From: Hymenobacter lucidus
GTDB lineage: Bacteria; Bacteroidota; Bacteroidia; Cytophagales; Hymenobacteraceae
Length of the DNA stretch: 64,000 nucleotides
Assembly (NCBI RefSeq): GCF_020447265.1
Contig: NZ_JAJADR010000002.1
Location: 124,001 to 188,000 of the forward strand
Direction of reading: 5' to 3'
Positions 1 to 64,000 of this stretch are shown here, in pieces (position 1 is the stretch's first letter; each line of letters opens with the position of its first letter). The notes under the pieces are model-generated. The model was not told where the DNA came from. It did not search any database and worked only from the letters and a program-made list of their open reading frames with translations. A program made the position numbers and the translations under genes.

Positions 1-364
1 GATATACCGAGTAGTAATAGAGTAGCGTGGGCACCAGAGCCAGCAAAGCCAGCAGCAAGCAGGCCAGGTACTTGCCGCCGATAATCTGCCCGTCGGTGAG
101 CGGGCGGGTGAGCAGCAGCTCGATGGTGCCAGCCTTTTTCTCCTCGGCAAATGTGCGCATGGTAATGGCCGGAATCAGGAACAGGAAAATCCAGGGGGCC
201 ATGTTGAAGAGCGTCTGCAGGTCAGCATAGCCGTATTCTAGCACCGAGCTGTCGGGAAACACCCACACGAACAGGCCGGTAGCCACCAGAAACACCCCGA
301 TAACCATGTAGGCTACCGGCGAGCTGAGGAAGGCGTTGAATTCTTTGCGAAGGATGGCAAACAT
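1..364 (-). CDS. gldF: Gliding-motility-type ABC transporter permease, N-terminal part (GldF-like)
   Basis: The reading frame opens at an ATG whose complement is at 362-364 and runs off the left edge, so only about the first 121 residues are present. The protein begins MFAILRKEFNAFLSSPVAY, followed by a hydrophobic segment (MVIGVFLVATGLFVWVF) and a second one (PWIFLFLIPAITMRTF), then the EEKKAGTIELLLTRP signature typical of ABC-2 type permeases. It lies downstream of gldA on the same strand, the order expected for gldA-gldF(-gldG). The known role of GldAFG is an ABC transporter needed for gliding in Flavobacterium; in other Cytophagales its job is less clear. A palindromic repeat of about 90 bp separates it from gldA. 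Confidence 0.85.
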   Translation of the reverse strand, partial: MFAILRKEFNAFLSSPVAYMVIGVFLVATGLFVWVFPDSSVLEYGYADLQTLFNMAPWIFLFLIPAITMRTFAEEKKAGTIELLLTRPLTDGQIIGGKYLACLLLALLALVPTLLYYYSVY

Positions 365-399
365 CGGTTGCGGAATAGATTGCAAAATTCGTCTGTCAT

Positions 400-487
400 G
401 CTAAGCTTGCCGAAGCATCTCTACCGCTTCATTGCAATACTAATTGAATAGCAAGCACTGCGATAGAGATGCTTCGGCAAGCTCAGC
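400..487. repeat. REP-like palindrome between gldA and gldF
   Basis: The arms are 400-427 and 460-487 and match at 26 of 28 positions (core CTTGCCGAAGCATCTCTA). The spacer is AT-rich, about 32 bp. It lies between two genes that should be co-transcribed, so it would form a stem-loop in the gldA-gldF transcript. The core resembles dispersed intergenic palindromes found in many bacterial genomes. Copy number cannot be judged from this window. Confidence 0.75.
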
Positions 488-514
488 AGGACGTTCTGTA
501 GCTCGTGGTGCGGC

Positions 515-1423
515 TCATTTCGTCAACGACTGAAACACCTGCTCCAGCGACTGTTCTTCCTGGCGCAGGCCCAGCAGTATCCAGTCCTGCTGAGCTGCCA
601 GGCGCGAAATGGCCCCACGCATATCCGGGCCTGCCGCGGCCCGGATGCGGTAGCGGTTGCCGGCTTCGACCTCCACGCCCAGAATACCGGGTAAGGCCCG
701 TAGCGACGCCACGTCAATGGGCTGCTCGAACTCGGCGTGAATAACCGTCTCCCCCGCCGCTTTGCCGCCCAGCTCCGATACGGGTGAGTCGGCCACGAGC
801 TGCCCGCGGTTGATGATAACTACCCGGCTGCATAGGGCCGTGACTTCGGGCAGAATGTGGGTGCTGAAAATAACGGTCTTGTCTTGGCCCAGCTCCCGGA
901 TTAGGGTTCGGATTTCGCCAATCTGGTTGGGGTCGAGGCCGGTGGTAGGCTCGTCGAGAATGAGTACGCCCGGGTCGTGAATCAGGGCCTGGGCCAGGCC
1001 CACACGCTGCCGGTAGCCTTTCGACAAGGCCCCGATCAGCTTGTTCTGCTCCCGGCCCAGCCCTACCCTATCCACCATCTGCTGCACGCGGGTGCGGCGC
1101 GGCTGGCCCTTGAGGCCGTGCACCGAGCCGATGAATTCGAGGTACTCGTGCACGTACATATCCAGGTAGAGCGGGTTGTGCTCGGGCAGGTAACCCACGC
1201 GGCGGCGCACTTCCAGCGCGTCGGTCTGCACGTCGAAGCCGTCCAGCTTCACCGTGCCGTGGGTGGGCGGCAGGTAGCCCGTGGCAATCTTCATCGTCGT
1301 GGATTTGCCCGCCCCGTTGGGCCCCAGAAAGCCCAGAATTTCGCCTTTGCCCACCGAGAATGAAATGTCATTCACGGCCGTCTGCGTTCCGAATACCTTG
1401 CTGAGCTGCTGTATTTCAACCAT
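515..1423 (-). CDS. gldA: Gliding-motility-type ABC transporter ATPase GldA
   Basis: This 302-residue ATPase would energise the GldF/GldG permeases at the inner membrane. Walker A GPNGAGKST is at about residues 34-42, an ABC signature of the LSKGYRQRVGLAQAL type near 135, and Walker B LILDEPTTGLDP follows near 155, with the switch His in STHILPE. The C-terminal 80 residues (after about 220) are the extra domain usual in DrrA/GldA-type ATPases. Length fits the family. The gene starts an operon with the truncated permease gene downstream. GldA is the best name because of the GldF-like neighbour; by sequence alone it could be any ABC-2 exporter ATPase. Confidence 0.85.
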   Translation of the reverse strand: MVEIQQLSKVFGTQTAVNDISFSVGKGEILGFLGPNGAGKSTTMKIATGYLPPTHGTVKLDGFDVQTDALEVRRRVGYLPEHNPLYLDMYVHEYLEFIGSVHGLKGQPRRTRVQQMVDRVGLGREQNKLIGALSKGYRQRVGLAQALIHDPGVLILDEPTTGLDPNQIGEIRTLIRELGQDKTVIFSTHILPEVTALCSRVVIINRGQLVADSPVSELGGKAAGETVIHAEFEQPIDVASLRALPGILGVEVEAGNRYRIRAAAGPDMRGAISRLAAQQDWILLGLRQEEQSLEQVFQSLTK

Positions 1424-1574
1424 AGATTAAACGTGTCAAAACTGCTGCCGTGGCGGATGTCATTGCCTGAAGGCACAACGAAGCCATGCCAGGATACTCA
1501 GTCGGTACCAGGTTGCTACCTTTGCGGCCGCCCGGCAGATTCGTTACCTTGCCCGCCGGGTTCATAGCGTAGAG

Positions 1575-2354
1575 ATGTTTCGAAGTACCATTTGGCTGCA
1601 AGTTAAGCGCACCTCGCGGGTTTTTAGTGTTGGCGCCGCATTGGTAGCCTCCGCCGCCCTGTTTGCCGGCTGCGGCGACGGCCACGAAATGGACTGCCTG
1701 AAAAGCACCGGTAAGGTCGTGACCGAGCGGCGCGACTTAGAAGCCTTTCAGGTAATACTGGCCTACGACAACGTGGACGTAACGTTGGTGCAGGACGCGG
1801 AAACCTATGCCGAGGTGCGGGCCGGCAAGAACCTGCAGGAAGATATTGAACTGCGGGTCGAAAACGGGGCCTTGGTAATTCACAATACCAGCCGCTGCAA
1901 CTGGGTGCGCACCTACGACACGCCCCGCGAAGTGACAATACACCTACCCCGCCTCCACGACGTATTTCTGCGCGGCCAAGGCAACATCCGTACTGCTGGC
2001 AGCTTCCGGGCCGATACGCTGTTCTGCCACCTCGTAGGCGCCGGCAATTTCGACCTCGACATCAGCAGTGAATACGTGAACCTGGATATGTACGAGTTGG
2101 GCGACATTGCCCTGCGCGGCCGCGCCGACGAGTTTACGATGGTAGTGGGCGGCAGCGGTACACTCCGGGCCAGCGGTTTGCAAACCAAGCGCTGCTACTT
2201 CCGCTTCAACCACGACAGCAACGGCGACGCCTACGTTACGGCCACCGATTTTCTGGGTGGCACCAACGCCGGCGCCGGCACACTCTTCTACCAAGGCAAG
2301 CCCAGCCAAACCGATATCAACGTAACCGGCAAAGGCAAAGTCCTACCCAACTGA
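1575..2354 (+). CDS. DUF2807 (head GIN domain) lipoprotein
   Basis: The 259-residue protein has a Lys/Arg-rich start, a hydrophobic stretch and a lipobox (AALFAGC, Cys near residue 33), so it should be a lipoprotein exported across the inner membrane. From about residue 45 on it has the pattern of DUF2807 (putative adhesin, head GIN domain): FQVILAYDNVDVTLVQ, then repeated beta-strand segments with G-N-I/G-S-G turns (GQGNIRTAGSF, GAGNFDLDIS, GSGTLRAS). This family is abundant in Bacteroidota and its function is unknown; a right-handed beta-helix-like fold is known for relatives. It is a single gene, divergent from gldA and convergent with the next gene. The first ATG was taken as start. Confidence 0.85.
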   Translation: MFRSTIWLQVKRTSRVFSVGAALVASAALFAGCGDGHEMDCLKSTGKVVTERRDLEAFQVILAYDNVDVTLVQDAETYAEVRAGKNLQEDIELRVENGALVIHNTSRCNWVRTYDTPREVTIHLPRLHDVFLRGQGNIRTAGSFRADTLFCHLVGAGNFDLDISSEYVNLDMYELGDIALRGRADEFTMVVGGSGTLRASGLQTKRCYFRFNHDSNGDAYVTATDFLGGTNAGAGTLFYQGKPSQTDINVTGKGKVLPN

Positions 2355-2356
2355 TT

Positions 2357-2419
2357 CATTAATCCTTTACCATTTATCACCCAAACGGCAGTCTGCCTGA
2401 TAAATGATAAATGACTTAC
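2357..2419. repeat. Low-complexity inverted repeat between convergent genes
   Basis: Left arm 2357-2379 and right arm 2398-2419 are imperfect complements, both built from repeats of a TTTATCA/ATAAATG-type word. The right arm covers the stop codon of the downstream SDR gene (2416-2418). It can act as a two-way terminator for the convergent genes, although GC content is low. It resembles the other short-word hairpins in this window (3973, 6411, 7491, 16877, 25411, 56936). Confidence 0.6.
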
Positions 2420-3129
2420 AGGTCGCCGAGCTGCGGGCGAATCAGCAGCTCCTCGATGACGGCCTGCGGTGAGAGGGAATAGGCCCCGAATACGGCTTCG
2501 GCTACGTCTTCGGCTTTGATGAACCGCTCGGCAGGCAAGTCCATGCCTTCCCAGCTGGCCGTGAGCGTGGCCCCGGGCAAGATGGCCGTCACGCGCAGGT
2601 TGTGCTCTTTCAACTCTTCGCGCAGTCCTTTGGTGAAGCCCAGCAGGGCAAACTTAGCGATGCTGTAGGAGCCCCCGTTGGGGTAAGCCATGATGCTGGC
2701 CGTAGAGCACATATTGAAAATATGGCCCTCGCGCCGCCCAATCATTCCCGGCAGCAGGGCCCGGGTCACGTCGTAGGCGCTGTAGAGGTTCACGTCTATC
2801 ATCTGGCGCAGCTGCGAGCCGTCGGCGGGCTCGTCCTGCAGCCGACCGGGCACAAACGCGCCGGTATTATTCACCAGCACGTCGATAGCCACACCCAGGC
2901 CCAGCACAAAATCGGTGAAGCGCCGGGTTTCTTCGGGGCGGCTCAAATCGGCGGGCAGCGTATGCAGCACCGCCCCGGGAACATCCTGCTGCACAGCGGT
3001 TATAAGGGTGGCCAAGTCCGAGGCCGAGCGGGCACAGGTGATGACGCCAAAGCCCGCCCGCGCGAAGCGCTCCACCAGGGCGCGGCCAATTCCTTTCGTT
3101 CCACCCGTGACAACGATATATTTTTGCAT
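2416..3129 (-). CDS. SDR family oxidoreductase
   Basis: This 237-residue classical short-chain dehydrogenase has the nucleotide-binding motif TGGTKGIGRA (residues 8-17), NNTG near 87, a Ser in MCSTAS, and the catalytic YSIAK motif near 158. It should reduce or oxidise a carbonyl/alcohol with NAD(P)H in the cytoplasm; the substrate cannot be told. The stop codon is embedded in the hairpin arm described at 2357. It is divergent from the MlaE-like permease gene, with about 110 bp between starts, and nothing in the neighbourhood narrows the substrate. Confidence 0.9.
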   Translation of the reverse strand: MQKYIVVTGGTKGIGRALVERFARAGFGVITCARSASDLATLITAVQQDVPGAVLHTLPADLSRPEETRRFTDFVLGLGVAIDVLVNNTGAFVPGRLQDEPADGSQLRQMIDVNLYSAYDVTRALLPGMIGRREGHIFNMCSTASIMAYPNGGSYSIAKFALLGFTKGLREELKEHNLRVTAILPGATLTASWEGMDLPAERFIKAEDVAEAVFGAYSLSPQAVIEELLIRPQLGDL

Positions 3130-3242
3130 TCCTTTGATTGACGTTTTGGTTTTTACGTATGGGTTGCTGGCTCCGAGCTGAACGTTGGCCCTTTGCGGCC
3201 ACGGCGCAAGTTTGAGCTTTTATCCTTTCTCCTCCTCTTTTT

Positions 3243-3974
3243 ATGGTCAAAACCTTCGGTGAATTCCTGATCTTCATGCAAAGCATGCTGGTTCGGAAGG
3301 AAAGGCTGGGCACGCTCTGGCAGCGTACCCTCGACGAAGCCATCCTCATCGGCATCGATTCCGTGTTTATCGTTGCCATCGTCTCCGCCTTTATTGGGGC
3401 CGTTACCTGCGTTCAGATTGCCTACAACCTCGTCAATCCGCTCATCCCAAAGTCCACTATCGGCTTTATGGTGCGCGAAATGACGATTCTGGAACTGGCC
3501 CCCACCATTACCAGCATCGTGTTGGCCGGCAAAGTTGGCTCCAGCATTGCCGGCGGCCTGGGCACGATGCGCATCACCGAGCAGGTCGATGCACTGGAGG
3601 TAATGGGCATCAACTCGGCCTCCTATCTGGTGCTGCCCAAAATCGTGGCCGCCATGCTCATGTTTCCGCTGCTAGTGGTGCTGGCCATGGTGCTGTCCAT
3701 TACGGGTGGCTACTTAGCCGGCACGCTGTCCGGAGCCATGTCGGCCCAAGAGTACGTGGAAGGCATTCGTACCGACTTTGTGCCCTACAACATCGTTTTT
3801 GCGTTGATTAAATCGGTGGTATTTGCCTTTCTGGTGTCGGCTATTTCTTCCTATAAAGGCTATTACACCAAAGGCGGCGCACTGGAAGTAGGTGCGGCCA
3901 GCACCGGCGCCGTTACCAATTCCATTATTGCCATCCTGCTGGCCGACTACGTGCTGGCGGCAGTACTCTTGTAA
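3243..3974 (+). CDS. MlaE family ABC transporter permease
   Basis: This 243-residue membrane protein has several hydrophobic helices and the conserved MlaE-type segments: AFIGAVTCVQIAYNL, then VREMTILELAPTITSIVLAGKVGSSIAGGLGTM near the middle, then TEQVDALEVMGINSASYLVLPKI. MlaE permeases pair with an MlaF ATPase and an MCE-domain (MlaD) protein to move phospholipids between membranes. The ATPase follows about 105 bp downstream; no MCE protein is in the window. The length is slightly short of E. coli MlaE (about 260), with the N-terminal helix present. The stop codon forms the edge of the hairpin at 3973. The specific lipid role is inferred from the family. Confidence 0.9.
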   Translation: MVKTFGEFLIFMQSMLVRKERLGTLWQRTLDEAILIGIDSVFIVAIVSAFIGAVTCVQIAYNLVNPLIPKSTIGFMVREMTILELAPTITSIVLAGKVGSSIAGGLGTMRITEQVDALEVMGINSASYLVLPKIVAAMLMFPLLVVLAMVLSITGGYLAGTLSGAMSAQEYVEGIRTDFVPYNIVFALIKSVVFAFLVSAISSYKGYYTKGGALEVGAASTGAVTNSIIAILLADYVLAAVLL

Positions 3975-4080
3975 TGTGCTAATGATTAATGTGCTCATGT
4001 GCTAAACCAGCTTTCTTGTTCGGTACTACAGCAGCACATCATTAGCACATTCAAACACATTAGCAAATCAGCACATTAGC
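3973..4080. repeat. Low-complexity hairpin inside the mlaE-mlaF pair
   Basis: The left arm (3973-4003) and right arm (about 4031-4080) are both made of variants of the word AATGTGCTAATG; the complement of the right arm reads as four to five copies of GCTAATGTG. The left arm starts within the TAA stop of the permease gene and the right arm ends on the base before the ATG of the ATPase gene. It fills the whole gap between two genes that should be co-transcribed, so the mRNA would carry a long imperfect stem there. Confidence 0.75.
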
Positions 4081-4890
4081 ATGATTGAAGTTCATAACAT
4101 CCAGAAGTCCTTCAATGGCAACCCGGTGCTGAAGGGCATCACCTGCACGTTTGAGACGGGGAAGTGTAACCTGCTGCTCGGCGGCTCGGGCACCGGCAAA
4201 AGCGTGCTGCTGCAGTGCATCGTGGGTCTGATGAAGCCCGACCTAGGCAGCATCACCTTCGACGGGCTGGTGTTTACCAACAATAAGGTGGACATCAAGC
4301 AGGAAATCCGGCGCAAAATCGGGATGCTGTTTCAGGGCGGCGCGCTGTTCGACTCGATGACGGTGTACGAAAACACCGAATTTCCGCTCAAGATGCTCAC
4401 GCCCGAGATGAGCAAGGAAGAGCGGCGCGACCGGGTCGAATTCTGCCTCAAGCGCGTGGGCCTGGAAAATGCCGGTACCAAGATGCCCTCCGAAATATCG
4501 GGCGGCATGAAAAAGCGCGTCGGCATTGCCCGCGCCATTGCGCCCAACTGCACCTACCTCTTCTGCGACGAGCCCAACTCCGGCCTCGACCCTGCTACCA
4601 GCATCAAGATTGACGAGCTTATCTACGAAATCACCCACGAGTACGGCATCACCACCGTCGTCATCACCCACGACATGAACTCGGTGGTCGAAATCGGGGA
4701 CCATATCATCTACCTCCACAAAGGCCAGAAGCTCTGGGACGGCAACAAGGACGAAATTCTGAACACCACCGTGCCCGAGCTCAAGGAATTCATCTTCAGC
4801 AGCAGCCTGGTGCGGGCCGCCAAGAAAGTGGATGAGGAAACCGAAGGTGGCCTGGCTGCCGCCACTTCCGACGAAGCCTATAATATTTAG
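4081..4890 (+). CDS. ABC transporter ATP-binding protein, MlaF-like
   Basis: This 269-residue ATPase has Walker A LGGSGTGKS (residues about 33-41), signature SGGMKKRVGIARA near 140, Walker B YLFCDEPNSGLDP near 165 and the switch motif VVITHDM. SGGMKKR and DEP-SGLDP are typical of MlaF. It should power the MlaE-like permease encoded just upstream for lipid transport across the envelope. The C-terminal tail is acidic (VDEETEGGLAAATSDEA), and the last residues look disordered. There is no room for an ordinary ribosome-binding site, because the hairpin arm abuts the start codon. Confidence 0.9.
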   Translation: MIEVHNIQKSFNGNPVLKGITCTFETGKCNLLLGGSGTGKSVLLQCIVGLMKPDLGSITFDGLVFTNNKVDIKQEIRRKIGMLFQGGALFDSMTVYENTEFPLKMLTPEMSKEERRDRVEFCLKRVGLENAGTKMPSEISGGMKKRVGIARAIAPNCTYLFCDEPNSGLDPATSIKIDELIYEITHEYGITTVVITHDMNSVVEIGDHIIYLHKGQKLWDGNKDEILNTTVPELKEFIFSSSLVRAAKKVDEETEGGLAAATSDEAYNI

Positions 4891-4908
4891 CTTTCAGGTT
4901 CCAGAATC

Positions 4909-4945
4909 AAAAAGCCCCGCCGGCAGCTGCTAGCGGGGCTTTTTT
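4909..4945. terminator. Bidirectional terminator
   Basis: The stem AAAAAGCCCCGC pairs with GCGGGGCTTTTT, with a 12-nt loop. A-runs and T-runs flank it on both sides, so it can stop transcription from both convergent neighbours (ending at 4890 and 4969). Confidence 0.85.
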
Positions 4946-4968
4946 ACGCAGTGAATTTCTGGCGGGCC

Positions 4969-5514
4969 TTAAAACCCGGCCCGCTGCCGGAGCTGGGTAA
5001 TATGGGCCAGGTGGTGCTGCCCGTGCCAGGCATACATGGTCAGAGCCGCGTCGAGGGTGAAGTTGCGCTGGCTGCCGGGGTGGTAGAACGTGCGCAGCCA
5101 CTGCGCATCGGTGAGTTGCCGCAGCAGAATCGTCCAGCGGATATGCAGCGACTCAAGCAGTGCCAACGACACGGCCACAGGCGTAGCCTGCACGTCGGGC
5201 AGTTCGGCCCAGGCCTGCTCGTCGTAGGGGCTGATGGTGGGATTTTCCTCCGTTAGAGCAAGCTTAAAGCGCACGTAGGAATTCAGGTGCGAATCGGGCA
5301 AGTGGTGCAGCACCTGGCGCACCGTCCAGCCGCCGGGGCGGTAGGGCGTATCGAGCTGGGCGGGCGTGAGGCCCGCCACGGCCGCCCGAATCTGGTCGGG
5401 CAGTACGGCAATTCGGGCAATCAGGGCGAGGCGCTGACCCGGGCTTAGCGGCCCATCGGGCAGCGTGGCGTGGCCAATCGGGTAGCGCAGGTCCGGGGTA
5501 GTGGAAGTTTCCAT
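4969..5514 (-). CDS. DinB/YfiT-type putative metal-dependent hydrolase (bacillithiol transferase-like)
   Basis: The start was placed at the ATG whose complement is 5512-5514, giving about 181 residues beginning METSTTPDLRYPIG, which matches the usual YfiT start (the open frame extends further upstream to 5607). Visible features are GGWTVRQVLHHLPDSHLN near residue 60 and a C-terminal WHGQHHLAHITQLRQR; these supply the three His ligands of the DinB/YfiT four-helix fold. Members transfer bacillithiol or act as thiol S-transferases, but the substrate is unproven here. It is downstream of a REP-like palindrome and convergent with the MlaF-like gene. Confidence 0.85.
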   Translation of the reverse strand: METSTTPDLRYPIGHATLPDGPLSPGQRLALIARIAVLPDQIRAAVAGLTPAQLDTPYRPGGWTVRQVLHHLPDSHLNSYVRFKLALTEENPTISPYDEQAWAELPDVQATPVAVSLALLESLHIRWTILLRQLTDAQWLRTFYHPGSQRNFTLDAALTMYAWHGQHHLAHITQLRQRAGF

Positions 5515-5608
5515 CAGGAGCAGTTTGGTTGCAGCCCGCAAGGTACTAAAAGGTAGTCGGCGGCTGGGCAACAGTGATTTTCCCTGTGCGTGTGTTGTGC
5601 CTGTCATC

Positions 5609-5710
5609 GTTGTTGCCGTCTGTCATCCTGAACTTGCGCAGGACCTTTCTCTACTGAGTTATAAGGAGAAGAAGATCCTGCGCAAGTTCAGGATGACGGA
5701 CGGCAACAAC
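5609..5710. repeat. REP-like palindrome (CATCCTGA family)
   Basis: The arms 5609-5643 and 5676-5710 match at 33 or 34 of 35 positions, with the core GTCATCCTGAACTTGCGCAGGA. The spacer is about 32 bp. The same core recurs at 49890 and 50931, and as a single arm near 26550. It lies between the YfiT gene start and the bifunctional-nuclease gene. Confidence 0.8.
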
Positions 5711-5717
5711 CTTCAAA

Positions 5718-5758
5718 TGCAAAAAAGGCTCCTCCATAACAGAGAAGCCTTTTTTGCA
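5718..5758 (-). terminator. Terminator of the bifunctional nuclease gene
   Basis: The arms TGCAAAAAAGGCT (5718-5730) and AGCCTTTTTTGCA (5746-5758) are perfect complements. It lies 15 bp past the stop of the minus-strand gene ending at 5774, and A/T runs on both sides would allow function in either direction. Confidence 0.75.
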
Positions 5759-5773
5759 ATCTAAAAAGCCGTT

Positions 5774-6397
5774 TTACGCGTTACGTTTATTCAGCTCATC
5801 ACGGATTTTGGCGGCTTTTTCATAGTCCTCATTCGCCAGTGCCTGACTCAGCATAGTCTCAAGTTCCTTGAGAGAAACCTGGCCGCTGGGGTCCCGGGGC
5901 GTGGGCTCCGGCTTGGGCGTGCCGGAGGTGTCGTCATCCTCGTCCTCATCGTCGTCGTCGGCATCCTCGTCGGTATTTTCATCCAAATCACTTAGGATGA
6001 TACCGGCTTCGCTCAGCACGCTTTCCACGGTGAAAATCGGGACGCCGAAGCGCAGGCCGATGGCAATGGCGTCGCTGGGGCGGGCGTCCAGTTCGAAGGT
6101 TGTGGCGCCGTCGGTGCACACAATCTTCGAGTAGAATACGCCTTCCTTCAAATCGGAAATCAACACTTCCAGCACTGCTACGTGCACATGCTCGGCAAAC
6201 GACTTGAACAAGTCGTGCGTGAGCGGCCGGTTCGGATTGATTTTCTCAATCTGAATGGCAATACTCTGAGCCTCGAACATACCAATGATGATTGGCAGGC
6301 GACGGTTACCGGTTTTCTCACCCAGAATCAGGGCGAAAGAGCCGGACTGTGACTGGCTGGACGAGAGGCCCAGAATTTCGAGCTGTATTTTTTTCAA
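5774..6397 (-). CDS. Bifunctional nuclease domain (DUF151) protein with UVR motif
   Basis: This 207-residue protein has an N-terminal BFN/DUF151 domain (about residues 1-135) with RRLPIIIGMFEAQSIAI and the conserved ELDARPSDAIAIGLRFGVPIF. A very acidic linker follows (DEDADDDDEDEDDD, about 140-155), then a C-terminal UVR-like motif (ALANEDYEKAAKIRDELNKR) of the kind found in UvrB/UvrC and McsA. This architecture is standard in Bacteroidota. Nuclease activity has been reported for plant BFN proteins; the bacterial role is not established. It is downstream of etfA on the same strand, separated by a low-complexity hairpin. Confidence 0.9.
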   Translation of the reverse strand: MKKIQLEILGLSSSQSQSGSFALILGEKTGNRRLPIIIGMFEAQSIAIQIEKINPNRPLTHDLFKSFAEHVHVAVLEVLISDLKEGVFYSKIVCTDGATTFELDARPSDAIAIGLRFGVPIFTVESVLSEAGIILSDLDENTDEDADDDDEDEDDDTSGTPKPEPTPRDPSGQVSLKELETMLSQALANEDYEKAAKIRDELNKRNA

Positions 6398-6410
6398 GGT
6401 ATCTAGGAGC

Positions 6411-6505
6411 TTAGGGTCTTGGGAGCTTGGGGTCTTGGACGCGTATTCAGAGCGGCAAAGCTAGTCTTTCCCGGTTCTGAAACCCAAGACCCCAAGACCC
6501 TAATT
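6411..6505. repeat. Low-complexity hairpin between etfA and the BFN gene
   Basis: The left arm (6411-6438) and right arm (6483-6505) are made of the word GGTCTTGGG(AGCTTG); the complement of the right arm reads AATTAGGGTCTTGGGGTC. The right arm covers the etfA stop codon (6500-6502). The left arm lies 14 bp from the BFN start codon. It belongs to the short-word hairpin group of this window. Confidence 0.7.
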
Positions 6506-7477
6506 CAATTCCTTTACGGCCTGGGTGAGTTTGGGCAATACGTCGAAAACGTCCCCAACGATGCCGTAGTCGGCAGCTTTAAAGAACGGCGCCTCCGGAT
6601 CTTTGTTGATTACGACAATCACTTTCGAGGAGTTTACCCCGGCCAGGTGCTGAATAGCGCCCGAAATGCCGCAGGCAATGTACAGGTTCGGCGACACAGT
6701 GATGCCCGTCTGGCCCACGTGCTCGTGGTGAGGGCGCCAGTCTACGTCCGACACGGGCTTAGAGCAGGCCGTAGCCGCACCCAAGGCTTTGGCCAGGTCC
6801 TCAATCAGGTGCCAGTTTTCGGGGCCTTTCATGCCCCGGCCACCCGATACTACGCGGTCAGCCTCGGGCAGCAGAATGCCGCCGGCCTGATCCTGCATTA
6901 CTACCTGTTTGGGCGCGTCGGTGAAGTCGGCGTCCGATAGGCCAGCCGAGAACGACTCAACCTGGGCGGTTTTGCCGGCTTCGTGCGAAGCCTCAATCGA
7001 GTTCTTCTTCACGGCCAGAATTTTCCGGTCGCCGGTCAGTACCACGTCGGCAAAGGCTTTGCCCGAGAAGGCACCGCGCTTCACCGTGAAGCTGCCACCA
7101 TCGTTTTTGGGCAGCTCTACTACGTTGGTCGCCAGGCTGGCCTTCAGCCGCACCGACAGGCGCGAGCCCACCGAGGCCCCGATGTTGGAATTGGCCAGCA
7201 CGATTACTGCCGAGCTTTCCTTTTCCACCGCGGCGGCAATCAGCTTGGTGTAGGCGCTGTTTACGAAATCCTTCAAGCGAGGCTCCGCGTCGTACAATAC
7301 CTTGCTGATGCCCTGCTCACCGAGCTTGGCCAGATTGGCTTCGGTAGCCTCGCCCACGGCCACGGCCGTAGCCGTGGTGCCAAGCATCTGCGCTACCTGG
7401 CTTCCGTACGAAGCCACTTCCAGCGACGATTTTTTTACCTCGCCACCATCACATTCAACTACAACTAGAACGGACAT
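6500..7477 (-). CDS. etfA: Electron transfer flavoprotein subunit alpha
   Basis: This 325-residue ETF alpha subunit (FixB family) has an N-terminal alpha/beta ETF domain and a C-terminal FAD-binding domain. The diagnostic motifs are GGRGMKGPENW near residue 213 and DWRPHHEHVGQTG, NLYIACGISGAIQHLAGV and INKDPEAPFFKAADYGIVGD near the end. With EtfB it forms the soluble heterodimer that carries electrons from acyl-CoA and other dehydrogenases to ETF-quinone oxidoreductase. It follows etfB after about 106 bp, filled by a low-complexity hairpin. The length is typical. Confidence 0.95.
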   Translation of the reverse strand: MSVLVVVECDGGEVKKSSLEVASYGSQVAQMLGTTATAVAVGEATEANLAKLGEQGISKVLYDAEPRLKDFVNSAYTKLIAAAVEKESSAVIVLANSNIGASVGSRLSVRLKASLATNVVELPKNDGGSFTVKRGAFSGKAFADVVLTGDRKILAVKKNSIEASHEAGKTAQVESFSAGLSDADFTDAPKQVVMQDQAGGILLPEADRVVSGGRGMKGPENWHLIEDLAKALGAATACSKPVSDVDWRPHHEHVGQTGITVSPNLYIACGISGAIQHLAGVNSSKVIVVINKDPEAPFFKAADYGIVGDVFDVLPKLTQAVKELN

Positions 7478-7490
7478 TTCTTTGGTTTTT

Positions 7491-7586
7491 TGAGTTTGGT
7501 TTTTGGTTATTTGGGGTTCAACGAGTTGGTTTTGTGCTGTTTCGGCTTAAGCCAAAAACAGAAAACCAACAACCAAAAACCAATTA
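7491..7586. repeat. Low-complexity hairpin between etfB and etfA
   Basis: The left arm (7491-7514) and right arm (7552-7586) are made of TTTGGTTTTTGGTT words. The right arm covers the etfB stop codon (7584-7586); the left arm ends 13 bp from the etfA start. A smaller stem lies in the loop (GGCTTAAGCC at 7544-7553). As in the mlaE-mlaF pair, the hairpin occupies nearly the whole gap between two obligate partners. Confidence 0.75.
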
Positions 7587-8324
7587 AATCACCTTGGCTT
7601 CGTTACGGAGCAGCTTGATCAAATCACCGGCCGACTCGGCGGGGATGAGCTTCACGCCCTGCTTCTTGGGCGGCAGTGCGTACTCGGCTACCGAAGTGCG
7701 GGCACCTTCGCCCACGGCTTCCACCACTTTCAGCGGCTTGGTGCGGGCCGTCATGATGCCACGCATGTTCGGAATGCGGGGCTCGCACATGGGCTGCTGG
7801 CACGAGGCCACGAAAGGCGCCGAAACTTCCACGATTTCCTTGCCGCCTTCAATTTCGCGCTCTAGCGTAGCCGTGCTGCCGCTCATATCGAGCTTCATGG
7901 CCGGGGCCACTGTCGGGATGCCGAGCATTTCGCCCACCATGCCGTGCACCTGAAAGCCATTGTAGTCAATGCTTTCCTTGCCCATCAGAATCACGTCGTA
8001 GGCACCTTCTTTAGCAACCGCAGCAATCTGCTGGGCCACGAAATAAGCATCCTTCGGAGCGGCATTCACGCGGATGGCGTCGTCGGCCCCGATGGCCAGA
8101 GCCTTGCGGATATTGGGTTCGGTGTCGGCTTCGCCCACGTTGAGGACGGTAACAGTGCCGCTGCCCTGGGCTTCTTTGAGCTCAATGGCACGGGTGAGGG
8201 CATATTCATCCCAGGGATTAATCACGAATTGCACCCCTGCCTTGTTGAACTCCTTGTTATCGGGCGTGAAGGCAATTTTGGTGGTCGTGTCGGGAACGTT
8301 GCTGATGCAAACGAGAAACTTCAT
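7584..8324 (-). CDS. etfB: Electron transfer flavoprotein subunit beta
   Basis: This 246-residue EtfB/FixA protein begins MKFLVCISNVPDTTTKI and contains the ETF beta signature region VAPAMKLDMSGSTATLEREIEGGKEIVEVSAPFV, with INPWDEYALTRAIELKE near residue 36. It binds AMP in the family and pairs with EtfA. It is the first gene of the etfB-etfA pair. A sequence close to the Bacteroidota -7 box (TATCTTCG, complement of 8378-8385) lies about 55 bp upstream of the start and is the likely promoter. Confidence 0.95.
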   Translation of the reverse strand: MKFLVCISNVPDTTTKIAFTPDNKEFNKAGVQFVINPWDEYALTRAIELKEAQGSGTVTVLNVGEADTEPNIRKALAIGADDAIRVNAAPKDAYFVAQQIAAVAKEGAYDVILMGKESIDYNGFQVHGMVGEMLGIPTVAPAMKLDMSGSTATLEREIEGGKEIVEVSAPFVASCQQPMCEPRIPNMRGIMTARTKPLKVVEAVGEGARTSVAEYALPPKKQGVKLIPAESAGDLIKLLRNEAKVI

Positions 8325-8402
8325 CTACGGCTGCTTGTGGATGGGAGATAAACTACGGGAAAGCCCCTAATTTCGGGCGAAGATACAGAAAACTCCCTCC
8401 CA

Positions 8403-8741
8403 ATGGATACCACGCCGACCCGCCTGCAGCAGCTGCTGACCTTTTATAACGAAGACCCGAACGACCCGTTCATCATCTACGCCCTGGCTACTGAATATCG
8501 GACGGCGGAGCCCCAACGGGCAATGGAGTATTACCAGAAACTTCTGGATGAGCACCCTGACTACGTAGGTACGTACTACCACGCGGGCAAGATGCTGGAG
8601 TTCTTAGAAAATCCGGAAGCGGCGGAAAAGGTTTACCGCCGCGGCCTGCAGGTGAGTCGCCGGGCCGGGCAGATGCACGCGGCCAGTGAGATTCAGCAGG
8701 CGCTCAACCAGCTCCTGGGCCTCGACTACGAAGACGAATAG
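8403..8741 (+). CDS. Small tetratricopeptide repeat protein
   Basis: This 112-residue, soluble, signal-less protein has helical pairs of TPR type: DPFIIYALATEYRTAEPQRAMEYYQKLLDEHPDYVGTYYHAGKMLEFLENPEAAEKVYRRGL fits about two TPR units (residues 19-85). It probably mediates protein contacts. It starts about 80 bp from the divergent etfB start, and no partner is evident nearby. This is a common small conserved protein in Bacteroidota whose role is unknown. Confidence 0.8.
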   Translation: MDTTPTRLQQLLTFYNEDPNDPFIIYALATEYRTAEPQRAMEYYQKLLDEHPDYVGTYYHAGKMLEFLENPEAAEKVYRRGLQVSRRAGQMHAASEIQQALNQLLGLDYEDE

Positions 8742-9055
8742 CGCAGGCCGGCCGGACCAAAGTCAGGGTACGGAAGCGGACATGGGCGAATAGTTAGGCA
8801 GACTGATGAGAACGAAGGAAATGCCAGGCCTCGGCCGCGCGTCTCGTCAGACGCGGCGGTTCCGGCCAGTTTTTGCCGCTTTTGCCAGGGCTAATTAGAA
8901 TTAACTCCTCGGTTTCGGCTCTGCAAAATACGCTGCATGCCGAGTATTGTTCAAGCGAAAAGGGAAATTAATTGCAACCTGCGCTGAGAAATTGCGTTTA
9001 AACGGGGCTTTGGCACTTTAGCCGAACTATAAACCGCCGGCCGGTGTCAGAAGGA
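8742..9055. other. Intergenic region without a gene
   Basis: The region holds a short GC stem (CGCGTCT/AGACGCG around 8838-8856) inside a longer GGCC...GGCC pairing, with a T-run about 12 bp later that may end the TPR gene's transcript. The rest is AT-richer and presumably contains the promoter of the next gene; no clear TAnnTTTG box was found. Confidence 0.4.
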
Positions 9056-9904
9056 ATGCGTAAGACCACTCTGCTGACTACCGCCGGGCTGTTGCTCGTC
9101 GGCTCCGCCCGCACCCTGGCCCAGACCACTGACCCCACTATCGGCAACGAAGACACGCCCTTTGTGCGCAACATTCGCCCCGACCGGCCAGGTCAGACCA
9201 TCACCACCAACATGCTGAACCCCGGGCAATTCCAGCTGGAAGCCGGCGTCAGCAGCCAGCCCGACCCATTTAGTCCCGGCAGCGCTGCTAGCCGGAACCT
9301 GAGCACGGGTCTGTTGCGGGTAGGTTTTTTCAACAACATCGAACTGCGCGTGTCCCAGGGCTACTTGGCCCCGCTGCCTATGACCGGCACAGCTGTGGAG
9401 CCCGGCAGTACGGAAGTGCTACGGCCCAGCGGACTGATGCCCATGACGGTTGGGGCGAAATTTCTGGCATCCTCCAACCCCAACACTCGCTCTCAAGTGG
9501 TAGTGCTGGCGGAAATGACGCTGCGCAACGGCGACAAATCGTTTCAGACGACGGCCTATGAGCCGGCCGCCCGCCTGCTGGTATCACAGCAAATTGGGGA
9601 ACGATTTGGCCTGGAAGCCAACTTCGGCTTCCGGCAGCGCGGCTTCAAGGCCGCCGATACCAAGCGCGGCACCTATCTGGGCACTCTGGCGCTGAACGGC
9701 CCACTGGGCAATTCCTTCGGTTTTTTCGCCGAAACCTACGCTACCTGGCAGCAGCAGGCTAAGCTCGCGCCGGGCGTTACGTCGGGCCTATATTGGCGCC
9801 CATGGCCGGGTCTGCGCCTCGATGTAACGGCGGGCCGAACATTGTCGGGCACCACGAGCGGCACCACGCTCGGTGGTGGATTGAGCATTCGGCTGCCCCG
9901 CTAA
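9056..9904 (+). CDS. Secreted/outer membrane transporter-like protein (phenol MetA deg family-like)
   Basis: The start was set at the ATG at 9056, which gives a clean signal peptide (MRKTTLLTTAGLLLVGSART, cleavage after LAQ) and about 282 residues. The mature part begins with IRPDRPGQTITTNMLNPGQFQLEAG, typical of the Bacteroidota transporter family related to MetA-pathway phenol degradation proteins. It continues with alternating strands and many Gly/aromatic residues, consistent with an outer-membrane beta-barrel. The substrate is unknown. It is a single gene followed by a terminator. Confidence 0.75.
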   Translation: MRKTTLLTTAGLLLVGSARTLAQTTDPTIGNEDTPFVRNIRPDRPGQTITTNMLNPGQFQLEAGVSSQPDPFSPGSAASRNLSTGLLRVGFFNNIELRVSQGYLAPLPMTGTAVEPGSTEVLRPSGLMPMTVGAKFLASSNPNTRSQVVVLAEMTLRNGDKSFQTTAYEPAARLLVSQQIGERFGLEANFGFRQRGFKAADTKRGTYLGTLALNGPLGNSFGFFAETYATWQQQAKLAPGVTSGLYWRPWPGLRLDVTAGRTLSGTTSGTTLGGGLSIRLPR

Positions 9905-9918
9905 ACAGACATTTGCTA

Positions 9919-9973
9919 GCGTAAAGAATCTGCTCATCCTCCCGGAGGAATGGGTAAATTCTTTACGCTTTTT
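9919..9973 (+). terminator. Terminator after the outer membrane protein gene
   Basis: The outer stem GCGTAAAGAAT/ATTCTTTACGC (9919-9929 with 9958-9968) encloses an inner stem CATCCTCC/GGAGGAATG and is followed by a T-rich tract. Confidence 0.75.
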
Positions 9974-10037
9974 ATTTTGGTACTAATGAAAGATTTATTT
10001 ATACTTGTCTTATACTACACTCGTAGCTATTCCGCGT

Positions 10038-10367
10038 ATGAAAAAATACTACACATCCGTCTTTGGTCTTCTTTTCGCAGTGCTGACTTACTCCGAAGCC
10101 CGGGGCCAAACCATCATTAATGCCCAATACCGGCCCATAAACGGTCTTAGTGACCCGGAGCTACCCGACCCACGCTATGCGGGGGCACTAGAAGTAGACG
10201 AGCTAAAGGAGCAAGTCCAACTGCTGACCGATGCCTACAGCCGCTTGGTAGAGCAAAACAACCTGCAGGCCGACCGGCTCCAGGCCCTCGAGCGGCTGGT
10301 GCGGGCCGTGGGTCCACCGCCAGCTCGCACTTTGCCCAACTCGGCTCTGTCTATTCGCAAGCTATAG
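10038..10367 (+). CDS. Small secreted protein with coiled coil, unknown function
   Basis: The ATG at 10038 gives 109 residues starting MKKYYTSVFGLLFAVLTYSE with a signal peptide (cleavage near ARGQ). After a Pro-rich segment, residues about 50-95 (VDELKEQVQLLTDAYSRLVEQNNL...) have heptad-like Leu spacing that suggests a coiled coil. I do not recognise a family. The protein is probably periplasmic or surface exposed. An upstream in-frame ATG at 10005 would spoil the signal peptide and was not used. Confidence 0.6.
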   Translation: MKKYYTSVFGLLFAVLTYSEARGQTIINAQYRPINGLSDPELPDPRYAGALEVDELKEQVQLLTDAYSRLVEQNNLQADRLQALERLVRAVGPPPARTLPNSALSIRKL

Positions 10368-10418
10368 TCCTTTCACATCCTGACTGCTATTTGGTATCCA
10401 ACTCTCTCCTATTGCTAT

Positions 10419-10473
10419 TACTGCAAAGCAAAGCCCTGACCACTCGCGGTGGTCAGGGCTTTGCTTTGCAGTA
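10419..10473. terminator. Very long bidirectional terminator hairpin
   Basis: The arms 10419-10443 and 10449-10473 are perfect complements over 25 bp, with a 5-nt loop. It lies between convergent genes ending at 10367 and 10485. The sequence holds an AAAGC...GCTTT arrangement rather than a long T-run, and the stem is longer than a terminator needs. Confidence 0.8.
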
Positions 10474-10484
10474 AAAGACGAGCT

Positions 10485-11831
10485 TTATGGGCGCTGGCTA
10501 ACAGCCTCTGGGCTGATGCGCGTGGGGGTTTGCTGGCCGGCCACGATACCGGTGGAACTGCGGGCAATGGCGGTGATAACCGCCGTCATGTTGGCCAGGT
10601 CCAGCGTTTCAATCTCATCATCAACGGTGTGGTAGAGCTTATCCGTCGGAATCTGGTCGGTGCTGATGGTGTGGGCCGGCACGCCCAGCCGGGCCAGGGT
10701 GGCGTTGTCGGAGCGGTAGAACAGGTTTTGCTCGGGGTATGGGTCGGGCTCGAAGCGGAAGGGCGTGCCGGTGAGGTTGCGCTGGAGCAGCTTGCCGAAG
10801 TCCGATTTGTCGAAGCCGGTAATGAAGGCGGTGTTCGGGCCGAATTTGGCCTGTTTGCCAATCATTTCGATGTTAAACATGGCCGTAATCTGCTTGGCAT
10901 CGAGCTGGCGGGAAAAGTACTGAGAGCCAAAACCACCGATTTCCTCGGCCGTAAAGGCCGCAAATACCAGTGTGCGGGCGTTGTCGTTCTTCTTTTTGAA
11001 GTATTCGGCCAGCGCAACCACGGCCGTAGTGCCGCTGGCGTCATCGTCGGCCCCGTTGGCTACATTGTCGCCACTAGTGGGCTCCAGCAGGCCCAGATGG
11101 TCGTAGTGGGAAGAGAAAACGACCATTTCGGCGGCCTTGGCCGGGTCGTGGCCCGGCAGCACGGCCACGACGTTGCGAATCTCAATGGGCCGCACGGTAG
11201 TGTTAGCCGCCACCCGAAACTTGATGGCCGCGTTGGGAGTCGTCGTCAGCACGGCTACGCAGGAATACGGCCCCGGCTTATCGGGCTGCACCCGGCCTTT
11301 TTTGGTGTAGCCTACCAGCCGCTGAAACTCGGCCGCGTGGGTAGGATCCAGAATAACAATCAGGTTTTCGGTGGGCTCCAGAATCTGACGGTAGATCTGG
11401 GCGGGCAGCGGCTGTGGCCCCAGCACCATCACGCGGGCGGCGGGGTCATCCGTGTCGGTCCAGTTCAGATGAGCTTGCCCCGACACCAACAGAGCCTTAT
11501 CCGGTGGTATGTTTGTGCCGTTGATAGTTACATACAAAGCGGCCGTTTTGGTTTCGTACACCGGAAAAACCTGCTCGTAGCCCGTAATGCCCGGCAACGA
11601 CCCCAAGCCGAGGCGCTGGAACTCGGCGGCCAAAAATTGGGCGGCTTTCAGGCCGCCCGGTTGGGTAGAAGCCCGGCCCTCCATATCGTCGGCGGCCAGG
11701 GCTCGCGCCACCCGCTCTACCGTAGCGGCCGATACGCCTGGCGTGGTAGTTGCCGAGGGGGTCTTTTTTTGAGCAAGCAGCGTGGATGAAACCAGTAAAA
11801 GAAATAAGACGATGGGAGGGAATTTTTGCAT
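10485..11831 (-). CDS. M28 family zinc aminopeptidase, secreted
   Basis: The start was placed at the ATG whose complement is 11829-11831: MQKFPPIVLFLLLVSSTLLAQ is a good signal peptide, which an upstream start would bury. Of about 448 residues, the C-terminal half is an M28 peptidase domain: FSSHYDHLG (Zn ligand His and Asp region), NGADDDASGTTAVVALAEYF (bridging Asp), FAAFTAEEIGGFGSQYF (catalytic Glu-Glu) and LGVPAHTISTDQIPTDKLYHTVDDEIETL (last His ligand). It probably trims peptides in the periplasm or outside. It is a single gene, convergent with the small coiled-coil gene. Confidence 0.9.
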   Translation of the reverse strand: MQKFPPIVLFLLLVSSTLLAQKKTPSATTTPGVSAATVERVARALAADDMEGRASTQPGGLKAAQFLAAEFQRLGLGSLPGITGYEQVFPVYETKTAALYVTINGTNIPPDKALLVSGQAHLNWTDTDDPAARVMVLGPQPLPAQIYRQILEPTENLIVILDPTHAAEFQRLVGYTKKGRVQPDKPGPYSCVAVLTTTPNAAIKFRVAANTTVRPIEIRNVVAVLPGHDPAKAAEMVVFSSHYDHLGLLEPTSGDNVANGADDDASGTTAVVALAEYFKKKNDNARTLVFAAFTAEEIGGFGSQYFSRQLDAKQITAMFNIEMIGKQAKFGPNTAFITGFDKSDFGKLLQRNLTGTPFRFEPDPYPEQNLFYRSDNATLARLGVPAHTISTDQIPTDKLYHTVDDEIETLDLANMTAVITAIARSSTGIVAGQQTPTRISPEAVSQRP

Positions 11832-11936
11832 AACGCAAATTAAGCCTTTTGAAAAGTCTTCAATAAAATTCTGGCAGCATTTCCACATTTTTTCTGTCGT
11901 AGCCACTCGTTTAAGCGGCATTTATCTTTCTTTTTC

Positions 11937-12410
11937 ATGATTCGCACCTCCTTTCTTGCTGTCGGCGCCTTCTGCGCGCTCCTATTGGCAAGCTGCCAGA
12001 CTACTTCACCAACTGCCCCGCCCGCTGCGCAGGCAATTACCACGCCCCTGGCCGAGCTGCGCAATACGCGCTGGGTATTGCGCCAGCTTAATGGGCAACC
12101 GGTAGCTACGCCAGCCAACGGTGAAGTGTATGTGCTACTGCGCGGTAATGAGCAGCAGGCCGAAGGCCACAGCGGCTGCAACCGGTTTCTGGGCAAGTTT
12201 GATCTGCCAGCCGCCGGGCAGTTGCGCTTCGGGCCACTGGCATCTACGCGCATGGCCTGCCTCGATGCGGCGGCCAACACCACGGAAACCGGCTTTTTGG
12301 CCGCTCTAGCCAATACCCGCACCTACCAGATTAGCGGTGACACGTTGCGGCTGTACCCAGAGGTAGCCACCGGGCCGGCGGCCGTGCTGCACGCGGTGTA
12401 CCTACATTAA
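11937..12410 (+). CDS. META domain lipoprotein
   Basis: This 157-residue lipoprotein has a signal peptide ending LLLASC (Cys near residue 20) followed by an Ala/Pro/Thr-rich linker. From about residue 40 on is a META domain: LRNTRWVLRQLNG, then GHSGCNRFLGKF and GPLASTRMACLD, which resemble HslJ of E. coli. META proteins are implicated in stress or antibiotic tolerance, but the mechanism is unknown. It is divergent from the M28 gene, with about 105 bp between starts; TATCTTTC just upstream (near 11921-11928) may be its -7 box. Confidence 0.85.
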   Translation: MIRTSFLAVGAFCALLLASCQTTSPTAPPAAQAITTPLAELRNTRWVLRQLNGQPVATPANGEVYVLLRGNEQQAEGHSGCNRFLGKFDLPAAGQLRFGPLASTRMACLDAAANTTETGFLAALANTRTYQISGDTLRLYPEVATGPAAVLHAVYLH

Positions 12411-12421
12411 ACATTCCGCAG

Positions 12422-12491
12422 AATTCAGCTAAGCAAGCAAAAAGGCCGGAACGATGCATCGTCCCGGCCTTTTTGCTTGCTTAGCTGAATT
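12422..12491. terminator. Very long bidirectional terminator hairpin
   Basis: The arms 12422-12454 and 12459-12491 pair over 33 bp with one mismatch and a 4-nt loop. The inner part has AAAAAGGCCGG...CCGGCCTTTTT symmetry. The right arm overlaps the pyruvate carboxylase stop codon (12490-12492). Confidence 0.85.
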
Positions 12492-15400
12492 ACCCCAGTG
12501 TCAGCACCAGGTCGTCGGCGTTTACCAGGGTGCCTTCGGAAAGCTGCACTCCCTGCACCGTAGTGTCGTCGGGAGCGGTGATGGTGGTTTCCATTTTCAT
12601 GGCCTCGATGATGAACAGCGGCGCGTTGCGCTTCACCTGCTGACCGTTTTCGACCAGCACTTTCGAGAGCATACCCTGCAGCGGGGCGCCTACCTGCCGC
12701 GGGTTGGCCTTGTCGATTTTCTGGTTGCGCACCGTTTTCACTTCCACCGACCGGTCGCGCACTTCCAGGTTGCGGGTCTGGCCGTTGAAGGAGAAGAAGA
12801 TAGTGCGGCAGCCGTCGTCGTTGACCTCCCCTACCGAGCGCAGCTTCACAATGACGGATTTACCGCGGGCAATGTCGATAATGGTTTCCTCGCCGGGCTT
12901 GAGGCCGTAGAAAAATACGCGGGTAGGCACCAACGATACGTCGCCGAACTGCTGAAAATGGGCCCAGTACTGCTCGAATACCTTGGGATAGAGCAGATAC
13001 GAGAGCAAATCGGTGAACTTGACGCCCGCCCCAAACTTCTCCTCAAACTGCTTCCACTCCTTCTTGAAGTCGATGGGCTTGAGGTGCTCGTTGGGCCGGT
13101 CGGTGAAAGGCTTTTCGTCCTTGAGAATCAGTTTCTGCAGCTCTTTAGGCCAGCCGCCCTCGGGTTGCCCGATGTCGCCGCGGAACAGGCTTTGCACCGA
13201 TTCGGGGAAGCTCAGCGTCTGACCCTTTTCGAGCACATCACTGGTGCTCAGGTTGTTCGATACCATGAACAAGGCCATGTCGCCAACGACTTTCGACGAA
13301 GGCGTAACTTTCACAATATCACCGAACATGGCATTCACGTCGGCAAAGGTCTTTTTCACCTGCTCGAACTTGTCGCCGAGGCCCAGCGCGGCTGCCTGGG
13401 GGCGCAGGTTGGAATACTGCCCGCCGGGAATTTCGTGCTGGAATACCTCCGAGGTGCCAGCCTTGAGGCCCGACTCGAATGGGTAGTAGTACTCACGCAC
13501 GGTTTCCCAGTAGTTGGAGAAGTCGTTGAGGCTTTCCTGGTTGAATTCGCGGTGGCGCGGCGTGCCCCGGAACATTTCCACCACCGAGTTAAAGTTGGGC
13601 TGCGAGGTAAGGCCCGACAACGAGCCCAGCGCCACGTCAATAACGTCGGCTCCCGCTTCCACGGCCTTCAGATAGGTGGCCGGCTGCAACGACGAGGTGT
13701 CATGAGTGTGCAGGTGAATCGGAATCTTGACTGTGTCGCGTAGGGCCGTAATCAGCTCGGTGGCCGCGTAGGGTTTCAGCAGGCCGGCCATGTCCTTGAT
13801 GCACAGGATGTGGGCTCCGGCATCTTCCACCTGCTTGGCCAGGCGCAGGTAGTAGTCGAGCGAGTATTTCTGGTTGCGCCGGGCATCCAGAATGTCGCCG
13901 GTGTAGCAGATGCTGGCTTCGGCGAGGCCCTTGGTTTTCTTGCGCACGAAGTTGATGCACGACTCCATGCCCGGCATCCAGTTCAGCGAGTCGAAGATGC
14001 GGAACACGTCGACGCCGGTTTCCCAGGCCTGCTGCACAAACCGCTCGGTGAGGTTGTCCGGATAGGCCTTGTAGCCCACGCCGTTGGCGCCGCGAATCAG
14101 CATCTGGAGCAGGATATTGGGCACGGCTGCCCGGATTTTGGCCAGCCGCTCCCAGGGGTCTTCGTGCAGAAAGCGCAAAGCCACGTCGAAGGTAGCGCCG
14201 CCCCACACTTCCATTGAGAAGGTCTGGGGGTGCATTTTGGCGTAGCGCTCGGCCACCTTCAGCATGTCGAAGGTGCGCATGCGGGTAGCCAGCAGGCTTT
14301 GGTGGGCGTCGCGGAAGGTGGTGTCGGTGTAGTGAATCAGCGGATCCTCGCGCAGCCACTTGGCAAAGCCTTCGGGGCCCAGTTCGGTGAGCTTGTTCTT
14401 GGTGCCGGGCTGGTAGTCGGCATCAGGGTCAAATTTGGGTAGGATAGGCTTGCGCAGCTCCTTTTTGGGGTCAATTAGGCCCTTCACGTCCGGGTTGCCG
14501 TTCACGATAATGTCGCCGACGAAGCCCAGAATCTTCGTGCCCCGATCCTGCCGCGCCTTGAACTTGAACAGCTCGGGGTGGTCCTTGATGAAGTCTACGT
14601 TGGCCTGCCCGCTCACGAACGTGGGGTTGGCAATGATGTTCTGCAGAAACTGGATATTGGTCCGCACCCCCCGAATCCGGAACTCGTCGAGGGTGCGGGC
14701 CATCTTGGAAGCGGCGCCTTCCAGCGTGGGCGCGTGGGCCGACACCTTGACCAGCAGCGAGTCGAAAAACGGCGAAATCTTGGCGCCCTGGTACACCGAG
14801 CCCTGATCTAAGCGGATGCCGAAGCCCCCGGCCGAGCGGTAGGCCACGATGGTGCCGTAGTCGGGCTTGAAGTCGTTTTCGGGGTCTTCGGTGGTAATGC
14901 GGCACTGAATGGCGTAGCCGTTCTTCATAGGCCGGCCGCCTACTTCCAGCCCGATTTCGGGGTCGGTGAGGCGGGCCCCGTCGGCAATGTAGATCTGGGT
15001 TTTAATCAAATCAATGCCGGTAATCATTTCCGTAACCGTGTGCTCTACCTGGATGCGCGGATTTACCTCGATAAAGTAAATTCGGTCCATTTCGGGGTTC
15101 ACCAGAAACTCGACGGTGCCCACGTTGTTGTAGTTCACGGCCCGGCCCAAGCGCAGCGCGTACTCATATAAGAGGTGGCGCATGTGGTCGGGCAGATTCA
15201 GCGAGGGCGCTACTTCCACCACTTTCTGGTAGCGGCGCTGCACCGAGCAGTCGCGCTCATACAAGTGCACGATGTTGCCGTGGGTGTCGGCCACGAGCTG
15301 CACCTCGATGTGCTTGGGGTTTTCGACAAACTTTTCCAGGAACACCGTATCGTCGCCGAAGGCCTTCAGGGCCTCATTGCGGGCCTCGAAAAAGCCGCGC

Positions 15401-15939
15401 TCCAGCTGCTCATCGTCGCGGATGACGCGCATGCCCCGACCGCCGCCGCCGCTGGCGGCTTTCAGCATCACGGGGTAGCCGATGCGGTTGGCTTCGCGCT
15501 GGGCCGTTTCGAAGTCGTTGAGGTCGTCGATGCTGCTCTCGATGATGGGCACCTGGCACTGCACGGCCACCTTCTTGGCGGCTACTTTGTCGCCGAGGGC
15601 TTCCATCACCTCGGGGCGCGGGCCCACGAAGATGATGCCTTCTTCGCCGCAGCGCCGGGCCAGCGTGGCGTTTTCCGACAGAAAGCCGTAGCCGGGGTGA
15701 ATCGCATCGACGCCGTTTTCCTTGGCCACTCGCAAAATGCCTTCGATGTCGAGGTAGGGCTTCAGCGGGTCGTCGTCGCGGCCGATCTGGTAGGCCTCAT
15801 CGGCCTTATAGCGGTGCAGCGAGTAGCGGTCCTCGTAGGTATAAATGGCTACCGTGGGAATGCCCAGCTCGGTGGCGGCCCGTAATACCCGGATGGCAAT
15901 TTCGCCGCGGTTGGCGACCAGCAGTTTGCGGATGTTCAT
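12490..15939 (-). CDS. pyc: Pyruvate carboxylase
   Basis: This 1149-residue single-chain biotin enzyme converts pyruvate, bicarbonate and ATP to oxaloacetate. Biotin carboxylase occupies about 1-450 (start IRKLLVANRGEIAIRVLRAA; ATP-grasp KAASGGGGRGMRV; FIEVNPRIQVEHTVTE). The carboxyltransferase domain covers about 535-810 (DTTFRDAHQSLLATRMR, with metal-binding HLHTHDTSS), followed by the PYC/OADA domain. The C-terminal biotinyl domain has the biotin Lys in EAMKMETT. The full length is normal for the alpha4 type. It is monocistronic and anaplerotic. No start ambiguity is visible. Confidence 0.97.
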   Translation of the reverse strand: MNIRKLLVANRGEIAIRVLRAATELGIPTVAIYTYEDRYSLHRYKADEAYQIGRDDDPLKPYLDIEGILRVAKENGVDAIHPGYGFLSENATLARRCGEEGIIFVGPRPEVMEALGDKVAAKKVAVQCQVPIIESSIDDLNDFETAQREANRIGYPVMLKAASGGGGRGMRVIRDDEQLERGFFEARNEALKAFGDDTVFLEKFVENPKHIEVQLVADTHGNIVHLYERDCSVQRRYQKVVEVAPSLNLPDHMRHLLYEYALRLGRAVNYNNVGTVEFLVNPEMDRIYFIEVNPRIQVEHTVTEMITGIDLIKTQIYIADGARLTDPEIGLEVGGRPMKNGYAIQCRITTEDPENDFKPDYGTIVAYRSAGGFGIRLDQGSVYQGAKISPFFDSLLVKVSAHAPTLEGAASKMARTLDEFRIRGVRTNIQFLQNIIANPTFVSGQANVDFIKDHPELFKFKARQDRGTKILGFVGDIIVNGNPDVKGLIDPKKELRKPILPKFDPDADYQPGTKNKLTELGPEGFAKWLREDPLIHYTDTTFRDAHQSLLATRMRTFDMLKVAERYAKMHPQTFSMEVWGGATFDVALRFLHEDPWERLAKIRAAVPNILLQMLIRGANGVGYKAYPDNLTERFVQQAWETGVDVFRIFDSLNWMPGMESCINFVRKKTKGLAEASICYTGDILDARRNQKYSLDYYLRLAKQVEDAGAHILCIKDMAGLLKPYAATELITALRDTVKIPIHLHTHDTSSLQPATYLKAVEAGADVIDVALGSLSGLTSQPNFNSVVEMFRGTPRHREFNQESLNDFSNYWETVREYYYPFESGLKAGTSEVFQHEIPGGQYSNLRPQAAALGLGDKFEQVKKTFADVNAMFGDIVKVTPSSKVVGDMALFMVSNNLSTSDVLEKGQTLSFPESVQSLFRGDIGQPEGGWPKELQKLILKDEKPFTDRPNEHLKPIDFKKEWKQFEEKFGAGVKFTDLLSYLLYPKVFEQYWAHFQQFGDVSLVPTRVFFYGLKPGEETIIDIARGKSVIVKLRSVGEVNDDGCRTIFFSFNGQTRNLEVRDRSVEVKTVRNQKIDKANPRQVGAPLQGMLSKVLVENGQQVKRNAPLFIIEAMKMETTITAPDDTTVQGVQLSEGTLVNADDLVLTLG

Positions 15940-16151
15940 ATCGACAGGAAAGCAGTTTTGGCGGTGACGAAAGCGTTGAGAGCCGAAAGCTAGGAAAAAG
16001 GCAGGCGAAACCCAGAATTCTGCAGCGAATTTTTGCTAATTGCTATAATTCGCAAACAAACATTCGTTATTCCCGGCATTAAGGTTACAATATATAAACC
16101 TTGGGCAGTCGGGTCAGTTGTCAGTTCACAACCTCGACAATTGCCCACCCT

Positions 16152-16868
16152 ATGGATTTTGCCCAAAAGAATATTTTGCTTGTCGGCGCCTCGTCCGGCA
16201 TCGGCCTGGCTACCACCCGGCTGCTGCACGGCCTTGGCGCCAAGCTCTTTACCATGTCCCGCCACCTGTCGCCGGAGCTGGCCGAGCTAGGCACCACGCA
16301 CATAGCCGCCGATGCCACCCAGCCGCTGGCGGCCGAGGCGCTGGCCCAGCTGCCGGACGTATTACACGGCGTGGTGTATTGCCCCGGCAGCATCAAGCTG
16401 CGGCCCTTCGAGCGAATTCCGCTGGACGATTTCCGCTCCGACTTCGAGCTGAATGTGCTGGGTGCCGTGCAGATTTTGCAAGCCACGATGAAGCGGCTGA
16501 AAAAGGCTGAAGGCGCGTCGGTGGTACTATTCAGCACCGTGGCCGCTACTACCGGCATGAGCTTCCACACCAGCATTGCCACGGCCAAAGCCGCCGTGGA
16601 AGGCCTTACCCGCGCCCTGGCCGCCGAATACGCCGCCAGCAACATCCGCGTGAATGCCATTGCCCCATCTTTGACGGATACGCCCCTGGCCGCTTCCTTG
16701 CTCAACACGCCCGAAAAGATGGAAGCCGGAGCCAAGCGCCACCCGCTGCAGCGCATCGGCCAGCCTAAAGACCTGGCGTACATGGCCAGTTTCCTGCTCT
16801 CCGACCACAGCGGCTTCATTACCGGGCAGGTGATGCCCGTCAGTGGCGGCCTATCGAATCTGAAGTAG
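16152..16868 (+). CDS. SDR family protein with atypical active site
   Basis: The start at 16152 (MDFAQKNILLVGASSGIG) places the nucleotide-binding motif GASSGIGLATT at residues 12-22. The protein has 238 residues, ends in a classical SDR C-terminus (TGQVMPVSGGLSNLK) and has the Ser region FSTVAA. The usual catalytic YxxxK reads IATAK, so the active-site Tyr is replaced by Ile while Lys is kept; the following AAVEGLTRALAAEY aligns normally. It may bind NAD(P)H but react differently, or serve another role. It is followed by a low-complexity hairpin and a photolyase gene on the same strand. Confidence 0.85.
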   Translation: MDFAQKNILLVGASSGIGLATTRLLHGLGAKLFTMSRHLSPELAELGTTHIAADATQPLAAEALAQLPDVLHGVVYCPGSIKLRPFERIPLDDFRSDFELNVLGAVQILQATMKRLKKAEGASVVLFSTVAATTGMSFHTSIATAKAAVEGLTRALAAEYAASNIRVNAIAPSLTDTPLAASLLNTPEKMEAGAKRHPLQRIGQPKDLAYMASFLLSDHSGFITGQVMPVSGGLSNLK

Positions 16869-16876
16869 CCTTTGGG

Positions 16877-16952
16877 GTTGTTGGTTGCTGATTGTTGGTT
16901 GTCTTGAACGTACATCCTAACAATCGACAACTGACAATCAGCAACCAACAAC
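16877..16952. repeat. Low-complexity hairpin between SDR and photolyase genes
   Basis: The arms 16877-16895 and 16934-16952 are perfect complements over 19 bp and extend imperfectly inward. They are composed of GTTGTTGGTTG/CTGATTG words. The hairpin starts 8 bp after the SDR stop and ends 11 bp before the photolyase ATG. The same GGTTGTT word forms the one-armed tandem at 48494. Confidence 0.75.
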
Positions 16953-16963
16953 TAAATGACGCC

Positions 16964-18283
16964 ATGAAAATCGTTCTGTTCTGGCACCGGCGCGACCTGC
17001 GGCAGCATGACAACGCGGGGCTGACGGCCGCCCTGCAAACCGGCTACCCGGTGGTGCCGCTCTTTATCTACGACCAGGAAATCCTGGACCAGCTGCCCAG
17101 CCGCCGCGACGCCCGCGTCACTTTCATTTATAATGAGGTAGAGCGGCTGGCCCGGCAAACGGAGCAGGCCGGCGGCACGTTGCTAGCAGTTTACGGCCGG
17201 CCCGTGGAAGTTTTTGAGCAGTTGCTGCAAGCCTACGACGTGGCTGCCGTGTATACCAACGAAGACTACGAGCCCTACGCCACCGGCCGCGACGCAGCCG
17301 TAGCGGCCGTGGCCCGGGCACACGGCGCGACGTTTCGCAGCTACAAGGACCAGGTGATTTTTGCCAAAGACGAGCTGCTGGGCAAATCGGGGAAGCCGGC
17401 CAAAGTATTCGGGGCCTACAGCAAGGCCTGGCTGGCCGCGCTGCACGATGAGCACCTGCTGCCGTATCCGTCCCGGGACTTATTCCGGGCCGAAAACCTG
17501 CGGCAACTCGCTGAAGCCCCGGCCCGGCCCACGCTGGAACAGATGGGCTTTGAACGCTACGAGCAGTACGTGCCCGCCGCCGAGCTGCCGGCGGAAGAGC
17601 TGGTACTCAACTACCACAACACCCGCGACAAACCCGGCCTGGCCAACAGCAGCACGCGCCGCTCGGTGCAGCTGCGCTTTGGTACGCTGAGCGTGCGGGA
17701 ACTGATGCGGCAGGCCCGGGCGCTGAACCCGAAGCTGCTCAACGAGCTGATCTGGCGCGACTATTTCATGATGCTGCTCTGGCACTTTCCCTTCACGGCC
17801 ACCCAAAGCTACGACCCGCGCCTGCGCCAAGTGCCCTACCGCAACAACGAGGCGGAGTTCCGGGCCTGGTGCGAAGGGCGCACGGGCTACCCGCTGGTAG
17901 ACGCCGGCATGCGGGAGCTGAACCAGACCGGCTATCTGCCCAACCGCGTCCGGATTGCGGCGGCCGGCTTTCTGGTGAAGCACCTGCTCATCGACTGGCG
18001 CTGGGGGGAGCAGTATTTTGCCGACAAGCTGCTCGACTACGATCTGGCCCAGAACGTGGGCAACTGGCAGTGGATGGCCGGCACCGGCGTGGTGGCCGCG
18101 CCCTGGTTTCGGGTGTACAGCCCCCAGAGCCAGCAGGAACGCTACGACGCCGACTTTTCCTACGCCTGGCAATGGCTGCCCGAGTTTGGCACCTGCGAAT
18201 ACCCCAAGCCCATTGTTGACCACAAGTTTGCGCGGGAGCGGGCCATTACTACCTTCCGGGCAGCGTATCGGGCCAGTGAATAG
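16964..18283 (+). CDS. Cryptochrome/deoxyribodipyrimidine photolyase family protein
   Basis: The start at 16964 gives MKIVLFWHRRDLRQHDNAGL, the usual N-terminus of the antenna-binding domain, and 439 residues. The C-terminal FAD domain has LNELIWRDYFMMLLWHFP, GYPLVDAGMRELNQTGYL, HLLIDWRWGEQYF and LLDYDLAQNVGNWQWMAGTG. The Asn expected opposite flavin N5 (DLAQN) is kept. Two usual positions differ: HNR is PNR, and the TD after the GTG motif is VV. It probably repairs UV-induced pyrimidine dimers with blue light, or acts as a light sensor; repair is the default inference for a bacterial member of this length. Confidence 0.88.
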   Translation: MKIVLFWHRRDLRQHDNAGLTAALQTGYPVVPLFIYDQEILDQLPSRRDARVTFIYNEVERLARQTEQAGGTLLAVYGRPVEVFEQLLQAYDVAAVYTNEDYEPYATGRDAAVAAVARAHGATFRSYKDQVIFAKDELLGKSGKPAKVFGAYSKAWLAALHDEHLLPYPSRDLFRAENLRQLAEAPARPTLEQMGFERYEQYVPAAELPAEELVLNYHNTRDKPGLANSSTRRSVQLRFGTLSVRELMRQARALNPKLLNELIWRDYFMMLLWHFPFTATQSYDPRLRQVPYRNNEAEFRAWCEGRTGYPLVDAGMRELNQTGYLPNRVRIAAAGFLVKHLLIDWRWGEQYFADKLLDYDLAQNVGNWQWMAGTGVVAAPWFRVYSPQSQQERYDADFSYAWQWLPEFGTCEYPKPIVDHKFARERAITTFRAAYRASE

Positions 18284-18350
18284 CGCCCCGGTACGCGGCA
18301 ATTAATCTGCCGCAACAGCAACTTACAGGCCCGAACACGGTTATAGCAGC

Positions 18351-18983
18351 ATGGACAAGGACCGCATCAAACAAGCTTACCTCGACTACGTGCTACGCAA
18401 GGGCACACCACCCGCGTCGGTGTTTAAGCTGACCAGTAAGCTCAGCATTCCGGAGGCGGAGTTTTACCGATTCTACGCCAATTTCGACGCTATTGACCGT
18501 GAAATCTGGGCCGACTTTGCGCGGGAAGCCCGGCAGCGCGCCGCCACCGAGCCGGTGTGGGAGCAATACGGGGCCCGCGAAAAGCTGCTGGGGTTTTACT
18601 ACACCCTGCTGGAGTTGCTGAAGCAGAACCGCAGCTACGCCCTGAACTCACTGCACCGCTCCCTGCACCGCATGCCCGGCCTCACGCCCCGCGTGCTCGA
18701 CGATTTCCGCCAGGATTTCGAGCAGTTCGTGCAGGACATTCTGCAGGAAGGCAAGCGCACCGAGGAAGTGGCCGTGCGGCCCTTGGTACAGGATCAGTAT
18801 CCGCGGCTATTCTGGCAGCAGGCCCTGTTTGTGCTGGGTTTCTTTGCCAAAGACGACTCGCTGAACTTTGAGCGCACCGATGCCGCCGTGGAAAAAGCCG
18901 TGACGCTGAGCTTCGACCTAGTAGGCCGCAACACGCTCGACTCGGCCCTGGACCTGGCCCGCTTTCTGGTACACCGCCGCTAA
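18351..18983 (+). CDS. TetR-like regulator paired with an AarF kinase
   Basis: This 210-residue helical protein has a TetR/AcrR-like organisation: an N-terminal helix-turn-helix-like part (residues about 1-50, IKQAYLDYVLRKGTPPASVFKLTSKLSIPEAEFYRFYANFDAID) and a larger C-terminal helical domain. The putative recognition region is degenerate compared with TetR, so DNA binding is uncertain. Its stop codon overlaps the start of the following kinase gene by one base (TAATG), which implies translational coupling. The same pairing is common in Bacteroidota, which suggests a joint function rather than ordinary local repression. Confidence 0.75.
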   Translation: MDKDRIKQAYLDYVLRKGTPPASVFKLTSKLSIPEAEFYRFYANFDAIDREIWADFAREARQRAATEPVWEQYGAREKLLGFYYTLLELLKQNRSYALNSLHRSLHRMPGLTPRVLDDFRQDFEQFVQDILQEGKRTEEVAVRPLVQDQYPRLFWQQALFVLGFFAKDDSLNFERTDAAVEKAVTLSFDLVGRNTLDSALDLARFLVHRR

Positions 18984-20350
18984 TGACTGACGACACCAGT
19001 AAGCCCAGCACCCCGCCCGACGAGCCCACCGACAGCCGGCAGCTGGCCTCGCTGCCCACTACCAAAGTGGCGCGGGCTGCCCGCTTTGCCAAAACCGGTC
19101 TGAAAGTCGGCGCCAACTACGTGAAGCACTACGCCCGGCGCGCCGCCGGCGGCACCAGTGAAACCGATGAACTGCACGCGGCCAATGCGGCAGAGCTATA
19201 TGGCGCCCTGAGCGAAATGAAAGGCTCGGTGCTGAAGGTGGCCCAGATGCTGGCCATGGAGAAAAATCTGCTGCCCACCGCCTACGCCGACCAGTTTGCC
19301 CAGGCTCAGTACCAAAGCCCGCCGTTGTCGGGGCCGCTGGTAACCAAGGTTTTCCGGGATTCTTTTGGCCGCTCCCCCTTCGAGCTCTTCGACGAGTTTG
19401 ACCCCAATGCCCGGCAGGCAGCCAGCATCGGGCAGGTGCACCGGGCCCGCAAAAACGACTTGGCGCTGGCCGTGAAGGTGCAGTACCCTGGCGTGGCCGA
19501 CAGTATCCGCTCCGATATCCGGCTGGTGAAGCCCATTGCTTTGCGGGTAATGGGCCTGAGCGAAGCCCAGGTGCGGCCTTATCTAGAGGAAGTGGAAGCA
19601 CGGCTGCTGGAGGAAACCAACTATGGGCTGGAACTGCAGCGCGGCACCGAAATAGCCGCCGAGTGCGCCCATCTGCAGCATCTGGAGTTCCCAAGCTATT
19701 ACCCCGAGCTTTCGTCGGGCCGGGTGCTGACGATGGACTGGCTGGCTGGGCAGCACCTCAAGGAGTTTCTGGCTACCAACCCAACCCAGGCCGTGCGCAA
19801 CCAACTGGGCCAAGCTTTGTGGGACTTCTACAGCTTCCAGCTGCACACCCTGCACCGCGTACACGCCGACCCCCACCCCGGCAACTTTCTGCTGCGGGAA
19901 GAAGGTGGCGGCACCGTGGGCGTGCTGGACTTTGGCTGCGTGAAAGAAATTCCGGCCGACGTGTACGAGCTGTTTACCGCCCTGCTCCGCCCCGACACGC
20001 TGGCCGATGAAGCCCGCCTCGCCGAGCTACTCACCCAGGCCGGCGTGTTGCGCCCCGAGGATACAGCCGCGCGGCGCGCCTTTTACCTGCGCACCATGCT
20101 TACGTCGCTGGAGCTGGTGGGCCGCCCGTTTCGCCAGGCTACCTTCGACTTCGGCGACCCGGAGTATATGGCGGCCCTCTACCGCCTCGGCGACGACCTA
20201 CTGCAGGAGCCCGAGCTGCGCCAGCAGCGGGAGCCACGGGGCTCCGAGCATTTCATCTATCTCAACCGAACTTACGTGGGCCTGTACGCGCTGCTCACGG
20301 AGTTGCAGGCCTCGGTGCAGACTGGTTTGCCGCCGGCTAATCAAGGCTGA
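18983..20350 (+). CDS. AarF/UbiB (ABC1) family atypical kinase
   Basis: This 455-residue ABC1-family protein has the signature elements NAAELYGALSEMKGSVLKVAQMLA (the family KxGQ motif appears as KVAQ), ASIGQVHRARKNDLALAVKVQYPG (nucleotide-binding Lys), RVHADPHPGNFLLR (catalytic loop) and VGVLDFGCVKE (DFG). UbiB/AarF proteins support isoprenoid-quinone synthesis and have ATPase rather than protein-kinase activity; a menaquinone role is an inference here. The N-terminal 20 residues are disordered (Thr/Pro/Asp-rich). It is coupled to the TetR-like gene upstream. Confidence 0.88.
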   Translation: MTDDTSKPSTPPDEPTDSRQLASLPTTKVARAARFAKTGLKVGANYVKHYARRAAGGTSETDELHAANAAELYGALSEMKGSVLKVAQMLAMEKNLLPTAYADQFAQAQYQSPPLSGPLVTKVFRDSFGRSPFELFDEFDPNARQAASIGQVHRARKNDLALAVKVQYPGVADSIRSDIRLVKPIALRVMGLSEAQVRPYLEEVEARLLEETNYGLELQRGTEIAAECAHLQHLEFPSYYPELSSGRVLTMDWLAGQHLKEFLATNPTQAVRNQLGQALWDFYSFQLHTLHRVHADPHPGNFLLREEGGGTVGVLDFGCVKEIPADVYELFTALLRPDTLADEARLAELLTQAGVLRPEDTAARRAFYLRTMLTSLELVGRPFRQATFDFGDPEYMAALYRLGDDLLQEPELRQQREPRGSEHFIYLNRTYVGLYALLTELQASVQTGLPPANQG

Positions 20351-20458
20351 AACTATTTCCAAAACGGGCAGTTGTAGCTTCCAACCACGGCTTTTCGAGG
20401 TTTCTGACTTCGGGAAGCCGTTTTTCCCTTTTCCAACCACACTCCCTCCTACCGTTCC

Positions 20459-21346
20459 ATGAAAAGAATCTGGACTCTGTGCGCTGCCTTACTCAGCGTG
20501 GTATCTATGGCCTCGGCCCAGGCCCCGGCTGCCGCTCCGGCGCCCAAAATGACGTGCTGCTCGCGCCCCACGGCCGGCGCCAATGCTACCGAAGCCTTTG
20601 CCATGCTGGCGACCAACGAAGATTTCTCGGGCGGCCACGACGCCCCGCTACCCTACTCCTACGAGGGCTTGGGCGAAACAATTGAGTTCAAAACCACCGA
20701 TGGGCAGACAGCTAAAGCCTTTGAAATCAAGAGCAACGTGCGCTCCGACAAGTACCTGTTTGTGATTCACGAGTGGTGGGGTCTGAACGACTACATCAGG
20801 AAGGAAGCCGCTACTTACGCCAAAGAGCTGAAAGGCGTCAACATCATTGCCCTCGACCTCTATGACGGCCAAGTAGCCACCACCGCCGATGAAGCCGGCA
20901 AACTGATGCAGGCCGTGAAAAATGAGCGGGCCGAGGCCATCATCAAAGGCGTACTGCTCTACGCCGGCCCCAATGCCAAGGTATCATCAGTGGGTTGGTG
21001 CTTCGGCGGCGGTTGGTCGTTGCAAACGGCCCTGCTAGCAGGCCCCAAAGCCGTGGGCTGCGTGATGTACTACGGCATGCCCGAAAAGGACGTGGCTAAA
21101 CTCAAAACGTTGAATACCGACGTGCTGGGCATTTTTGCCACGCAGGATAAGTGGATCAACCAGGAGGTAGTAGGCCAGTTTCGGAAGGATATGGCTGTCG
21201 CCAAAAAGAAGGTTACAGTCGTTAACTACGATGCCGACCACGCTTTTGCCAACCCTTCCAACCCAAAGTACAGTAAGGAATTTGCCGCCCAGGCCCACAC
21301 GCTGGTCGTGGACTACCTGCGTAAGAACTTCAAGCTGAAAGGCTAA
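20459..21346 (+). CDS. Secreted dienelactone hydrolase family protein
   Basis: This 295-residue alpha/beta hydrolase has a signal peptide (MKRIWTLCAALLSVVSMASAQ). Motifs of the dienelactone hydrolase family are HEWWGLNDYIRKEA near residue 104, the nucleophile elbow GWCFGGGW (Cys) near 180, FATQDKW (Asp) and YDADHAFANPS (His). A CC pair sits just after the signal peptide. It should cleave an ester or lactone in the periplasm; the substrate is unknown. It is monocistronic and followed by a strong terminator. Confidence 0.88.
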   Translation: MKRIWTLCAALLSVVSMASAQAPAAAPAPKMTCCSRPTAGANATEAFAMLATNEDFSGGHDAPLPYSYEGLGETIEFKTTDGQTAKAFEIKSNVRSDKYLFVIHEWWGLNDYIRKEAATYAKELKGVNIIALDLYDGQVATTADEAGKLMQAVKNERAEAIIKGVLLYAGPNAKVSSVGWCFGGGWSLQTALLAGPKAVGCVMYYGMPEKDVAKLKTLNTDVLGIFATQDKWINQEVVGQFRKDMAVAKKKVTVVNYDADHAFANPSNPKYSKEFAAQAHTLVVDYLRKNFKLKG

Positions 21347-21385
21347 CCGGCACTGCCAGATCATGACTGGCAGTTGACGGCAAAG

Positions 21386-21430
21386 CATAAAAAAGCCTGC
21401 TCCTGATTTCGGGAGCAGGCTTTTTTTATG
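21386..21430. terminator. Bidirectional terminator
   Basis: The stem CATAAAAAAGCCTGCTCC pairs with GGAGCAGGCTTTTTTTATG. It separates the convergent hydrolase gene (ends 21346) and aromatic hydroxylase gene (ends 21451). Confidence 0.9.
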
Positions 21431-21450
21431 CCGTATCAATAGATTAATCC

Positions 21451-22194
21451 TTAGGCTGGCTGCAGCTCCCAGCCTGCCGACAGCATTGCGGCCAGTTCGG
21501 CTACACTTTCAGTGAGCTGCTCCCAGCCGTTGAGGACGAAATACTGCTCCTGCAAATGCGCTTCGCTGTACGGTGTGCGCAGCACGGTGGCCAGGTCATA
21601 GGGCCGTCGGTTGCTTTCGTCGGCTACGCAATGGTGAATTTCGCCCGACGATGACAGCAAACCGGCCCCGAACATGCGGGTGGCCCCATTTTCCTGCACC
21701 AACCCGAACTGCACCGTGAAGCCGTAGAGCCGCTCCATGCGGGCCATAGCCTCGGCATCGTGCAGATGCTGAGCAGCTACCCGGCCCAGAAAGTGCAGAA
21801 AATCGGCGAAGGCCTGGTTCATCAGCAGCGGCACATGCCCAAACACGCCGTGAAACAAGTCGGGCTCCTCGATAAAGTCGAACTGCTGCATGGAGCGAAT
21901 CCAGACGGTAGCCGGAAACTTACGCTCGGCCAGCAGGCCGAAGAAGGTAGCATCGTCGAGCATACCGTTGACGGGCTCCAGCTGCCAGCCGGTGGCTTTT
22001 TGCAGACGCTTGCTCACTTCCTCAAAATGGGGAATGGCGTGGCGGTGCAGGCCGGCCTTTTCGAGGCCCTGCGCAAAAGCCGAAGCGGCCCGCTTGTGCA
22101 GCAGCGCCGTTTGGCGGTCAAACAATACCTTCCAAACCAAATGGTCCTGGGGGGTGTACCGGTCGTAGTGCTGTGTTACCATGACGTGAGGCAT
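21451..22194 (-). CDS. phhA: Phenylalanine 4-monooxygenase-like aromatic amino acid hydroxylase
   Basis: The start was set at the ATG whose complement is 22192-22194, directly after the terminator-like hairpin, giving 247 residues (MPHVMVTQHYDRYTPQDH). It matches monomeric bacterial Phe hydroxylases: EPDLFHGVFGHVPLLMNQAFADF contains both iron-ligand His residues, and GAGLLSSSGEIHHC follows. The segment that normally supplies the third ligand (FTVEFGL) reads FTVQFGL, so Glu is Gln. The expected reaction is Phe + tetrahydrobiopterin + O2 to Tyr; activity needs testing given this change. The frame stays open upstream to 22329 through the hairpin. Expression is probably controlled by the leader described at 22195-22301. 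Confidence 0.88.
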   Translation of the reverse strand: MPHVMVTQHYDRYTPQDHLVWKVLFDRQTALLHKRAASAFAQGLEKAGLHRHAIPHFEEVSKRLQKATGWQLEPVNGMLDDATFFGLLAERKFPATVWIRSMQQFDFIEEPDLFHGVFGHVPLLMNQAFADFLHFLGRVAAQHLHDAEAMARMERLYGFTVQFGLVQENGATRMFGAGLLSSSGEIHHCVADESNRRPYDLATVLRTPYSEAHLQEQYFVLNGWEQLTESVAELAAMLSAGWELQPA

Positions 22195-22231
22195 AAAAAA
22201 AGCCCGGCTCCTGGTAGGAGTCGGGCCTTTG
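22195..22231 (-). terminator. Attenuator terminator candidate in the phhA leader
   Basis: Read on the minus strand, an 11-bp GC-rich stem (GCCCGACTCCT with AGGAGCCGGGC, one mismatch) is followed by six to seven T residues that run into the ATG of phhA. The 5' arm complement (22217-22227) is perfectly complementary over 11 nt to a segment further upstream in the leader (22285-22295), which could form a competing antiterminator. A terminator directly before its own gene's start codon is best explained as attenuation. Confidence 0.7.
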
Positions 22232-22262
22232 ACGATTTTCAGAGGGTTAGTAGCATGTGCTT

Positions 22263-22301
22263 CTAGCTTCCGTACCGGCAAAATGGCCCGACTCCGTCCA
22301 T
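22263..22301 (-). CDS. Candidate leader peptide upstream of phhA
   Basis: A 12-codon frame, MDGVGPFCRYGS then TAG, lies in the leader between the proposed promoter and the terminator hairpin. It has one Phe codon (TTT, codon 7) and one Tyr codon (TAC, codon 10). The antiterminator 5' segment (22285-22295) covers codons 3 to 6, so a ribosome paused at the Phe codon would mask it. The position and codons fit a leader peptide, but such a short frame may arise by chance and no ribosome-binding site stands out. Confidence 0.4.
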   Translation of the reverse strand: MDGVGPFCRYGS

Positions 22302-22357
22302 CACGGGACGAATATTTAGGCAGAAGCATTTCGCGGTTTGGTTCATCATACTGGTTG

Positions 22358-22365
22358 CAAATATA
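22358..22365 (-). promoter_or_regulatory. Candidate -7 box for phhA
   Basis: The minus strand reads TATATTTG, an exact TAnnTTTG match, followed by CAACC. Transcription would begin near 22351, giving a leader of about 155 nt that holds the short peptide and attenuator hairpin. A TTTG lies only 10 bp upstream, so the -33 element is not well placed. Confidence 0.5.
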
Positions 22366-22580
22366 TAGAAGGATACAAATAAGTTGTATCCTTTACCCCA
22401 TATTTTTTTATAGCCTATTTCAACAAACTGCACCGTATTTATAAAAATACACCCTTTAAAACACACCCATAATTGCAAAATAACATTAAATCACCTCCTT
22501 ATACCCCTAAAATTAGAAGGCAACAACATTCATTAACACCTAAAACTTCTAGTCTAGCCCCTCAGCCAGAACCGGGCAGC

Positions 22581-23612
22581 TCATATTTTGAACTGGTAGG
22601 AATTGCGGATGATAAACACAGCCGCGCCGTCGTATTTAACTTCCTTACGCACAGAAACCTGTGCTTCATTAAGTAAAACAGTACGGCGAATCAGACAGGG
22701 CTTGTCGTTGTCTTGCCCCAGGCCTTCCAGTACTAATTGCAGCGTATGGTCGGGCAACATGGTTTTGCTGGTCACCTGCATTGGGAGCTGGTCCCAGGTA
22801 ACGGTAGCGCCATCTGCGGCCACCAATACTTGATCAGCACCCTGCACCTGCTGGCCGTTGGGTTCCTGGTAGGTGAAACTCAGCGTCAGCTCTTGAGGGG
22901 CCGTCTGCTGCCCGATGAGCCGGGTTGGCAGCGTTACGAGGTGGTTGGAGCGGTAGTCGAGGTAGGTTAGGGTGCCTTGGGGCCACGGCCGGGCCAGCAG
23001 CTCCAGTTCCGGCATCGTGACGGTGTTAGGGCCAGCTTGGGCCACTGCGGGGGCACTAGCTAGGAGCAATAGCGCCAGAGAAGCCAGTGCTGCTACCTGC
23101 GGAACCCCGGAAAGCGGGCGGCGCGGAGCAGCGTGCATCAGCCAATAGTCGAAGGAGTAGCGCCCCGGACCCACCACCGCAACCAGCACGAAGGCCCAGA
23201 ACAGGAGCTGCTGATTGTACATGCCCAGCAGGGGCGCGGGGGCATCGAACCAGAGAAAAGCAATAACGAAAAACTGCACGGCCAGCTGCACGGCGCTCAG
23301 GCGGGTGAATAGGCCCAGCGCAATAAGCAGGCCGCCCACTAGCTCGCCCCACACGGCCAACGACGCCCACAGGTAGGGCGAGGGAAAGGTGAAGCCCAGT
23401 TCCGCCACCTGCTGCACAAACCAGTCGGGCGGCCCGGCCACGGCTTGCCCGCTGAGCAACTTACTCATTTCGGTGGCTGAGGTGAGCTGCACCAGCTTGG
23501 CCCAGCCGGCCCCGATGGCAATGGAAAGACCAAGGTGCAGCCGAAACAGCAGCAGGGCCGCATCGGCGGCGCGGAAACCCAGGGACGAAGCAGAAAAAAG
23601 GTGCTTTTTCAT
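22581..23612 (-). CDS. DoxX family membrane protein fused to a periplasmic domain
   Basis: The 343 residues fall in two parts. Residues about 12-155 form a four-helix DoxX-like domain (ADAALLLFRLHLGLSIAIGAGWAKL, GELVGGLLIALGLFTRLSAVQL, NQQLLFWAFVLVAVVG, GRYSFDYWL). After another hydrophobic segment (ALASLALLLLASAPAVAQ) comes a soluble domain of about 160 residues of unknown type, rich in strands (TLSFTYQEPNGQQVQGADQVLV). The Ala-Gln after the last helix looks like a signal-peptidase site, so the C-part may be exported or even released. DoxX proteins are linked to redox and stress functions. It lies 12 bp downstream of the next gene and is likely co-transcribed. Confidence 0.75.
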   Translation of the reverse strand: MKKHLFSASSLGFRAADAALLLFRLHLGLSIAIGAGWAKLVQLTSATEMSKLLSGQAVAGPPDWFVQQVAELGFTFPSPYLWASLAVWGELVGGLLIALGLFTRLSAVQLAVQFFVIAFLWFDAPAPLLGMYNQQLLFWAFVLVAVVGPGRYSFDYWLMHAAPRRPLSGVPQVAALASLALLLLASAPAVAQAGPNTVTMPELELLARPWPQGTLTYLDYRSNHLVTLPTRLIGQQTAPQELTLSFTYQEPNGQQVQGADQVLVAADGATVTWDQLPMQVTSKTMLPDHTLQLVLEGLGQDNDKPCLIRRTVLLNEAQVSVRKEVKYDGAAVFIIRNSYQFKI

Positions 23613-23624
23613 GACTTGCCGCGC

Positions 23625-24017
23625 TTAAAGCTTACCAGTGGGTTCGTAGTTCATACCCAGGCCGCTGGTTTCGCCGGTAACGTGCAGCTTCACGTTGGCC
23701 AGCTGAGCCGAGGAATTGAGCAGCACCGCCGACGAGCCCGGCAAGTAACGCAGCGTGGCCGTTTGCCCGGGCTGTAGCGTGGCCCGGCCGAAGCTGCCCC
23801 CGCCGCGGGGCCGCTCCTTGAACTCAACGGCGACTTTGCCCACGTTGCGGGCCGCGACCCGGAAGGAGCCGGGTTGCCCACCGCCGAGCACGAACTGTTT
23901 GCCGGGCTCAATGAGTAAGTCGGAATGGAGGCCGGCCCGGTGGAAAGCCAGCGTGCCGCCCAGGCCGAGCAGCAGGCCCAGCGCCGCTGCGGGCCGCCGG
24001 AAAGTTGAGGTAAGCAT
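23625..24017 (-). CDS. Small membrane-anchored or secreted protein, unknown function
   Basis: The start was chosen at the ATG whose complement is 24015-24017 (MLTSTFRRPAAALGLLLGLGG), giving 130 residues with a hydrophobic N-terminus that could be a signal peptide or anchor. The rest is predicted beta-rich (QFVLGGGQPGSFRVAARNVGKVAVEFKERP, ATLRYLPGSSAVLLNSS), reminiscent of small Ig-like domains. I do not recognise the family. It is followed after 12 bp by the DoxX fusion gene, and the two may work together at the envelope. Confidence 0.6.
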   Translation of the reverse strand: MLTSTFRRPAAALGLLLGLGGTLAFHRAGLHSDLLIEPGKQFVLGGGQPGSFRVAARNVGKVAVEFKERPRGGGSFGRATLQPGQTATLRYLPGSSAVLLNSSAQLANVKLHVTGETSGLGMNYEPTGKL

Positions 24018-24131
24018 ACCAGTGGGGATTGAGGTGAAACAACGACCCAAAGGAAACCTCTGCTGCTCTCCCCAGCGCCCCGATTTACGGCCTGGGACGT
24101 CCCAACTTATAATCCGGCATTACCGCCGCCC

Positions 24132-25400
24132 CTACTCCTGGCGCGCCGCCTCGCCGGGGGTAATGCCCCGCAGCTTCTTAAATACGCGGTTAAACGTCGA
24201 TTTGGAGTTGAAGCCGGCTTCCAGGGCCACGGCCAGCAGGGTGTAGTGCCGGAAGCGTGGGTCGCGCAGGCGCTGCTCGGCTTCGCGCACCCGGTACTCA
24301 TTGATGAAGTCGTTGAAATTGAGCCCGCAGCCCGCGTTGATGACGCGCGACAACCACGAGGTGTTGGTTTGCAGCTGGCCGGCCAATTGGCCCAGGGTCA
24401 GCTCGGGTGCTAAGTAGGGCCGGGCCGTGGTCATGTGGTTCAGCAGGCGGGTGGTCCAGCGGCTCAGTTCGGCATCGGGTACCGGTAGTCTTGCCTCGGC
24501 CACTGCTGGCGCAACGCCGGGAGCCACCAGGGAAGCCGGCGCCGAAACCAACATATCAGGCGCCGCCCGTACCGGCTCAGCGGCGGTGGGTTCGGCCACG
24601 GGCTCAAAGTGCAAGCCCGCCAGGCGGTGGCCGGTGAGTAAGCCAGCAATGCTCAGGTAGTAAATCAGCAGGCCCGTAAAGAGGTAATCGTACCAGGCCT
24701 GGTAGTAGCTGAGCGGGCTAACGAAGGTGTTAATCAGGCCGAAAGTCAGCATGACGCCCGTGCCGACAAGCACCGCCACCAGCACGTTGCGCAGCCACCG
24801 AAACCGAATCTGGTCGGTGTCGGAAAAGTTGTCGTTGAGGTAATGGGCGTAGGCGCGGTATTCGCGCAGGGTGCGGCCGGCGTAGATGCCAACCGACAGG
24901 TAGCTGGCCACGTCGACGACATAGCTCAGCGGCAGCTGCTCCAGCTGGGCCGCCAATGGGCCTTTGGTACCGAAGTGAGCCGGCAAGGGCTGCCCGCGCA
25001 GGCCGTGCCACCAGAGGATGTCGTACAAAAAAACAACCAGGTGCCCGGCCAGAAACAGCAGCACCGGCGCAAAATGTCGCCAGTGCCGCCGCTCAAACCG
25101 AAACTCCTGGTTGGTCAGACTGCGGAAATAAAAGCATAGCGCCGGCCCTACCGCCAGCCAGTTGCTGAACGGGAAATAGAACATGAACGTCGAGCAGGCA
25201 TCGTGTGAGTCGTACCAGCCCGCGAAGCCCAGCATCCATTGGGCCAGCCGCAACGTGTGCAGCACCAGTAGCAGGGCCAGCCAGACATCGGCAGCCGTAC
25301 CGAGGCGGCGGCTCCGTAGCAGCAGCACCACGCTCACCACCACGCCCTGCACGAAGAACGGCAGCAGCAACCCACTGTAGGCGCTAAAGGTGAAGGGCAT
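24132..25400 (-). CDS. Membrane-embedded AraC family regulator
   Basis: In this 422-residue protein, the first 245 or so residues have about seven hydrophobic helices (GLLLPFFVQGVVVSVVLLL, WLALLLVLHTLRLAQWML, FLAGHLVVFLYDIL, VLVAVLVGTGVMLTFGLI and others). An Ala/Pro-rich linker follows, then a C-terminal AraC/XylS double helix-turn-helix (about 320-420: TLGQLAGQLQTNTSWLSRVINAGCGLNFNDFINEYRVREAEQRL and LLAVALEAGFNSKSTFNRVFKKLRGITPGEAARQE). Such 7TM-AraC proteins sense an unknown signal in the membrane. Being next to the DoxX and small-protein genes, it may control them. Confidence 0.9.
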   Translation of the reverse strand: MPFTFSAYSGLLLPFFVQGVVVSVVLLLRSRRLGTAADVWLALLLVLHTLRLAQWMLGFAGWYDSHDACSTFMFYFPFSNWLAVGPALCFYFRSLTNQEFRFERRHWRHFAPVLLFLAGHLVVFLYDILWWHGLRGQPLPAHFGTKGPLAAQLEQLPLSYVVDVASYLSVGIYAGRTLREYRAYAHYLNDNFSDTDQIRFRWLRNVLVAVLVGTGVMLTFGLINTFVSPLSYYQAWYDYLFTGLLIYYLSIAGLLTGHRLAGLHFEPVAEPTAAEPVRAAPDMLVSAPASLVAPGVAPAVAEARLPVPDAELSRWTTRLLNHMTTARPYLAPELTLGQLAGQLQTNTSWLSRVINAGCGLNFNDFINEYRVREAEQRLRDPRFRHYTLLAVALEAGFNSKSTFNRVFKKLRGITPGEAARQE

Positions 25401-25410
25401 GGGTTATTTT

Positions 25411-25511
25411 TTAGTTGTCCGTTGTTAGTTGTTCGTTGCCAGGATTTTAAGTCACGCGAGAAAGGTAGTGGCATCAACCCGAACAACTGACAACTAACAA
25501 CGGACAATTAA
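25411..25511. repeat. Low-complexity hairpin between DAHP synthase and AraC genes
   Basis: The arms 25411-25438 and 25484-25511 match at about 24 of 28 positions and are made of GTTGTTAGTTGTC(CG) words. The right arm ends 2 bp before the stop codon of the DAHP synthase gene (25514), and the left arm begins about 10 bp before the AraC gene's start. It could be a weak terminator or transcript-stabilising stem between same-strand genes. Confidence 0.7.
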
Positions 25512-25513
25512 CC

Positions 25514-26527
25514 CTACTCCAGTTCCTGGCGCAGGGCGTACACTTTGCGCAGGTTTTTAATCAGCCGGGCCGATTCGGTGAAGTTGAGCGTCTGTTGCCC
25601 GTCGGAGGCGGCTTCTTCAGGCTTCTCGTGGGCCTCGTAGATGATGCCGTCGGCCCCGGCCATGACGCCGGCCAGCGCCATGGGCGCCACGTACTCCCGG
25701 ATGCCAATGCCGTGCGACGGATCAACTACCACGGGCAGGTGGGTTTTTTCCTTGAGAATGGGCACTGCATTAAGGTCCAGGGTATTACGCGAGGCCGTTT
25801 CGAAGGTACGGATGCCCCTTTCGCAGAGAATCAGCTTTTCATTGCCTCCCGAAAACACGTACTCAGCCGACGAAAGCAGCTCCTCAATGGTGCCCGAAAT
25901 GCCGCGCTTGATCATCACCGGCTTGTCCACGCCACCCAGCGCGTCGAGCAGGTTGAAGTTCTGGGTGTTGCGGGCCCCCACCTGGAACACGTCCACGTAG
26001 TCGTGCATCTCCTCCACCTGCGACACCTGCATTACCTCGGTCACGATTTTGATGCCGTGGGCGCGGGCCATCTGGTGAAACAGCTTTAGGCCATCCATGC
26101 CCAGGCCCCGGAACGAGTAGGGCGACGAGCGGGGCTTGAACACCCCGCCGCGCATCAGGCGCACGTCGTTTTCCACGAGGTGCTGCATGATTTTCTCCAT
26201 CTGGGCCTCACTCTCAATGCTGCACGGCCCAGCCGCAATGCTCAACGAGCCTTCCCCAATACGAACTCCGTCGCCGAGGTCGAGGACGGTGGGGCGCACA
26301 CGCCACTTGCGGCTCACCAGCTTATAGTCGTCCGACACGCGGTGAATGTCCAAAATGCCGGGCAACTGGCCCAGGGTGCGCAGGTCCACTTCGGCCTTGC
26401 CGGTGCCCACCAGGTAGCTGGCGCGCTGGGTATCGACTTCGGTTACTTTGAATTTAGCGTCTTGGACGCGGGCAATGATGTCGGCCTTTTGCTCGGCCGA
26501 AATGTTCTTTTCGAGTTGAATGATCAT
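25514..26527 (-). CDS. aroF: 3-deoxy-7-phosphoheptulonate (DAHP) synthase
   Basis: This 337-residue enzyme condenses phosphoenolpyruvate and erythrose 4-phosphate, the first step of the shikimate pathway. It has an N-terminal ACT/FDD-like domain (about 1-70: MIIQLEKNISAEQKADIIARV) before the class I-beta barrel, which contains AGPCSIESEAQM, RGGVFKPRSSPYSFRGLG, EVMQVSQVEEM, MIKRGISGTIEE and VVVDPSHGIGIREYV. The N-terminal domain suggests feedback control. It is the last gene of the trp cluster, about 60 bp after trpA, which links supply of chorismate to Trp synthesis. Confidence 0.92.
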   Translation of the reverse strand: MIIQLEKNISAEQKADIIARVQDAKFKVTEVDTQRASYLVGTGKAEVDLRTLGQLPGILDIHRVSDDYKLVSRKWRVRPTVLDLGDGVRIGEGSLSIAAGPCSIESEAQMEKIMQHLVENDVRLMRGGVFKPRSSPYSFRGLGMDGLKLFHQMARAHGIKIVTEVMQVSQVEEMHDYVDVFQVGARNTQNFNLLDALGGVDKPVMIKRGISGTIEELLSSAEYVFSGGNEKLILCERGIRTFETASRNTLDLNAVPILKEKTHLPVVVDPSHGIGIREYVAPMALAGVMAGADGIIYEAHEKPEEAASDGQQTLNFTESARLIKNLRKVYALRQELE

Positions 26528-26590
26528 GCGGTGGGAGTTATTTCTATCCTGTTATCCTGAGCGCAGCGAAAGATGCCAGACAGGGAAAAA

Positions 26591-27373
26591 TCAGTTGAGA
26601 ATGGAGGCTACAAAGCGTTTGGCGGCGGCCGGCGCATCGGGCGCGTCTTCCAGCGCCCGGATAAACGCTGAGCCGATAATGGCGCCATGCGCGTGGGAGG
26701 CGGCATGTTGGAAGGAGCTTTTGTCGCCGATACCAAAGCCGATGAGGCGGGGGTTACGCAGGTTCATGGCGGCAATTCGCTCAAAGTAGGCTTCCTGCAC
26801 ACCCTCGGCCTGGGTGTTGGCCCCGCCCGTAGTGCCCGGCCCCGATACCAGGTACAGAAAAGCGTCGGTAAGCGTATCCATGTGACGGATGCGGGCCGGC
26901 GCGGTCTGGGGCGTTATCAGGAATACGGGCTGCAGGCCGTACTTTTTGAAAATGGGCTGGTATTGCTCCTCGTACTCTACCAGCGGCAGGTCGGGTAGAA
27001 TCAGGCCATCGACGCCGGCTTCGGCGGCGGCCTGGCAGAACTTCTCCATGCCAAACTGCATGATTGGATTCAGGTAGCCCATCAGCAGCAGCGGCGTATC
27101 GGGTACTTTCGTGCGGATTTCCCGGAGTTGTTCAAACAGCACGTAGAGGCTCATGCCATTGGCCAGCGCCACCGAGCTGCTCTGCTGAATCACGGGGCCA
27201 TCGGCCAAAGGGTCGGAAAACGGCATCCCGATTTCAATCAGGTCGGCGCCGGCTTCGGTGAGGGCTTCAATCAGCGGCACGGTGTCGTGCAGGCTGGGGT
27301 AGCCGGCCGTGAAGTACACGTTGAGCAGGTTCTGGCCTTTGCGCGCAAAGGCCTGCTGGATGCGGTTTTGCAT
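26591..27373 (-). CDS. trpA: Tryptophan synthase alpha subunit
   Basis: This 260-residue TIM-barrel enzyme cleaves indole-3-glycerol phosphate to indole and glyceraldehyde 3-phosphate, passing indole to TrpB. Motifs are YFTAGYPSLHD, LIEIGMPFSDPLADGPVIQ (catalytic Glu and the substrate loop), DGLILPDLPLVEYEE (catalytic Asp) and FLYLVSGPGTTGG, GFGIGDKSS near the end. It starts one base after the trpB stop region (27375), consistent with tight coupling. The length is normal. Confidence 0.96.
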   Translation of the reverse strand: MQNRIQQAFARKGQNLLNVYFTAGYPSLHDTVPLIEALTEAGADLIEIGMPFSDPLADGPVIQQSSSVALANGMSLYVLFEQLREIRTKVPDTPLLLMGYLNPIMQFGMEKFCQAAAEAGVDGLILPDLPLVEYEEQYQPIFKKYGLQPVFLITPQTAPARIRHMDTLTDAFLYLVSGPGTTGGANTQAEGVQEAYFERIAAMNLRNPRLIGFGIGDKSSFQHAASHAHGAIIGSAFIRALEDAPDAPAAAKRFVASILN

Positions 27374-27374
27374 A

Positions 27375-28583
<1,209 letters not shown>

Positions 28584-28609
28584 GCAGGTTTATGCGGTGA
28601 TAGTACAGT

Positions 28610-29278
28610 TCAGGAACGCAGCCGGGCCAGCATTTGGGCCAGCTTAGGGGCGTCTTTCAGACCGGGTGTGGTTTCAAAGCCGCTGTTCAGATCCACGGCG
28701 TAGAGGCCGGGCAAGTGCAGCGTCTTCAGAGTTTGGGCGTGCTGCTCGCCCAGGCCGCCAGCCAGGAAATAGGGCGTGGGCAGTGGGTAGTCGCGCAGCA
28801 GCTGCCAGTCGAAGGTGGTACCGTTGCCGCCGGGCTGCTCGCCTTTTGTGTCGAAGAGAAAGAAGGCGCAGTAAGGCACGTAAGGGGTCAGCGTATCGAA
28901 ATCAAAGGCCGAATCCAACGCAAAGGCCTTGATAACCCGAATGCCCGCCGCCTGTAGCTCGGCGCACTGCTGCGGGGTTTCGTGGCCGTGCAGCTGCACC
29001 AGCTCGAAGCCGAACCGCACTACCTGCTCTTTGATAACGGCTGTGGTTTCGTTCACGAACACGCCCACTTTCCGGCAGCCGGCAGGCAGGCGTTGCAGCA
29101 GCGCAGCATCCAGCCCATCAGCCACAAACCGCTTCGATTTTGGGTAAAAGATGAAACCCAGAAAATCCGGCTGCAGCGCTGCCACCGCCGCAATATTGGC
29201 TGGTTCCCGCATCCCGCACACCTTTATAAAGAGTGGGGCGGCAGGCTTGCGGGAAGAATTGGGCGCGGGCGTGGTCAT
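28610..29278 (-). CDS. trpF: Phosphoribosylanthranilate isomerase
   Basis: This 222-residue TIM-barrel enzyme converts phosphoribosylanthranilate to the carboxyphenylamino-deoxyribulose phosphate. It shows IKVCGMREPANIAAVAAL (catalytic Cys), LGFIFYPKSKRFV, KVGVFVNE, VQLHGHETPQQCAEL, LFDTKG (catalytic Asp), FLAGGLGEQHAQTL and YAVDLNSGFETTPGLKD. About 18 extra residues precede the conserved core (PAPNSSRKPAAP). It lies 11 bp downstream of trpC. Confidence 0.95.
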   Translation of the reverse strand: MTTPAPNSSRKPAAPLFIKVCGMREPANIAAVAALQPDFLGFIFYPKSKRFVADGLDAALLQRLPAGCRKVGVFVNETTAVIKEQVVRFGFELVQLHGHETPQQCAELQAAGIRVIKAFALDSAFDFDTLTPYVPYCAFFLFDTKGEQPGGNGTTFDWQLLRDYPLPTPYFLAGGLGEQHAQTLKTLHLPGLYAVDLNSGFETTPGLKDAPKLAQMLARLRS

Positions 29279-29289
29279 TGCGCAAGGAT

Positions 29290-30123
29290 TTAAATCAGCG
29301 TAATCGGCTCGGTGGCGTGCAGCTCCTGCACCAGGCTGTAGCAGGCTTTTTCGGGCCGGCCGCTGCGCATAAAGGCCTCGCCGATGAGGAAGCCCCGGTA
29401 ACCCACAGCCCGTAGCGCCCCAATGTCGGCAGCCGAGGTCAGGCCGCTTTCCGTCACTTTCACGAACTCCGCTGGAATCTGTTCGGCCAACTGTTTCGAG
29501 GTTTCCAGGCTCACGCTGAAATCGTGCAGGTTGCGGTTGTTCACGCCCACCAGGTTCACCGCGTCAGGGTGCAGCGTGCGGGTCAGCTCCTCGGCGTTGT
29601 GTACTTCGAGCAGCACTTCCAGGCCCAGACTGCGGGCCAGTTGGCCGAAGCGCAATACTTCCTCGGCCGTCAGCACGGCCGCAATCAGCAGCACGGCGTC
29701 GGCCCCGATGCTTTTGGCTTCCAGAATCTGGTACTCGTCCACCACAAAGTCTTTACGCAGAATGGGGCAGTAGTTGAAGCGCCGGGCAATGGTCAGGTCC
29801 TCGTTCTTGCCGCCGAAAAACTCCGCGTCTGTCAGCACCGATAAGGCCGAGGCCCCGGCCTGCATGTAGCCCAGCGTGGTGCGCTCCACCGGCGCGTGCT
29901 GGTTGATCCAGCCTTGGCTCGGCGACTTGCGCTTAAACTCAGCGATGATGCCGCTCAAGTCGTCGCGCAGCAGGTATTTGCGCAGCGACAGGGGCTGGTT
30001 ATGGAAATACAGGCTGCGCTCGAGCAGCTTGGCGGGCACCAGGCTCTGGCGCTCGGCTACCTCGCGGCGCTTGTGGGCCACAATTTTGTCGAGAATGGTG
30101 CCGGTTGTGGGGGAAGTACTCAT
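29290..30123 (-). CDS. trpC: Indole-3-glycerol phosphate synthase
   Basis: This 277-residue enzyme closes the indole ring. Characteristic segments are ILDKIVAHKRREVAERQ, IIAEFKRKSPSQGWI (substrate-binding Lys and Ser), ALSVLTDAEFFGGKNEDL, PILRKDFVVDEYQI (catalytic Lys), DAVLLIAAVL, LLEVHNAEEL, VGVNNRNLHDF and VTESGL...FLIGEAFMRS. It is a monofunctional TrpC (TrpF is separate). About 155 bp separate it from trpD, the largest gap inside this operon. Confidence 0.96.
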   Translation of the reverse strand: MSTSPTTGTILDKIVAHKRREVAERQSLVPAKLLERSLYFHNQPLSLRKYLLRDDLSGIIAEFKRKSPSQGWINQHAPVERTTLGYMQAGASALSVLTDAEFFGGKNEDLTIARRFNYCPILRKDFVVDEYQILEAKSIGADAVLLIAAVLTAEEVLRFGQLARSLGLEVLLEVHNAEELTRTLHPDAVNLVGVNNRNLHDFSVSLETSKQLAEQIPAEFVKVTESGLTSAADIGALRAVGYRGFLIGEAFMRSGRPEKACYSLVQELHATEPITLI

Positions 30124-30280
30124 ATAGAGAAGGAGTGCCGGGGCTTAGCCGGCCAAAGTTGAAGCGAGAGAAAGTAGAACCGTTGAGTTGGCAAAAAGGC
30201 CCTCAGCGGCAGTATTTTAAGCGAAGGAGTGCGCCGTTGAAGTGTAGGGAATAGCTTTTGACCCCTCGAAAAGCTATTCC

Positions 30281-31270
30281 CTATTTCCCCAGCAGCTTAC
30301 CAAAGGCCTGCCGCGCCCGGCCCGAATCGAGCGACTCGCGGGCTTCGGCCAGGGCCTCGGCAAAAGTCAGCGCGGGCTGCACGCATTGCAGGCCCAGGGC
30401 GGCGTTGGCCGTTACCACGTCGCGCTGGGCGGCGGTGGCGCGGCCCTCCAGCACGCCCAGAAACAGCGCCGCCGACTCGACCACGGTGCTTCCGCCAGCC
30501 AGCTCGGTGGGCGCGTAGGTGGTTAGGCCAATATCCTCGGCGGTGAAAAACTCCTCACCCCGCGCCGAAGTAACCTTGGCCGCACCGGTTAAGCTCAACT
30601 CATCGTAGCCATCCAAGGCGTGCACCACGGCATAGCGGGTGTTGGTTTGCTGAAACAGATAGTTGTAGAGGCGCAACAGCTCCAGGCTAAACACGCCGGC
30701 CAGCTGGGCGTTGGGCCGCGCGGGATTTACCAATGGCCCCAGAATATTGAAAAAGGTGCGTACGCCTAGCTCGCGCCGCACCGGCCCGGCGTGGCGCATA
30801 GCCGGGTGAAACGCTGGCGCGTGCAGAAAGCAGATGTTGGCCTCATCCAGCTGCCGCCGTAGGGTATCCGACGACGCCTCGAAGTCGTAGCCGAAATGAG
30901 CCAGGATGTTGGACGAACCGCAGATGCTCGACACGCCGATGTTGCCGTGCTTGGCCACCTTATAGCCGGCCCCGGCCACCACGAAGCAAGCCAGCGTGGA
31001 GATATTGAAGGTGTCTTTGCCGTCGCCCCCGGTGCCCACAATGTCGAGCACTTCGCGGGTGCCCAGCTGCGGGTCGCGGCAGAGGTCGAGCAGCGCGTCG
31101 CGGAAGCCGGCCAGCTCGGGTACTGTAATGGGCCGCATTCGGTACACCGACATGAAAGCCGCCGTTTCGGCCGGGTTGGCCGCCCCCTGCCCCAGCTGCG
31201 ACAAGGCCTCGTGGGCTTCGGCGTGGGTTAGGGTCTGCTGCTCGAAAAGGGTGGTGAGAAACTTTTTCAA
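30281..31270 (-). CDS. trpD: Anthranilate phosphoribosyltransferase
   Basis: This 329-residue enzyme transfers phosphoribosyl to anthranilate. Motifs are DIVGTGGDGKDTFNISTLACFVVAGAG (PRPP-binding loop), VAKHGNIGVSSICGSSN, a DE pair in YDELSLTGAAKV and LGPLVNPARPNAQLAGVF. The C-terminal helices end with an Arg/Ala-rich tail. It follows trpG after about 77 bp. Confidence 0.95.
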   Translation of the reverse strand: MKKFLTTLFEQQTLTHAEAHEALSQLGQGAANPAETAAFMSVYRMRPITVPELAGFRDALLDLCRDPQLGTREVLDIVGTGGDGKDTFNISTLACFVVAGAGYKVAKHGNIGVSSICGSSNILAHFGYDFEASSDTLRRQLDEANICFLHAPAFHPAMRHAGPVRRELGVRTFFNILGPLVNPARPNAQLAGVFSLELLRLYNYLFQQTNTRYAVVHALDGYDELSLTGAAKVTSARGEEFFTAEDIGLTTYAPTELAGGSTVVESAALFLGVLEGRATAAQRDVVTANAALGLQCVQPALTFAEALAEARESLDSGRARQAFGKLLGK

Positions 31271-31347
31271 CGGAAGGAATTTGAGAGGGAATACCAGTCC
31301 CCTCCTTTGTTCAAGCAGGGGAATTGTTGTGCTGGATTATCGTGCTG

Positions 31348-31923
31348 CTACTCGCCTTGGAGCCAGTTGCGCAGCATCTGGTGGCCGTGCTCGGTCAGAA
31401 TGGATTCGGGGTGGAACTGCACGCCGCGCACGTCGTACTCCCGGTGCCGAAAGGCCAGAATCTGGCCGTTCAGGTCGCGTGCAGTTACTTCCAGCGCCTC
31501 CGGGAAGCCTTCGGGCGTCACGACCCAGGAGTGGTAGCGGCCGACTTTAAACCGCGCGGGCAGGCCTTGGAACAGCCGGTCGTCGCCGGCCACGATGTCG
31601 GCGTCGGTGGCAATGCCATGCAGCACGGCCGGCAGGTTGTAGAGCTGCCCGCCAAACGACTCGGCAATGCCTTGGTGGCCCAGGCACACGCCCAGCATGC
31701 GCTTGGTAGGCGCGTAGCGCCGAATCACCGCGGGCATCAGCCCGGCCTCCGAGGGCACGCCCGGCCCCGGCGACAACAGGATGGCATCGTACTGCTCAAT
31801 GTCGTCGAGGGCGATTTTGTCGTTGCGCACCACTGTAGTGCTGGCTCCGTAACCCAGCTCGCGCAGCACCTGCACGAGGTTGTAGGTGAAGGAATCGTAA
31901 TTATCGAGAACCAGGATTTTCAT
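31348..31923 (-). CDS. trpG: Anthranilate synthase component II (glutamine amidotransferase)
   Basis: This 191-residue class I amidotransferase supplies ammonia to TrpE. It begins MKILVLDNYDSFTYNLVQVL; the nucleophile Cys is in GVCLGHQGIAESFGG and the His-Glu pair in VQFHPES. It follows trpE after about 75 bp. The intergenic gap contains a short dyad (GTCATGTC near 31938 with GACATGAC near 31976). It could also serve aminodeoxychorismate synthase (PabA), as in many bacteria with a single copy. Confidence 0.95.
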   Translation of the reverse strand: MKILVLDNYDSFTYNLVQVLRELGYGASTTVVRNDKIALDDIEQYDAILLSPGPGVPSEAGLMPAVIRRYAPTKRMLGVCLGHQGIAESFGGQLYNLPAVLHGIATDADIVAGDDRLFQGLPARFKVGRYHSWVVTPEGFPEALEVTARDLNGQILAFRHREYDVRGVQFHPESILTEHGHQMLRNWLQGE

Positions 31924-31998
31924 GGTTGTTTTTCTTGGGTCATGTCTCTTCTCTGCTTGAAGCGCAGCATGTTCGACATGACGTTCTGTTTAACTCTA

Positions 31999-33438
31999 TT
32001 AAACCGCCGCCGTGAGCTTCTCGCCTACTGCTTCGGCGGCTTCCAGGGCTTTGCGCAGCGCGGCCAGCTTGTGGTGCACCTCGTTCAGTTCGGAGTTGAT
32101 GTCGGAAGCGGCTACCACGCCGGCCCCAGCCTGGTAGTAGAGCTGGTTGCCGGTGCTCAGAAACGAGCGGATCATGATGGCGTGGTTGAAGTCGCCGTTG
32201 AAGCCCAGGTGGCCGAGGCAGCCGCCGTAGTAGCCGCGCCCGGTGGGCTCGAGCTGGTCGATGAGCTGCATGGCCCGGTGCTTGGGCGCGCCCGAGAGCG
32301 TACCGGCCGGAAATGTATCGGCTACTACCTGCAGCGAAGCTGCCTCGGGAGCCAGCGTGGCGTTTACCTCACTCACAAGGTGAATGACGTGGGAATAGAA
32401 CTGGATTTCGCGGAAGGTTTTCACCCGCACGTTGTCGCCGTGGCGGGCTAGGTCGTTGCGGGCCAGGTCAACCAGCATCACGTGCTCGGCGTTTTCTTTG
32501 GGGTCGGCGGCCAGCTGCTGAGCCAGTTCGGCGTCCTGGGCATCGTGGCCGGTGCGCCGGAAGGTGCCGGCAATGGGGAACAGGCTGGCCTCGCGCCCCT
32601 TAATGAGCAACTGGGTTTCGGGCGAGGAGCCGAAGATTTTGAAGCTGCCGTAGTCGAAATAGAACAGGTACGGCGACGGATTGACCGAGCGCAGCGCCCG
32701 GTACACGTTGAACTCGTCGCCCACAAACCCCTGCTGGAAGCGGCGCGACAGCACGATCTGGAATACGTCGCCGCGGCGGCAGTGCTGCTGCCCGGCCGCC
32801 AAGCGGGTCAGGAATTCGGCGTCGGTCTGGTTGGTTTGTTCCTCGCCTACCAGCCCAAAGCCAAACTCGGGCAAGCTCGGATTCCGGATCAGGTTTACCA
32901 GCTTACTCAGCCCGGCGTGGTCGGTGGGCTCGTCGGCCAACGTGTGCTCAAATACGAACAGCTCGTTGCGGAAGTGGTTGATGGCAATAACGTAGCGGTA
33001 GGTGCCGTAGATGATATCCGGAATCTGGCCCGCCGCCACCTTTTCGGCGTTTAGCGTGAGGTCTTCGAAATACTGCACGCCCTCGTAGCCGATGTAGCCA
33101 AACAAGCCGCCAGTGATGAAGTCGAACTCCGATTTCTCGGCCTTAAACGAGTCAGCAAACTCCTGGAGGCGCGTGAGGGCCAGGCGGGGCGCGGCCAGGG
33201 TTTCGGTGGTTATGGTACCGTCGGTCAGGGTCTGGCGCAGCTCGCCCCGGCTCACCTCGAAGCGGGCTAGCGGCTCGAAGGCCAGGTAGCTAAAGGCGTT
33301 TTGCTGGCCGTGGTAGTCGGAGCTTTCCAGCAGCAGGCAGTTGGTGTACTGGTCGCGCAGGCGCAGATACAGGCCCACGGGCGTCACGGTATCGGCGAGC
33401 AGGCGCACGTGGCGGGTTTTGAGGGAAACGGAGTTCAT
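31999..33438 (-). CDS. trpE: Anthranilate synthase component I
   Basis: This 479-residue enzyme converts chorismate to anthranilate with TrpG. The N-terminal LLLESSDY motif is the Trp-binding feedback site. The chorismate-binding part has QIVLSRRFQQGF, SPETQLLIKGREASLFPIAGTFRRTG, MLVDLARNDLARHG and FPAGTLSGAPKHRAMQLI, GRGYYGGCLGHLG. It is the first structural gene of the operon, behind a leader peptide and attenuator, so it should be controlled both by Trp-tRNA supply and by feedback. The length is slightly short of E. coli TrpE, mostly at the N-terminus. Confidence 0.96.
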   Translation of the reverse strand: MNSVSLKTRHVRLLADTVTPVGLYLRLRDQYTNCLLLESSDYHGQQNAFSYLAFEPLARFEVSRGELRQTLTDGTITTETLAAPRLALTRLQEFADSFKAEKSEFDFITGGLFGYIGYEGVQYFEDLTLNAEKVAAGQIPDIIYGTYRYVIAINHFRNELFVFEHTLADEPTDHAGLSKLVNLIRNPSLPEFGFGLVGEEQTNQTDAEFLTRLAAGQQHCRRGDVFQIVLSRRFQQGFVGDEFNVYRALRSVNPSPYLFYFDYGSFKIFGSSPETQLLIKGREASLFPIAGTFRRTGHDAQDAELAQQLAADPKENAEHVMLVDLARNDLARHGDNVRVKTFREIQFYSHVIHLVSEVNATLAPEAASLQVVADTFPAGTLSGAPKHRAMQLIDQLEPTGRGYYGGCLGHLGFNGDFNHAIMIRSFLSTGNQLYYQAGAGVVAASDINSELNEVHHKLAALRKALEAAEAVGEKLTAAV

Positions 33439-33507
33439 CGGCGGGGCCGCGGACGGCGGGTTGAAGTTGAGCGGTGAAAAAGCGGCAAAACCGACCCGGG
33501 CGAAAAC

Positions 33508-33535
33508 AAAAAAGCCCGGCGGGCGGCCGGGCTTT
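33508..33535 (-). terminator. trp operon attenuator terminator
   Basis: On the minus strand AAAGCCCGGC (33526-33535) pairs perfectly with GCCGGGCTTT (33511-33520), with a 5-nt loop, followed by a run of six T. It lies between the leader peptide and trpE, about 70 bp before the trpE start. CCGCCCGC (33519-33526), partly in the 5' arm and loop, can pair at 7 of 8 positions with GCGTGCGG at the end of the leader peptide frame (33584-33591), a possible antiterminator. Confidence 0.85.
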
Positions 33536-33580
33536 CCTTTATGTGTTTAATGCGAGGTTGCTACTGGAGTGGCTATGACC

Positions 33581-33658
33581 TTACCGCACGCACAGGTTTT
33601 CCCGTCCGGAGTTTCGGAGAGGCCACCACCATGCTTGCTGCGTTACCTGAAAGGTCAT
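33581..33658 (-). CDS. trpL: trp leader peptide with Trp-Trp-Trp
   Basis: This is a 25-codon frame starting MTFQVTQQAWWWPLRN and ending CVR then TAA. Three consecutive TGG codons (codons 10-12) upstream of a terminator and trpE are the classical arrangement of ribosome-mediated attenuation: a ribosome stalled on Trp codons lets the downstream leader fold into the antiterminator, and with enough charged tRNA the terminator forms. A longer open frame starts at 33766, but the ATG at 33656-33658 is the one downstream of the promoter proposed here. Confidence 0.8.
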   Translation of the reverse strand: MTFQVTQQAWWWPLRNSGRENLCVR

Positions 33659-33701
33659 TATCGAAGTTGTTAGTCCGGCTTGTTGTGGGGTGCTAACGCT
33701 G

Positions 33702-33732
33702 CAAAGATAGACGGGGTTTCGGGAGCGGCCAA
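33702..33732 (-). promoter_or_regulatory. trp operon promoter candidate
   Basis: The minus strand has TTGG (33729-33732), a 19-bp spacer, then TATCTTTG (33702-33709), an exact TAnnTTTG box with near-ideal spacing for the Bacteroidota primary sigma factor. Transcription would start about 7 bp downstream (near 33695), some 35 nt before the leader peptide start. Confidence 0.7.
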
Positions 33733-33822
33733 CAAGTTTCTGCTTTTTCTGCTGCCGAATCCGCAAGCGACAACCACCAAACCCACGAACTTTGCAGTAA
33801 ATTAGCCAATTCTTTGTCAGTC

Positions 33823-35235
33823 TTATTCCTTGATAAGCGCCTGGCTACCCGACTGCTTACCGGCTGAGAGACGCATGAAGTACGTGCCTTTCGCCAGCCG
33901 GCTTACGTCCACCTTCTGGCCGCCGTGTACTTTGCTTTTCAGGATAATGCGGCCTGTGGAATCCAGTACTTCCAACCGGGCCTCTTTCACGGTTTCGGGC
34001 AGCTGCACCGTCACGGCGTCTTTGGCCGGCACCGGGTAAGCACTAAAGGCCAGAGCAGTTTGCGGGTTTTTGGCGGCCGTTACGGTAGCCGGGGCCATCA
34101 GCCACTGGTAGGCAGCCGAAAACTCGCGCTTCCAGAACCACTCGGCGTGCTGGCCATCGGCACGAGCGTTAAAGCTCAGGTTGGTAGCCGGTACGCCGCC
34201 GGCCTGCAGCGCGTCGCGCATCTGCTGCATCAGGGGCACCATCGTCTGGCTTTCCTGAGTACCGCTCACGAAGTAAAAGCGCGTGTCGGGCTGGGCCGGG
34301 TGCTGCGCTACGTACTGAAACAGCTGCTGCTCGGCAAACCAGAAAGCCGGCGAAAACACGCCCACTTTGCCATACACAGTTGGGTACTTCAGAGCAGCAT
34401 ACACCGAAATCAGGCCGCCCATGCTGCTGCCGGCAATGCTGGTGTACTCCCGGCCGGTGAGGGTGCGGTAGTTGGTATCAATATAGGGTTTCAGCGTCTG
34501 GGCCATAAAGTCGGCGTACAGGTCACCCTGGCCACCGCCGTACTGGGGGTTATTCCAGGGTGAGTACTCGTTTAGGCGCTGCCCGCCGTCGTTGTCGACG
34601 GCTACCACGATGCAGCCGGTAGCATCGAGGCCCTGCTGCTGGAGCTGGCTCAAGGTTTCGTCCACGCCCCACTCGCCCGAGAAGCTGGTGCAATTGTCGA
34701 ACACGTTCTGGCCGTCGTGCATGTAGAGCACGGGGTAGCGCTTGGTGCTGGTGGCGTAATCGTTGGGCAGATACAGCCACACCCGGCGCGTGCGCCCCAG
34801 CTGCGGAATCTGGAAGGTAGTGCTCATTACCCGCACGTTGGGGCTCAGCGCCGAGGAGGTGCAGCTACTGCCACCCGCCAAGTCTTCCCAGTTCAGTACG
34901 GTGTGGCTCACGGTAGCCGGACCGGTGCCGAAGGTGTAGCTACGGTTGGGCACCGAGCCGTTGGTGGCGTTGGTTTCCACGCTGGCCCAGGCGCCGCGGG
35001 TAAACTTATACTCAATCGTGCCCGTGGTTTGCGGCAGCGTAATCTGGTAGGTGCCGTCGGCGTTTTTAGTCAGGGCGTGGGCGGCGCTGCCGGGGTTCCA
35101 GCTGTTGAAGGAGCCGGCCATATACAGCGTGGCCGTGGCGGGTGTGTTGGCGGGCACGTTGGTGAGCTTGAACGTGACCTGGGCGCGGGCCACCAGAGAA
35201 GCCAGCAGCAGCAGTAGAGTGAGGTGGGATTTCAT
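33823..35235 (-). CDS. T9SS-secreted esterase with N-terminal glucan-binding-like domain
   Basis: This 470-residue protein has a signal peptide (MKSHLTLLLLLASLVARAQ). Residues about 20-115 resemble a starch-binding/CBM48-like domain (ATLYMAGSFNSWNPG, GTIEYKFTRGAW). Residues about 130-375 are an esterase-D-type alpha/beta hydrolase (YPVLYMHDGQNVFD, nucleophile in IAGSSMGGLISVYAAL, His in DGQHAEWFW). The last 80 residues are a T9SS type A sorting domain (AYPVPAKDAVTVQLPE...GTYFMRLSAG). It is probably released outside the cell and acts on an acylated glycan. It lies just upstream of, and divergent from, the SusCDE locus, which suggests a shared substrate. Confidence 0.88.
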   Translation of the reverse strand: MKSHLTLLLLLASLVARAQVTFKLTNVPANTPATATLYMAGSFNSWNPGSAAHALTKNADGTYQITLPQTTGTIEYKFTRGAWASVETNATNGSVPNRSYTFGTGPATVSHTVLNWEDLAGGSSCTSSALSPNVRVMSTTFQIPQLGRTRRVWLYLPNDYATSTKRYPVLYMHDGQNVFDNCTSFSGEWGVDETLSQLQQQGLDATGCIVVAVDNDGGQRLNEYSPWNNPQYGGGQGDLYADFMAQTLKPYIDTNYRTLTGREYTSIAGSSMGGLISVYAALKYPTVYGKVGVFSPAFWFAEQQLFQYVAQHPAQPDTRFYFVSGTQESQTMVPLMQQMRDALQAGGVPATNLSFNARADGQHAEWFWKREFSAAYQWLMAPATVTAAKNPQTALAFSAYPVPAKDAVTVQLPETVKEARLEVLDSTGRIILKSKVHGGQKVDVSRLAKGTYFMRLSAGKQSGSQALIKE

Positions 35236-35867
35236 AGATTAAAAGTACCGGAAATATCCCTCCAAACCAGCTTCTTTCCTGCTCTTGCCCCTGCTTCATA
35301 TGCCTAAAAGCCTCACTGACTTGCAACTAGCCTAGCGGCTGGAAAACACAAAAAATTATCCTGGCTGAATTGGATTCAGCCTCAACTCGGAATTGAGGAA
35401 TTGTCCACTTACAAACGCAGCTCCTGGCCCATCAACAGGCCGCCTGATAGTATAGGACAAATCCAAGGTTGTTGACCCGTCACTTTCGACTGTTTTTAGC
35501 TCAGTTGGTGAAGACCCACTCACTGATTACAGTATTTCTTTCGGGACAAGAGAAAATGAATCGGGCTCATTTTACCTTGTTGGGCCAAATAAATGCGGGT
35601 ATAGATGCCATTTAGGCTTGTGCAAACCTTTGCACTAAAAATAGTCTGAAAACTATTTTAAGAGGTCCGTTAACACGTATTGTATTTATGGTTTTCAAAA
35701 CTTTATCTTGCGTAGTTTATTAACGAGAAAGAAGATACTGCGCCGAGGCAAAACTAGATTAAATTGAGTTCCGTAGGTTTCAATTTAGTCGAGGTCTGTT
35801 TCCGCATGGTAACCTCCCACTCACTGGCCTGGCCAGCTAAAAAATTCCCTCTCCTAACCCATTCTCA
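35236..35867. other. Long divergent intergenic region upstream of susC
   Basis: There is no gene here. It is much more AT-rich than the flanks, especially 35560-35760. It holds a susC promoter candidate (35680-35715) and an 11-bp inverted repeat in the likely leader (35757-35767 with 35780-35790, one mismatch, 12-bp spacer), which could be a regulator site or a transcript stem. No small RNA or peptide could be supported. Confidence 0.6.
35680..35715 (+). promoter_or_regulatory. susC promoter candidate with TTGCGTA motif
   Basis: TTG at 35680-35682, then a 21-bp spacer, then TATCTTG within TTTATCTTGCGTAG (35702-35715). The same 14-bp pattern occurs before the amylase gene (47360-47373, minus) and the T9SS gene (43167-43180, minus). 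A start near 35720 would leave a leader of about 150 nt. Confidence 0.5.
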
Positions 35868-38840
35868 ATGAAACACACTTACCTAGCGAAACTACTGTTT
35901 CTGCTACTCTTCGTTTGTACCGGATTTACCGGTGCATTCGCCCAGACTGGCGCCGTGAGCGGCCGGATCCTGGACGAAAAGAGCCAAGGGGTACCCGGTG
36001 CGACTGTTCTGATTGAAGGCACTACGCTGGGAAGCTCAACCAATGCCGATGGCACGTACCTGATTCAGAACGTGCCGGCTGGTGCCCAAACGCTGGTAAG
36101 CTCATTCGTGGGCTACAACACCAAGCGGCAGCCCATCACCGTAACGGCCGGCCAGACGACCACGCTGGGCGACCTGGCGCTGGCCGAAAACACGACCCTG
36201 CTGAGCGAGGCCGTAGTAGTAGGCTACGGTACGCAGCGCCGCCAGGACGTAACCGGCTCCATTGCTACCGTGTCGGAAAAGCAGTTTGTGCAGGGCCAGG
36301 TAACCAACCCCGAGCAGCTGATCCAAGGCAAAGTAGCGGGCGTGCAAATCACCCCCGGTGGCGGTGCTCCCGGCTCGGCTTCTCAGATCCGCATCCGCGG
36401 TGGCTCGTCGCTGAACGCCAACAACGACCCGCTGATCGTAATCGACGGTGTACCAGTTGATAACTCCGAGAACAAAGGCGTTTCGAACCCCCTCACGCTG
36501 GTGAACCCCAACGACATCGAGACGTTCACCGTGCTGAAAGATGCCTCGGCTACCGCCATTTACGGTTCGCGCGCTTCCAACGGTGTTATCCTGATTACGA
36601 CCAAGAAAGGCCTTTCGGGCGAAAAGCTGCGCGTGAATTTCAACTCGCAGGCTTCCATTTCGAAGAAAACCAAGACTATCGACGTCCTCTCGACCGATGA
36701 GTTCCGCAACGTAGTAAATACGTACGGCACCGCCTCCCAAAAGGCGCTGCTCGGCAACAGCAACACCAACTGGCAGGAAGAAATCTTCCGCACTGCTACC
36801 ACCTTCGACAACAACCTGAGCCTGATTGGCTCGGTTGGTCCGGTGCCTATCCGCGCTTCGGTGGGCAACACGGTTCAGCAAGGTATTCTGCTGACCAACA
36901 AGCTGAACCGTAACACGGGCTCTATCAGCATCTCGCCGATGCTGCTCGACAACCACCTGCGCATCGATATCAACGCCAAAGGCAGCTGGGTAGACAACAC
37001 CTTCGCCGATGCCGCTGCTATCGGCAATGCCGCCCGCTTCGACCCAACTCAATCTATTCTGAGCGGCGACGACACCCGTTTCGGTGGCTACTTCGAGTGG
37101 CTCAACGGTGACAAAACCCTGAACCCCAACGGCACGAAGAACCCGATTGCCCAGCTGAACCAGAAGCGTGACCGCAGCACCGCTAAGCGCGGCATCGGTA
37201 ACATCCAGTTCGACTACAAATTCCACTTCCTGCCCGAGCTGCGGGCCAACCTGAACCTGGGCTACGACATGCTGCGCAGCAACGGCTCGACCAACGTGCC
37301 CGCTTTTGCTGCCATCGAATTCGCCAACAAAGGTGCCAACAACATCTACTCCCAGAAGAAGGACAACAAGCTTCTGGACTTCTACCTGGAGTATGCCAAG
37401 CAGTTTGGCGAAAGCCGCGTAACGGTATTGGGCGGTTATTCTTACCAGGACTTTATCCGCGACCAGCCCCTGGACTCGTACCAGGCCTCGGCCGATGGCA
37501 CGGTTATCAAGCCCGCTTTCCCCTTCAAGACTCAGTACACGCTGGTTTCGTTCTTCGGTCGTCTGAACTACAACTTTAAGGACCGCTACTCGCTGACAGC
37601 TACGCTTCGTAACGACGGCTCGTCGCGCTTCATCGAAGGGGAGCAGTTTGGCCTCTTCCCCGCCGTTGGTCTGGCCTGGCGCATCAAGGAAGAAGACTTC
37701 CTGAAAAGCTCTAGCCTGTTCTCCGACTTGAAACTGCGCGTAGGCTACGGCGTTACGGGTCAGCAGGATATCGAGAGCATCGTGGGCAACTACCCCTTCC
37801 TGGGCCGCTACACCTACGGCGAAAACTCGGCTTCCTACCAGTTTGGCACCGCGTTCCAGAACACGCTGCGCGCTGAAGGCTACAACCAGTCGCTGAAGTG
37901 GGAAGAAACCACGACCTACAACGCTGGTATCGACTACGGCTTCTTGGACAACCGCATCACCGGTACCATCGACGTATACCTGCGTCGCTCAGACGACCTG
38001 CTGGCTAAGATTGCCCCAGCGGCCCTCACGAACCTGACCAACGAGTTTGCCTACAACATTGGCAGCCTCGAAAACAAGGGTATCGAGTTTTCGCTGATTA
38101 CCAATGCCGTGCGCACTAGCGACCTGAACCTGAACCTGAACTTCAACGCTACTTACAACGAGAACGAAATTACGGATCTGGGCAAATCCCTGCCCGGCTT
38201 CCAGGGCTACGCCGTGGGTGGCATCGGTGGGGGTGTTGGCAACAACATTCAGGTGAACTCGGTAGGTTACCCAGCCAACTCGTTCTACGTGCAGAAGCAG
38301 GTGTATGACGCCAATGGCCGGCCAATCGAAGGCCTGTACGCTGATCTGAACGGCGACGGCAAGAGCACCATCGACGACCGGTACCGCTACAAGTCGCCCG
38401 CGCCGAAAGTAACGCTGGGCTTCGGCTCCAACGCTACCTACAAGAAGCTGGACCTGGCTTTCACGCTGCGTGCCAACCTGGGCAACTACGTGTATAACAA
38501 CATCAACTCGCAGCAGGCTGCCCTCACGGGTATTTCCACCAACGGCTTCCTGCAGAACCTTACCCCCGACTTCAACAACTCCAACTTCCGCGCTTACCAG
38601 CTGTTCTCTGATTACTACATCGAGAATGCCTCGTTCCTGCGCATGGACAACGTGACGCTGGGTTACAACCTGCGTAGCGCCGCCGACAGCAAGCCAAGTA
38701 TCCGGATAACGGCCGCGGTGCAGAATATCTTTACCATCACGAAGTACTCGGGCCTTGATCCGGAGATTTCGAATGGTATCGACAATAACTTCTACCCCCG
38801 CCCCCGCACCTTCACGGTGGGTCTCAATCTAGGTTTCTAA
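35868..38840 (+). CDS. susC: SusC/RagA family TonB-linked outer membrane transporter
   Basis: This 990-residue outer-membrane transporter imports oligosaccharides with the SusD lipoprotein. It has a signal peptide (MKHTYLAKLLFLLLFVCTGF...FAQ) and a carboxypeptidase-regulatory-like domain about 28-110 (GRILDEKSQGVPGATVLIEGTTLGS). A TonB-box-like TLLSEAVVVGYGTQRR precedes the plug (VAGVQITPGGGAPGSASQIRIRGG, DPLIVIDGVPVDN), then a 22-strand-type barrel that ends FTVGLNLGF. It is the first gene of susC-susD-susE. Substrate assignment to starch or another alpha-glucan rests on the nearby amylase. Confidence 0.93.
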   Translation: MKHTYLAKLLFLLLFVCTGFTGAFAQTGAVSGRILDEKSQGVPGATVLIEGTTLGSSTNADGTYLIQNVPAGAQTLVSSFVGYNTKRQPITVTAGQTTTLGDLALAENTTLLSEAVVVGYGTQRRQDVTGSIATVSEKQFVQGQVTNPEQLIQGKVAGVQITPGGGAPGSASQIRIRGGSSLNANNDPLIVIDGVPVDNSENKGVSNPLTLVNPNDIETFTVLKDASATAIYGSRASNGVILITTKKGLSGEKLRVNFNSQASISKKTKTIDVLSTDEFRNVVNTYGTASQKALLGNSNTNWQEEIFRTATTFDNNLSLIGSVGPVPIRASVGNTVQQGILLTNKLNRNTGSISISPMLLDNHLRIDINAKGSWVDNTFADAAAIGNAARFDPTQSILSGDDTRFGGYFEWLNGDKTLNPNGTKNPIAQLNQKRDRSTAKRGIGNIQFDYKFHFLPELRANLNLGYDMLRSNGSTNVPAFAAIEFANKGANNIYSQKKDNKLLDFYLEYAKQFGESRVTVLGGYSYQDFIRDQPLDSYQASADGTVIKPAFPFKTQYTLVSFFGRLNYNFKDRYSLTATLRNDGSSRFIEGEQFGLFPAVGLAWRIKEEDFLKSSSLFSDLKLRVGYGVTGQQDIESIVGNYPFLGRYTYGENSASYQFGTAFQNTLRAEGYNQSLKWEETTTYNAGIDYGFLDNRITGTIDVYLRRSDDLLAKIAPAALTNLTNEFAYNIGSLENKGIEFSLITNAVRTSDLNLNLNFNATYNENEITDLGKSLPGFQGYAVGGIGGGVGNNIQVNSVGYPANSFYVQKQVYDANGRPIEGLYADLNGDGKSTIDDRYRYKSPAPKVTLGFGSNATYKKLDLAFTLRANLGNYVYNNINSQQAALTGISTNGFLQNLTPDFNNSNFRAYQLFSDYYIENASFLRMDNVTLGYNLRSAADSKPSIRITAAVQNIFTITKYSGLDPEISNGIDNNFYPRPRTFTVGLNLGF

Positions 38841-38864
38841 ATCGTACGTACGTACTGCAAAAAA

Positions 38865-40478
38865 ATGAAAAAGACCTTTGTAAGACGCTTTGCGACCCTA
38901 GCGGTTGCCGGCTCTCTACTCGGCGCTGCGACGACTTCCTGCGTAGGAGACCTCGACCGTGACCCGTTTAATGAAGTTACCTCCGACGTAGTATATTCTG
39001 ATCCGGCCAACTACAAGCCTATCCTGGCCAAGCTCTACGCGGGCCTAGCCCTGAGTGGCCAGACCGGCCCTTCGGGCAAGCCCGACCTGTCGGGTGTAGA
39101 TGAAGGCTTCTCCAACTATATCCGCCAGTACTGGTCGATTCAGGAGCTGCCCACCGACGAGGCCGTTATTGCCTGGGGCGACGATGGCCTGCAGGACTAC
39201 CACCTGATGAACTGGACGGCTAACAACCCGTTCATCCGGTCGATGTACAACCGCATCTTCTACCAGATTGCTGCCTGCAACGAGTACATCCGCGAAACCA
39301 AGGATGACAAGCTCAGCAGCCGCAACATCACCGGTGCCAATCTGGAGAACATCAAGAAGTATCGCGCTGAGGCTCGCTTCCTGCGCGCCCTGAGCTACTA
39401 CCACGCGCTGGACCTGTTCGGTAAGTCGCCTTTTGCCGACGAGAACGACCAGATCGGCGCCTTCACACCCCGTCAGATTTCGCGTGCCGATTTGTTCGCC
39501 TACGTCGAGTCGGAGCTGAAAGCCATTGAAACCGAGTTGGTGGGTGCCCGCCAAAACGAGTATGCTCGCGTAGACCAGGCCGCCGCCTGGATGCTGCTGG
39601 CTAAGCTGTACCTGAACGCGGAAGTGTATACGGGCACGCCCCGCTACACCGATGCGGTAACGTATTCCAGCAAGGTTATCGGCGCTGGCTACGCGCTGCA
39701 GACCACCGCTACGGCGAAGTCGTCGGCTTATGGCCGCAACTTCCTGGCCGACAACAACACGTCGCCCGAGATTATCTTCCCGGTAGCTTTCGACGGCATA
39801 TCGACGAAAGGCTATGGCGGCACCACCTTCATCATCCACGCCAGTGTGGGCGGCGACATGCCGGCCGCTGCTTTCGGCGTTGATGGCGGCTGGGGCGGTA
39901 CGCGCACCACGCGTGCTCTGTTCAACCTCTTCCCCGATACGGCTGCTGACCGCCGGGGCCGGTTCTTTACCAAGGGTCAAAAACTGGAAATCGACAACCT
40001 GACCGAGTTTAAGGACGGACTGGGCGTTGTTAAGTTCAAGAATGTGAAATCGGATGGTGCCGTGGGCAAAGACCTGGTCTTCCCCGACACCGACTTCCCC
40101 ATGTTCCGCTTGGCTGATGCGTACCTAATGTATGCCGAAGCTGTGCTGCGTGGCGGCACGGGCGGAACTACTACGCAAGCCTTGAGCTACGTGAATGCCC
40201 TGCGCAACCGGGCCTTCGTTGGCAACGGCGGCGACATCACCGCTTCGCAGCTGACCCTGGACTTTATTCTGGATGAGCGCGGCCGCGAGCTGCACTGGGA
40301 AGGCCACCGTCGTACCGACCTGATCCGCTTCAAGAAGTTCACCACGGCCGCCTACATCTGGCCCTGGAAAGGTGGTGTAAAGGAAGGTCGTTCTGTTTCG
40401 GAAAACCTGAACGTATTCCCGATTCCGTCGACGGATCTGGTGGCTAACCCCAACCTGACCCAGAACACGGGCTACTAA
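38865..40478 (+). CDS. susD: RagB/SusD family glycan-binding lipoprotein
   Basis: This 537-residue surface lipoprotein has a signal peptide with lipobox (AATTSC, Cys near residue 26) followed by the acidic LDRDPFNEV segment typical of surface export. Helical SusD core features are IAACNEYIRETKD, YRAEARFLRALSYYHALDLFG and a C-terminal DFILDERGRELHWEGHRRTDLIRF. It acts as the lid of the SusC channel and binds the glycan. It lies 24 bp after susC, clearly in the same operon. Confidence 0.93.
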   Translation: MKKTFVRRFATLAVAGSLLGAATTSCVGDLDRDPFNEVTSDVVYSDPANYKPILAKLYAGLALSGQTGPSGKPDLSGVDEGFSNYIRQYWSIQELPTDEAVIAWGDDGLQDYHLMNWTANNPFIRSMYNRIFYQIAACNEYIRETKDDKLSSRNITGANLENIKKYRAEARFLRALSYYHALDLFGKSPFADENDQIGAFTPRQISRADLFAYVESELKAIETELVGARQNEYARVDQAAAWMLLAKLYLNAEVYTGTPRYTDAVTYSSKVIGAGYALQTTATAKSSAYGRNFLADNNTSPEIIFPVAFDGISTKGYGGTTFIIHASVGGDMPAAAFGVDGGWGGTRTTRALFNLFPDTAADRRGRFFTKGQKLEIDNLTEFKDGLGVVKFKNVKSDGAVGKDLVFPDTDFPMFRLADAYLMYAEAVLRGGTGGTTTQALSYVNALRNRAFVGNGGDITASQLTLDFILDERGRELHWEGHRRTDLIRFKKFTTAAYIWPWKGGVKEGRSVSENLNVFPIPSTDLVANPNLTQNTGY

Positions 40479-40554
40479 CCCAAGCGTTTTTCGGCGGCGG
40501 GAACTTCCTGCAGGTTCCCGCCGCTTTAGAATCACCTAACTCATAAAAATTCCC

Positions 40555-41343
40555 ATGAAAAACTGGCTTACCCGAATTGTCGGTCTATGCGCTGCCGTGG
40601 TCCTGATGTCTTCTTGCGAGAAGGACGAGGTCAAGGTGACGGCAGAACCCGGCTCCGCCCCTGTCCTGACGGCCTCCGCCACGGCAGTTGATCTGAAGAA
40701 AGAAGACGCCGACAAAGTAGCCGTAACCTACAGCTGGACGCCCATCACGCTGACCTTCAGCGAAGCCGGCTTCCCGGCCACGATGACCTACACGCTGCAA
40801 TTTGCCAAGAAAGGCACCAACTTCGCCACCACCAAGGACGTTGACGCCAGCGGTGTTGTGCGTAAGGCCTTTACCGTGTCGGAAGTGAATGCCCTTTTTA
40901 AAGACCTGGGCTTCCCCATCGGCCAGCCCGCCCAACTCGATGTGCGCCTGAAGTCTTCGTATTCTGCCAACGTAGCCCCGTATACCACCGCCCTGACCTC
41001 GTTGAGCGGCACTCCCTACGAGTCGCGCGAATTGCCGGCTCTGGTATGGGGTCTGATTGGCCCAGCCGGCAAAGGGTGGGACACCGATGTGGTAATGGAC
41101 TACGACTACGACAAGAAAGTCTGGACGCTGACTACGGATTTGAAAGCCGACCTTTTTAAGTTCCGTGCCAATAAGGCTTGGACCGTTAACCTGGGTGATG
41201 AAGGCCCTAATGGTTCTCCAGCCAAAGATGGTCCTCTAAAAGCAAGCGGCGGTGACATCAAACTTGCTGAAGCTGGTAACTACACCATTACGCTGGACTA
41301 CAACGCTACTCCGAAGCCCACTTACACGATCAAGAAGAACTAA
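40555..41343 (+). CDS. SusE-like outer membrane starch-binding lipoprotein
   Basis: This 262-residue lipoprotein has a signal peptide and lipobox (LMSSC, Cys near residue 22). The N-terminal Ig-like SusE domain has ATAVDLKKEDADKVAVTYSWTPITL, and the C-terminal part (ALVWGLIGPAGKGWDTDVVMDYDYDKKVWTLTTDL, YTITLDYNATPKPTYTIKK) is of SusE/SusF carbohydrate-binding type. It is shorter than Bacteroides SusE (about 390), with one binding domain instead of two. It is the third gene of the operon, 76 bp after susD, and followed by a terminator. Confidence 0.88.
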   Translation: MKNWLTRIVGLCAAVVLMSSCEKDEVKVTAEPGSAPVLTASATAVDLKKEDADKVAVTYSWTPITLTFSEAGFPATMTYTLQFAKKGTNFATTKDVDASGVVRKAFTVSEVNALFKDLGFPIGQPAQLDVRLKSSYSANVAPYTTALTSLSGTPYESRELPALVWGLIGPAGKGWDTDVVMDYDYDKKVWTLTTDLKADLFKFRANKAWTVNLGDEGPNGSPAKDGPLKASGGDIKLAEAGNYTITLDYNATPKPTYTIKKN

Positions 41344-41367
41344 GCTTGATTCAAGTTTAGTACACAG

Positions 41368-41400
41368 GAAAAAGGCCGCTGAAATTCAGTGGCCTTTTTC
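41368..41400 (+). terminator. Terminator of the susCDE operon
   Basis: GAAAAAGGCCGCTGA (41368-41382) pairs with TCAGTGGCCTTTTTC (41386-41400) and is followed by TTTTTG. A three-base loop closes it. Confidence 0.85.
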
Positions 41401-41821
41401 TTTTTGTTTAGTGCCGTTTCGGTGTCGTTGTGTGGTAGCCACTTTGTAGCTTATGCTCCAGCTACTGGCCACACGGCCTCTCCCAGACCTGCTTTGGTAT
41501 GATTCAAAGTCAATCAATCCACGTCTGATTATGGCAGAACTGCTCTGCTTGGTGCGGCATGTACTACGCCCGCCGTAAAGCAGTTGGCTGAGCAAGCAAA
41601 GTGGCCATTGGCCCAGTCTATGCACGAATCTTGGCTCTTGGCGGCTGCGCCGTTATGCCGCCTGCAGTACCGTAACCGGGACGCCACTGGCCGCTTAGCC
41701 TGCTCCAAAATCACATCTGTATAGGAGCAATAACCCAATACCATCGACTCGTGAAGTCAGTAACCACTGCTTACTAGTTTACGGCAGCCGAGTACAGTGC
41801 GGGCCACAACAACCCACAAAA
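41401..41821. other. Region of unknown content between terminators
   Basis: About 420 bp between two terminators, with no convincing gene. Short frames on the minus strand (up to 79 codons) lack recognisable motifs. The base composition is lower in GC than neighbouring genes and no repeat was found. It may be remains of a decayed gene or a small RNA locus, but nothing supports either. Confidence 0.3.
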
Positions 41822-41850
41822 AAAAGCCCGCTGCTGAGCAGCGGGCTTTT
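41822..41850. terminator. Bidirectional terminator
   Basis: AAAAGCCCGCTGC pairs with GCAGCGGGCTTTT, with a 3-nt loop and extra A residues upstream. It is 21 bp beyond the stop of the minus-strand T9SS gene. Confidence 0.88.
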
Positions 41851-41870
41851 CAGTTTGGTGAAGGCTATAA

Positions 41871-43076
41871 TTACAGCAGTACTACTTTGCGAGTAGAAGT
41901 AAGGTCGCCAACCTGCACTTTTACCATGTAGGTGCCGGCCGATACGTCCTGTGAGCTTACCGTAGCATTGTGGAAACCGGCTGGCTTGATGCCATCCTGG
42001 AGCGTGCGCACGGTGCGGCCCATCAGATCGGTCAGGGTCACGGTTACCGGCTGGTTTTTGCTCAGCACCTGGTAGGTTACCGTGGCACTGCCGGCGGTGG
42101 GGTTCGGGAATACGCTCATGGCCACGGCGGCATCGGCGGCGCTACGGCTGCTGAGTACTACCACGTTCACGGTAGCCGACTGGGTACCGGCTTTGGTCGT
42201 AAAGTCGGGACGGTTTTCGAGGTTGGTATTGCCGTTGCCGGTGATTTCCGGAATTACATCCGACGACCAGTAGCCGCCGTTGGCCACGTAGCCCGACATC
42301 AGGCGAATGATACTGGCTCCCGAAGGCAGGCCCAGCGCCGTGCGGTCCAGCTCAATTTCCCAGCCGTAGGAACCGGCGCTGCCGGGGTTGGTGGCCGTAT
42401 TGCCAGGGTTGCCAGCACCAGGGTTGGTGGCCGGGAAGTTAGCTACCAAGCTACCGCTAACCGAGTTGCGGTAAGCCATGCGGGCGTTGGCAAAACGGGT
42501 GAAAGCACCCGTAGGAGCCGTAATAGCCGTAGCCGCGCCGGTTACGGGAATGTTGGGCGCAAGCGTGGTGGTGGTGCCAGCGGTGGCCGACGTGAATACC
42601 AAGGCCTGGGGAATATAAGCAGCGGCGTCGCCTTTGAGGGCCAGCGCCATATCCACTTCCTGGTCCATTTTCGTGCCTGCCACTCCTGGGTCTGAGCCTT
42701 TCACCTCAAACATGGTCTGGGCCGTGGTGCTGGTGCCGGTAATGGTTGGCAGGGCCGTGCCGGCCGGTACGCCCGATACGTTGGGCAGGTCCATATAGAG
42801 TTGGAAGCCGTTGCCAGAGTTCTGCATCGTGCCGGCCACGAACACGTAAAGCTTGGAGCTGCTGTTGGCAGCATACATGCTCAGCAGGCCCCAGTTGCCG
42901 AAGCCACCATTCTCGATGTGCGGCGTGTTAAAGCGGCCCAGCAGCGAGTAGCGGCCCGTGTTAGCAGCTCCGATTTCAGCAGCGTCCACAACGCCGTCAA
43001 CGGTAATTTGAGCCTGGGCTTCAAAAGCGGTAGCCGACAGCAGCCCTAAGGTTGCGAGAGTAAAAATTTTCTTCAT
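41871..43076 (-). CDS. T9SS-secreted protein of unknown function in the starch locus
   Basis: This 401-residue protein has a signal peptide (MKKIFTLATLGLLSATAFEAQAQ) and a T9SS type A sorting domain (about 320-401: VAMSVFPNPTAGSATVTYQVLSKNQPVTVTLTDLMG...GTYMVKVQVG). The middle (TVDGVVDAAEIGAANTGRYSLLGRF, KLYVFVAGTMQNSGNGFQLYMDLP) resembles surface glycan- or matrix-binding domains, but I could not name the family. It shares the TTGCGTA promoter motif with susC and the amylase gene, so co-regulation is likely. Confidence 0.8.
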   Translation of the reverse strand: MKKIFTLATLGLLSATAFEAQAQITVDGVVDAAEIGAANTGRYSLLGRFNTPHIENGGFGNWGLLSMYAANSSSKLYVFVAGTMQNSGNGFQLYMDLPNVSGVPAGTALPTITGTSTTAQTMFEVKGSDPGVAGTKMDQEVDMALALKGDAAAYIPQALVFTSATAGTTTTLAPNIPVTGAATAITAPTGAFTRFANARMAYRNSVSGSLVANFPATNPGAGNPGNTATNPGSAGSYGWEIELDRTALGLPSGASIIRLMSGYVANGGYWSSDVIPEITGNGNTNLENRPDFTTKAGTQSATVNVVVLSSRSAADAAVAMSVFPNPTAGSATVTYQVLSKNQPVTVTLTDLMGRTVRTLQDGIKPAGFHNATVSSQDVSAGTYMVKVQVGDLTSTRKVVLL

Positions 43077-43509
43077 AGGAGTTGGTGAGAATTGGGTAAT
43101 GGGTGAAAAAACGCGGTTGAGCTTACCCGCTCAGAGCCCTGCAGCAGGTAGTCGGAAGTAAATATACTACGCAAATTATAAAATAAAATAGGCGTGAGTT
43201 ATTACTTACTATTCCCCAAAAATCAACTTTCCCAATGCTGGCTATCTGGCTTATAATCTAGTTTTTAACGATTTTCTACCGAATTCAGCGCCGTCGGCAC
43301 TATCCTAATATTCGGATAAAGTACTGCGGCAATGTGCTACGTTTCGGCGAACGTGCTAGCTTCGCAACCAAATAGCATACTGCCGACCTTCGGCCGCAAG
43401 CTATTTGCCGCGGTAAGTATAGCGGTACTCACAGGCCCGGTAATTCGGGTTGGGCAGTCTCTCAGCTGCCTTTTTCGGCCTTTCTCTTCACTACTTTATT
43501 ACCTACCGT
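43077..43509. other. Divergent intergenic region with two promoters
   Basis: No gene here. It is AT-rich from 43150 to 43320. The minus-strand promoter motif of the T9SS gene is at 43167-43180. For the kinase gene, TAGCTTCG at about 43357-43364 is a possible -7 box. No other structure was seen. Confidence 0.5.
43167..43180 (-). promoter_or_regulatory. TTGCGTA promoter motif of the T9SS gene
   Basis: The minus strand reads TATAATTTGCGTAG, close to TTTATCTTGCGTAG before susC and TTTAACTTGCGTAA before the amylase gene. It lies about 90 bp upstream of the start codon. No good -33 element was seen at the usual distance. Confidence 0.45.
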
Positions 43510-44358
43510 ATGATCCTCATTGCCGACGGCGGCTCGACCAAGAGCAGCTGGTGTCAGCTCGACGAGACTGGCAACCGGGTGTACTTCAACACTGAAGGCT
43601 ACAACCCCGACTTCATCAAAACGGCCGAAATTGCCGCTTCGCTCGACAAAAACCTGCCGGAAACCCTGGCACGGGATGAAGTACGGGAAGTGTTTTACTA
43701 CGGTGCCGGCGTTTCCTCGTCGAAGAAAGCCGACGTCATTGCCCAGGCCATGCGGCAGATTTTCCCTAATGCCAACGTCATCGTTGACCACGACCTGCTG
43801 GCGTCGGCACGGGCGCTGTTGGGCCGCAAGCCGGGCTTCGCGGCCATTCTGGGCACGGGCACCAACTCCTGCTTATACGACGGCGAGAAAATCATCTACA
43901 ACGTCGATTCACTCGGGTATTTCCTCGGCGACGAAGGCAGCGGCTCGTTTATTGGCAAGCGCCTGATGCGCGACTACCTGCGCGGCCTGCTGCCCGACGG
44001 CCTGCAGGATATTTTCCGGGAGGAATTCAACCTCACCCGCGAGGATATCCTGGACCGGCTCTACAACCAGCCCCTGCCCAACCGGTTTCTGGCCAGCTTC
44101 GGCAAGTTTGCCTACGACCACAACAACATCAGCTACTGCCGCGAAATTGTGCTCCAGGGCTTCGAGACGTTCTTCGAGAACATCGTGCTGCACTACCCCA
44201 ACTACCAGGACTACACCTTCAACTGCGTGGGCTCAGTGGCCTACAACTTCCGCGACGCGCTGGCCCAGGTGGCCCGTATCCACGGCATGGAAGTCGGCAA
44301 AATCATCCGCTCCCCCATCGATGACCTAGTAACCTACCACGAGCAGGAAGCGAAATAG
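43510..44358 (+). CDS. BadF/BadG/BcrA/BcrD-type ATPase, N-acetylglucosamine kinase-like
   Basis: The start at 43510 (MILIADGGSTKSSW) puts the phosphate-1 motif at the N-terminus and gives 282 residues; an upstream ATG at 43450 was rejected. Motifs of the acetate/sugar kinase-Hsp70-actin superfamily are ADGGSTKSSW, YGAGVSSSKKADVIAQAM, AILGTGTNSCLYDGEKI and GDEGSGSFIGKRLMRDYLRG, then NCVGSVAYNFRDAL. It probably phosphorylates an amino sugar or glucose-type sugar in the cytoplasm. Its position between the T9SS gene and the amylase suggests it handles a product of the glycan locus. Confidence 0.85.
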   Translation: MILIADGGSTKSSWCQLDETGNRVYFNTEGYNPDFIKTAEIAASLDKNLPETLARDEVREVFYYGAGVSSSKKADVIAQAMRQIFPNANVIVDHDLLASARALLGRKPGFAAILGTGTNSCLYDGEKIIYNVDSLGYFLGDEGSGSFIGKRLMRDYLRGLLPDGLQDIFREEFNLTREDILDRLYNQPLPNRFLASFGKFAYDHNNISYCREIVLQGFETFFENIVLHYPNYQDYTFNCVGSVAYNFRDALAQVARIHGMEVGKIIRSPIDDLVTYHEQEAK

Positions 44359-44397
44359 TTTATTAGGGCTTAGGAGGCACTCGATTTGCTTCGCAAA

Positions 44398-44451
44398 AGG
44401 CCAAAAAGAAAGGGACGATTCTGTACAGAATCGTCCCTTTCTTTTTGGCCT
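44398..44451. terminator. Perfect 54-bp palindrome acting as bidirectional terminator
   Basis: 44398-44424 and 44425-44451 are exact reverse complements with no loop spacer. The sequence includes AAAAAGAAAGGGACG and its mirror CGTCCCTTTCTTTTT. It separates convergent genes ending at 44358 and 44483. It is unusually long and exact for a terminator. Confidence 0.85.
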
Positions 44452-44482
44452 TGCCTGCTTGATGCCAGGCGCTAAGACCTGA

Positions 44483-47308
44483 TTAGTGCTGCACTACCAG
44501 GCGGGTGGTCTGGTGCAGCTCGCCGGTGCTCAGGCGAATGAGGTAGACGCCGTTGGCCAGGTCCTGCACGGGCAGCGTGAGCTGGTAGGAGCCCACAGGC
44601 TGCTTGGCGCCGGCTTTTACGGTGCGCACGGTGGCACCCAGCAGGTTTTGCACCGTTACGGTTACAGTGGCGGGCGTCTTCAGCTCGTAATGGAGCTGGG
44701 CGCTGCTGCCGGTGGGGTTCGGGGCGGCGCTTAGGCGCAGGGCGTCGGTGGCGCGGGCTTTGGTGCCCAATACCACGGCCTTTTTAATCAGGCGCGAGGT
44801 GTACACCGCGTACTGGCCGGGCTGCAGCGAAATAGGTGCCGTAGCGCTGCTGACGGTGATAGAGTCGCCGGTGAGGTAGTTGTACCACTTGCCGGTTTGC
44901 TGAAACTCGGGGTTGATAGACTGGGCCGTCACATCAAAGTTGCCGATTACCGTCACTTTCAGGTTGGCATCGGAGAGGTGAATCGACTTGGTCGCGCCGC
45001 TCAGCTGCTGAGTGTAGGTACCGGTTTTGAACACGGACTGGGTTTTCTTCAGCGCAATCAGCTCCCGGTAGGTGTTGTACAGTTTGCGGCGGTTGGGGTT
45101 CTGGTAATACTCCCACTTAATTGGCTTGTTGCCCACGCGGCCGTTTTCATCGATGCTCACGTCGTAGCCAACTTCGCCAAACTGCCAGATCATCTTGGGG
45201 CCGGGTACGGTGAAGAAGAAGGCGGCGGCGGCTTCGTTGCGGGCCAGGGCCACGTTGATGTCGCGCACGTTGTGGGCGGGGTTGGCCTGGTTGCCGTAGG
45301 TGATGTTCTTGAACATCAACCGCTCCTCGTCGTGGCTTTCCATGTAAGTCACCACGTTCGGATTCAGCCAGCCACGGGCCCCGAAATAGCCCCAGCTAAA
45401 GTCGGAGGTGCTCACGTAGCCCATGGTGGCCTCGTTGTAGTTGTGGGTCAGGTTGCCCCACAGCATCATGCCGTAGTCGGCCAGCACTTTCTCCTCGGAG
45501 TTGTCGGCGAAGTGCTCCAGGATGCAGTAGACGTTCGGGTCCACGGTCTTCATGAAGTCATAGTAGTCCTTCCAGATGTCGATGCGCGACTGGTCGAAGG
45601 CACCCCACGCGCCCACGTCGTTGGGGTTGTTGCGCTGGGTAAAGCCCTTGGAAAGGTCAAAACGGTAGCCGTCGACTTTGTATTCCTGCAGCCAGAACTC
45701 CATCACGCGCTTCGAGAAGTACTTGGTGAAGGGACTTTCGTGGTTGAAATCGTAGCCCACGTTGAAGGGGTGCGTGGCGTCGGCGTTAAACCAGGGACTG
45801 TTGGCAGCGGGCTTATCGTTCTGGAAGTACAGCTGCACCATCGGCGACTGGCCAAAAGAGTGGTTCAGTACCATATCGAGCACTACAGCCATACCGCGAC
45901 GGTGGCACTCGTCGATGAGGCGCTTCAGCTCGTTTTTGGTGCCGTAGTATTTGTCGGGCGCAAAGTAGAACGAGGGGTTGTAGCCCCAGCTTTCGTTGCC
46001 CTCAAACTCGTTGATAGGCATCAGCTCCACGGTATTAATGCCCAGGCGCTGCAGGTAATTGAGCGTGTCGCGCAGGGTGGCGTAGTCGTGGCGAGCCAGG
46101 AAGTCGCGCAGGTGCAGCTCATACACCACCATATCGGTGCGGGCCGGCCGGTTGAAGGTGGTCGTCTGCCACTGGTAGGCGGTCTGGTTGGTTTGCAGCA
46201 CCGATACGATGCCGGTCGTCAGGCCCGTGGGGTAGGCTTTCAGGTTGGGATAGGTTACGGCCGGAATGAACCGGTCGTTGCTGGGGTCCAGCACCTTTTC
46301 CGAGTATGGGTCGGCTACGCGCAGGTTGCCGTCTACGAGGTACTGGTAGGCGTATTCCTGGCCGGGCGTGAGGCCGTTGAGCTGAATCCACCAGTTGTTG
46401 CCGTCGGGCGTCTTATTCATGTAGCCCGCTTCCGTGGGCTGGAAGTTGTTGAACTCGCCCAGCACGTAGGCAAACTGCTTGCTCGGGGCCGTCAGCTTCA
46501 GAATTACTGAAGTGCCACCGTTGAGGTAGGTAATACCGTCTTTGGCCCCGGCGGGCAGCGCCGCTACCGTAACCGTGGGCCGGATAACAAAGACGAGCGA
46601 GTCGGAAACGGTGGTGGCACCGCTGGTAGCCGAGAGGCGGATGACGTTGCGGCCAGCCTGGGCCGCCGTTACAGTGCCGCTCAGCGTAGTGGTATTGGCC
46701 TGCTGGGTTACCAGCGTCTTATTCAGATACAGCGCCATGGTAGAGGCCGCCGAAGCCGTGCCGCTCACGCTGAGCTGGGTGCCGGCATTCACGAACAGCG
46801 GGTTGCCGCCGCCGGGTGCTACCGGGGCCGTGATGCGCACCGACAGGTTGGAGCCCTGCGTGACGTCCACGAAAATGTCGCCGCCACCGGTGGCGCGGCC
46901 TACTACGGCTCCGTCGCCGCTCTTGAAAATCATGGCCAGCTTCAGAATCTGGTCGGTAGCGGGCACACCGTAGAACGTGCGTGGCGTGAAAGTGAGGGTG
47001 TAGAGGTTCGGGTTGGTGGTGCTACGCGTCAGCAACGCGGCCGGGTCGGGCGTGTTGAACGAAGGGCTCTTCACGTACTTCCAGTCGGAGTTGGACGTGC
47101 TCTTGTCGGTGATAACGCCGGTCCAGATATACACCGGGCCAGTGAAGCCGGCCAGCGCGCCGTTGCCTTGGGTGGCATCGAAGGTGAGCGTCACTTGATC
47201 CGTGTCGCGGAAGAAAGTTGGCTGCGTGGTTACCACCTGGGCTTGCGCCGTCGTGATTCCGCCGGCCAGGAGCAACAGCAGCCCCAGCATTAGTCGAAGT
47301 ATTCTCAT
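44483..47308 (-). CDS. T9SS-secreted GH13 alpha-amylase family enzyme
   Basis: This 941-residue enzyme starts with a signal peptide (MRILRLMLGLLLLLAGGITTAQAQ). About 25-260 are strand-rich accessory domains; about 275-350 is a CBM48-like segment (YVLGEFNNFQPTEAGYMNKT). The GH13 catalytic barrel has region I DMVLNH, region II DGYRFDLSKGF (nucleophile Asp), region III CILEHF (acid/base Glu) and region IV MESHDE. The C-terminal 80 residues form a T9SS type A domain (SAAPNPTGSSAQLHYEL...GVYLIRLSTG). It should break alpha-glucans outside the cell, feeding SusCD. The promoter motif is shared with susC. Confidence 0.92.
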   Translation of the reverse strand: MRILRLMLGLLLLLAGGITTAQAQVVTTQPTFFRDTDQVTLTFDATQGNGALAGFTGPVYIWTGVITDKSTSNSDWKYVKSPSFNTPDPAALLTRSTTNPNLYTLTFTPRTFYGVPATDQILKLAMIFKSGDGAVVGRATGGGDIFVDVTQGSNLSVRITAPVAPGGGNPLFVNAGTQLSVSGTASAASTMALYLNKTLVTQQANTTTLSGTVTAAQAGRNVIRLSATSGATTVSDSLVFVIRPTVTVAALPAGAKDGITYLNGGTSVILKLTAPSKQFAYVLGEFNNFQPTEAGYMNKTPDGNNWWIQLNGLTPGQEYAYQYLVDGNLRVADPYSEKVLDPSNDRFIPAVTYPNLKAYPTGLTTGIVSVLQTNQTAYQWQTTTFNRPARTDMVVYELHLRDFLARHDYATLRDTLNYLQRLGINTVELMPINEFEGNESWGYNPSFYFAPDKYYGTKNELKRLIDECHRRGMAVVLDMVLNHSFGQSPMVQLYFQNDKPAANSPWFNADATHPFNVGYDFNHESPFTKYFSKRVMEFWLQEYKVDGYRFDLSKGFTQRNNPNDVGAWGAFDQSRIDIWKDYYDFMKTVDPNVYCILEHFADNSEEKVLADYGMMLWGNLTHNYNEATMGYVSTSDFSWGYFGARGWLNPNVVTYMESHDEERLMFKNITYGNQANPAHNVRDINVALARNEAAAAFFFTVPGPKMIWQFGEVGYDVSIDENGRVGNKPIKWEYYQNPNRRKLYNTYRELIALKKTQSVFKTGTYTQQLSGATKSIHLSDANLKVTVIGNFDVTAQSINPEFQQTGKWYNYLTGDSITVSSATAPISLQPGQYAVYTSRLIKKAVVLGTKARATDALRLSAAPNPTGSSAQLHYELKTPATVTVTVQNLLGATVRTVKAGAKQPVGSYQLTLPVQDLANGVYLIRLSTGELHQTTRLVVQH

Positions 47309-47359
47309 TGAGAGCGTGGGAATTAGTGGAAGTTTTGGAGTTCAGGAAAGATGAAAATA

Positions 47360-47373
47360 TTACGCAAGTTAAA
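47360..47373 (-). promoter_or_regulatory. TTGCGTA promoter motif of the amylase gene
   Basis: The minus strand reads TTTAACTTGCGTAA, 52 bp upstream of the amylase start codon. It matches the motif before susC at 11 or 12 of 14 positions. It is probably the -7 region plus shared downstream bases. Confidence 0.45.
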
Positions 47374-47495
47374 CACGATAATGCCGTAGTCAAAACGCTT
47401 TCCAATTATACTCACCCCGAAGCCCGGAGGCATCCGGGCGCGGCTTTTGTTCGTAGCTTTGCCGCCCCGCTCCTACGGCCGGGCTGCCTTGCTTA

Positions 47496-48494
47496 ATGCG
47501 TGATTCTACCCGTTCGTTTGCTGCTTTTTTCCGCTTTTGGTTGCTCATCGGCGGCCTGCTGCTAAGCGCCGCGCCGGTAAGCCAGGCGCAGCAGCCGGCC
47601 GCTCCGGTCCCAGCGGATACGGTAGTTCTCACTACACCTCTGCCCCGTCCCGCGTCTTTGCCCGCTGCCGCCCCGCCCGATTCGGGCTGGAGCCCGCGCC
47701 GCCTGCCAATTCTGGCCGGTGGGCTGGCCGTTACCTACACCGGGCTGCTGTATCTGCTCGACCAGGGCTGGTACACGGGTCCGCGCAGCGACTTCCACTG
47801 GTTCAACGACCTACAGGAGTGGAAACAGATGGACAAAGTGGGCCATTTCTGGGGCGCGTTTCACGAAAGCCGGGGCGCGGTGGATATGCTGCGCTGGGCG
47901 CGGGTGCCCGACCGCACCGCCACCTGGTACGGCGGTTTTGTGGGCTTCCTGCTGCAAAGCCCCATCGAGCTGCTCGATGGCCGCGACCCGGCCTACGGCG
48001 CTTCGGCCACCGATTTGGCAGCCAACTTTCTGGGCTCGGCCGCGCTTATCGGGCAGCAGCTGGCCTGGCAGGAGGTGCGGCTGATGCCCAAATACTCGTT
48101 CCATACCACTTCCTACGCCAAAATGCGGCCCAACGTGCTGGGCAAGTCTCTGGCCGAGCAGCATTTGAAGGATTATAACGGCCAGACTTACTGGCTCTGC
48201 GCCGACCTGGCCGCCTGGCTCAAACCCGAAAGCCGGTGGCCGAAGTGGCTGCAGCCGGCCGTGGGCTACGGAGCGCAGCAAATGGTATTCAACGACCCCG
48301 ACGCCAACGCCGTCCTGGGCCTGCGCGCCTACCGGCAATACTACCTGAGTCTGGACGTGAACCTGCGCCGCATTCCCACGCACAGCAAGCTGCTGAAACG
48401 GGTGTTCTACGTAGCCAGCATTTTCCATTTGCCCGCCCCGGCGTTGGAATACAACTCCCGGCGCGGTCTGGTGCTGCACGGGCTGTATTATTAG
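47496..48494 (+). CDS. DUF2279 family membrane-associated protein
   Basis: This 332-residue protein has an N-terminal hydrophobic segment (FFRFWLLIGGLLLSAAPVSQAQ), a Pro/Ala-rich linker, then a second hydrophobic segment (LPILAGGLAVTYTGLLYLLDQGWY). The DUF2279 core follows: QMDKVGHFWGAFHESRG, VGFLLQSPIELLDGRDPAYGASATDLAANFLGSAALI. It is related to YfiM-type lipoproteins and likely sits in the cell envelope. The function is unknown. The stop codon (48492-48494) touches the heptamer repeat. Confidence 0.82.
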   Translation: MRDSTRSFAAFFRFWLLIGGLLLSAAPVSQAQQPAAPVPADTVVLTTPLPRPASLPAAAPPDSGWSPRRLPILAGGLAVTYTGLLYLLDQGWYTGPRSDFHWFNDLQEWKQMDKVGHFWGAFHESRGAVDMLRWARVPDRTATWYGGFVGFLLQSPIELLDGRDPAYGASATDLAANFLGSAALIGQQLAWQEVRLMPKYSFHTTSYAKMRPNVLGKSLAEQHLKDYNGQTYWLCADLAAWLKPESRWPKWLQPAVGYGAQQMVFNDPDANAVLGLRAYRQYYLSLDVNLRRIPTHSKLLKRVFYVASIFHLPAPALEYNSRRGLVLHGLYY

Positions 48495-48562
48495 TTGTTG
48501 GTTGTTGGTTGTTGGTTGTTGGTTGTTGGTTGTTGGTTGTTGGTTGTTGGTTGTTGGTTGTT
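48494..48562. repeat. Tandem GTTGTTG heptamer repeat (about 10 copies)
   Basis: Nearly ten perfect tandem copies of the 7-bp unit GTTGTTG, starting at the last base of the upstream stop codon. No complementary arm lies within the following 190 bp. The word is the same as in the hairpin arms at 16877. As a perfect short tandem it is prone to slippage, so length variation between strains is likely. Confidence 0.95.
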
Positions 48563-48750
48563 AAGACAGTTTCGGGCTTTGCGTATAGTTCTGCCAATGG
48601 CGCGAATTTTCAACCAAACTTTCTCCTGCCTCGCTGCTGCCAACTGCCGTAAAAGGTGGCGGGGCCGATTCTGCGTACCTTGCAGCCTCGCTCCGGCCGA
48701 ATGTTTGCGCATTCGGCCCGCACCAACAACCAGCACTTAACCTTTGCAAT

Positions 48751-49869
48751 ATGAACGTAGGAGACCGGGTCCGTTTACTGACCGGCCGTGAAGAAGGCAT
48801 CATCACCCGCCTGCTTGATAACGACCTCGTGGAAGTGGCCATCGATAATGACTTCACCATTCCGGTACTGCGCCGCGAAGTGGTAGTGGTAGCCGCCGAA
48901 GAAACCAAAACCTTTGGCCTGAGTGCCAGTGCCGTAGCCGCCGAAAAAAAGATGGCTGCCAACGGCGCGGTGCAGGCCGCCCGCGCCGCTAAAGCGGCCG
49001 GCGTAACCACTCCGGCCGCCCCGGCCAAGAAAGTGGTAGGCCCCGAAGCGCCGCCTACGCCCAAAACCCCGCCGGTACAAAAAGGCCTGTATCTGGCCCT
49101 TACGCACCAGTCGCCGGAGCTGCTGGCCCTGCACATCATCAACCACACCGAGCGCGACGTACTCTTTACCTACGGCGAAGAGCTGGCGGGCCAGTACCGG
49201 GCCCTCTACGCCGACAAACTCAAGGCTAAATCGGTGAGTGCGGCCCTGGGCCACTGGCACCTGAAGGATTTCGACAAGTGGCCTGCGCCGGTTGTGCAGC
49301 TGCTGCCCCATTTGCTGAACGATACCACCGCCTATGAGCTGCTCACCAAGCGCGTGCAGTTCAAGGCCAATAGCTTCTACACCAGCCGCCAGGCCAACGT
49401 GCCGGTACTGCAGCGCGAAGCCTACCTGTTTCAGCTCGACGAAAAGCCCCCCGTGCCGGTAGCCGTGGCCCCCGAGAAGCTGGCCGAAACCCTGCAACAG
49501 CAACTCAGCGGCAACGCGCCTGCCAAGCCCGCCGCCGTGGCCCCGGCGCCCGAGCCCGCTAAAGCCCTGGTGGCCCCACCCCACGAGGTAGACCTGCACC
49601 TGGAAGCTCTGGACCCCGAAGCGGCCAAAGCCGAGCCAGCTCTGAGCAACACGGCCATTCTGAAGCTGCAGCTCGAAGCCTTCGAAGACACGCTGAGTCG
49701 CGCCTTGGCTACCAACATGCACGAAATCATCTACATCCACGGCTCCGGTAACGGCACGCTGCGCAAAGAGCTGCACAAGCTGCTGAGCCGCAACAAGGAC
49801 ATCAAGTTTTTCGAAGACTCGCAGAAGGAGAAGTTCGGCTACGGCGCCACGCTGGTTCGGCTGAAGTAA
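48751..49869 (+). CDS. DUF2027 and Smr domain protein
   Basis: The 372-residue protein starts with MNVGDRVRLLTGREEGIITRLLDNDLVEVAI, the DUF2027 N-terminus (SH3-like). An Ala/Pro-rich linker follows, then a middle strand-rich domain (about 105-235). The C-terminal Smr domain (about 275-372) has VDLHLE and the HGSGNGTLRKEL motif (HGxGxG-type loop). Smr domains nick or bind DNA or cleave RNA, as in MutS2. This architecture is conserved in Bacteroidota and its role is not known. TACCTTGC near 48677-48684 may be part of the promoter. Confidence 0.87.
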   Translation: MNVGDRVRLLTGREEGIITRLLDNDLVEVAIDNDFTIPVLRREVVVVAAEETKTFGLSASAVAAEKKMAANGAVQAARAAKAAGVTTPAAPAKKVVGPEAPPTPKTPPVQKGLYLALTHQSPELLALHIINHTERDVLFTYGEELAGQYRALYADKLKAKSVSAALGHWHLKDFDKWPAPVVQLLPHLLNDTTAYELLTKRVQFKANSFYTSRQANVPVLQREAYLFQLDEKPPVPVAVAPEKLAETLQQQLSGNAPAKPAAVAPAPEPAKALVAPPHEVDLHLEALDPEAAKAEPALSNTAILKLQLEAFEDTLSRALATNMHEIIYIHGSGNGTLRKELHKLLSRNKDIKFFEDSQKEKFGYGATLVRLK

Positions 49870-49889
49870 ACATAGTCCTTCTTCTTTTC

Positions 49890-49996
49890 GTCTGTCATCC
49901 TGAGCCCAGCGAAGGACCTTATTGGGTAAGAGCGAGTCGTAACAACGATGGTCGTGCTAACGTGATAAGGTCCTTCCCAAGCTTAGGATGACAGAC
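49890..49996. repeat. REP-like palindrome (CATCCTGA family)
   Basis: The arms 49890-49921 and 49966-49996 are imperfect complements with the core GTCTGTCATCCTGAGC and GAAGGACCTTA. The spacer is about 45 bp. It lies between the Smr gene and the next gene on the same strand. Confidence 0.8.
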
Positions 49997-50023
49997 GTTT
50001 TTTTGCTTTTCAAGTAGCCTATT

Positions 50024-50908
50024 ATGCCCGCCGTTTTTGCCCAATCCGTCCTCGTTGCCCTGCCCGACCAGCGCCAATTGGAGCTGCTGCGGTACGGCGA
50101 CCCGACGCATCCGGCGGCGGTATTCCACCACGGCTATGCCTCGTCGGGCCTGAGCATTCCGCCCAATGCGGAGCTGCTCCAGCAGTTGGGCCTGCAGATT
50201 CTGGCTCCCAACCGGCCCGGCGTGGGCCGCTCCGACGTGCACCGAGCCATGACCCTGGAGTCGTTTGCGGCGGATGTGGTTTTTGCCCTCGATGCGCTAC
50301 AGGTAACGGCGCCGATGGTCGTGCTGGGCTGGTCGGCGGGCGGGCTGTATGCCCAGGCCCACGCGGCGCTGTATCCGGCTCGGGTGGCAGCTCTGCATCT
50401 GCTCAATACCTGCCTGCCGCTGGGTGAGCCCGAAACCTACAAAGCCCTGCCGCCGCGCTGGAAAACCATTAAGTTTCTCAACGACTACGGCGCCTGGCTG
50501 GCCCAGCCCCTGGCCCGCCGCCTCAGCCGGCAATGGACCCTGGAGCCGGACCGCATGATCGACAAGTTCATGAACATGCTGGGCCCCGCCGAACAGGAAG
50601 AAGCCAACAACCCCGTCTCGCGCATCGTGCTGCGCGACGCGGCCCAGCACGGCTTTAGCCACCGGGGCCAGGGCGTGTACTACGACGGCCAGGCCCTGTG
50701 CCGCCCCCCGCAGTTCCGGCTGGCCGCCATCACCACCCCCACTACCATCTGGCACGGCACCGACGATTTTATCTGGCACCCGGCCCCCATTAAATACCTG
50801 GCCTCTCGCCTGCCCCACGCCACGCTGCACATGCTGCCCGGCGAAGGCCATATGCTGTATCTGAAGTACTGGCGCAAGATTCTGGAGCAGGTACGGGCGG
50901 AAGTGTAG
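50024..50908 (+). CDS. Alpha/beta fold hydrolase
   Basis: This 294-residue cytoplasmic alpha/beta hydrolase lacks a signal peptide. It has FHHGYASSGLSIPPN (oxyanion region), RPGVGRSDVHRAMTLESFAADV, the nucleophile elbow GWSAGGLYAQAHA, an acid in WHGTDDFIWHPAP and a His in PGEGHMLYLKYW, completing the Ser-Asp-His triad. The substrate cannot be inferred. It sits between two REP-like palindromes, isolated from its neighbours. Confidence 0.85.
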   Translation: MPAVFAQSVLVALPDQRQLELLRYGDPTHPAAVFHHGYASSGLSIPPNAELLQQLGLQILAPNRPGVGRSDVHRAMTLESFAADVVFALDALQVTAPMVVLGWSAGGLYAQAHAALYPARVAALHLLNTCLPLGEPETYKALPPRWKTIKFLNDYGAWLAQPLARRLSRQWTLEPDRMIDKFMNMLGPAEQEEANNPVSRIVLRDAAQHGFSHRGQGVYYDGQALCRPPQFRLAAITTPTTIWHGTDDFIWHPAPIKYLASRLPHATLHMLPGEGHMLYLKYWRKILEQVRAEV

Positions 50909-50930
50909 CAAAACTTCGTCGTTATTTAAA

Positions 50931-51089
50931 CTGTCATCCTGAGCCTGCGAAGGACCTTCCTCCCACCTACTCACTGCAGCTTGTGCCAACATAGTCAAGT
51001 TCTTTATCGTGAAGCGGCCGAGGGCTTTTCGCGTTGAATCACGCTTGTCACTATGGTGAGGAAGGTCCTTCGCAAGCTCAGGATGACAG
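50931..51089. repeat. REP-like palindrome (CATCCTGA family), long loop
   Basis: The arms 50931-50962 and 51058-51089 are complements at 31 of 32 positions (core GTCATCCTGAGC and GCGAAGGACCTTCCTC). The loop is about 95 bp. It is the best-conserved member in this window, placed between two same-strand genes. Confidence 0.85.
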
Positions 51090-51116
51090 CCAATTTTTTA
51101 CGCATTCCACTGCATC

Positions 51117-52052
51117 ATGTACGACCTTATCGGTGACATTCACGGCCATGCCGACGAGCTGTGTCAACTGCTGGCCAAGCTCGGCTACGCCCCGCACAAC
51201 GGCGTGTACCGCCACCCTGCCCGCCAGGTTATCTTCGTGGGCGACTTTGTGGACCGCGGCCCTAAAATCCGGGAAACGCTGCAAATCGTGCGGGCAATGG
51301 TAGACGGCGGCGCGGCTCGGGCCGTGATGGGCAACCACGAGTATAACGCCATTGCCTTCTATGAAAAGCATCCCCAGGGGGGCCACCTGCGGCCCCACAT
51401 GCCGCGCAATATTCTGCAGCATCTGCGCACTATTGAGGAATTCAACGGCCGCGAGTTATTCGCCGAGTGGCACGACTATATTCAGTGGTTTAAGACCCTG
51501 CCGCTGTTTCTGGATCTGGTCGACCTGCGCGTAGTCCACGCCTGCTGGGACCCGCGCCACATCGATTTTCTGAGCAGTGTGCTGGTGAACGGCTGCCTTA
51601 CCGACGCCGTGCTGCTGCGCGCCACCGACCGCAGCACGCCCGAGTACCACGCCATCGAGGAAACCCTGAAAGGCAAGGAAATCACGCTGCCGCCCGGCCT
51701 GAGCTTCCACGACAAAGACCAGAACGAGCGGAACAAAATGCGGGTGCGCTGGTGGTGCAACCCCCAGAGCTGCACCTACGCCGACTATTACCTGGAAAGC
51801 ATTCCGGCCCTCGACCCCCACCCCGTGGACCATGCCGCCCTACCCGATGCCTACCACTACGCCGAGGAAACGCCGGTCTTTTTCGGCCACTACTGGCTGC
51901 GCGGCACCCCCCAGATTCTGCGCCCCCATGCTGTGTGCCTCGATTATAGTGTGGCCCGGGGCGGCGAGCTAGTGGCCTACCGCTGGAGCGGCGAAAAAGT
52001 ATTAAAGGCTGAAAACCTGGTAGTAGCCGGCGAGCTTGTTGCCAATAGTTAG
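51117..52052 (+). CDS. Metallophosphoesterase
   Basis: This 311-residue calcineurin-like phosphoesterase has the motifs YDLIGDIHGH (residues 2-11), IFVGDFVDRGPK near 40, VMGNHEYNAI near 67, VVHACWD near 140 and FFGHYW near 265, the full set of metal ligands. It resembles PrpE/ApaH-type phosphatases that act on phosphoprotein or diadenosine tetraphosphate; the substrate here is unknown. Cytoplasmic. It is followed by a dyad terminator. Confidence 0.88.
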   Translation: MYDLIGDIHGHADELCQLLAKLGYAPHNGVYRHPARQVIFVGDFVDRGPKIRETLQIVRAMVDGGAARAVMGNHEYNAIAFYEKHPQGGHLRPHMPRNILQHLRTIEEFNGRELFAEWHDYIQWFKTLPLFLDLVDLRVVHACWDPRHIDFLSSVLVNGCLTDAVLLRATDRSTPEYHAIEETLKGKEITLPPGLSFHDKDQNERNKMRVRWWCNPQSCTYADYYLESIPALDPHPVDHAALPDAYHYAEETPVFFGHYWLRGTPQILRPHAVCLDYSVARGGELVAYRWSGEKVLKAENLVVAGELVANS

Positions 52053-52089
52053 CCCGAAGTAAGCATCTACCCTCCTGGTTCCCCTAAGT

Positions 52090-52149
52090 CTGTAACAATT
52101 CAGGCCGTAACAATTTCTTTTTGTTTCAGCCTAAATTGTTACAGGTTTT
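52090..52149 (+). terminator. Terminator-like inverted repeat
   Basis: CTGTAACAATTCAGGC (52090-52105) pairs with GCCTAAATTGTTACAG (52129-52144) with one mismatch, followed by GTTTTT. The stem is AT-rich and has a 23-nt spacer, so strength is uncertain. Confidence 0.55.
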
Positions 52150-52277
52150 TACGGCCTGTTCCACTGCTTACCAGCCACCGCCCGCCAGCGGCGTTGGCCA
52201 CAAAGCACGGCCTTTGTCGGGCACGCACGCAGCCTCGCCGCTATCCTTGTTACTTTGCAGAAATCCTCTGCTTTCCT

Positions 52278-54143
52278 ATGCGCCCCAAGTTTCCTCAACT
52301 GCTGGCCACGGCCTGCCTGTTTCTGCTGTGTACCGTGGCCCTGGCCCAGCAGCCCCTGCCAATTCCGCTGAACCTGCAAAAGACCTACGCGCAGGGTACC
52401 CGCGCCCAGAACGGCCAGCCTGGCCCCAACTACTGGCAGAACACGGCCGACTACGATATCAACGTCAGCTTCGAACCTAAAACCCGCCTGGTAGCTGGCA
52501 CCGTCAGCATTAGCTATACCAACAACAGCCCCGATTCGCTGCGCCAGCTCTGGTTTAAGCTCTACCCCAACCTCTACCAGAAAGGTGCCGAGCGTAGCGC
52601 CAACTTCAAGCCCGAGGATATCAACGAGGGCGTAAAGATTTCGGCGCTGAGCATCGACGGGCAGGCCCTGGATGTAAGCAAGCTGCGCATCACGGCCACC
52701 AATATGTCGGTGCCGGTGAAGGGTATTGGTCCCCGGCAAACGGCCCGGGTGGTGGCTACCTATTCCTACACCCTCAACAAAGGCTCGCACATGCGGACCG
52801 GTGAAATCGAGGAAGGCGCGGCTTTTGTGGCTTACTTCTTCCCCCGCATTGCCGTCTACGACGACATCGACGGCTGGAACCGCTTTGCTTACAACGGTAG
52901 CCAGGAGTTCTACAACGACTTCTGCAACTTCAAGGCTTCTATCACCGTGCCGCGCAACTTTGTAGTGTGGGCCACCGGTGATTTAAAGAATGCGGATAAA
53001 GTTTTCACGAAAAAGTACGCCAAGCGCCTCGCCGACGCCGAGCAGAAGGACGCCGTGGTCAGCATCATCGACGAAAATGACCTGAAGCGCGGCGACATTA
53101 CGGCCGCCAACGACCGGAACACTTGGCAGTTTGAGGCCCGCAACGTGACGGACTTCGTATTCGCCACCGCCGACCACTACGTGTGGCAAAGCACCAGCCT
53201 CGTGGTAGACCCGGCCACCAAGCGCCGCACCCGCGTGGATGCCGTCTACAACACCAAGCACAAGGACTACAAAGAGGTGGTTCACTTCGCGCGGCGCACG
53301 GTGGAAGCCATGAGCTACTCGTTTCCGAAATGGCCCTTTCCCTACGCCCACGAAACGATTTTCGACGGTCTCGACCAAATGGAGTACCCAATGATGGTGA
53401 ATGACAACCCCGTCGAAACCCGCGAGGACGCCATTACCCTCACCGACCACGAGATTTTCCACACGATGTTCCCCTTCTACATGGGCATCAACGAAACCAA
53501 GTACGCCTGGATGGACGAGGGCTGGGCCACCATCGGCGAGTGGATCATCAGCAACATCATCGAGCCCAAGCTAGTGGATGAGTACGGCGTAGAACCCTAC
53601 GCCCGCGCCGCCGATTCGGAAAACGACCTGCCCATCATCACGCTTACCACCCAGCAAAACGGCACGCCCTTCTTCCTCAATTCCTACCCCAAGCCCGCCA
53701 TGGGCTACTACTACGTACGCGACCTGCTGGGCGACGAGCTGTTTACCAAGGCCCTGCACACCTACATCCGCAACTGGAACGGCAAGCACCCGATGCCCTA
53801 CGACTTCTTCAACTCGATGAACGAAGGCGCGGGCCAAAACTTGAACTGGTTCTGGCAGCGCTGGTTTTTCGACAACGGCTACCCCGACCAGGCCATCCAG
53901 AGCGTGACGCCGCAGGGCATCATCGTGGAAGCCAAAGGCACCAAGCCCATGCCTGTCGATTTGCTGGTCACCTTCGCCGACAACTCCACCCAGAAACTGC
54001 ACCGCACCATTGCCGTGTGGCAGGACGGCAGCAAAACCGTAACCGTGCCGCTGACCGGTGGCAAAGCAGTAAAGAAAGTGGTGCTGGGCCACACCTACAC
54101 GCCCGATAACGACAAGAAGAACAACGTGTGGGAAGCCAAGTAA
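52278..54143 (+). CDS. M1 family metallopeptidase
   Basis: The start at 52278 gives a signal peptide (MRPKFPQLLATACLFLLCTVALAQ); the longer frame from 52194 would bury it. There are 621 residues. The N-terminal beta domain has NYWQNTADYDINVSFEPKTRLVAGTVSISYTN. The catalytic domain has DQMEYPMMVND (GxMEN-like), the zinc motif HEIFH near residue 390 and the downstream Glu in DEGWATIGEW. Secreted or periplasmic aminopeptidase probably used to digest peptides. Single gene. Confidence 0.9.
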   Translation: MRPKFPQLLATACLFLLCTVALAQQPLPIPLNLQKTYAQGTRAQNGQPGPNYWQNTADYDINVSFEPKTRLVAGTVSISYTNNSPDSLRQLWFKLYPNLYQKGAERSANFKPEDINEGVKISALSIDGQALDVSKLRITATNMSVPVKGIGPRQTARVVATYSYTLNKGSHMRTGEIEEGAAFVAYFFPRIAVYDDIDGWNRFAYNGSQEFYNDFCNFKASITVPRNFVVWATGDLKNADKVFTKKYAKRLADAEQKDAVVSIIDENDLKRGDITAANDRNTWQFEARNVTDFVFATADHYVWQSTSLVVDPATKRRTRVDAVYNTKHKDYKEVVHFARRTVEAMSYSFPKWPFPYAHETIFDGLDQMEYPMMVNDNPVETREDAITLTDHEIFHTMFPFYMGINETKYAWMDEGWATIGEWIISNIIEPKLVDEYGVEPYARAADSENDLPIITLTTQQNGTPFFLNSYPKPAMGYYYVRDLLGDELFTKALHTYIRNWNGKHPMPYDFFNSMNEGAGQNLNWFWQRWFFDNGYPDQAIQSVTPQGIIVEAKGTKPMPVDLLVTFADNSTQKLHRTIAVWQDGSKTVTVPLTGGKAVKKVVLGHTYTPDNDKKNNVWEAK

Positions 54144-54248
54144 GCTGGGCAAAGCCCTGTTCGGTTTTGCCCCACACAGCGCTTTTGCAGTAGCCTTCTC
54201 ATAGTCTGGGTTACCATTCAGCCCATCCCCGGATACAGAAAGGTATTA

Positions 54249-55055
54249 ATGCCTGCTGCTATGCGCTACCTGCTGCTCTTCCTTGGTTTTGGCTTCCTAC
54301 TCAGCAGCTGCGATGGTCCGGCTGCCCGCTTCGATACGTTTTCCATTGTCCGGCCCGTAAATCTAGCCAAAGAACTGGGGCATGAACTCACTCTTGTAGC
54401 CAGAGACACGCTGCAGTTACGGTTGCAGTCTGACCCAGCCAGCGGCTCCACCCTTATTACTAATACCGACGACAGCACGGTACTGCTTGATGCGCGCATC
54501 TTCTACCGGCGCGGCCTGTATTATGCCGTCGAAGACCTTAAATCGGGGTGCTGGGTGCATGCCTTCCGTGTGCACCGAAACCAAGTGCAGGGCTTGGCTA
54601 CCGGCTATAAGCAGATGGAAGACTTATCGACACTGGTGCAGCACGGCAACTTTGCAGATCTGGCGCGCTACCGCAGCCTCAGCGACGACAGTATCCGGCT
54701 GCGCTTTGATGCCCGGCTCCTGCGCCGGTTTTACCTCGCCGAGTTGGATAGTTTTCCGCGCTACCGCATAACTACGGCTCCGCCGGGCTTGGCGGCTGCG
54801 GTTACCGTTGCGCCGGCAGACCAATTAAGCCTGCACCCCAACCCGGCAGCTACCATCACTACGCTGACCTTTACCACGGCTGCGCCCCGCACGGTGTCCG
54901 TCTATAATGCCAGCGGCCAACTTATGCGGACTATTCCTGCGCAAACCGCCCGTACTGCTATTTCAGTGCAGGATTTGCCGGCCGGCACTTACGTAGTGCG
55001 CGTAACCAGTGCCACCCACCCGGCCCAGACGGCCCGCCTGTTGGTGCAGCCATAG
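54249..55055 (+). CDS. Lipoprotein-like protein with a T9SS sorting domain
   Basis: This 268-residue protein (an ATG four codons in, at 54261, is equally possible) has a hydrophobic start ending in a lipobox-like FLLSSC (Cys near residue 21). The middle domain, about 30-180 (TLITNTDDSTVLLDARIFYRRGLYYAVEDLKSGCWVHAFRV), is unfamiliar. The last 80 residues form a T9SS type A sorting domain (LHPNPAATITTLTFTT...GTYVVRVTSA). Having both a lipobox and a T9SS domain is unexpected, since T9SS cargo is normally exported with an ordinary signal peptide. Function unknown. Confidence 0.72.
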   Translation: MPAAMRYLLLFLGFGFLLSSCDGPAARFDTFSIVRPVNLAKELGHELTLVARDTLQLRLQSDPASGSTLITNTDDSTVLLDARIFYRRGLYYAVEDLKSGCWVHAFRVHRNQVQGLATGYKQMEDLSTLVQHGNFADLARYRSLSDDSIRLRFDARLLRRFYLAELDSFPRYRITTAPPGLAAAVTVAPADQLSLHPNPAATITTLTFTTAAPRTVSVYNASGQLMRTIPAQTARTAISVQDLPAGTYVVRVTSATHPAQTARLLVQP

Positions 55056-55064
55056 ACTACCGGC

Positions 55065-55120
55065 TGAGGTACAGTAAAAAGGCCCACCTGCTAGCAGGTG
55101 GGCCTTTTTACTGTACCTCA
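55065..55120. terminator. Perfect 56-bp palindrome acting as bidirectional terminator
   Basis: 55065-55092 and 55093-55120 are exact reverse complements with no spacer. The centre is CCACCTGCTAGCAGGTGG, with flanking AAAAAGG/CCTTTTT. It separates the convergent gene ends at 55055 and 55131. Confidence 0.88.
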
Positions 55121-55130
55121 AGCATTCCGC

Positions 55131-56351
55131 TTACAAATGAGCAATCAGGTCAGGATTGCCATCCGGGTCATTTTTGACGGTGCCGCTGGTCGTGAAGCTC
55201 TTGCCGCGCAGCAGCAATACGCCCGCCATGTGGGGCGTGGCCATGGAAGTACCGCTGATGGTGTTGTAGCCCCCGCTCATCCAGGTCGACTGAATGTTGA
55301 CACCGGGCATGCAGTAGTCTACCGGTGTGCCGTAGTTGGAAAAGGAAGCCCACGAATCAGTGTTATTCATGGCCGAGATGGTGAAGATGTTCGGGCCATT
55401 CACGCGGGCCGGCGAGTGGTTGTTGGCATCGTCGGTTTCGTTGCCGGCGGCTAGGGCGAAGAGCACCCCGCCCGAGGAGGCCCGCAGCACGGCGTCATCC
55501 AGGGCCTGCGAAATACCGCCGCCCAAGCTCATGTTGGCCACGTCACCAGCCTTACCGGTGGCACCCACATAATCGACGCCGGCAATTACGCCCGAGTTGG
55601 AGCCGCTGCCCCGTGAATTCAGCACGCGCACTGCCACCACGGTGGCATTGGCAGCTACCCCCACTACGCCAATAGAATTGTTGATGGCCGCAATGGTACC
55701 GGCTACGTGCGTGCCGTGGCCGTTGCCATCGTTGGGCGAGAGGTAATCGGCGCCGCTGGTCAGGAACGACTTGCTGCGGGTGGCGTCCACGTTCAGGTCG
55801 GGGTGGGTCAGGTCGATGCCGGTGTCGATAATCCAAGCCGTTTTGCCGGTGCCGTCACCCGTGCCTACCCGGGCAATGCCGTAGGGCGTAACCTGGCCGG
55901 GTTGGGTAGAGCCGCCGCCTGAGGGCTTGCCCAGCGAAATAACGCGGTCCTGCTCTACGTACGCTACCCGGGCATCGGCGCGTAGCGCACTGGCCTCAGC
56001 GGCACTCAGGGCGGCTGAGAAGCCTTTCAGGGTATGGCCGTAGGCAAAGCCCAGGGCTTCAGCCCGCGCCCCGCGCGACTTCAGAATGCCCTGGCCCACT
56101 TCTTTTACCTTCTTTACTTTTTCGGTGTAGGAGTCGCCGGTGCTGGTTTCAACTGCCCCATCCTTCAGCACGACGATGTACTGCCCCGGTATAACGCCTT
56201 CATCCGATTTCGCTTCATTACTAGCTTGGGCTACTCCTGGGTCAGACGGTTGCACGCTCTCTTCGGAGCAAGCGGTGAACATCGTGCTGGCCGCAATTGC
56301 CGAGGCACTCAATAACCAGGCAAACCGAGCATTGTGTTGTTTCTTCTGCAT
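55131..56351 (-). CDS. S8 family serine peptidase (subtilisin-like)
   Basis: This 406-residue protease has a signal sequence with a possible lipobox (STMFTAC, Cys near residue 28), a propeptide of inhibitor I9 type (about 55-140: [38 protein letters not shown]) and a subtilase domain. The triad is Asp in [14 protein letters not shown], His in [14 protein letters not shown] and Ser in [12 protein letters not shown]; the oxyanion Asn is in [14 protein letters not shown]. No T9SS domain is seen at the C-terminus. It is likely an extracytoplasmic protease attached to a membrane by its lipid. Confidence 0.92.
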
Positions 56352-56773
56352 TCTACTGGGGTAAAGGTGGAAGAGAAAAGAACCGACAGCACCGCACCGA
56401 ATCCGGGCCGGCTACAGGAGCCAACCCGCGTAAATTATATTTACTCACCGATACTGGTACTAGTGCTGTGTACGGGGCAAACCAGCTGTAGTCACAAAGA
56501 ATTCATTTGTTGGTTGATATTATGACAACAAAACACTCTTTTACCTAACATTTAGACCAGCATTTACGGCCTTTAGCTCACAATCTCAAAGTGTTACTTA
56601 TGTTTGAATAAGATCTTGTTAATAATTAAAGTCATATATTAAGATCATTCATCGTGCTGCCGCATATTCCTACCCAACCTCAAATACTTTCAATCAGGCT
56701 ACCTGCTTTCCTGGGTGCGCACCCCCTTGCCAACCTATTCTGCTCCGGCGCCGCACTTTCCGATTCGTCGGCG
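56352..56773. other. Intergenic region between the S8 peptidase and rnpB
   Basis: About 420 bp without a gene, AT-rich from 56490 to 56650. It must hold the promoter of the peptidase gene (minus strand). A -7-like box for that gene was not clear. No repeat was seen. Confidence 0.4.
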
Positions 56774-56781
56774 TACCTTTG
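56774..56781 (+). promoter_or_regulatory. Candidate -7 box for rnpB
   Basis: TACCTTTG is an exact TAnnTTTG match, ending 5 bp before the start of P1 of RNase P RNA. Transcription would start near 56787, which fits the folded RNA's 5' end. The -33 element is not obvious. Confidence 0.65.
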
Positions 56782-56785
56782 CCCC

Positions 56786-57275
56786 AGTGATGGGTCGCCC
56801 CACCGCGGCAAAGGGGGCAACTCCGGCGACGAGGAAAGTCCGGGCAACGCAGAGCACCCTGCTTCCTAACGGGAAGGACTGGTAAGCGTAAAGTAAACCA
56901 GGACAGCCAGTGCCACAGAAAAATACCGCCAGGCGGTGAGTTAGTGATTTAGCGAATCAGTGAGTTGTCGTTCAATTGGCGCAAGCCGAACAGAAAATTC
57001 ACTAAATCACCAATTCACTAAATCACATCTGGTAAGGGTGAAAAGGTGCGGTAAGAGCGCACCAGCGGCTGGGCAACCATGCCGGCTGGGTAAACCTCAG
57101 GGGTTGAAAGACCAAATAAGCTGGTACGCAGGGCCGCAAGGCCTTGCACCGGGCGGCTCGTCCGGCGCCAGCGGGTAGGTTGATGGAGCCTTTCCGCGAG
57201 GACTGGCCTAGATAAATGGTGGGGCCGCTTCTGCTTGCAGGGGCGGACAAAACCCGGCTTACAGACTCATCACCG
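56786..57275 (+). ncRNA. rnpB: RNase P RNA (bacterial class A), enlarged by an insertion
   Basis: This is the catalytic RNA that trims 5' ends of pre-tRNA. Conserved blocks in order are GACGAGGAAAGTCCGGGC near 56829, ACAGAAAAATACCGCC (56915-56930), GGTAAGGGTGAAAAGGTGCG and GTAAGAGCGCACC (57031-57063), the AGATAAATGG element near 57210 and ACAAAACCCGGCTTAC near 57248-57262. P1 is formed by GTGATGGGT (56787-56795) with ACTCATCAC (57265-57273). The length is about 490 nt against 350-400 in most bacteria; the excess is mainly a hairpin of about 91 nt with low-complexity arms (56936-57026), where E. coli has only a short hairpin. Confidence 0.93.
56936..57026 (+). repeat. Low-complexity hairpin inserted in rnpB
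   Basis: The left arm (56936-56967) and right arm (56996-57026) are imperfect complements, 24 of 31 positions, made of repeats of GTGATTTAGTGAAT/ATTCACTAAATCAC words. The loop is about 28 nt and contains a small GGC...GCC stem. The conserved RNase P blocks are intact on both sides (CCGCC before, GGTAAGGG after). The word structure matches the intergenic hairpins of this window. Confidence 0.85.
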
Positions 57276-57282
57276 GCTCTAC

Positions 57283-57319
57283 AAACGGCCGCCGCAGCTT
57301 CGGGTGCGGCGGCCGTTTT
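57283..57319 (+). terminator. rnpB terminator
   Basis: AAACGGCCGCCGCA pairs with TGCGGCGGCCGTTT across a short GCTTCGGG loop, then TTG. It lies about 8 bp after the P1 3' strand of RNase P RNA. Confidence 0.88.
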
Positions 57320-57354
57320 GCGTTTAGCTTCCGCGCCGGCAGCAAGTTTCCAGG

Positions 57355-57559
57355 GGAAGTCGCGCTGCCGCGAATACGTAGGGGCAATTTCCGATGGGAA
57401 GTTGCTCTTACGCATTCGTGTACAGGCGCATTCAAATAGGAAGTTGAGCATACGTAGTTGCGTACAAGCTACTTCCTATTGGTAGTAGAGCAAACTCACT
57501 TGTGGCAGGGCACATTCCGCCGGAAGTTGCTTGTACGTATTTGCGGCAGTGCCACTTCC
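57355..57559. repeat. Array of five 38-bp imperfect palindromes, 42-bp period
   Basis: Units at 57355-57392, 57397-57434, 57439-57476, 57481-57518 and 57522-57559 align without gaps, with spacers of 4, 4, 4 and 3 bp. The consensus begins GGAAGTTGC, has TACG near position 13 and GCGTAC near 22, and ends GCCACTTCC, so each unit is nearly its own reverse complement. A partial unit may overlap 57314-57351. The period of 42 bp equals four helical turns. Units differ by many bases, so the array is old or under selection only for symmetry. No protein-coding gene is supported here. Confidence 0.85.
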
Positions 57560-57698
57560 TACTGCCGGGGCCTACCGGCACTTGCGGCCCTAGCGTTTCG
57601 AAGGCCCCCTGTGCGCCTTGCCCTGGTTTTTCGCGTAGGTGTACACTGCCCGGCTCACTCTTTTCGTTACATTCGCTCCCCATACCTTTTGCAACCCT

Positions 57699-58856
57699 AT
57701 GCCCAGAATCCTGATTATTGACGACGAAAAGGCCATCCGGAATACTCTAAAGGAGATTCTGGAATACGAGAGCTACACCGTCGACCAGGCCGAGGACGGC
57801 CCCACCGGCCTCGATATGCTCATCAAGAACAAGTATGACGTGGTACTCTGCGACATCAAGATGCCCAAGATGGACGGCATCGAGGTGCTGGAGCGGGCCC
57901 AGATTGCGGCCCCGGATGCCGCCTTCATCATGGTATCGGCCCACGGCAACATCGATACGGCCGTGGACGCCACCAAGAAGGGCGCCTTTGACTTCATCCA
58001 GAAGCCACCGGACCTGAACCGCCTGCTCGTAACGGTGCGCAACGCCCTGGACCGCACCAAGCTCGTGACTGAGACCAAGACGCTCAAGAAGAAGATTGCT
58101 AAAAGCTCGGAAATGATTGGCTCCTCGGCCGAGCTCGAAGCCGTGCGCAAGCAGATTGCCAAAGTAGCCCCCACCGACGCCCGCGTACTTATTACGGGCC
58201 CTAATGGGGCGGGCAAGGAAATGGTAGCCCGCAACCTGCACGAGCTCAGCAACCGCGCCAACGGCCCCCTGATTGAGGTCAACTGCGCCGCCATTCCCTC
58301 CGAGCTGATCGAATCGGAGCTGTTTGGGCACGAGAAAGGCTCGTTCACGTCGGCCGTGAAGCAACGCATCGGCAAGTTTGAGCAGGCCGACGGCGGCACG
58401 CTGTTTCTGGACGAAATCGGGGATATGAGCCTCTCGGCCCAGGCCAAGGTGCTGCGGGCTTTGCAGGAAAGCAAGATTACCCGGGTGGGCGGCGAGAAGG
58501 AAATTTCGGTGAACGTGCGCGTCATTGCCGCCACCAACAAGGACCTGCAGCAGGAAATAGCCGAGCGTAACTTCCGGGAAGACCTCTACCACCGCCTCTC
58601 CGTTATCCTGATTAAAGTACCGGCCCTCAACGACCGGCGCGACGACATCGGCGACCTGGTGCAGCGTTTCCTCCAGGATATTGCCCGCGACTACGGCGAC
58701 AAACCCAAGAACATCGACGCCAAGGCCCTGGAGTACCTTAAAGGCCTCGACTGGCGCGGCAACATCCGCGAGCTGCGCAACGTGGTAGAGCGCCTCATTA
58801 TCATGAGCGACGACACCATTACGGAAGCCGATGCCAAAGCATTTGCCGGCAAGTAA
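57699..58856 (+). CDS. Response regulator with sigma-54-activator-type AAA+ domain, no DNA-binding domain
   Basis: The start at 57699 (MPRILIIDDEKAIRN) gives 385 residues. The receiver domain (1-120) has phospho-Asp in VVLCDIKMP and Lys in FIQKPP. The AAA+ domain has a Walker A-like GPNGAGKE, ELFGHEKGSFTSAVKQR where the sigma-54 loop GAFTGA is expected (GSFTSA here), GGTLFLDEIGDM (Walker B) and NFREDLYHRLSVILIKVP. The protein stops at NIRELRNVVERLII plus 17 residues, so the Fis-type helix-turn-helix is absent. A two-component output role is clear; how it reaches promoters is not. It follows the palindrome array. Confidence 0.88.
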   Translation: MPRILIIDDEKAIRNTLKEILEYESYTVDQAEDGPTGLDMLIKNKYDVVLCDIKMPKMDGIEVLERAQIAAPDAAFIMVSAHGNIDTAVDATKKGAFDFIQKPPDLNRLLVTVRNALDRTKLVTETKTLKKKIAKSSEMIGSSAELEAVRKQIAKVAPTDARVLITGPNGAGKEMVARNLHELSNRANGPLIEVNCAAIPSELIESELFGHEKGSFTSAVKQRIGKFEQADGGTLFLDEIGDMSLSAQAKVLRALQESKITRVGGEKEISVNVRVIAATNKDLQQEIAERNFREDLYHRLSVILIKVPALNDRRDDIGDLVQRFLQDIARDYGDKPKNIDAKALEYLKGLDWRGNIRELRNVVERLIIMSDDTITEADAKAFAGK

Positions 58857-58862
58857 GTGCCT

Positions 58863-59017
58863 GTCGTTGCGAGGTGCAGCCGTGGCCATCAGTCCTCTGC
58901 GGAGGTAGTCACACTCTTTTACCAGAAAGCCCTTTCCTGCTCGTGCGGGAAAGGGCTTTCCACTTTAGGACGCTGAGTACATTTCAGCGGACGGATGGCT
59001 TCGCGCCTCGCAAAGAC
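58863..59017. repeat. REP-like palindrome (TTGCGAGG family) around a terminator
   Basis: The outer arms (58863-58902 and 58984-59017) are imperfect complements of the GTCGTTGCGAGG...GCCATC type. Inside, at 58925-58960, GAAAGCCCTTTCC pairs with GGAAAGGGCTTTC, a terminator for the response regulator gene. The element lies between convergent gene ends (58856 and 59027). Confidence 0.75.
58925..58960. terminator. Terminator inside the REP-like element
   Basis: A 13-bp perfect stem GAAAGCCCTTTCC/GGAAAGGGCTTTC with a 10-nt loop. Runs of T are short, so strength is moderate. It probably serves both convergent genes. Confidence 0.6.
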
Positions 59018-59026
59018 AGACGTTTT

Positions 59027-60034
59027 CTATCCGGCCATCTGATTACACCCGCGCACATCCGAGTTGTCCATGCGGCCCAGCACCTCAAATGAGCCGTCAG
59101 GGTATTGCCGGGCCAGGTCTTTGGTTTCGATAAAGGCGCAGGAATCGATATTGGCTAAGTCGATGACGTTGATGGCGCCGTCGGGGCGGGTAGTAGAAAC
59201 GGCAAACGGGTCGGCGGGGTCGCGCAGCAGGATGCGCAGCGGCGCGGGGCAGTGGAAACGGCCGTTGCCAAGGCTGTAAGCCTGGGAGAGCAGCTCAGTC
59301 ATGCCGTATTCGGAATGAATGCCGTCGGGGCCGAATGCCTGCTGTAGCTCAGCGTGCAGCTCTTCCCGAATCATTTCGCGGCGGCGCCCCTTCATGCCCC
59401 CGGTTTCGAGCACGGTGAGGTCTTGTAGCTCCGGGGCGGGGCCATATTCAGCCGCTAAGTCGAGCAGCGCATAGGAAACCCCGATAAGCATCACGCGGCG
59501 CGTCGTATCCTGCTTAGCCTCGGCCAGAGCGCGCAGCAGCGCGGCGTGGTCGTGGAGGAAAAAGGCGGGCTGGCTTTGCCCCGACTCCTGGGCAAAATAA
59601 TCGACCATAGCTACCAACGACGACTGCCCCTGCTCCAGGTACGAGGGCAATAGCGCCAGAAACGTCCAGCTCGTGAGCGGACTACCATATACCTGCTCGA
59701 AGATGCGGGCCGCGTTGCGGCGGTAGAGCTGTGGGTCGCGCACGAGGTGGCGGCTGCGCTGCTGCTGAGTGGTGCCGCTGCTCAGAAACACTTCCTGCGA
59801 CTCCCAATCCGCGGGTTCGGTACGCACCTCGTGGGTTTTGAAGAACTCGATGGGCAGAAACGGAATATCGGTGAGCCGGCTGATGGTCTCGGGCTGGCGG
59901 CCCAGGTGGTGCAGCCACGCGCGGTAGGGCGGGCAGTGCCAGGCCTGGTGCCGGAACAGGCGCAAGGCCAACGCCTCAAACGTGGCAGCAGAAACGGTGG
60001 AAAGCTCGGATAGAAACGCGTCGCGGAAACTCAT
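59027..60034 (-). CDS. LuxE/acyl-protein synthetase-like acyltransferase
   Basis: This 335-residue adenylate-forming-type protein is related to LuxE (acyl-protein synthetase). It shows DIPFLPIEFFKTHEV, the phosphate-binding-like VFLSSGTTQQQRSRHLV and ETGGMKGRRREMIREELH, then GIHSEYGMTELLSQAYSLG and a C-terminal DLARQYPDGSFEVLGRMDNSDVRGCN. These parallel the P-loop, A5 and A8 motifs of the acyl-AMP family. It may activate a fatty acid or transfer an acyl group; no luminescence genes are nearby. Single gene. Confidence 0.8.
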   Translation of the reverse strand: MSFRDAFLSELSTVSAATFEALALRLFRHQAWHCPPYRAWLHHLGRQPETISRLTDIPFLPIEFFKTHEVRTEPADWESQEVFLSSGTTQQQRSRHLVRDPQLYRRNAARIFEQVYGSPLTSWTFLALLPSYLEQGQSSLVAMVDYFAQESGQSQPAFFLHDHAALLRALAEAKQDTTRRVMLIGVSYALLDLAAEYGPAPELQDLTVLETGGMKGRRREMIREELHAELQQAFGPDGIHSEYGMTELLSQAYSLGNGRFHCPAPLRILLRDPADPFAVSTTRPDGAINVIDLANIDSCAFIETKDLARQYPDGSFEVLGRMDNSDVRGCNQMAG

Positions 60035-60149
60035 TGGCAGGCAGCGTGGTTAGCGAATTAGTATAACAAATGCGGCAGCTCTTCGTTGAGAAGTTGTACC
60101 TTCCGATCCTGGGTGCGCCCCCCGTTTACGACCTCTATTGCTGCATTCT

Positions 60150-60725
60150 ATGACCATGTTTCGTACTCTGAAAATTGGCACTGCCGCGGCTCTGCTGGGC
60201 CTGAGTGGGCTGCTGACTTCCTGCCTGGAGGCCCCGGAATATCCCACCTCACCCCGCATCGAGTTCAAGGAAATCGTGGTGGACCGCTACGACTTCGGCA
60301 CCGGCTACACCCCCGTCGATACCGTGCGGCTCACGATTAACTTTACCGATGGCGACGGTGACCTAGGCCTTTCGATAAACGGTGATAAGGACGCGCCTTA
60401 TCAGCCAACTAATCCAGACGGCTCTTACAACCGCAACACGCACAACTACTTCATCACGCCTTATAAACGCACTGACCCCAATGGTGCGTTTCAAGCCGTA
60501 GCCACAGGTAGCACGAGCGAGTATAACAGCCGTTTCCCCCCGCTGTTTAGCGCCGATGCCAAACCAGGTCCGCTAAAAGGCACCCTCACGCTGACCACGC
60601 CTTTCTTCCTGGGCAGCCCCTTCCGCCCGGGTGATGAAGTCCGTTTTGAGGTCAGCATCATGGACCGGGCCCTGAACGAGAGCAACAAAATTACCACGGC
60701 CAGCTACATTGTAAAGCCGCGCTAA
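60150..60725 (+). CDS. Lipoprotein of unknown function
   Basis: The start at 60150 (MTMFRTLKIGTAAALLGL; 60156 is also possible) gives 191 residues with a lipobox LLTSC near residue 24. The mature part (YPTSPRIEFKEIVVDRYD, VRLTINFTDGDGDLGLSINGD) is an all-beta domain with an acidic DGDGDLGL loop that may bind calcium. Similar conserved lipoproteins occur throughout Cytophagales and the function is unknown. TACCTTCC near 60098 could be part of its promoter. Confidence 0.75.
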   Translation: MTMFRTLKIGTAAALLGLSGLLTSCLEAPEYPTSPRIEFKEIVVDRYDFGTGYTPVDTVRLTINFTDGDGDLGLSINGDKDAPYQPTNPDGSYNRNTHNYFITPYKRTDPNGAFQAVATGSTSEYNSRFPPLFSADAKPGPLKGTLTLTTPFFLGSPFRPGDEVRFEVSIMDRALNESNKITTASYIVKPR

Positions 60726-60744
60726 GTGCGGGAGCCAGGTTATA

Positions 60745-60784
60745 CAAAAGCCGGCCGGATGCAGCAGCATCCGGCCGGCTTTTG
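60745..60784. terminator. Bidirectional terminator
   Basis: CAAAAGCCGGCCGGATGC pairs perfectly with GCATCCGGCCGGCTTTTG with a 4-nt loop. It lies between the convergent gene ends at 60725 and 60796. Confidence 0.88.
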
Positions 60785-60795
60785 CTTTTGCAGCC

Positions 60796-63213
60796 TTAAT
60801 AAATGGCCGGGAAGCGCTTGGGGTCGGCCTCGTTCATGAGCTCATACACGGCGTCGAACACGTCTTCGGCGTTGGGCTTGCTGAAGTAGTCGCCGTCGGA
60901 GCCGTAGGGCGGGCGGTGGGGCTGGGCGGCCAGGCAGCGGGGCTGCGAATCGAGGAAGCGGTAGGCCTGTTGCTCATCCAGCACATGCTGCAGCATGTAA
61001 GCTGTAGCTCCGCCGGGCACGTCTTCGTCGGCAAACAGTACGCGGTTGGTTTTGCGCAGGCTGTCGGCAATGATGTGCTCGATGTCGAAGGGCAGCAACG
61101 ACTGCACGTCGATTACCTCCACCGAAATACCTACTTCGGCCAACTGCCGGGCCGCGTCCTGCACAATGCGGCACATCGAGCCGTAAGTAACAATCGTAAC
61201 ATCGTCACCTTTCTGCAAGATTTCGGGCATGCCCAACGGTACGGTAAACTCGCCCACGTTCTGCGGAATCCGCTCCTTGAGGCGGTAGCCGTTCAGGCAC
61301 TCAATGACCAGCGCAGGCTCGTCGGAGCGCAGCAGCGTGTTGTAGAAGCCGGCCGCCTGCGTCATGTCGCGCGGTACCAGCACGTGCATACCCCGGATGC
61401 TGCCCAGAATCATGCCGATGGGTGAGCCCGAGTGCCACACGCCTTCGAGCCGGTGGCCGCGGGTGCGCACGATAAGCGGGGCTTTCTGCCCGCCCTTGGT
61501 GCGGTATTGCAGGCAGGCCACGTCGTCGCTCAAGATCTGGATGGCGTAGAGCAGGTAGTCGAGGTACTGAATTTCGGTGATGGGCCGCAGGCCGCGCAGC
61601 GCCGCCCCAATGCCCTGCCCGATAATGGTGCATTCCCGGATACCGGTATCCGTGACGCGCAGCTCGCCAAACTTGTCCTGCAAGCCGGCAAAGGCCTGGT
61701 TCACGTCCCCGATTTTGCCCACGTCCTCGCCAATGGCGAAGATAGCCGGGTCGCGGCGGAAGTTGGCCTCAAAGCAGGCCTGCAGTACTTCCCGCCCGTC
61801 GACCTGGGGCGCATCGGCCGCAAACTTAGCGGGCACCACTTCAATATTCAAGGCCGCCTGCTCGCTCTGGCTGTAGAGGTAGGAGTTGTAGCGGTCGGCG
61901 TTTTCGGCCAGGGCCTGCTCCAGGTAGTCCTTTAACTCCTGACGGGCACTGCTGCGGCGCAGGTCGCGCACGAAGCGCAGAGCCCGGCGCACGGTGCGCA
62001 CGATGTCGGCCCGGATGGGCGTCGGGTTGTGGCGCAGCTGCTCCACCATGTCGTGGAGGCTGTTTTCCTTGCCGGTTTCGGCCACCAGCTTTTCCAGCAG
62101 CGCCACGGCTTCGTCGCGCTCCTGCTTGATGGGGTTGAAGAACGAATCCCAGGCGGCCACGCGGGCCTTTTTCACCACATCCTTGGTTTCGTTCTCAATC
62201 TGGTCGAGCTCCTCGGCGGTGGCGTGTCCCTCGGCCAGCAGCCACTCGCGCATCTTGCGCAGGCAGTCGTGCTCTTCTTCCCAGCCCAGGCGCTCCTTGC
62301 TCTTGTAGCGCTCGTGAGAGCCGGAAGTGGAATGGCCCTGGGGCTGGGTAACTTCGGTCACGTGAATGAGCACCGGCACATGCTCGCGGCGGCACACCTC
62401 GGCGGCCCGCAGGTAGGTATCAACCAAAGCCGGGTAGTCCCAGCCTTTGACCACGAAAATCTCGAAGCCCTGCTCGCCCGGCGCGTTGCGCTGGAAGCCG
62501 GCCAGAATCTCGCTGATGCTTTGCTTGGTGGTTTGGTACTCGGCGGGTACCGAAATGCCGTAGTGGTCGTCCCACACGCTCACCAGCATCGGAATCTGGA
62601 GCACGCCGGCGGCGTTGATGGCCTCAAAGAACATGCCTTCCGAGGTGCTGGCGTTGCCGATAGTACCGAAAGCCACTTCGTTACCATTCACCGAAAACTG
62701 CGTCAATTCGTGCAGCTCAGGGTTTTGGCGGTAGAGCTTGGAGGCGTAGGCCAGGCCTACTAGGCGGGGCATCTGGGCCGCCGTCGGCGAGACGTCGGCC
62801 GAGGAGTTTTTCAGCTCCGCCAGGTTTTTGAAGTTGCCGTCTTCGTCCAGCAAACGGGTGGCGAAGTGGCCGTTCATGGCGCGGCCGGCGGTGGCGGGCT
62901 CCGCTTCCACGTCGGGGTTGGCGTAGAGCTGGGCAAAGTACTGCTGCAGGGTCAGCTCACCGGCAGCAAACATGAACGTCTGGTCGCGGTAGTAGCCGGC
63001 GCGGAAGTCGCCGGGCTGGAAGGCGCGGGCCATGGCCAGCTGGGGCAGCTCTTTGCCGTCGCCGAAAATGCCGAATTTGGCCTTGCCCATGAATACTTCC
63101 TTACGGCCGGCCAGGGAGGCCTGCCGGCTTTCCCAGCCCAGCCGGTAGTCGCGGAGCAATTCTTCTTTGCTAAGGGCGGCAGCAGCCGCTACGAGAGGTT
63201 CAGCAGTGGGCAT
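60796..63213 (-). CDS. 2-oxoacid dehydrogenase E1, fused alpha and beta subunits
   Basis: This 805-residue protein joins E1 alpha and E1 beta of a thiamine-diphosphate dehydrogenase (pyruvate or branched-chain 2-oxoacid). The alpha half (about 1-400) has FRAGYYRDQTFMFAAG, GNASTSEGMFFEAINAAGVLQIP (TPP-binding region) and SVWDDHYGISVP. The beta half (about 480-805) has FAIGEDVGKIGDVNQAFAGL, IQYLDYLLYAIQIL and VLFADEDVPGGATAYMLQHVL. The fusion is normal in Bacteroidota and is generally named 2-oxoacid dehydrogenase alpha/beta. E2 and E3 are not in the window. The promoter is in the 215-bp gap shared with the DUF1573 gene. Confidence 0.92.
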   Translation of the reverse strand: MPTAEPLVAAAAALSKEELLRDYRLGWESRQASLAGRKEVFMGKAKFGIFGDGKELPQLAMARAFQPGDFRAGYYRDQTFMFAAGELTLQQYFAQLYANPDVEAEPATAGRAMNGHFATRLLDEDGNFKNLAELKNSSADVSPTAAQMPRLVGLAYASKLYRQNPELHELTQFSVNGNEVAFGTIGNASTSEGMFFEAINAAGVLQIPMLVSVWDDHYGISVPAEYQTTKQSISEILAGFQRNAPGEQGFEIFVVKGWDYPALVDTYLRAAEVCRREHVPVLIHVTEVTQPQGHSTSGSHERYKSKERLGWEEEHDCLRKMREWLLAEGHATAEELDQIENETKDVVKKARVAAWDSFFNPIKQERDEAVALLEKLVAETGKENSLHDMVEQLRHNPTPIRADIVRTVRRALRFVRDLRRSSARQELKDYLEQALAENADRYNSYLYSQSEQAALNIEVVPAKFAADAPQVDGREVLQACFEANFRRDPAIFAIGEDVGKIGDVNQAFAGLQDKFGELRVTDTGIRECTIIGQGIGAALRGLRPITEIQYLDYLLYAIQILSDDVACLQYRTKGGQKAPLIVRTRGHRLEGVWHSGSPIGMILGSIRGMHVLVPRDMTQAAGFYNTLLRSDEPALVIECLNGYRLKERIPQNVGEFTVPLGMPEILQKGDDVTIVTYGSMCRIVQDAARQLAEVGISVEVIDVQSLLPFDIEHIIADSLRKTNRVLFADEDVPGGATAYMLQHVLDEQQAYRFLDSQPRCLAAQPHRPPYGSDGDYFSKPNAEDVFDAVYELMNEADPKRFPAIY

Positions 63214-63361
63214 ATCAACGGGAAAGTAGGCGGGAAGTATAGGGCAAAAAAGCGGGGTGGGAACGGGTGACTACCGAAGCAGCGCCCAAAAGTACGGATT
63301 TGGGCGGCAGCTTTCACGAAGCGGGTTTCCCGCACGGGTACGGATGGGGCAGGTTTTTGTC

Positions 63362-63369
63362 TATCTTTG
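63362..63369 (+). promoter_or_regulatory. Candidate -7 box for the DUF1573 gene
   Basis: TATCTTTG is an exact TAnnTTTG match, 60 bp before the start codon. No good -33 tetramer lies 19 bp upstream. Confidence 0.5.
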
Positions 63370-63428
63370 GGTTGCAGGCGCCTGTGGGGCTGTCTGTTTG
63401 TGTCTTGCTAATTCCTTATCTACCGCTT

Positions 63429-64000
63429 ATGAAAAACCTTGCCTCCCTTTTCCTGGCCCTCGTGCTGGGCTTAGCGCAGCTCGGCGCGCGCGCCCAGGGC
63501 GTCATGACGTTCGAGAAAGAGCTCCACGACTTCGGCAACGTGGCCGAGGGCACCATGGCCACGCACGAGTTCAAGTTCAAGAACACTGGCAACCAGCCCA
63601 TCATCATTGCCAACGTGCAGGCCAGCTGCGGCTGCACCACCCCCGACTGGACCAAAACCCCAGTAATGCCCGGCAAGAACGGCATCATTAAGGCCATGTA
63701 CAGCAGCTCGGGCCGCCCCGGTATTTTCAACAAAACCGTGACGGTAACCAGCAATGCCACCACGCCCAGCGCGGTACTCACCATCAAGGGCAATGTGCTG
63801 AACAAGGATGAAGTGAAGTCGACGCTGACGCCGGCCCAGCTGGCCCAGTCGCCCCGCGTGGTGCTGGACCGCACCAGCCACGACTTCGGCAAGATGGAAG
63901 CCGGCCAGCAGCCGGTGGTGCGCTTCACGGTGAAGAATACCGGCAAGCAGGATCTGGTGCTGGGTATGCTATCCTCGACCTGCAACTGCGTGGGCTACAA
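63429..64000 (+). CDS. DUF1573 family secreted protein, 5' part
   Basis: The frame starts at 63429 (MKNLASLFLALVLGLAQLGARAQ, a signal peptide) and runs off the right edge, so about 190 residues are present. Two DUF1573 units are visible: MTFEKELHDFGNVAEGT...FKNTGNQPIIIANVQASCGCTTPDW near residues 25-75, and RTSHDFGKMEAGQQPVVRFTVKNTGKQDLVL...STCNCVGY. The paired Cys motif (CGCT, CNC) is the family hallmark. The function is unknown, and such proteins are numerous in Bacteroidota. It is divergent from the E1 fusion gene. Confidence 0.85.
   Translation, partial: MKNLASLFLALVLGLAQLGARAQGVMTFEKELHDFGNVAEGTMATHEFKFKNTGNQPIIIANVQASCGCTTPDWTKTPVMPGKNGIIKAMYSSSGRPGIFNKTVTVTSNATTPSAVLTIKGNVLNKDEVKSTLTPAQLAQSPRVVLDRTSHDFGKMEAGQQPVVRFTVKNTGKQDLVLGMLSSTCNCVGY

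Follow-up and report, generated by a model that had tools for sequence, protein, structure and literature searches.

Probable exchange of dispersed word-repeat hairpins in the P12 helix of RNase P RNA in Hymenobacter lucidus and its relatives

The P12 helix of RNase P RNA in Hymenobacter and its sister genera holds varied occupants at one and the same site, with sharp edges, with relatives dispersed elsewhere in the genome, with no sign of an RNA pairing constraint on the long forms and with no fit of the P12 state to the tree. We consider it probable (roughly 0.6) that dispersed quasi-palindromes made of periodic words are swapped as cassettes into slots that tolerate a hairpin, P12 among them. 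P12 would then be one 'hairpin slot' among several that these genomes have, and its occupant a member of dispersed non-coding quasi-palindrome families, whose arms consist of 7- or 8-nt words in degenerate tandem arrays and whose tip, between the arms, often bears (T)CGTTC. The hairpin would be exchanged whole, as one cassette, where the helix begins, the native tip giving way to a word hairpin, and a word hairpin to another word hairpin or again to a short tip. We infer that the swaps run in these directions, that the occupants stem mostly from dispersed copies of the same genome, and that a DNA process acting on hairpins copies them, be it replication template switching or conversion, or transposition in trans. 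A word hairpin would be tolerated in P12 because, as we propose, this helix is peripheral and its length hardly matters.

The starting point is rnpB of H. lucidus, in a stretch of 64,000 nt that was analysed as a whole and is called the window here (Table 1). Scored against the class A covariance model RF00010, as the original prediction had proposed, the gene gives 237.5 bits in one match over model positions 1-367 (gathering cut-off 100), which places it in class A by a full-length match; it is the sole match reported for the 5.94-Mb genome. The surplus bases are located in P12, between ACCGCC and GGTAAGGG. The hairpin at 56936-57026 (about 91 nt, octamer words) has a folding energy of -29.8 kcal/mol as compared to a shuffled mean of -13.96 (z -5.6; 0 of 200 shuffles equally stable), and its 5' arm repeats with period 8 at 79% identity between repeats. 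A stem of about 91 nt inside an rnpB of about 490 nt, as predicted from the window, is thus borne out (491 nt), whereas its extent needs correction: the predicted stretch does fold, but the segment that is swapped, as judged by relatives, is 56931-57030. An intrinsic terminator within rnpB was considered and rejected, as the hairpin arms are AT-rich and followed by ATCTGGTAAGGG and do not form a G+C-rich stem with a T run.

Table 1. Features of the window that bear on the P12 hairpin
Feature	Position	Strand	Basis
rnpB, class A RNase P RNA, 491 nt	56787..57277	+	cmscan RF00010
P12 segment swapped between species, ACCGCC to GGTAAGGG	56931..57030	+	relatives compared (101 rnpBs of the genus, 84 others from genus or family)
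Word hairpin, 5' arm, octamer words GTGANTTA	56936..56966	+	fold, period 8
Hairpin tip CGTTCAA..GCGCAAGC..GAACA, alike in several dispersed copies	56967..56995	+	by eye; TCGTTC counts
Word hairpin, 3' arm	56996..57026	+	fold
NtrC-like response regulator beside rnpB	57639..58853	+	PF00158 and PF00072
Word hairpin, GGGTCTTGG words, between co-directional ORFs	6411..6503		
Word hairpin, GGTTTTT words, between co-directional ORFs	7476..7589		
Word hairpin, GTTGTTG words, tip TTGAACG	16877..16952		
Word hairpin, GTTGTCC words	25401..25514		

rnpB is present in all 101 genus genomes examined, 99 times above the cut-off. P12 was read in these 101 genes and then in 84 additional genomes, which come from the genus and from five other genera of its family, and the count comprises 184 rows, 108 from the genus and 76 from the five sister genera; L332, which has a long P12 region of 70 nt in an rnpB that ends at a contig edge, was excluded beforehand, L315 was trimmed by hand as the pattern had matched too far upstream, and the partial rnpBs L219 and L220 were kept for the P12 counts and left out of the conserved-helix, column-association and pair analyses. 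A long P12 occurs in 55 of the 108 genus rnpBs and in 35 of the 76 sister-genus rnpBs, about half of the species having a short one, and the words vary by species. By eye, the short alleles of the genus are mostly TACGTNGCCTTCGGGCNGCC-like or CGCAAG, and the words of its long alleles include GTGATTTA, GAGTTAA, TTTAACA, GGTGAGAT, AGCTGTT, GGGTCTTA, GGGTAAGC and GTTGTCA, to which the other genera add AATTAGG and CAGTAAA. The alignment of relatives that the original prediction had called for therefore shows the site with the stem, without it and with other words. Of the 90 long P12s, 66 have an arm repeat at lag 7 or 8 (at least 50% identity), where shuffling gives 8.4 on average, and 16 of the 55 from the genus have the tip motif TCGTTC, where it gives 0.7. 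The idea of an element inserted into the short hairpin has to be replaced by one of substitution: the native tip (TACGT..TTCGGGC), sought as TACGT or as TTCGGGC/CTCGGGC, is retained in 0 of the 90 long alleles, so that the hairpin takes the place of the P12 tip and does not extend it. No compound forms of old tip plus new hairpin were seen among the long P12s, and the replacement step itself is thus unobserved.

How does the state of P12 relate to descent? A tree was built from the rnpB core and the neighbouring response-regulator gene, which is present in 87 of 100 other rnpB loci; the 13 of 101 taxa without the gene were left off, and 88 taxa remained, 44 long and 44 short. The long/short state requires 28 changes on this tree as compared to a mean of 29.9 and a lowest value of 22 in 200 label shuffles, and thus agrees with the tree no more closely than permuted labels do. 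It is shared by 62% of the 21 pairs with neighbour genes at least 93% identical and by about 49% of distant pairs, so that a weak tree signal may remain at the shortest distances. L030 and L166 have rnpB cores that are 98.5% identical, neighbour genes that are 95% identical, and different P12s. In all six close long/short pairs looked at, only the hairpin and the 3-4 bases that immediately precede ACCGCC change; there are otherwise 0 differences in the 26 alignment columns ahead of the P12 block and in the 39 that follow it, and L030/L166 are free of differences for 120 columns downstream of P12, L185/L188 for 112 upstream.

The bases just before ACCGCC correlate with the allele type (ATA: 12 short, 0 long; AGTA: 12 long, 1 short), and two rnpB columns 43-44 nt downstream of the GGTAAGGG start, which as placed by eye perhaps correspond to the L14 tetraloop, are associated with the P12 state (z 5.0 and 8.9). 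Three columns about 100 nt upstream reach z 3-4 and 4.5% of the variable columns of the neighbour gene lie above z 3; the association is clear only for the bases before ACCGCC and the two downstream columns. Such allele-linked bases beside P12 mean that part of the pattern may be due to descent or exchange from rnpB to rnpB. One could go further and assume that old P12 alleles pass between species by homologous recombination at rnpB and that hairpin insertions are few, which would agree with a state that does not follow the tree, with these adjoining bases, and with word types that are alike in distant clades and have the rnpB-type bases AGGCGGTGA..TCACCTTT in common. We regard this as rather unlikely, as there is no clear linkage past about 45 nt and the edges in the six close pairs are sharp. 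The origin of the occupants and the behaviour of a second slot bear on it as well.

Our search of the H. lucidus genome with the P12 hairpin returned 33 further matches at E<=0.01, some of which are both strands or halves of one copy; the predicted membership in a dispersed hairpin family is hence supported. By eye, the copies that were read lie mostly in short spacers, several of them a few bases from stop and start codons. A sample of 264 kb of the same genome (the window and ten 20-kb stretches) holds further word hairpins, four of them in the window with words unlike those of rnpB (Table 1). When 32 word hairpins were set against mechanical ORF calls, 19 fell between co-directional ORFs, with medians of 1 and 2 nt to the stop and start codon, 7 between convergent and 4 between divergent ORFs, 1 at an edge and 1 inside an ORF. 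TCGTTC is 13 times denser in hairpin tips than in sampled DNA (5.32 versus 0.40 per kb; 49 of 238 hairpins). A fixed tip pattern, GTTCNGCTTGCG..TTNAAC, recovered only the rnpB copy from the own genome, so that the tip is loose. As a separate observation, TCGTTC/GAACGA tips of genus hairpins are by eye also present in non-word families.

Genus-wide, the top-scoring matches listed for the window P12 are intergenic, one in the close relative G091 (104 bits, 87%) and one in the H. lucidus genome itself (96.9 bits, 86%). The rnpB-to-intergenic matches span 85-89 nt at 86-87%, tip included, and matches at E<=1e-8, with no more than 8 candidates scored per genome, occur in at least 8 of the 101 genus genomes. 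When the window P12 was compared directly with the 89 other long rnpB P12s and with 19 loci of its own genome, the two best copies from that genome scored 96.9 and 75.2 bits. The best of the other long P12s is that of L186 (69.8 bits, 77% over 97 nt), and those of L202 (67.1 bits, 76% over 96 nt), L026 (65.3 bits, 93% over 43 nt) and L208 (60.8 bits, 91% over 43 nt) come close to it; all four match from the first base on, with the base AGGCGGTGA of the rnpB type. L186, L202 and L026 come just under the second-best distinct copy of the own genome and L208 is level with its fourth. Judged by sequence similarity, the nearest relatives of the window P12 are thus intergenic copies, but some kinship from rnpB to rnpB is visible too. 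The latter, at 61-70 bits from the first base, would suit recombination between rnpB genes, whereas the intergenic nature of the top-scoring matches speaks against it.

One own-genome copy of the P12-like hairpin is located between era and der. This slot, taken from the era stop codon to the conserved der leader, was read in the 30 best of 101 Der matches, among which its occupants differ. A gapless scan detected a hairpin in 18 of the 30 slots, with word arms in 11, and 10 of the 18 hairpins begin 0-1 nt after the era stop codon; it detected none in the other 12, some of which by eye have imperfect arms while others are short or unstructured. Seventeen genomes in which each slot has a long occupant were compared (G018 having been excluded manually), and in them the words of rnpB and era-der agree with a cosine of 0.365 within a genome as compared to 0.182 between genomes (p=0.0001, n=17, a value that ignores kinship). 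Like swapping in this unlinked slot is a further point against exchange among rnpB genes as the explanation. The single spreading family of the original prediction holds with respect to dispersal but is too simple, as there are many word families of one architecture, with words that tend to agree within a genome.

The G-rich arm comes first in 80 of the 90 long rnpB P12s, in 23 of 25 der slots and in 18 of the 19 word hairpins between co-directional ORFs. An effect of the transcribed strand was rejected as the cause: whichever strand is read, the same arm of an inverted repeat comes first, and the bias is hence a property of the palindrome and not of transcription. tmRNA, the one other RNA looked at, is by eye 369-375 nt long and has no such hairpin insert in the 98 of 101 genomes in which it lies above the cut-off. 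A general invasion of structured RNAs was accordingly rejected. The predicted site in a peripheral helix is supported, and the notion that only helix-compatible sites survive fits, as far as one other RNA can carry that notion.

But what would move the hairpins? No mobiliser of word hairpins was found. Word hairpins might be REPIN-like and moved in trans by a RAYT or another Y1 (HUH) transposase, and excerpts of one paper do propose that RAYTs move hairpin DNA (PMC3116915). Y1_Tnp matches are present in 73 of the 101 genomes, and in sampled surroundings an IS200-like Y1 transposase gene lies within about 3 kb of rnpB at 7 genus loci (L026, L010, L025, L030, L188, L166 and L201). However, 28 of the 101 genomes have no Y1_Tnp match at E<=0.001, several of them with a long P12 (e.g. 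G006, G018, G026, G035), and the word stems have no fixed sequence; a conserved palindromic arm, as in REPINs, is lacking, the arms varying between copies and species. Many of 20 RAYT-like loci are flanked on both sides by fixed-sequence non-word hairpins (AGTAGCGCGAACT... in the own genome, at L374), some have no hairpins, and in only one, L379, is there a word hairpin in the vicinity (3590-3690), in addition to the non-word hairpin of that locus. We therefore rejected membership of the word hairpins in a RAYT/REPIN system and think a mover of this kind distinctly unlikely; the hairpins beside RAYT-like genes indicate that classical REP/RAYT systems coexist with the word hairpins and do not explain them. 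As regards MITE or IS features, the termini of the P12 hairpin are variable and by eye there is no target-site duplication at the rnpB edges. The locus in the own genome (L374 2225-2990; G000:C16:883500-889000), a RAYT-like gene with REP-type hairpins AGTAGCGCGAACTTTGTAGTTCGCG on both sides, is itself a classical REPIN/RAYT arrangement.

Are the long arms kept as an RNA helix? Selection for a helix at the RNA level should place G-U mispairs far above A-C mispairs, as is the case in the conserved helices of 99 genus rnpBs, where the ratio is 538:31. In the arms of the 90 long P12s it is 170:162 (95:113 in the genus and 75:49, a mild G-U excess, in the other genera). With G-U equal to A-C the arms behave as recently copied DNA and not as a selected RNA helix, and their complementarity looks like a DNA-level product that is not maintained by RNA pairing, in the genus at least. 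That the long P12 is functional in the RNA, with a fast-evolving sequence and a helix selected for, e.g., protein binding, is thus very unlikely to us, even though the arms still pair (2520 of 3161 cells are Watson-Crick) and the other genera have their mild excess of G-U; the overall ratio and the short P12 of about half of the species count against it. That slippage and fold-back synthesis generate the words locally, at the P12 hairpin itself and with no dispersal, would fit vocabularies that are alike in taxa far apart (families f5 and f11 of the order, an Armatimonadetes record), but is the least probable account of all in view of the long rnpB-to-intergenic matches that include the tip, an argument that weakens it for the window copy; as the origin of new word types, such slippage and fold-back could still hold.

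Returning to dispersed quasi-palindromes that are swapped as cassettes, we offer one more specific and tentative suggestion, to which we give rather low odds: a DNA process not described before may swap hairpins at hairpin-forming sites, with fold-back or hairpin-templated copying writing the second arm and seeding copies elsewhere. If hairpins were indeed copied onto hairpins, the sequence of the stem would be free, the arms would be complementary with no selection on the RNA, and an essential ribozyme would have traded a helix many times within one genus. As the P12 site is easy to sequence, both the spread of hairpin repeats and such copying are directly testable there in strains of a single species.

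Repeats in rnpB have precedents. The nearest known case is that of the short tandemly repeated repetitive (STRR) sequences of cyanobacteria, heptamers that lengthen P12. Vioque reportedly described STRRs in 1997 in rnpB of heterocyst-forming species. Elhai is said to have described in 2008 the small dispersed repeats (SDRs) of Nostoc, of 21-27 nt and fixed sequence. Like STRRs, the word hairpins of H. lucidus are dispersed short tandem repeats that are found within rnpB as well, as the lag of 7 or 8 in the long P12s illustrates. Different from STRRs, the hairpins described here, in Bacteroidota, have inverted-copy arms that form one hairpin, periods of 7 and 8 and words that vary by species, they replace the native tip, and like swapping takes place outside rnpB. 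The SDRs of Nostoc differ in that they are short and fixed, whereas word hairpins are about 90 nt long with variable words; excerpts of two papers mention SDRs as very small and thought to be mobile (PMC2884548, PMC3116915). REPINs, in the excerpted account of PMC3116915, resemble word hairpins in being intergenic, with inverted arms and populations within a genome, but have conserved arms and a RAYT alongside, whereas the arms of word hairpins vary and RAYT-like genes adjoin other hairpins; most REPs are tagged GTAG or CGTC according to PMC3733652. The small variable segments and dimorphic loci treated in part of PMC2884548 share with P12 the replacement of a segment at a fixed locus between relatives, and the segments described here differ from them in being members of structured repeat families, with one of the loci inside an essential RNA. 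As to the helix itself, a passage of PMC8172020 names P12 among the most conserved helices and one of PMC2858038, with Vioque 1997 as its source, has it as sometimes dispensable, e.g. in cyanobacteria.

Searches of open-licence papers turned up no description of such rnpB repeats in Bacteroidota. Repeats in rnpB are already known; what appears to be new is that the tip is replaced, that the words form dialects, that there is a second slot and that the arms have a DNA-level signature. An essential RNA enzyme would host repeat hairpins freely, one outer arm being replaced again and again, and the mispair counts suggest that the long P12 helix travels as cargo of the DNA and is not maintained as RNA. 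With 90 long variants to date, there is a natural library of replacements for one helix of an essential ribozyme.

Some minor observations may be added. Beyond the family, word-like P12s were noticed by eye in five rnpBs of f5 and three of f11, among the longer rnpBs picked from 148 genomes of the order, and an Armatimonadetes MAG record (L070), from another phylum, has a word-like P12 hairpin with TTTCAGATTGCGGATTTCAG words. A leader of about CACTTAACTACTCCGGGCACTGCC..GGTCGG.CTGGCGGCTGGAGTC, conserved by eye in 30 of 30 loci (L344-L373), lies just upstream of der and is possibly a structured RNA. A second, non-word hairpin family of the GTCATGCTGAGC..GAAGCATCTC type fills some slots of the same kind; it is found in the window at 5595-5724 and 395-492, at L221:1139-1244 and in the der slots of L368, L370 and L371. 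Finally, the window holds perfect or near-perfect palindromes with an A-run and a T-run in the stem at 44397-44452, 55065-55120 and 12422-12491, which are perhaps bidirectional terminators.
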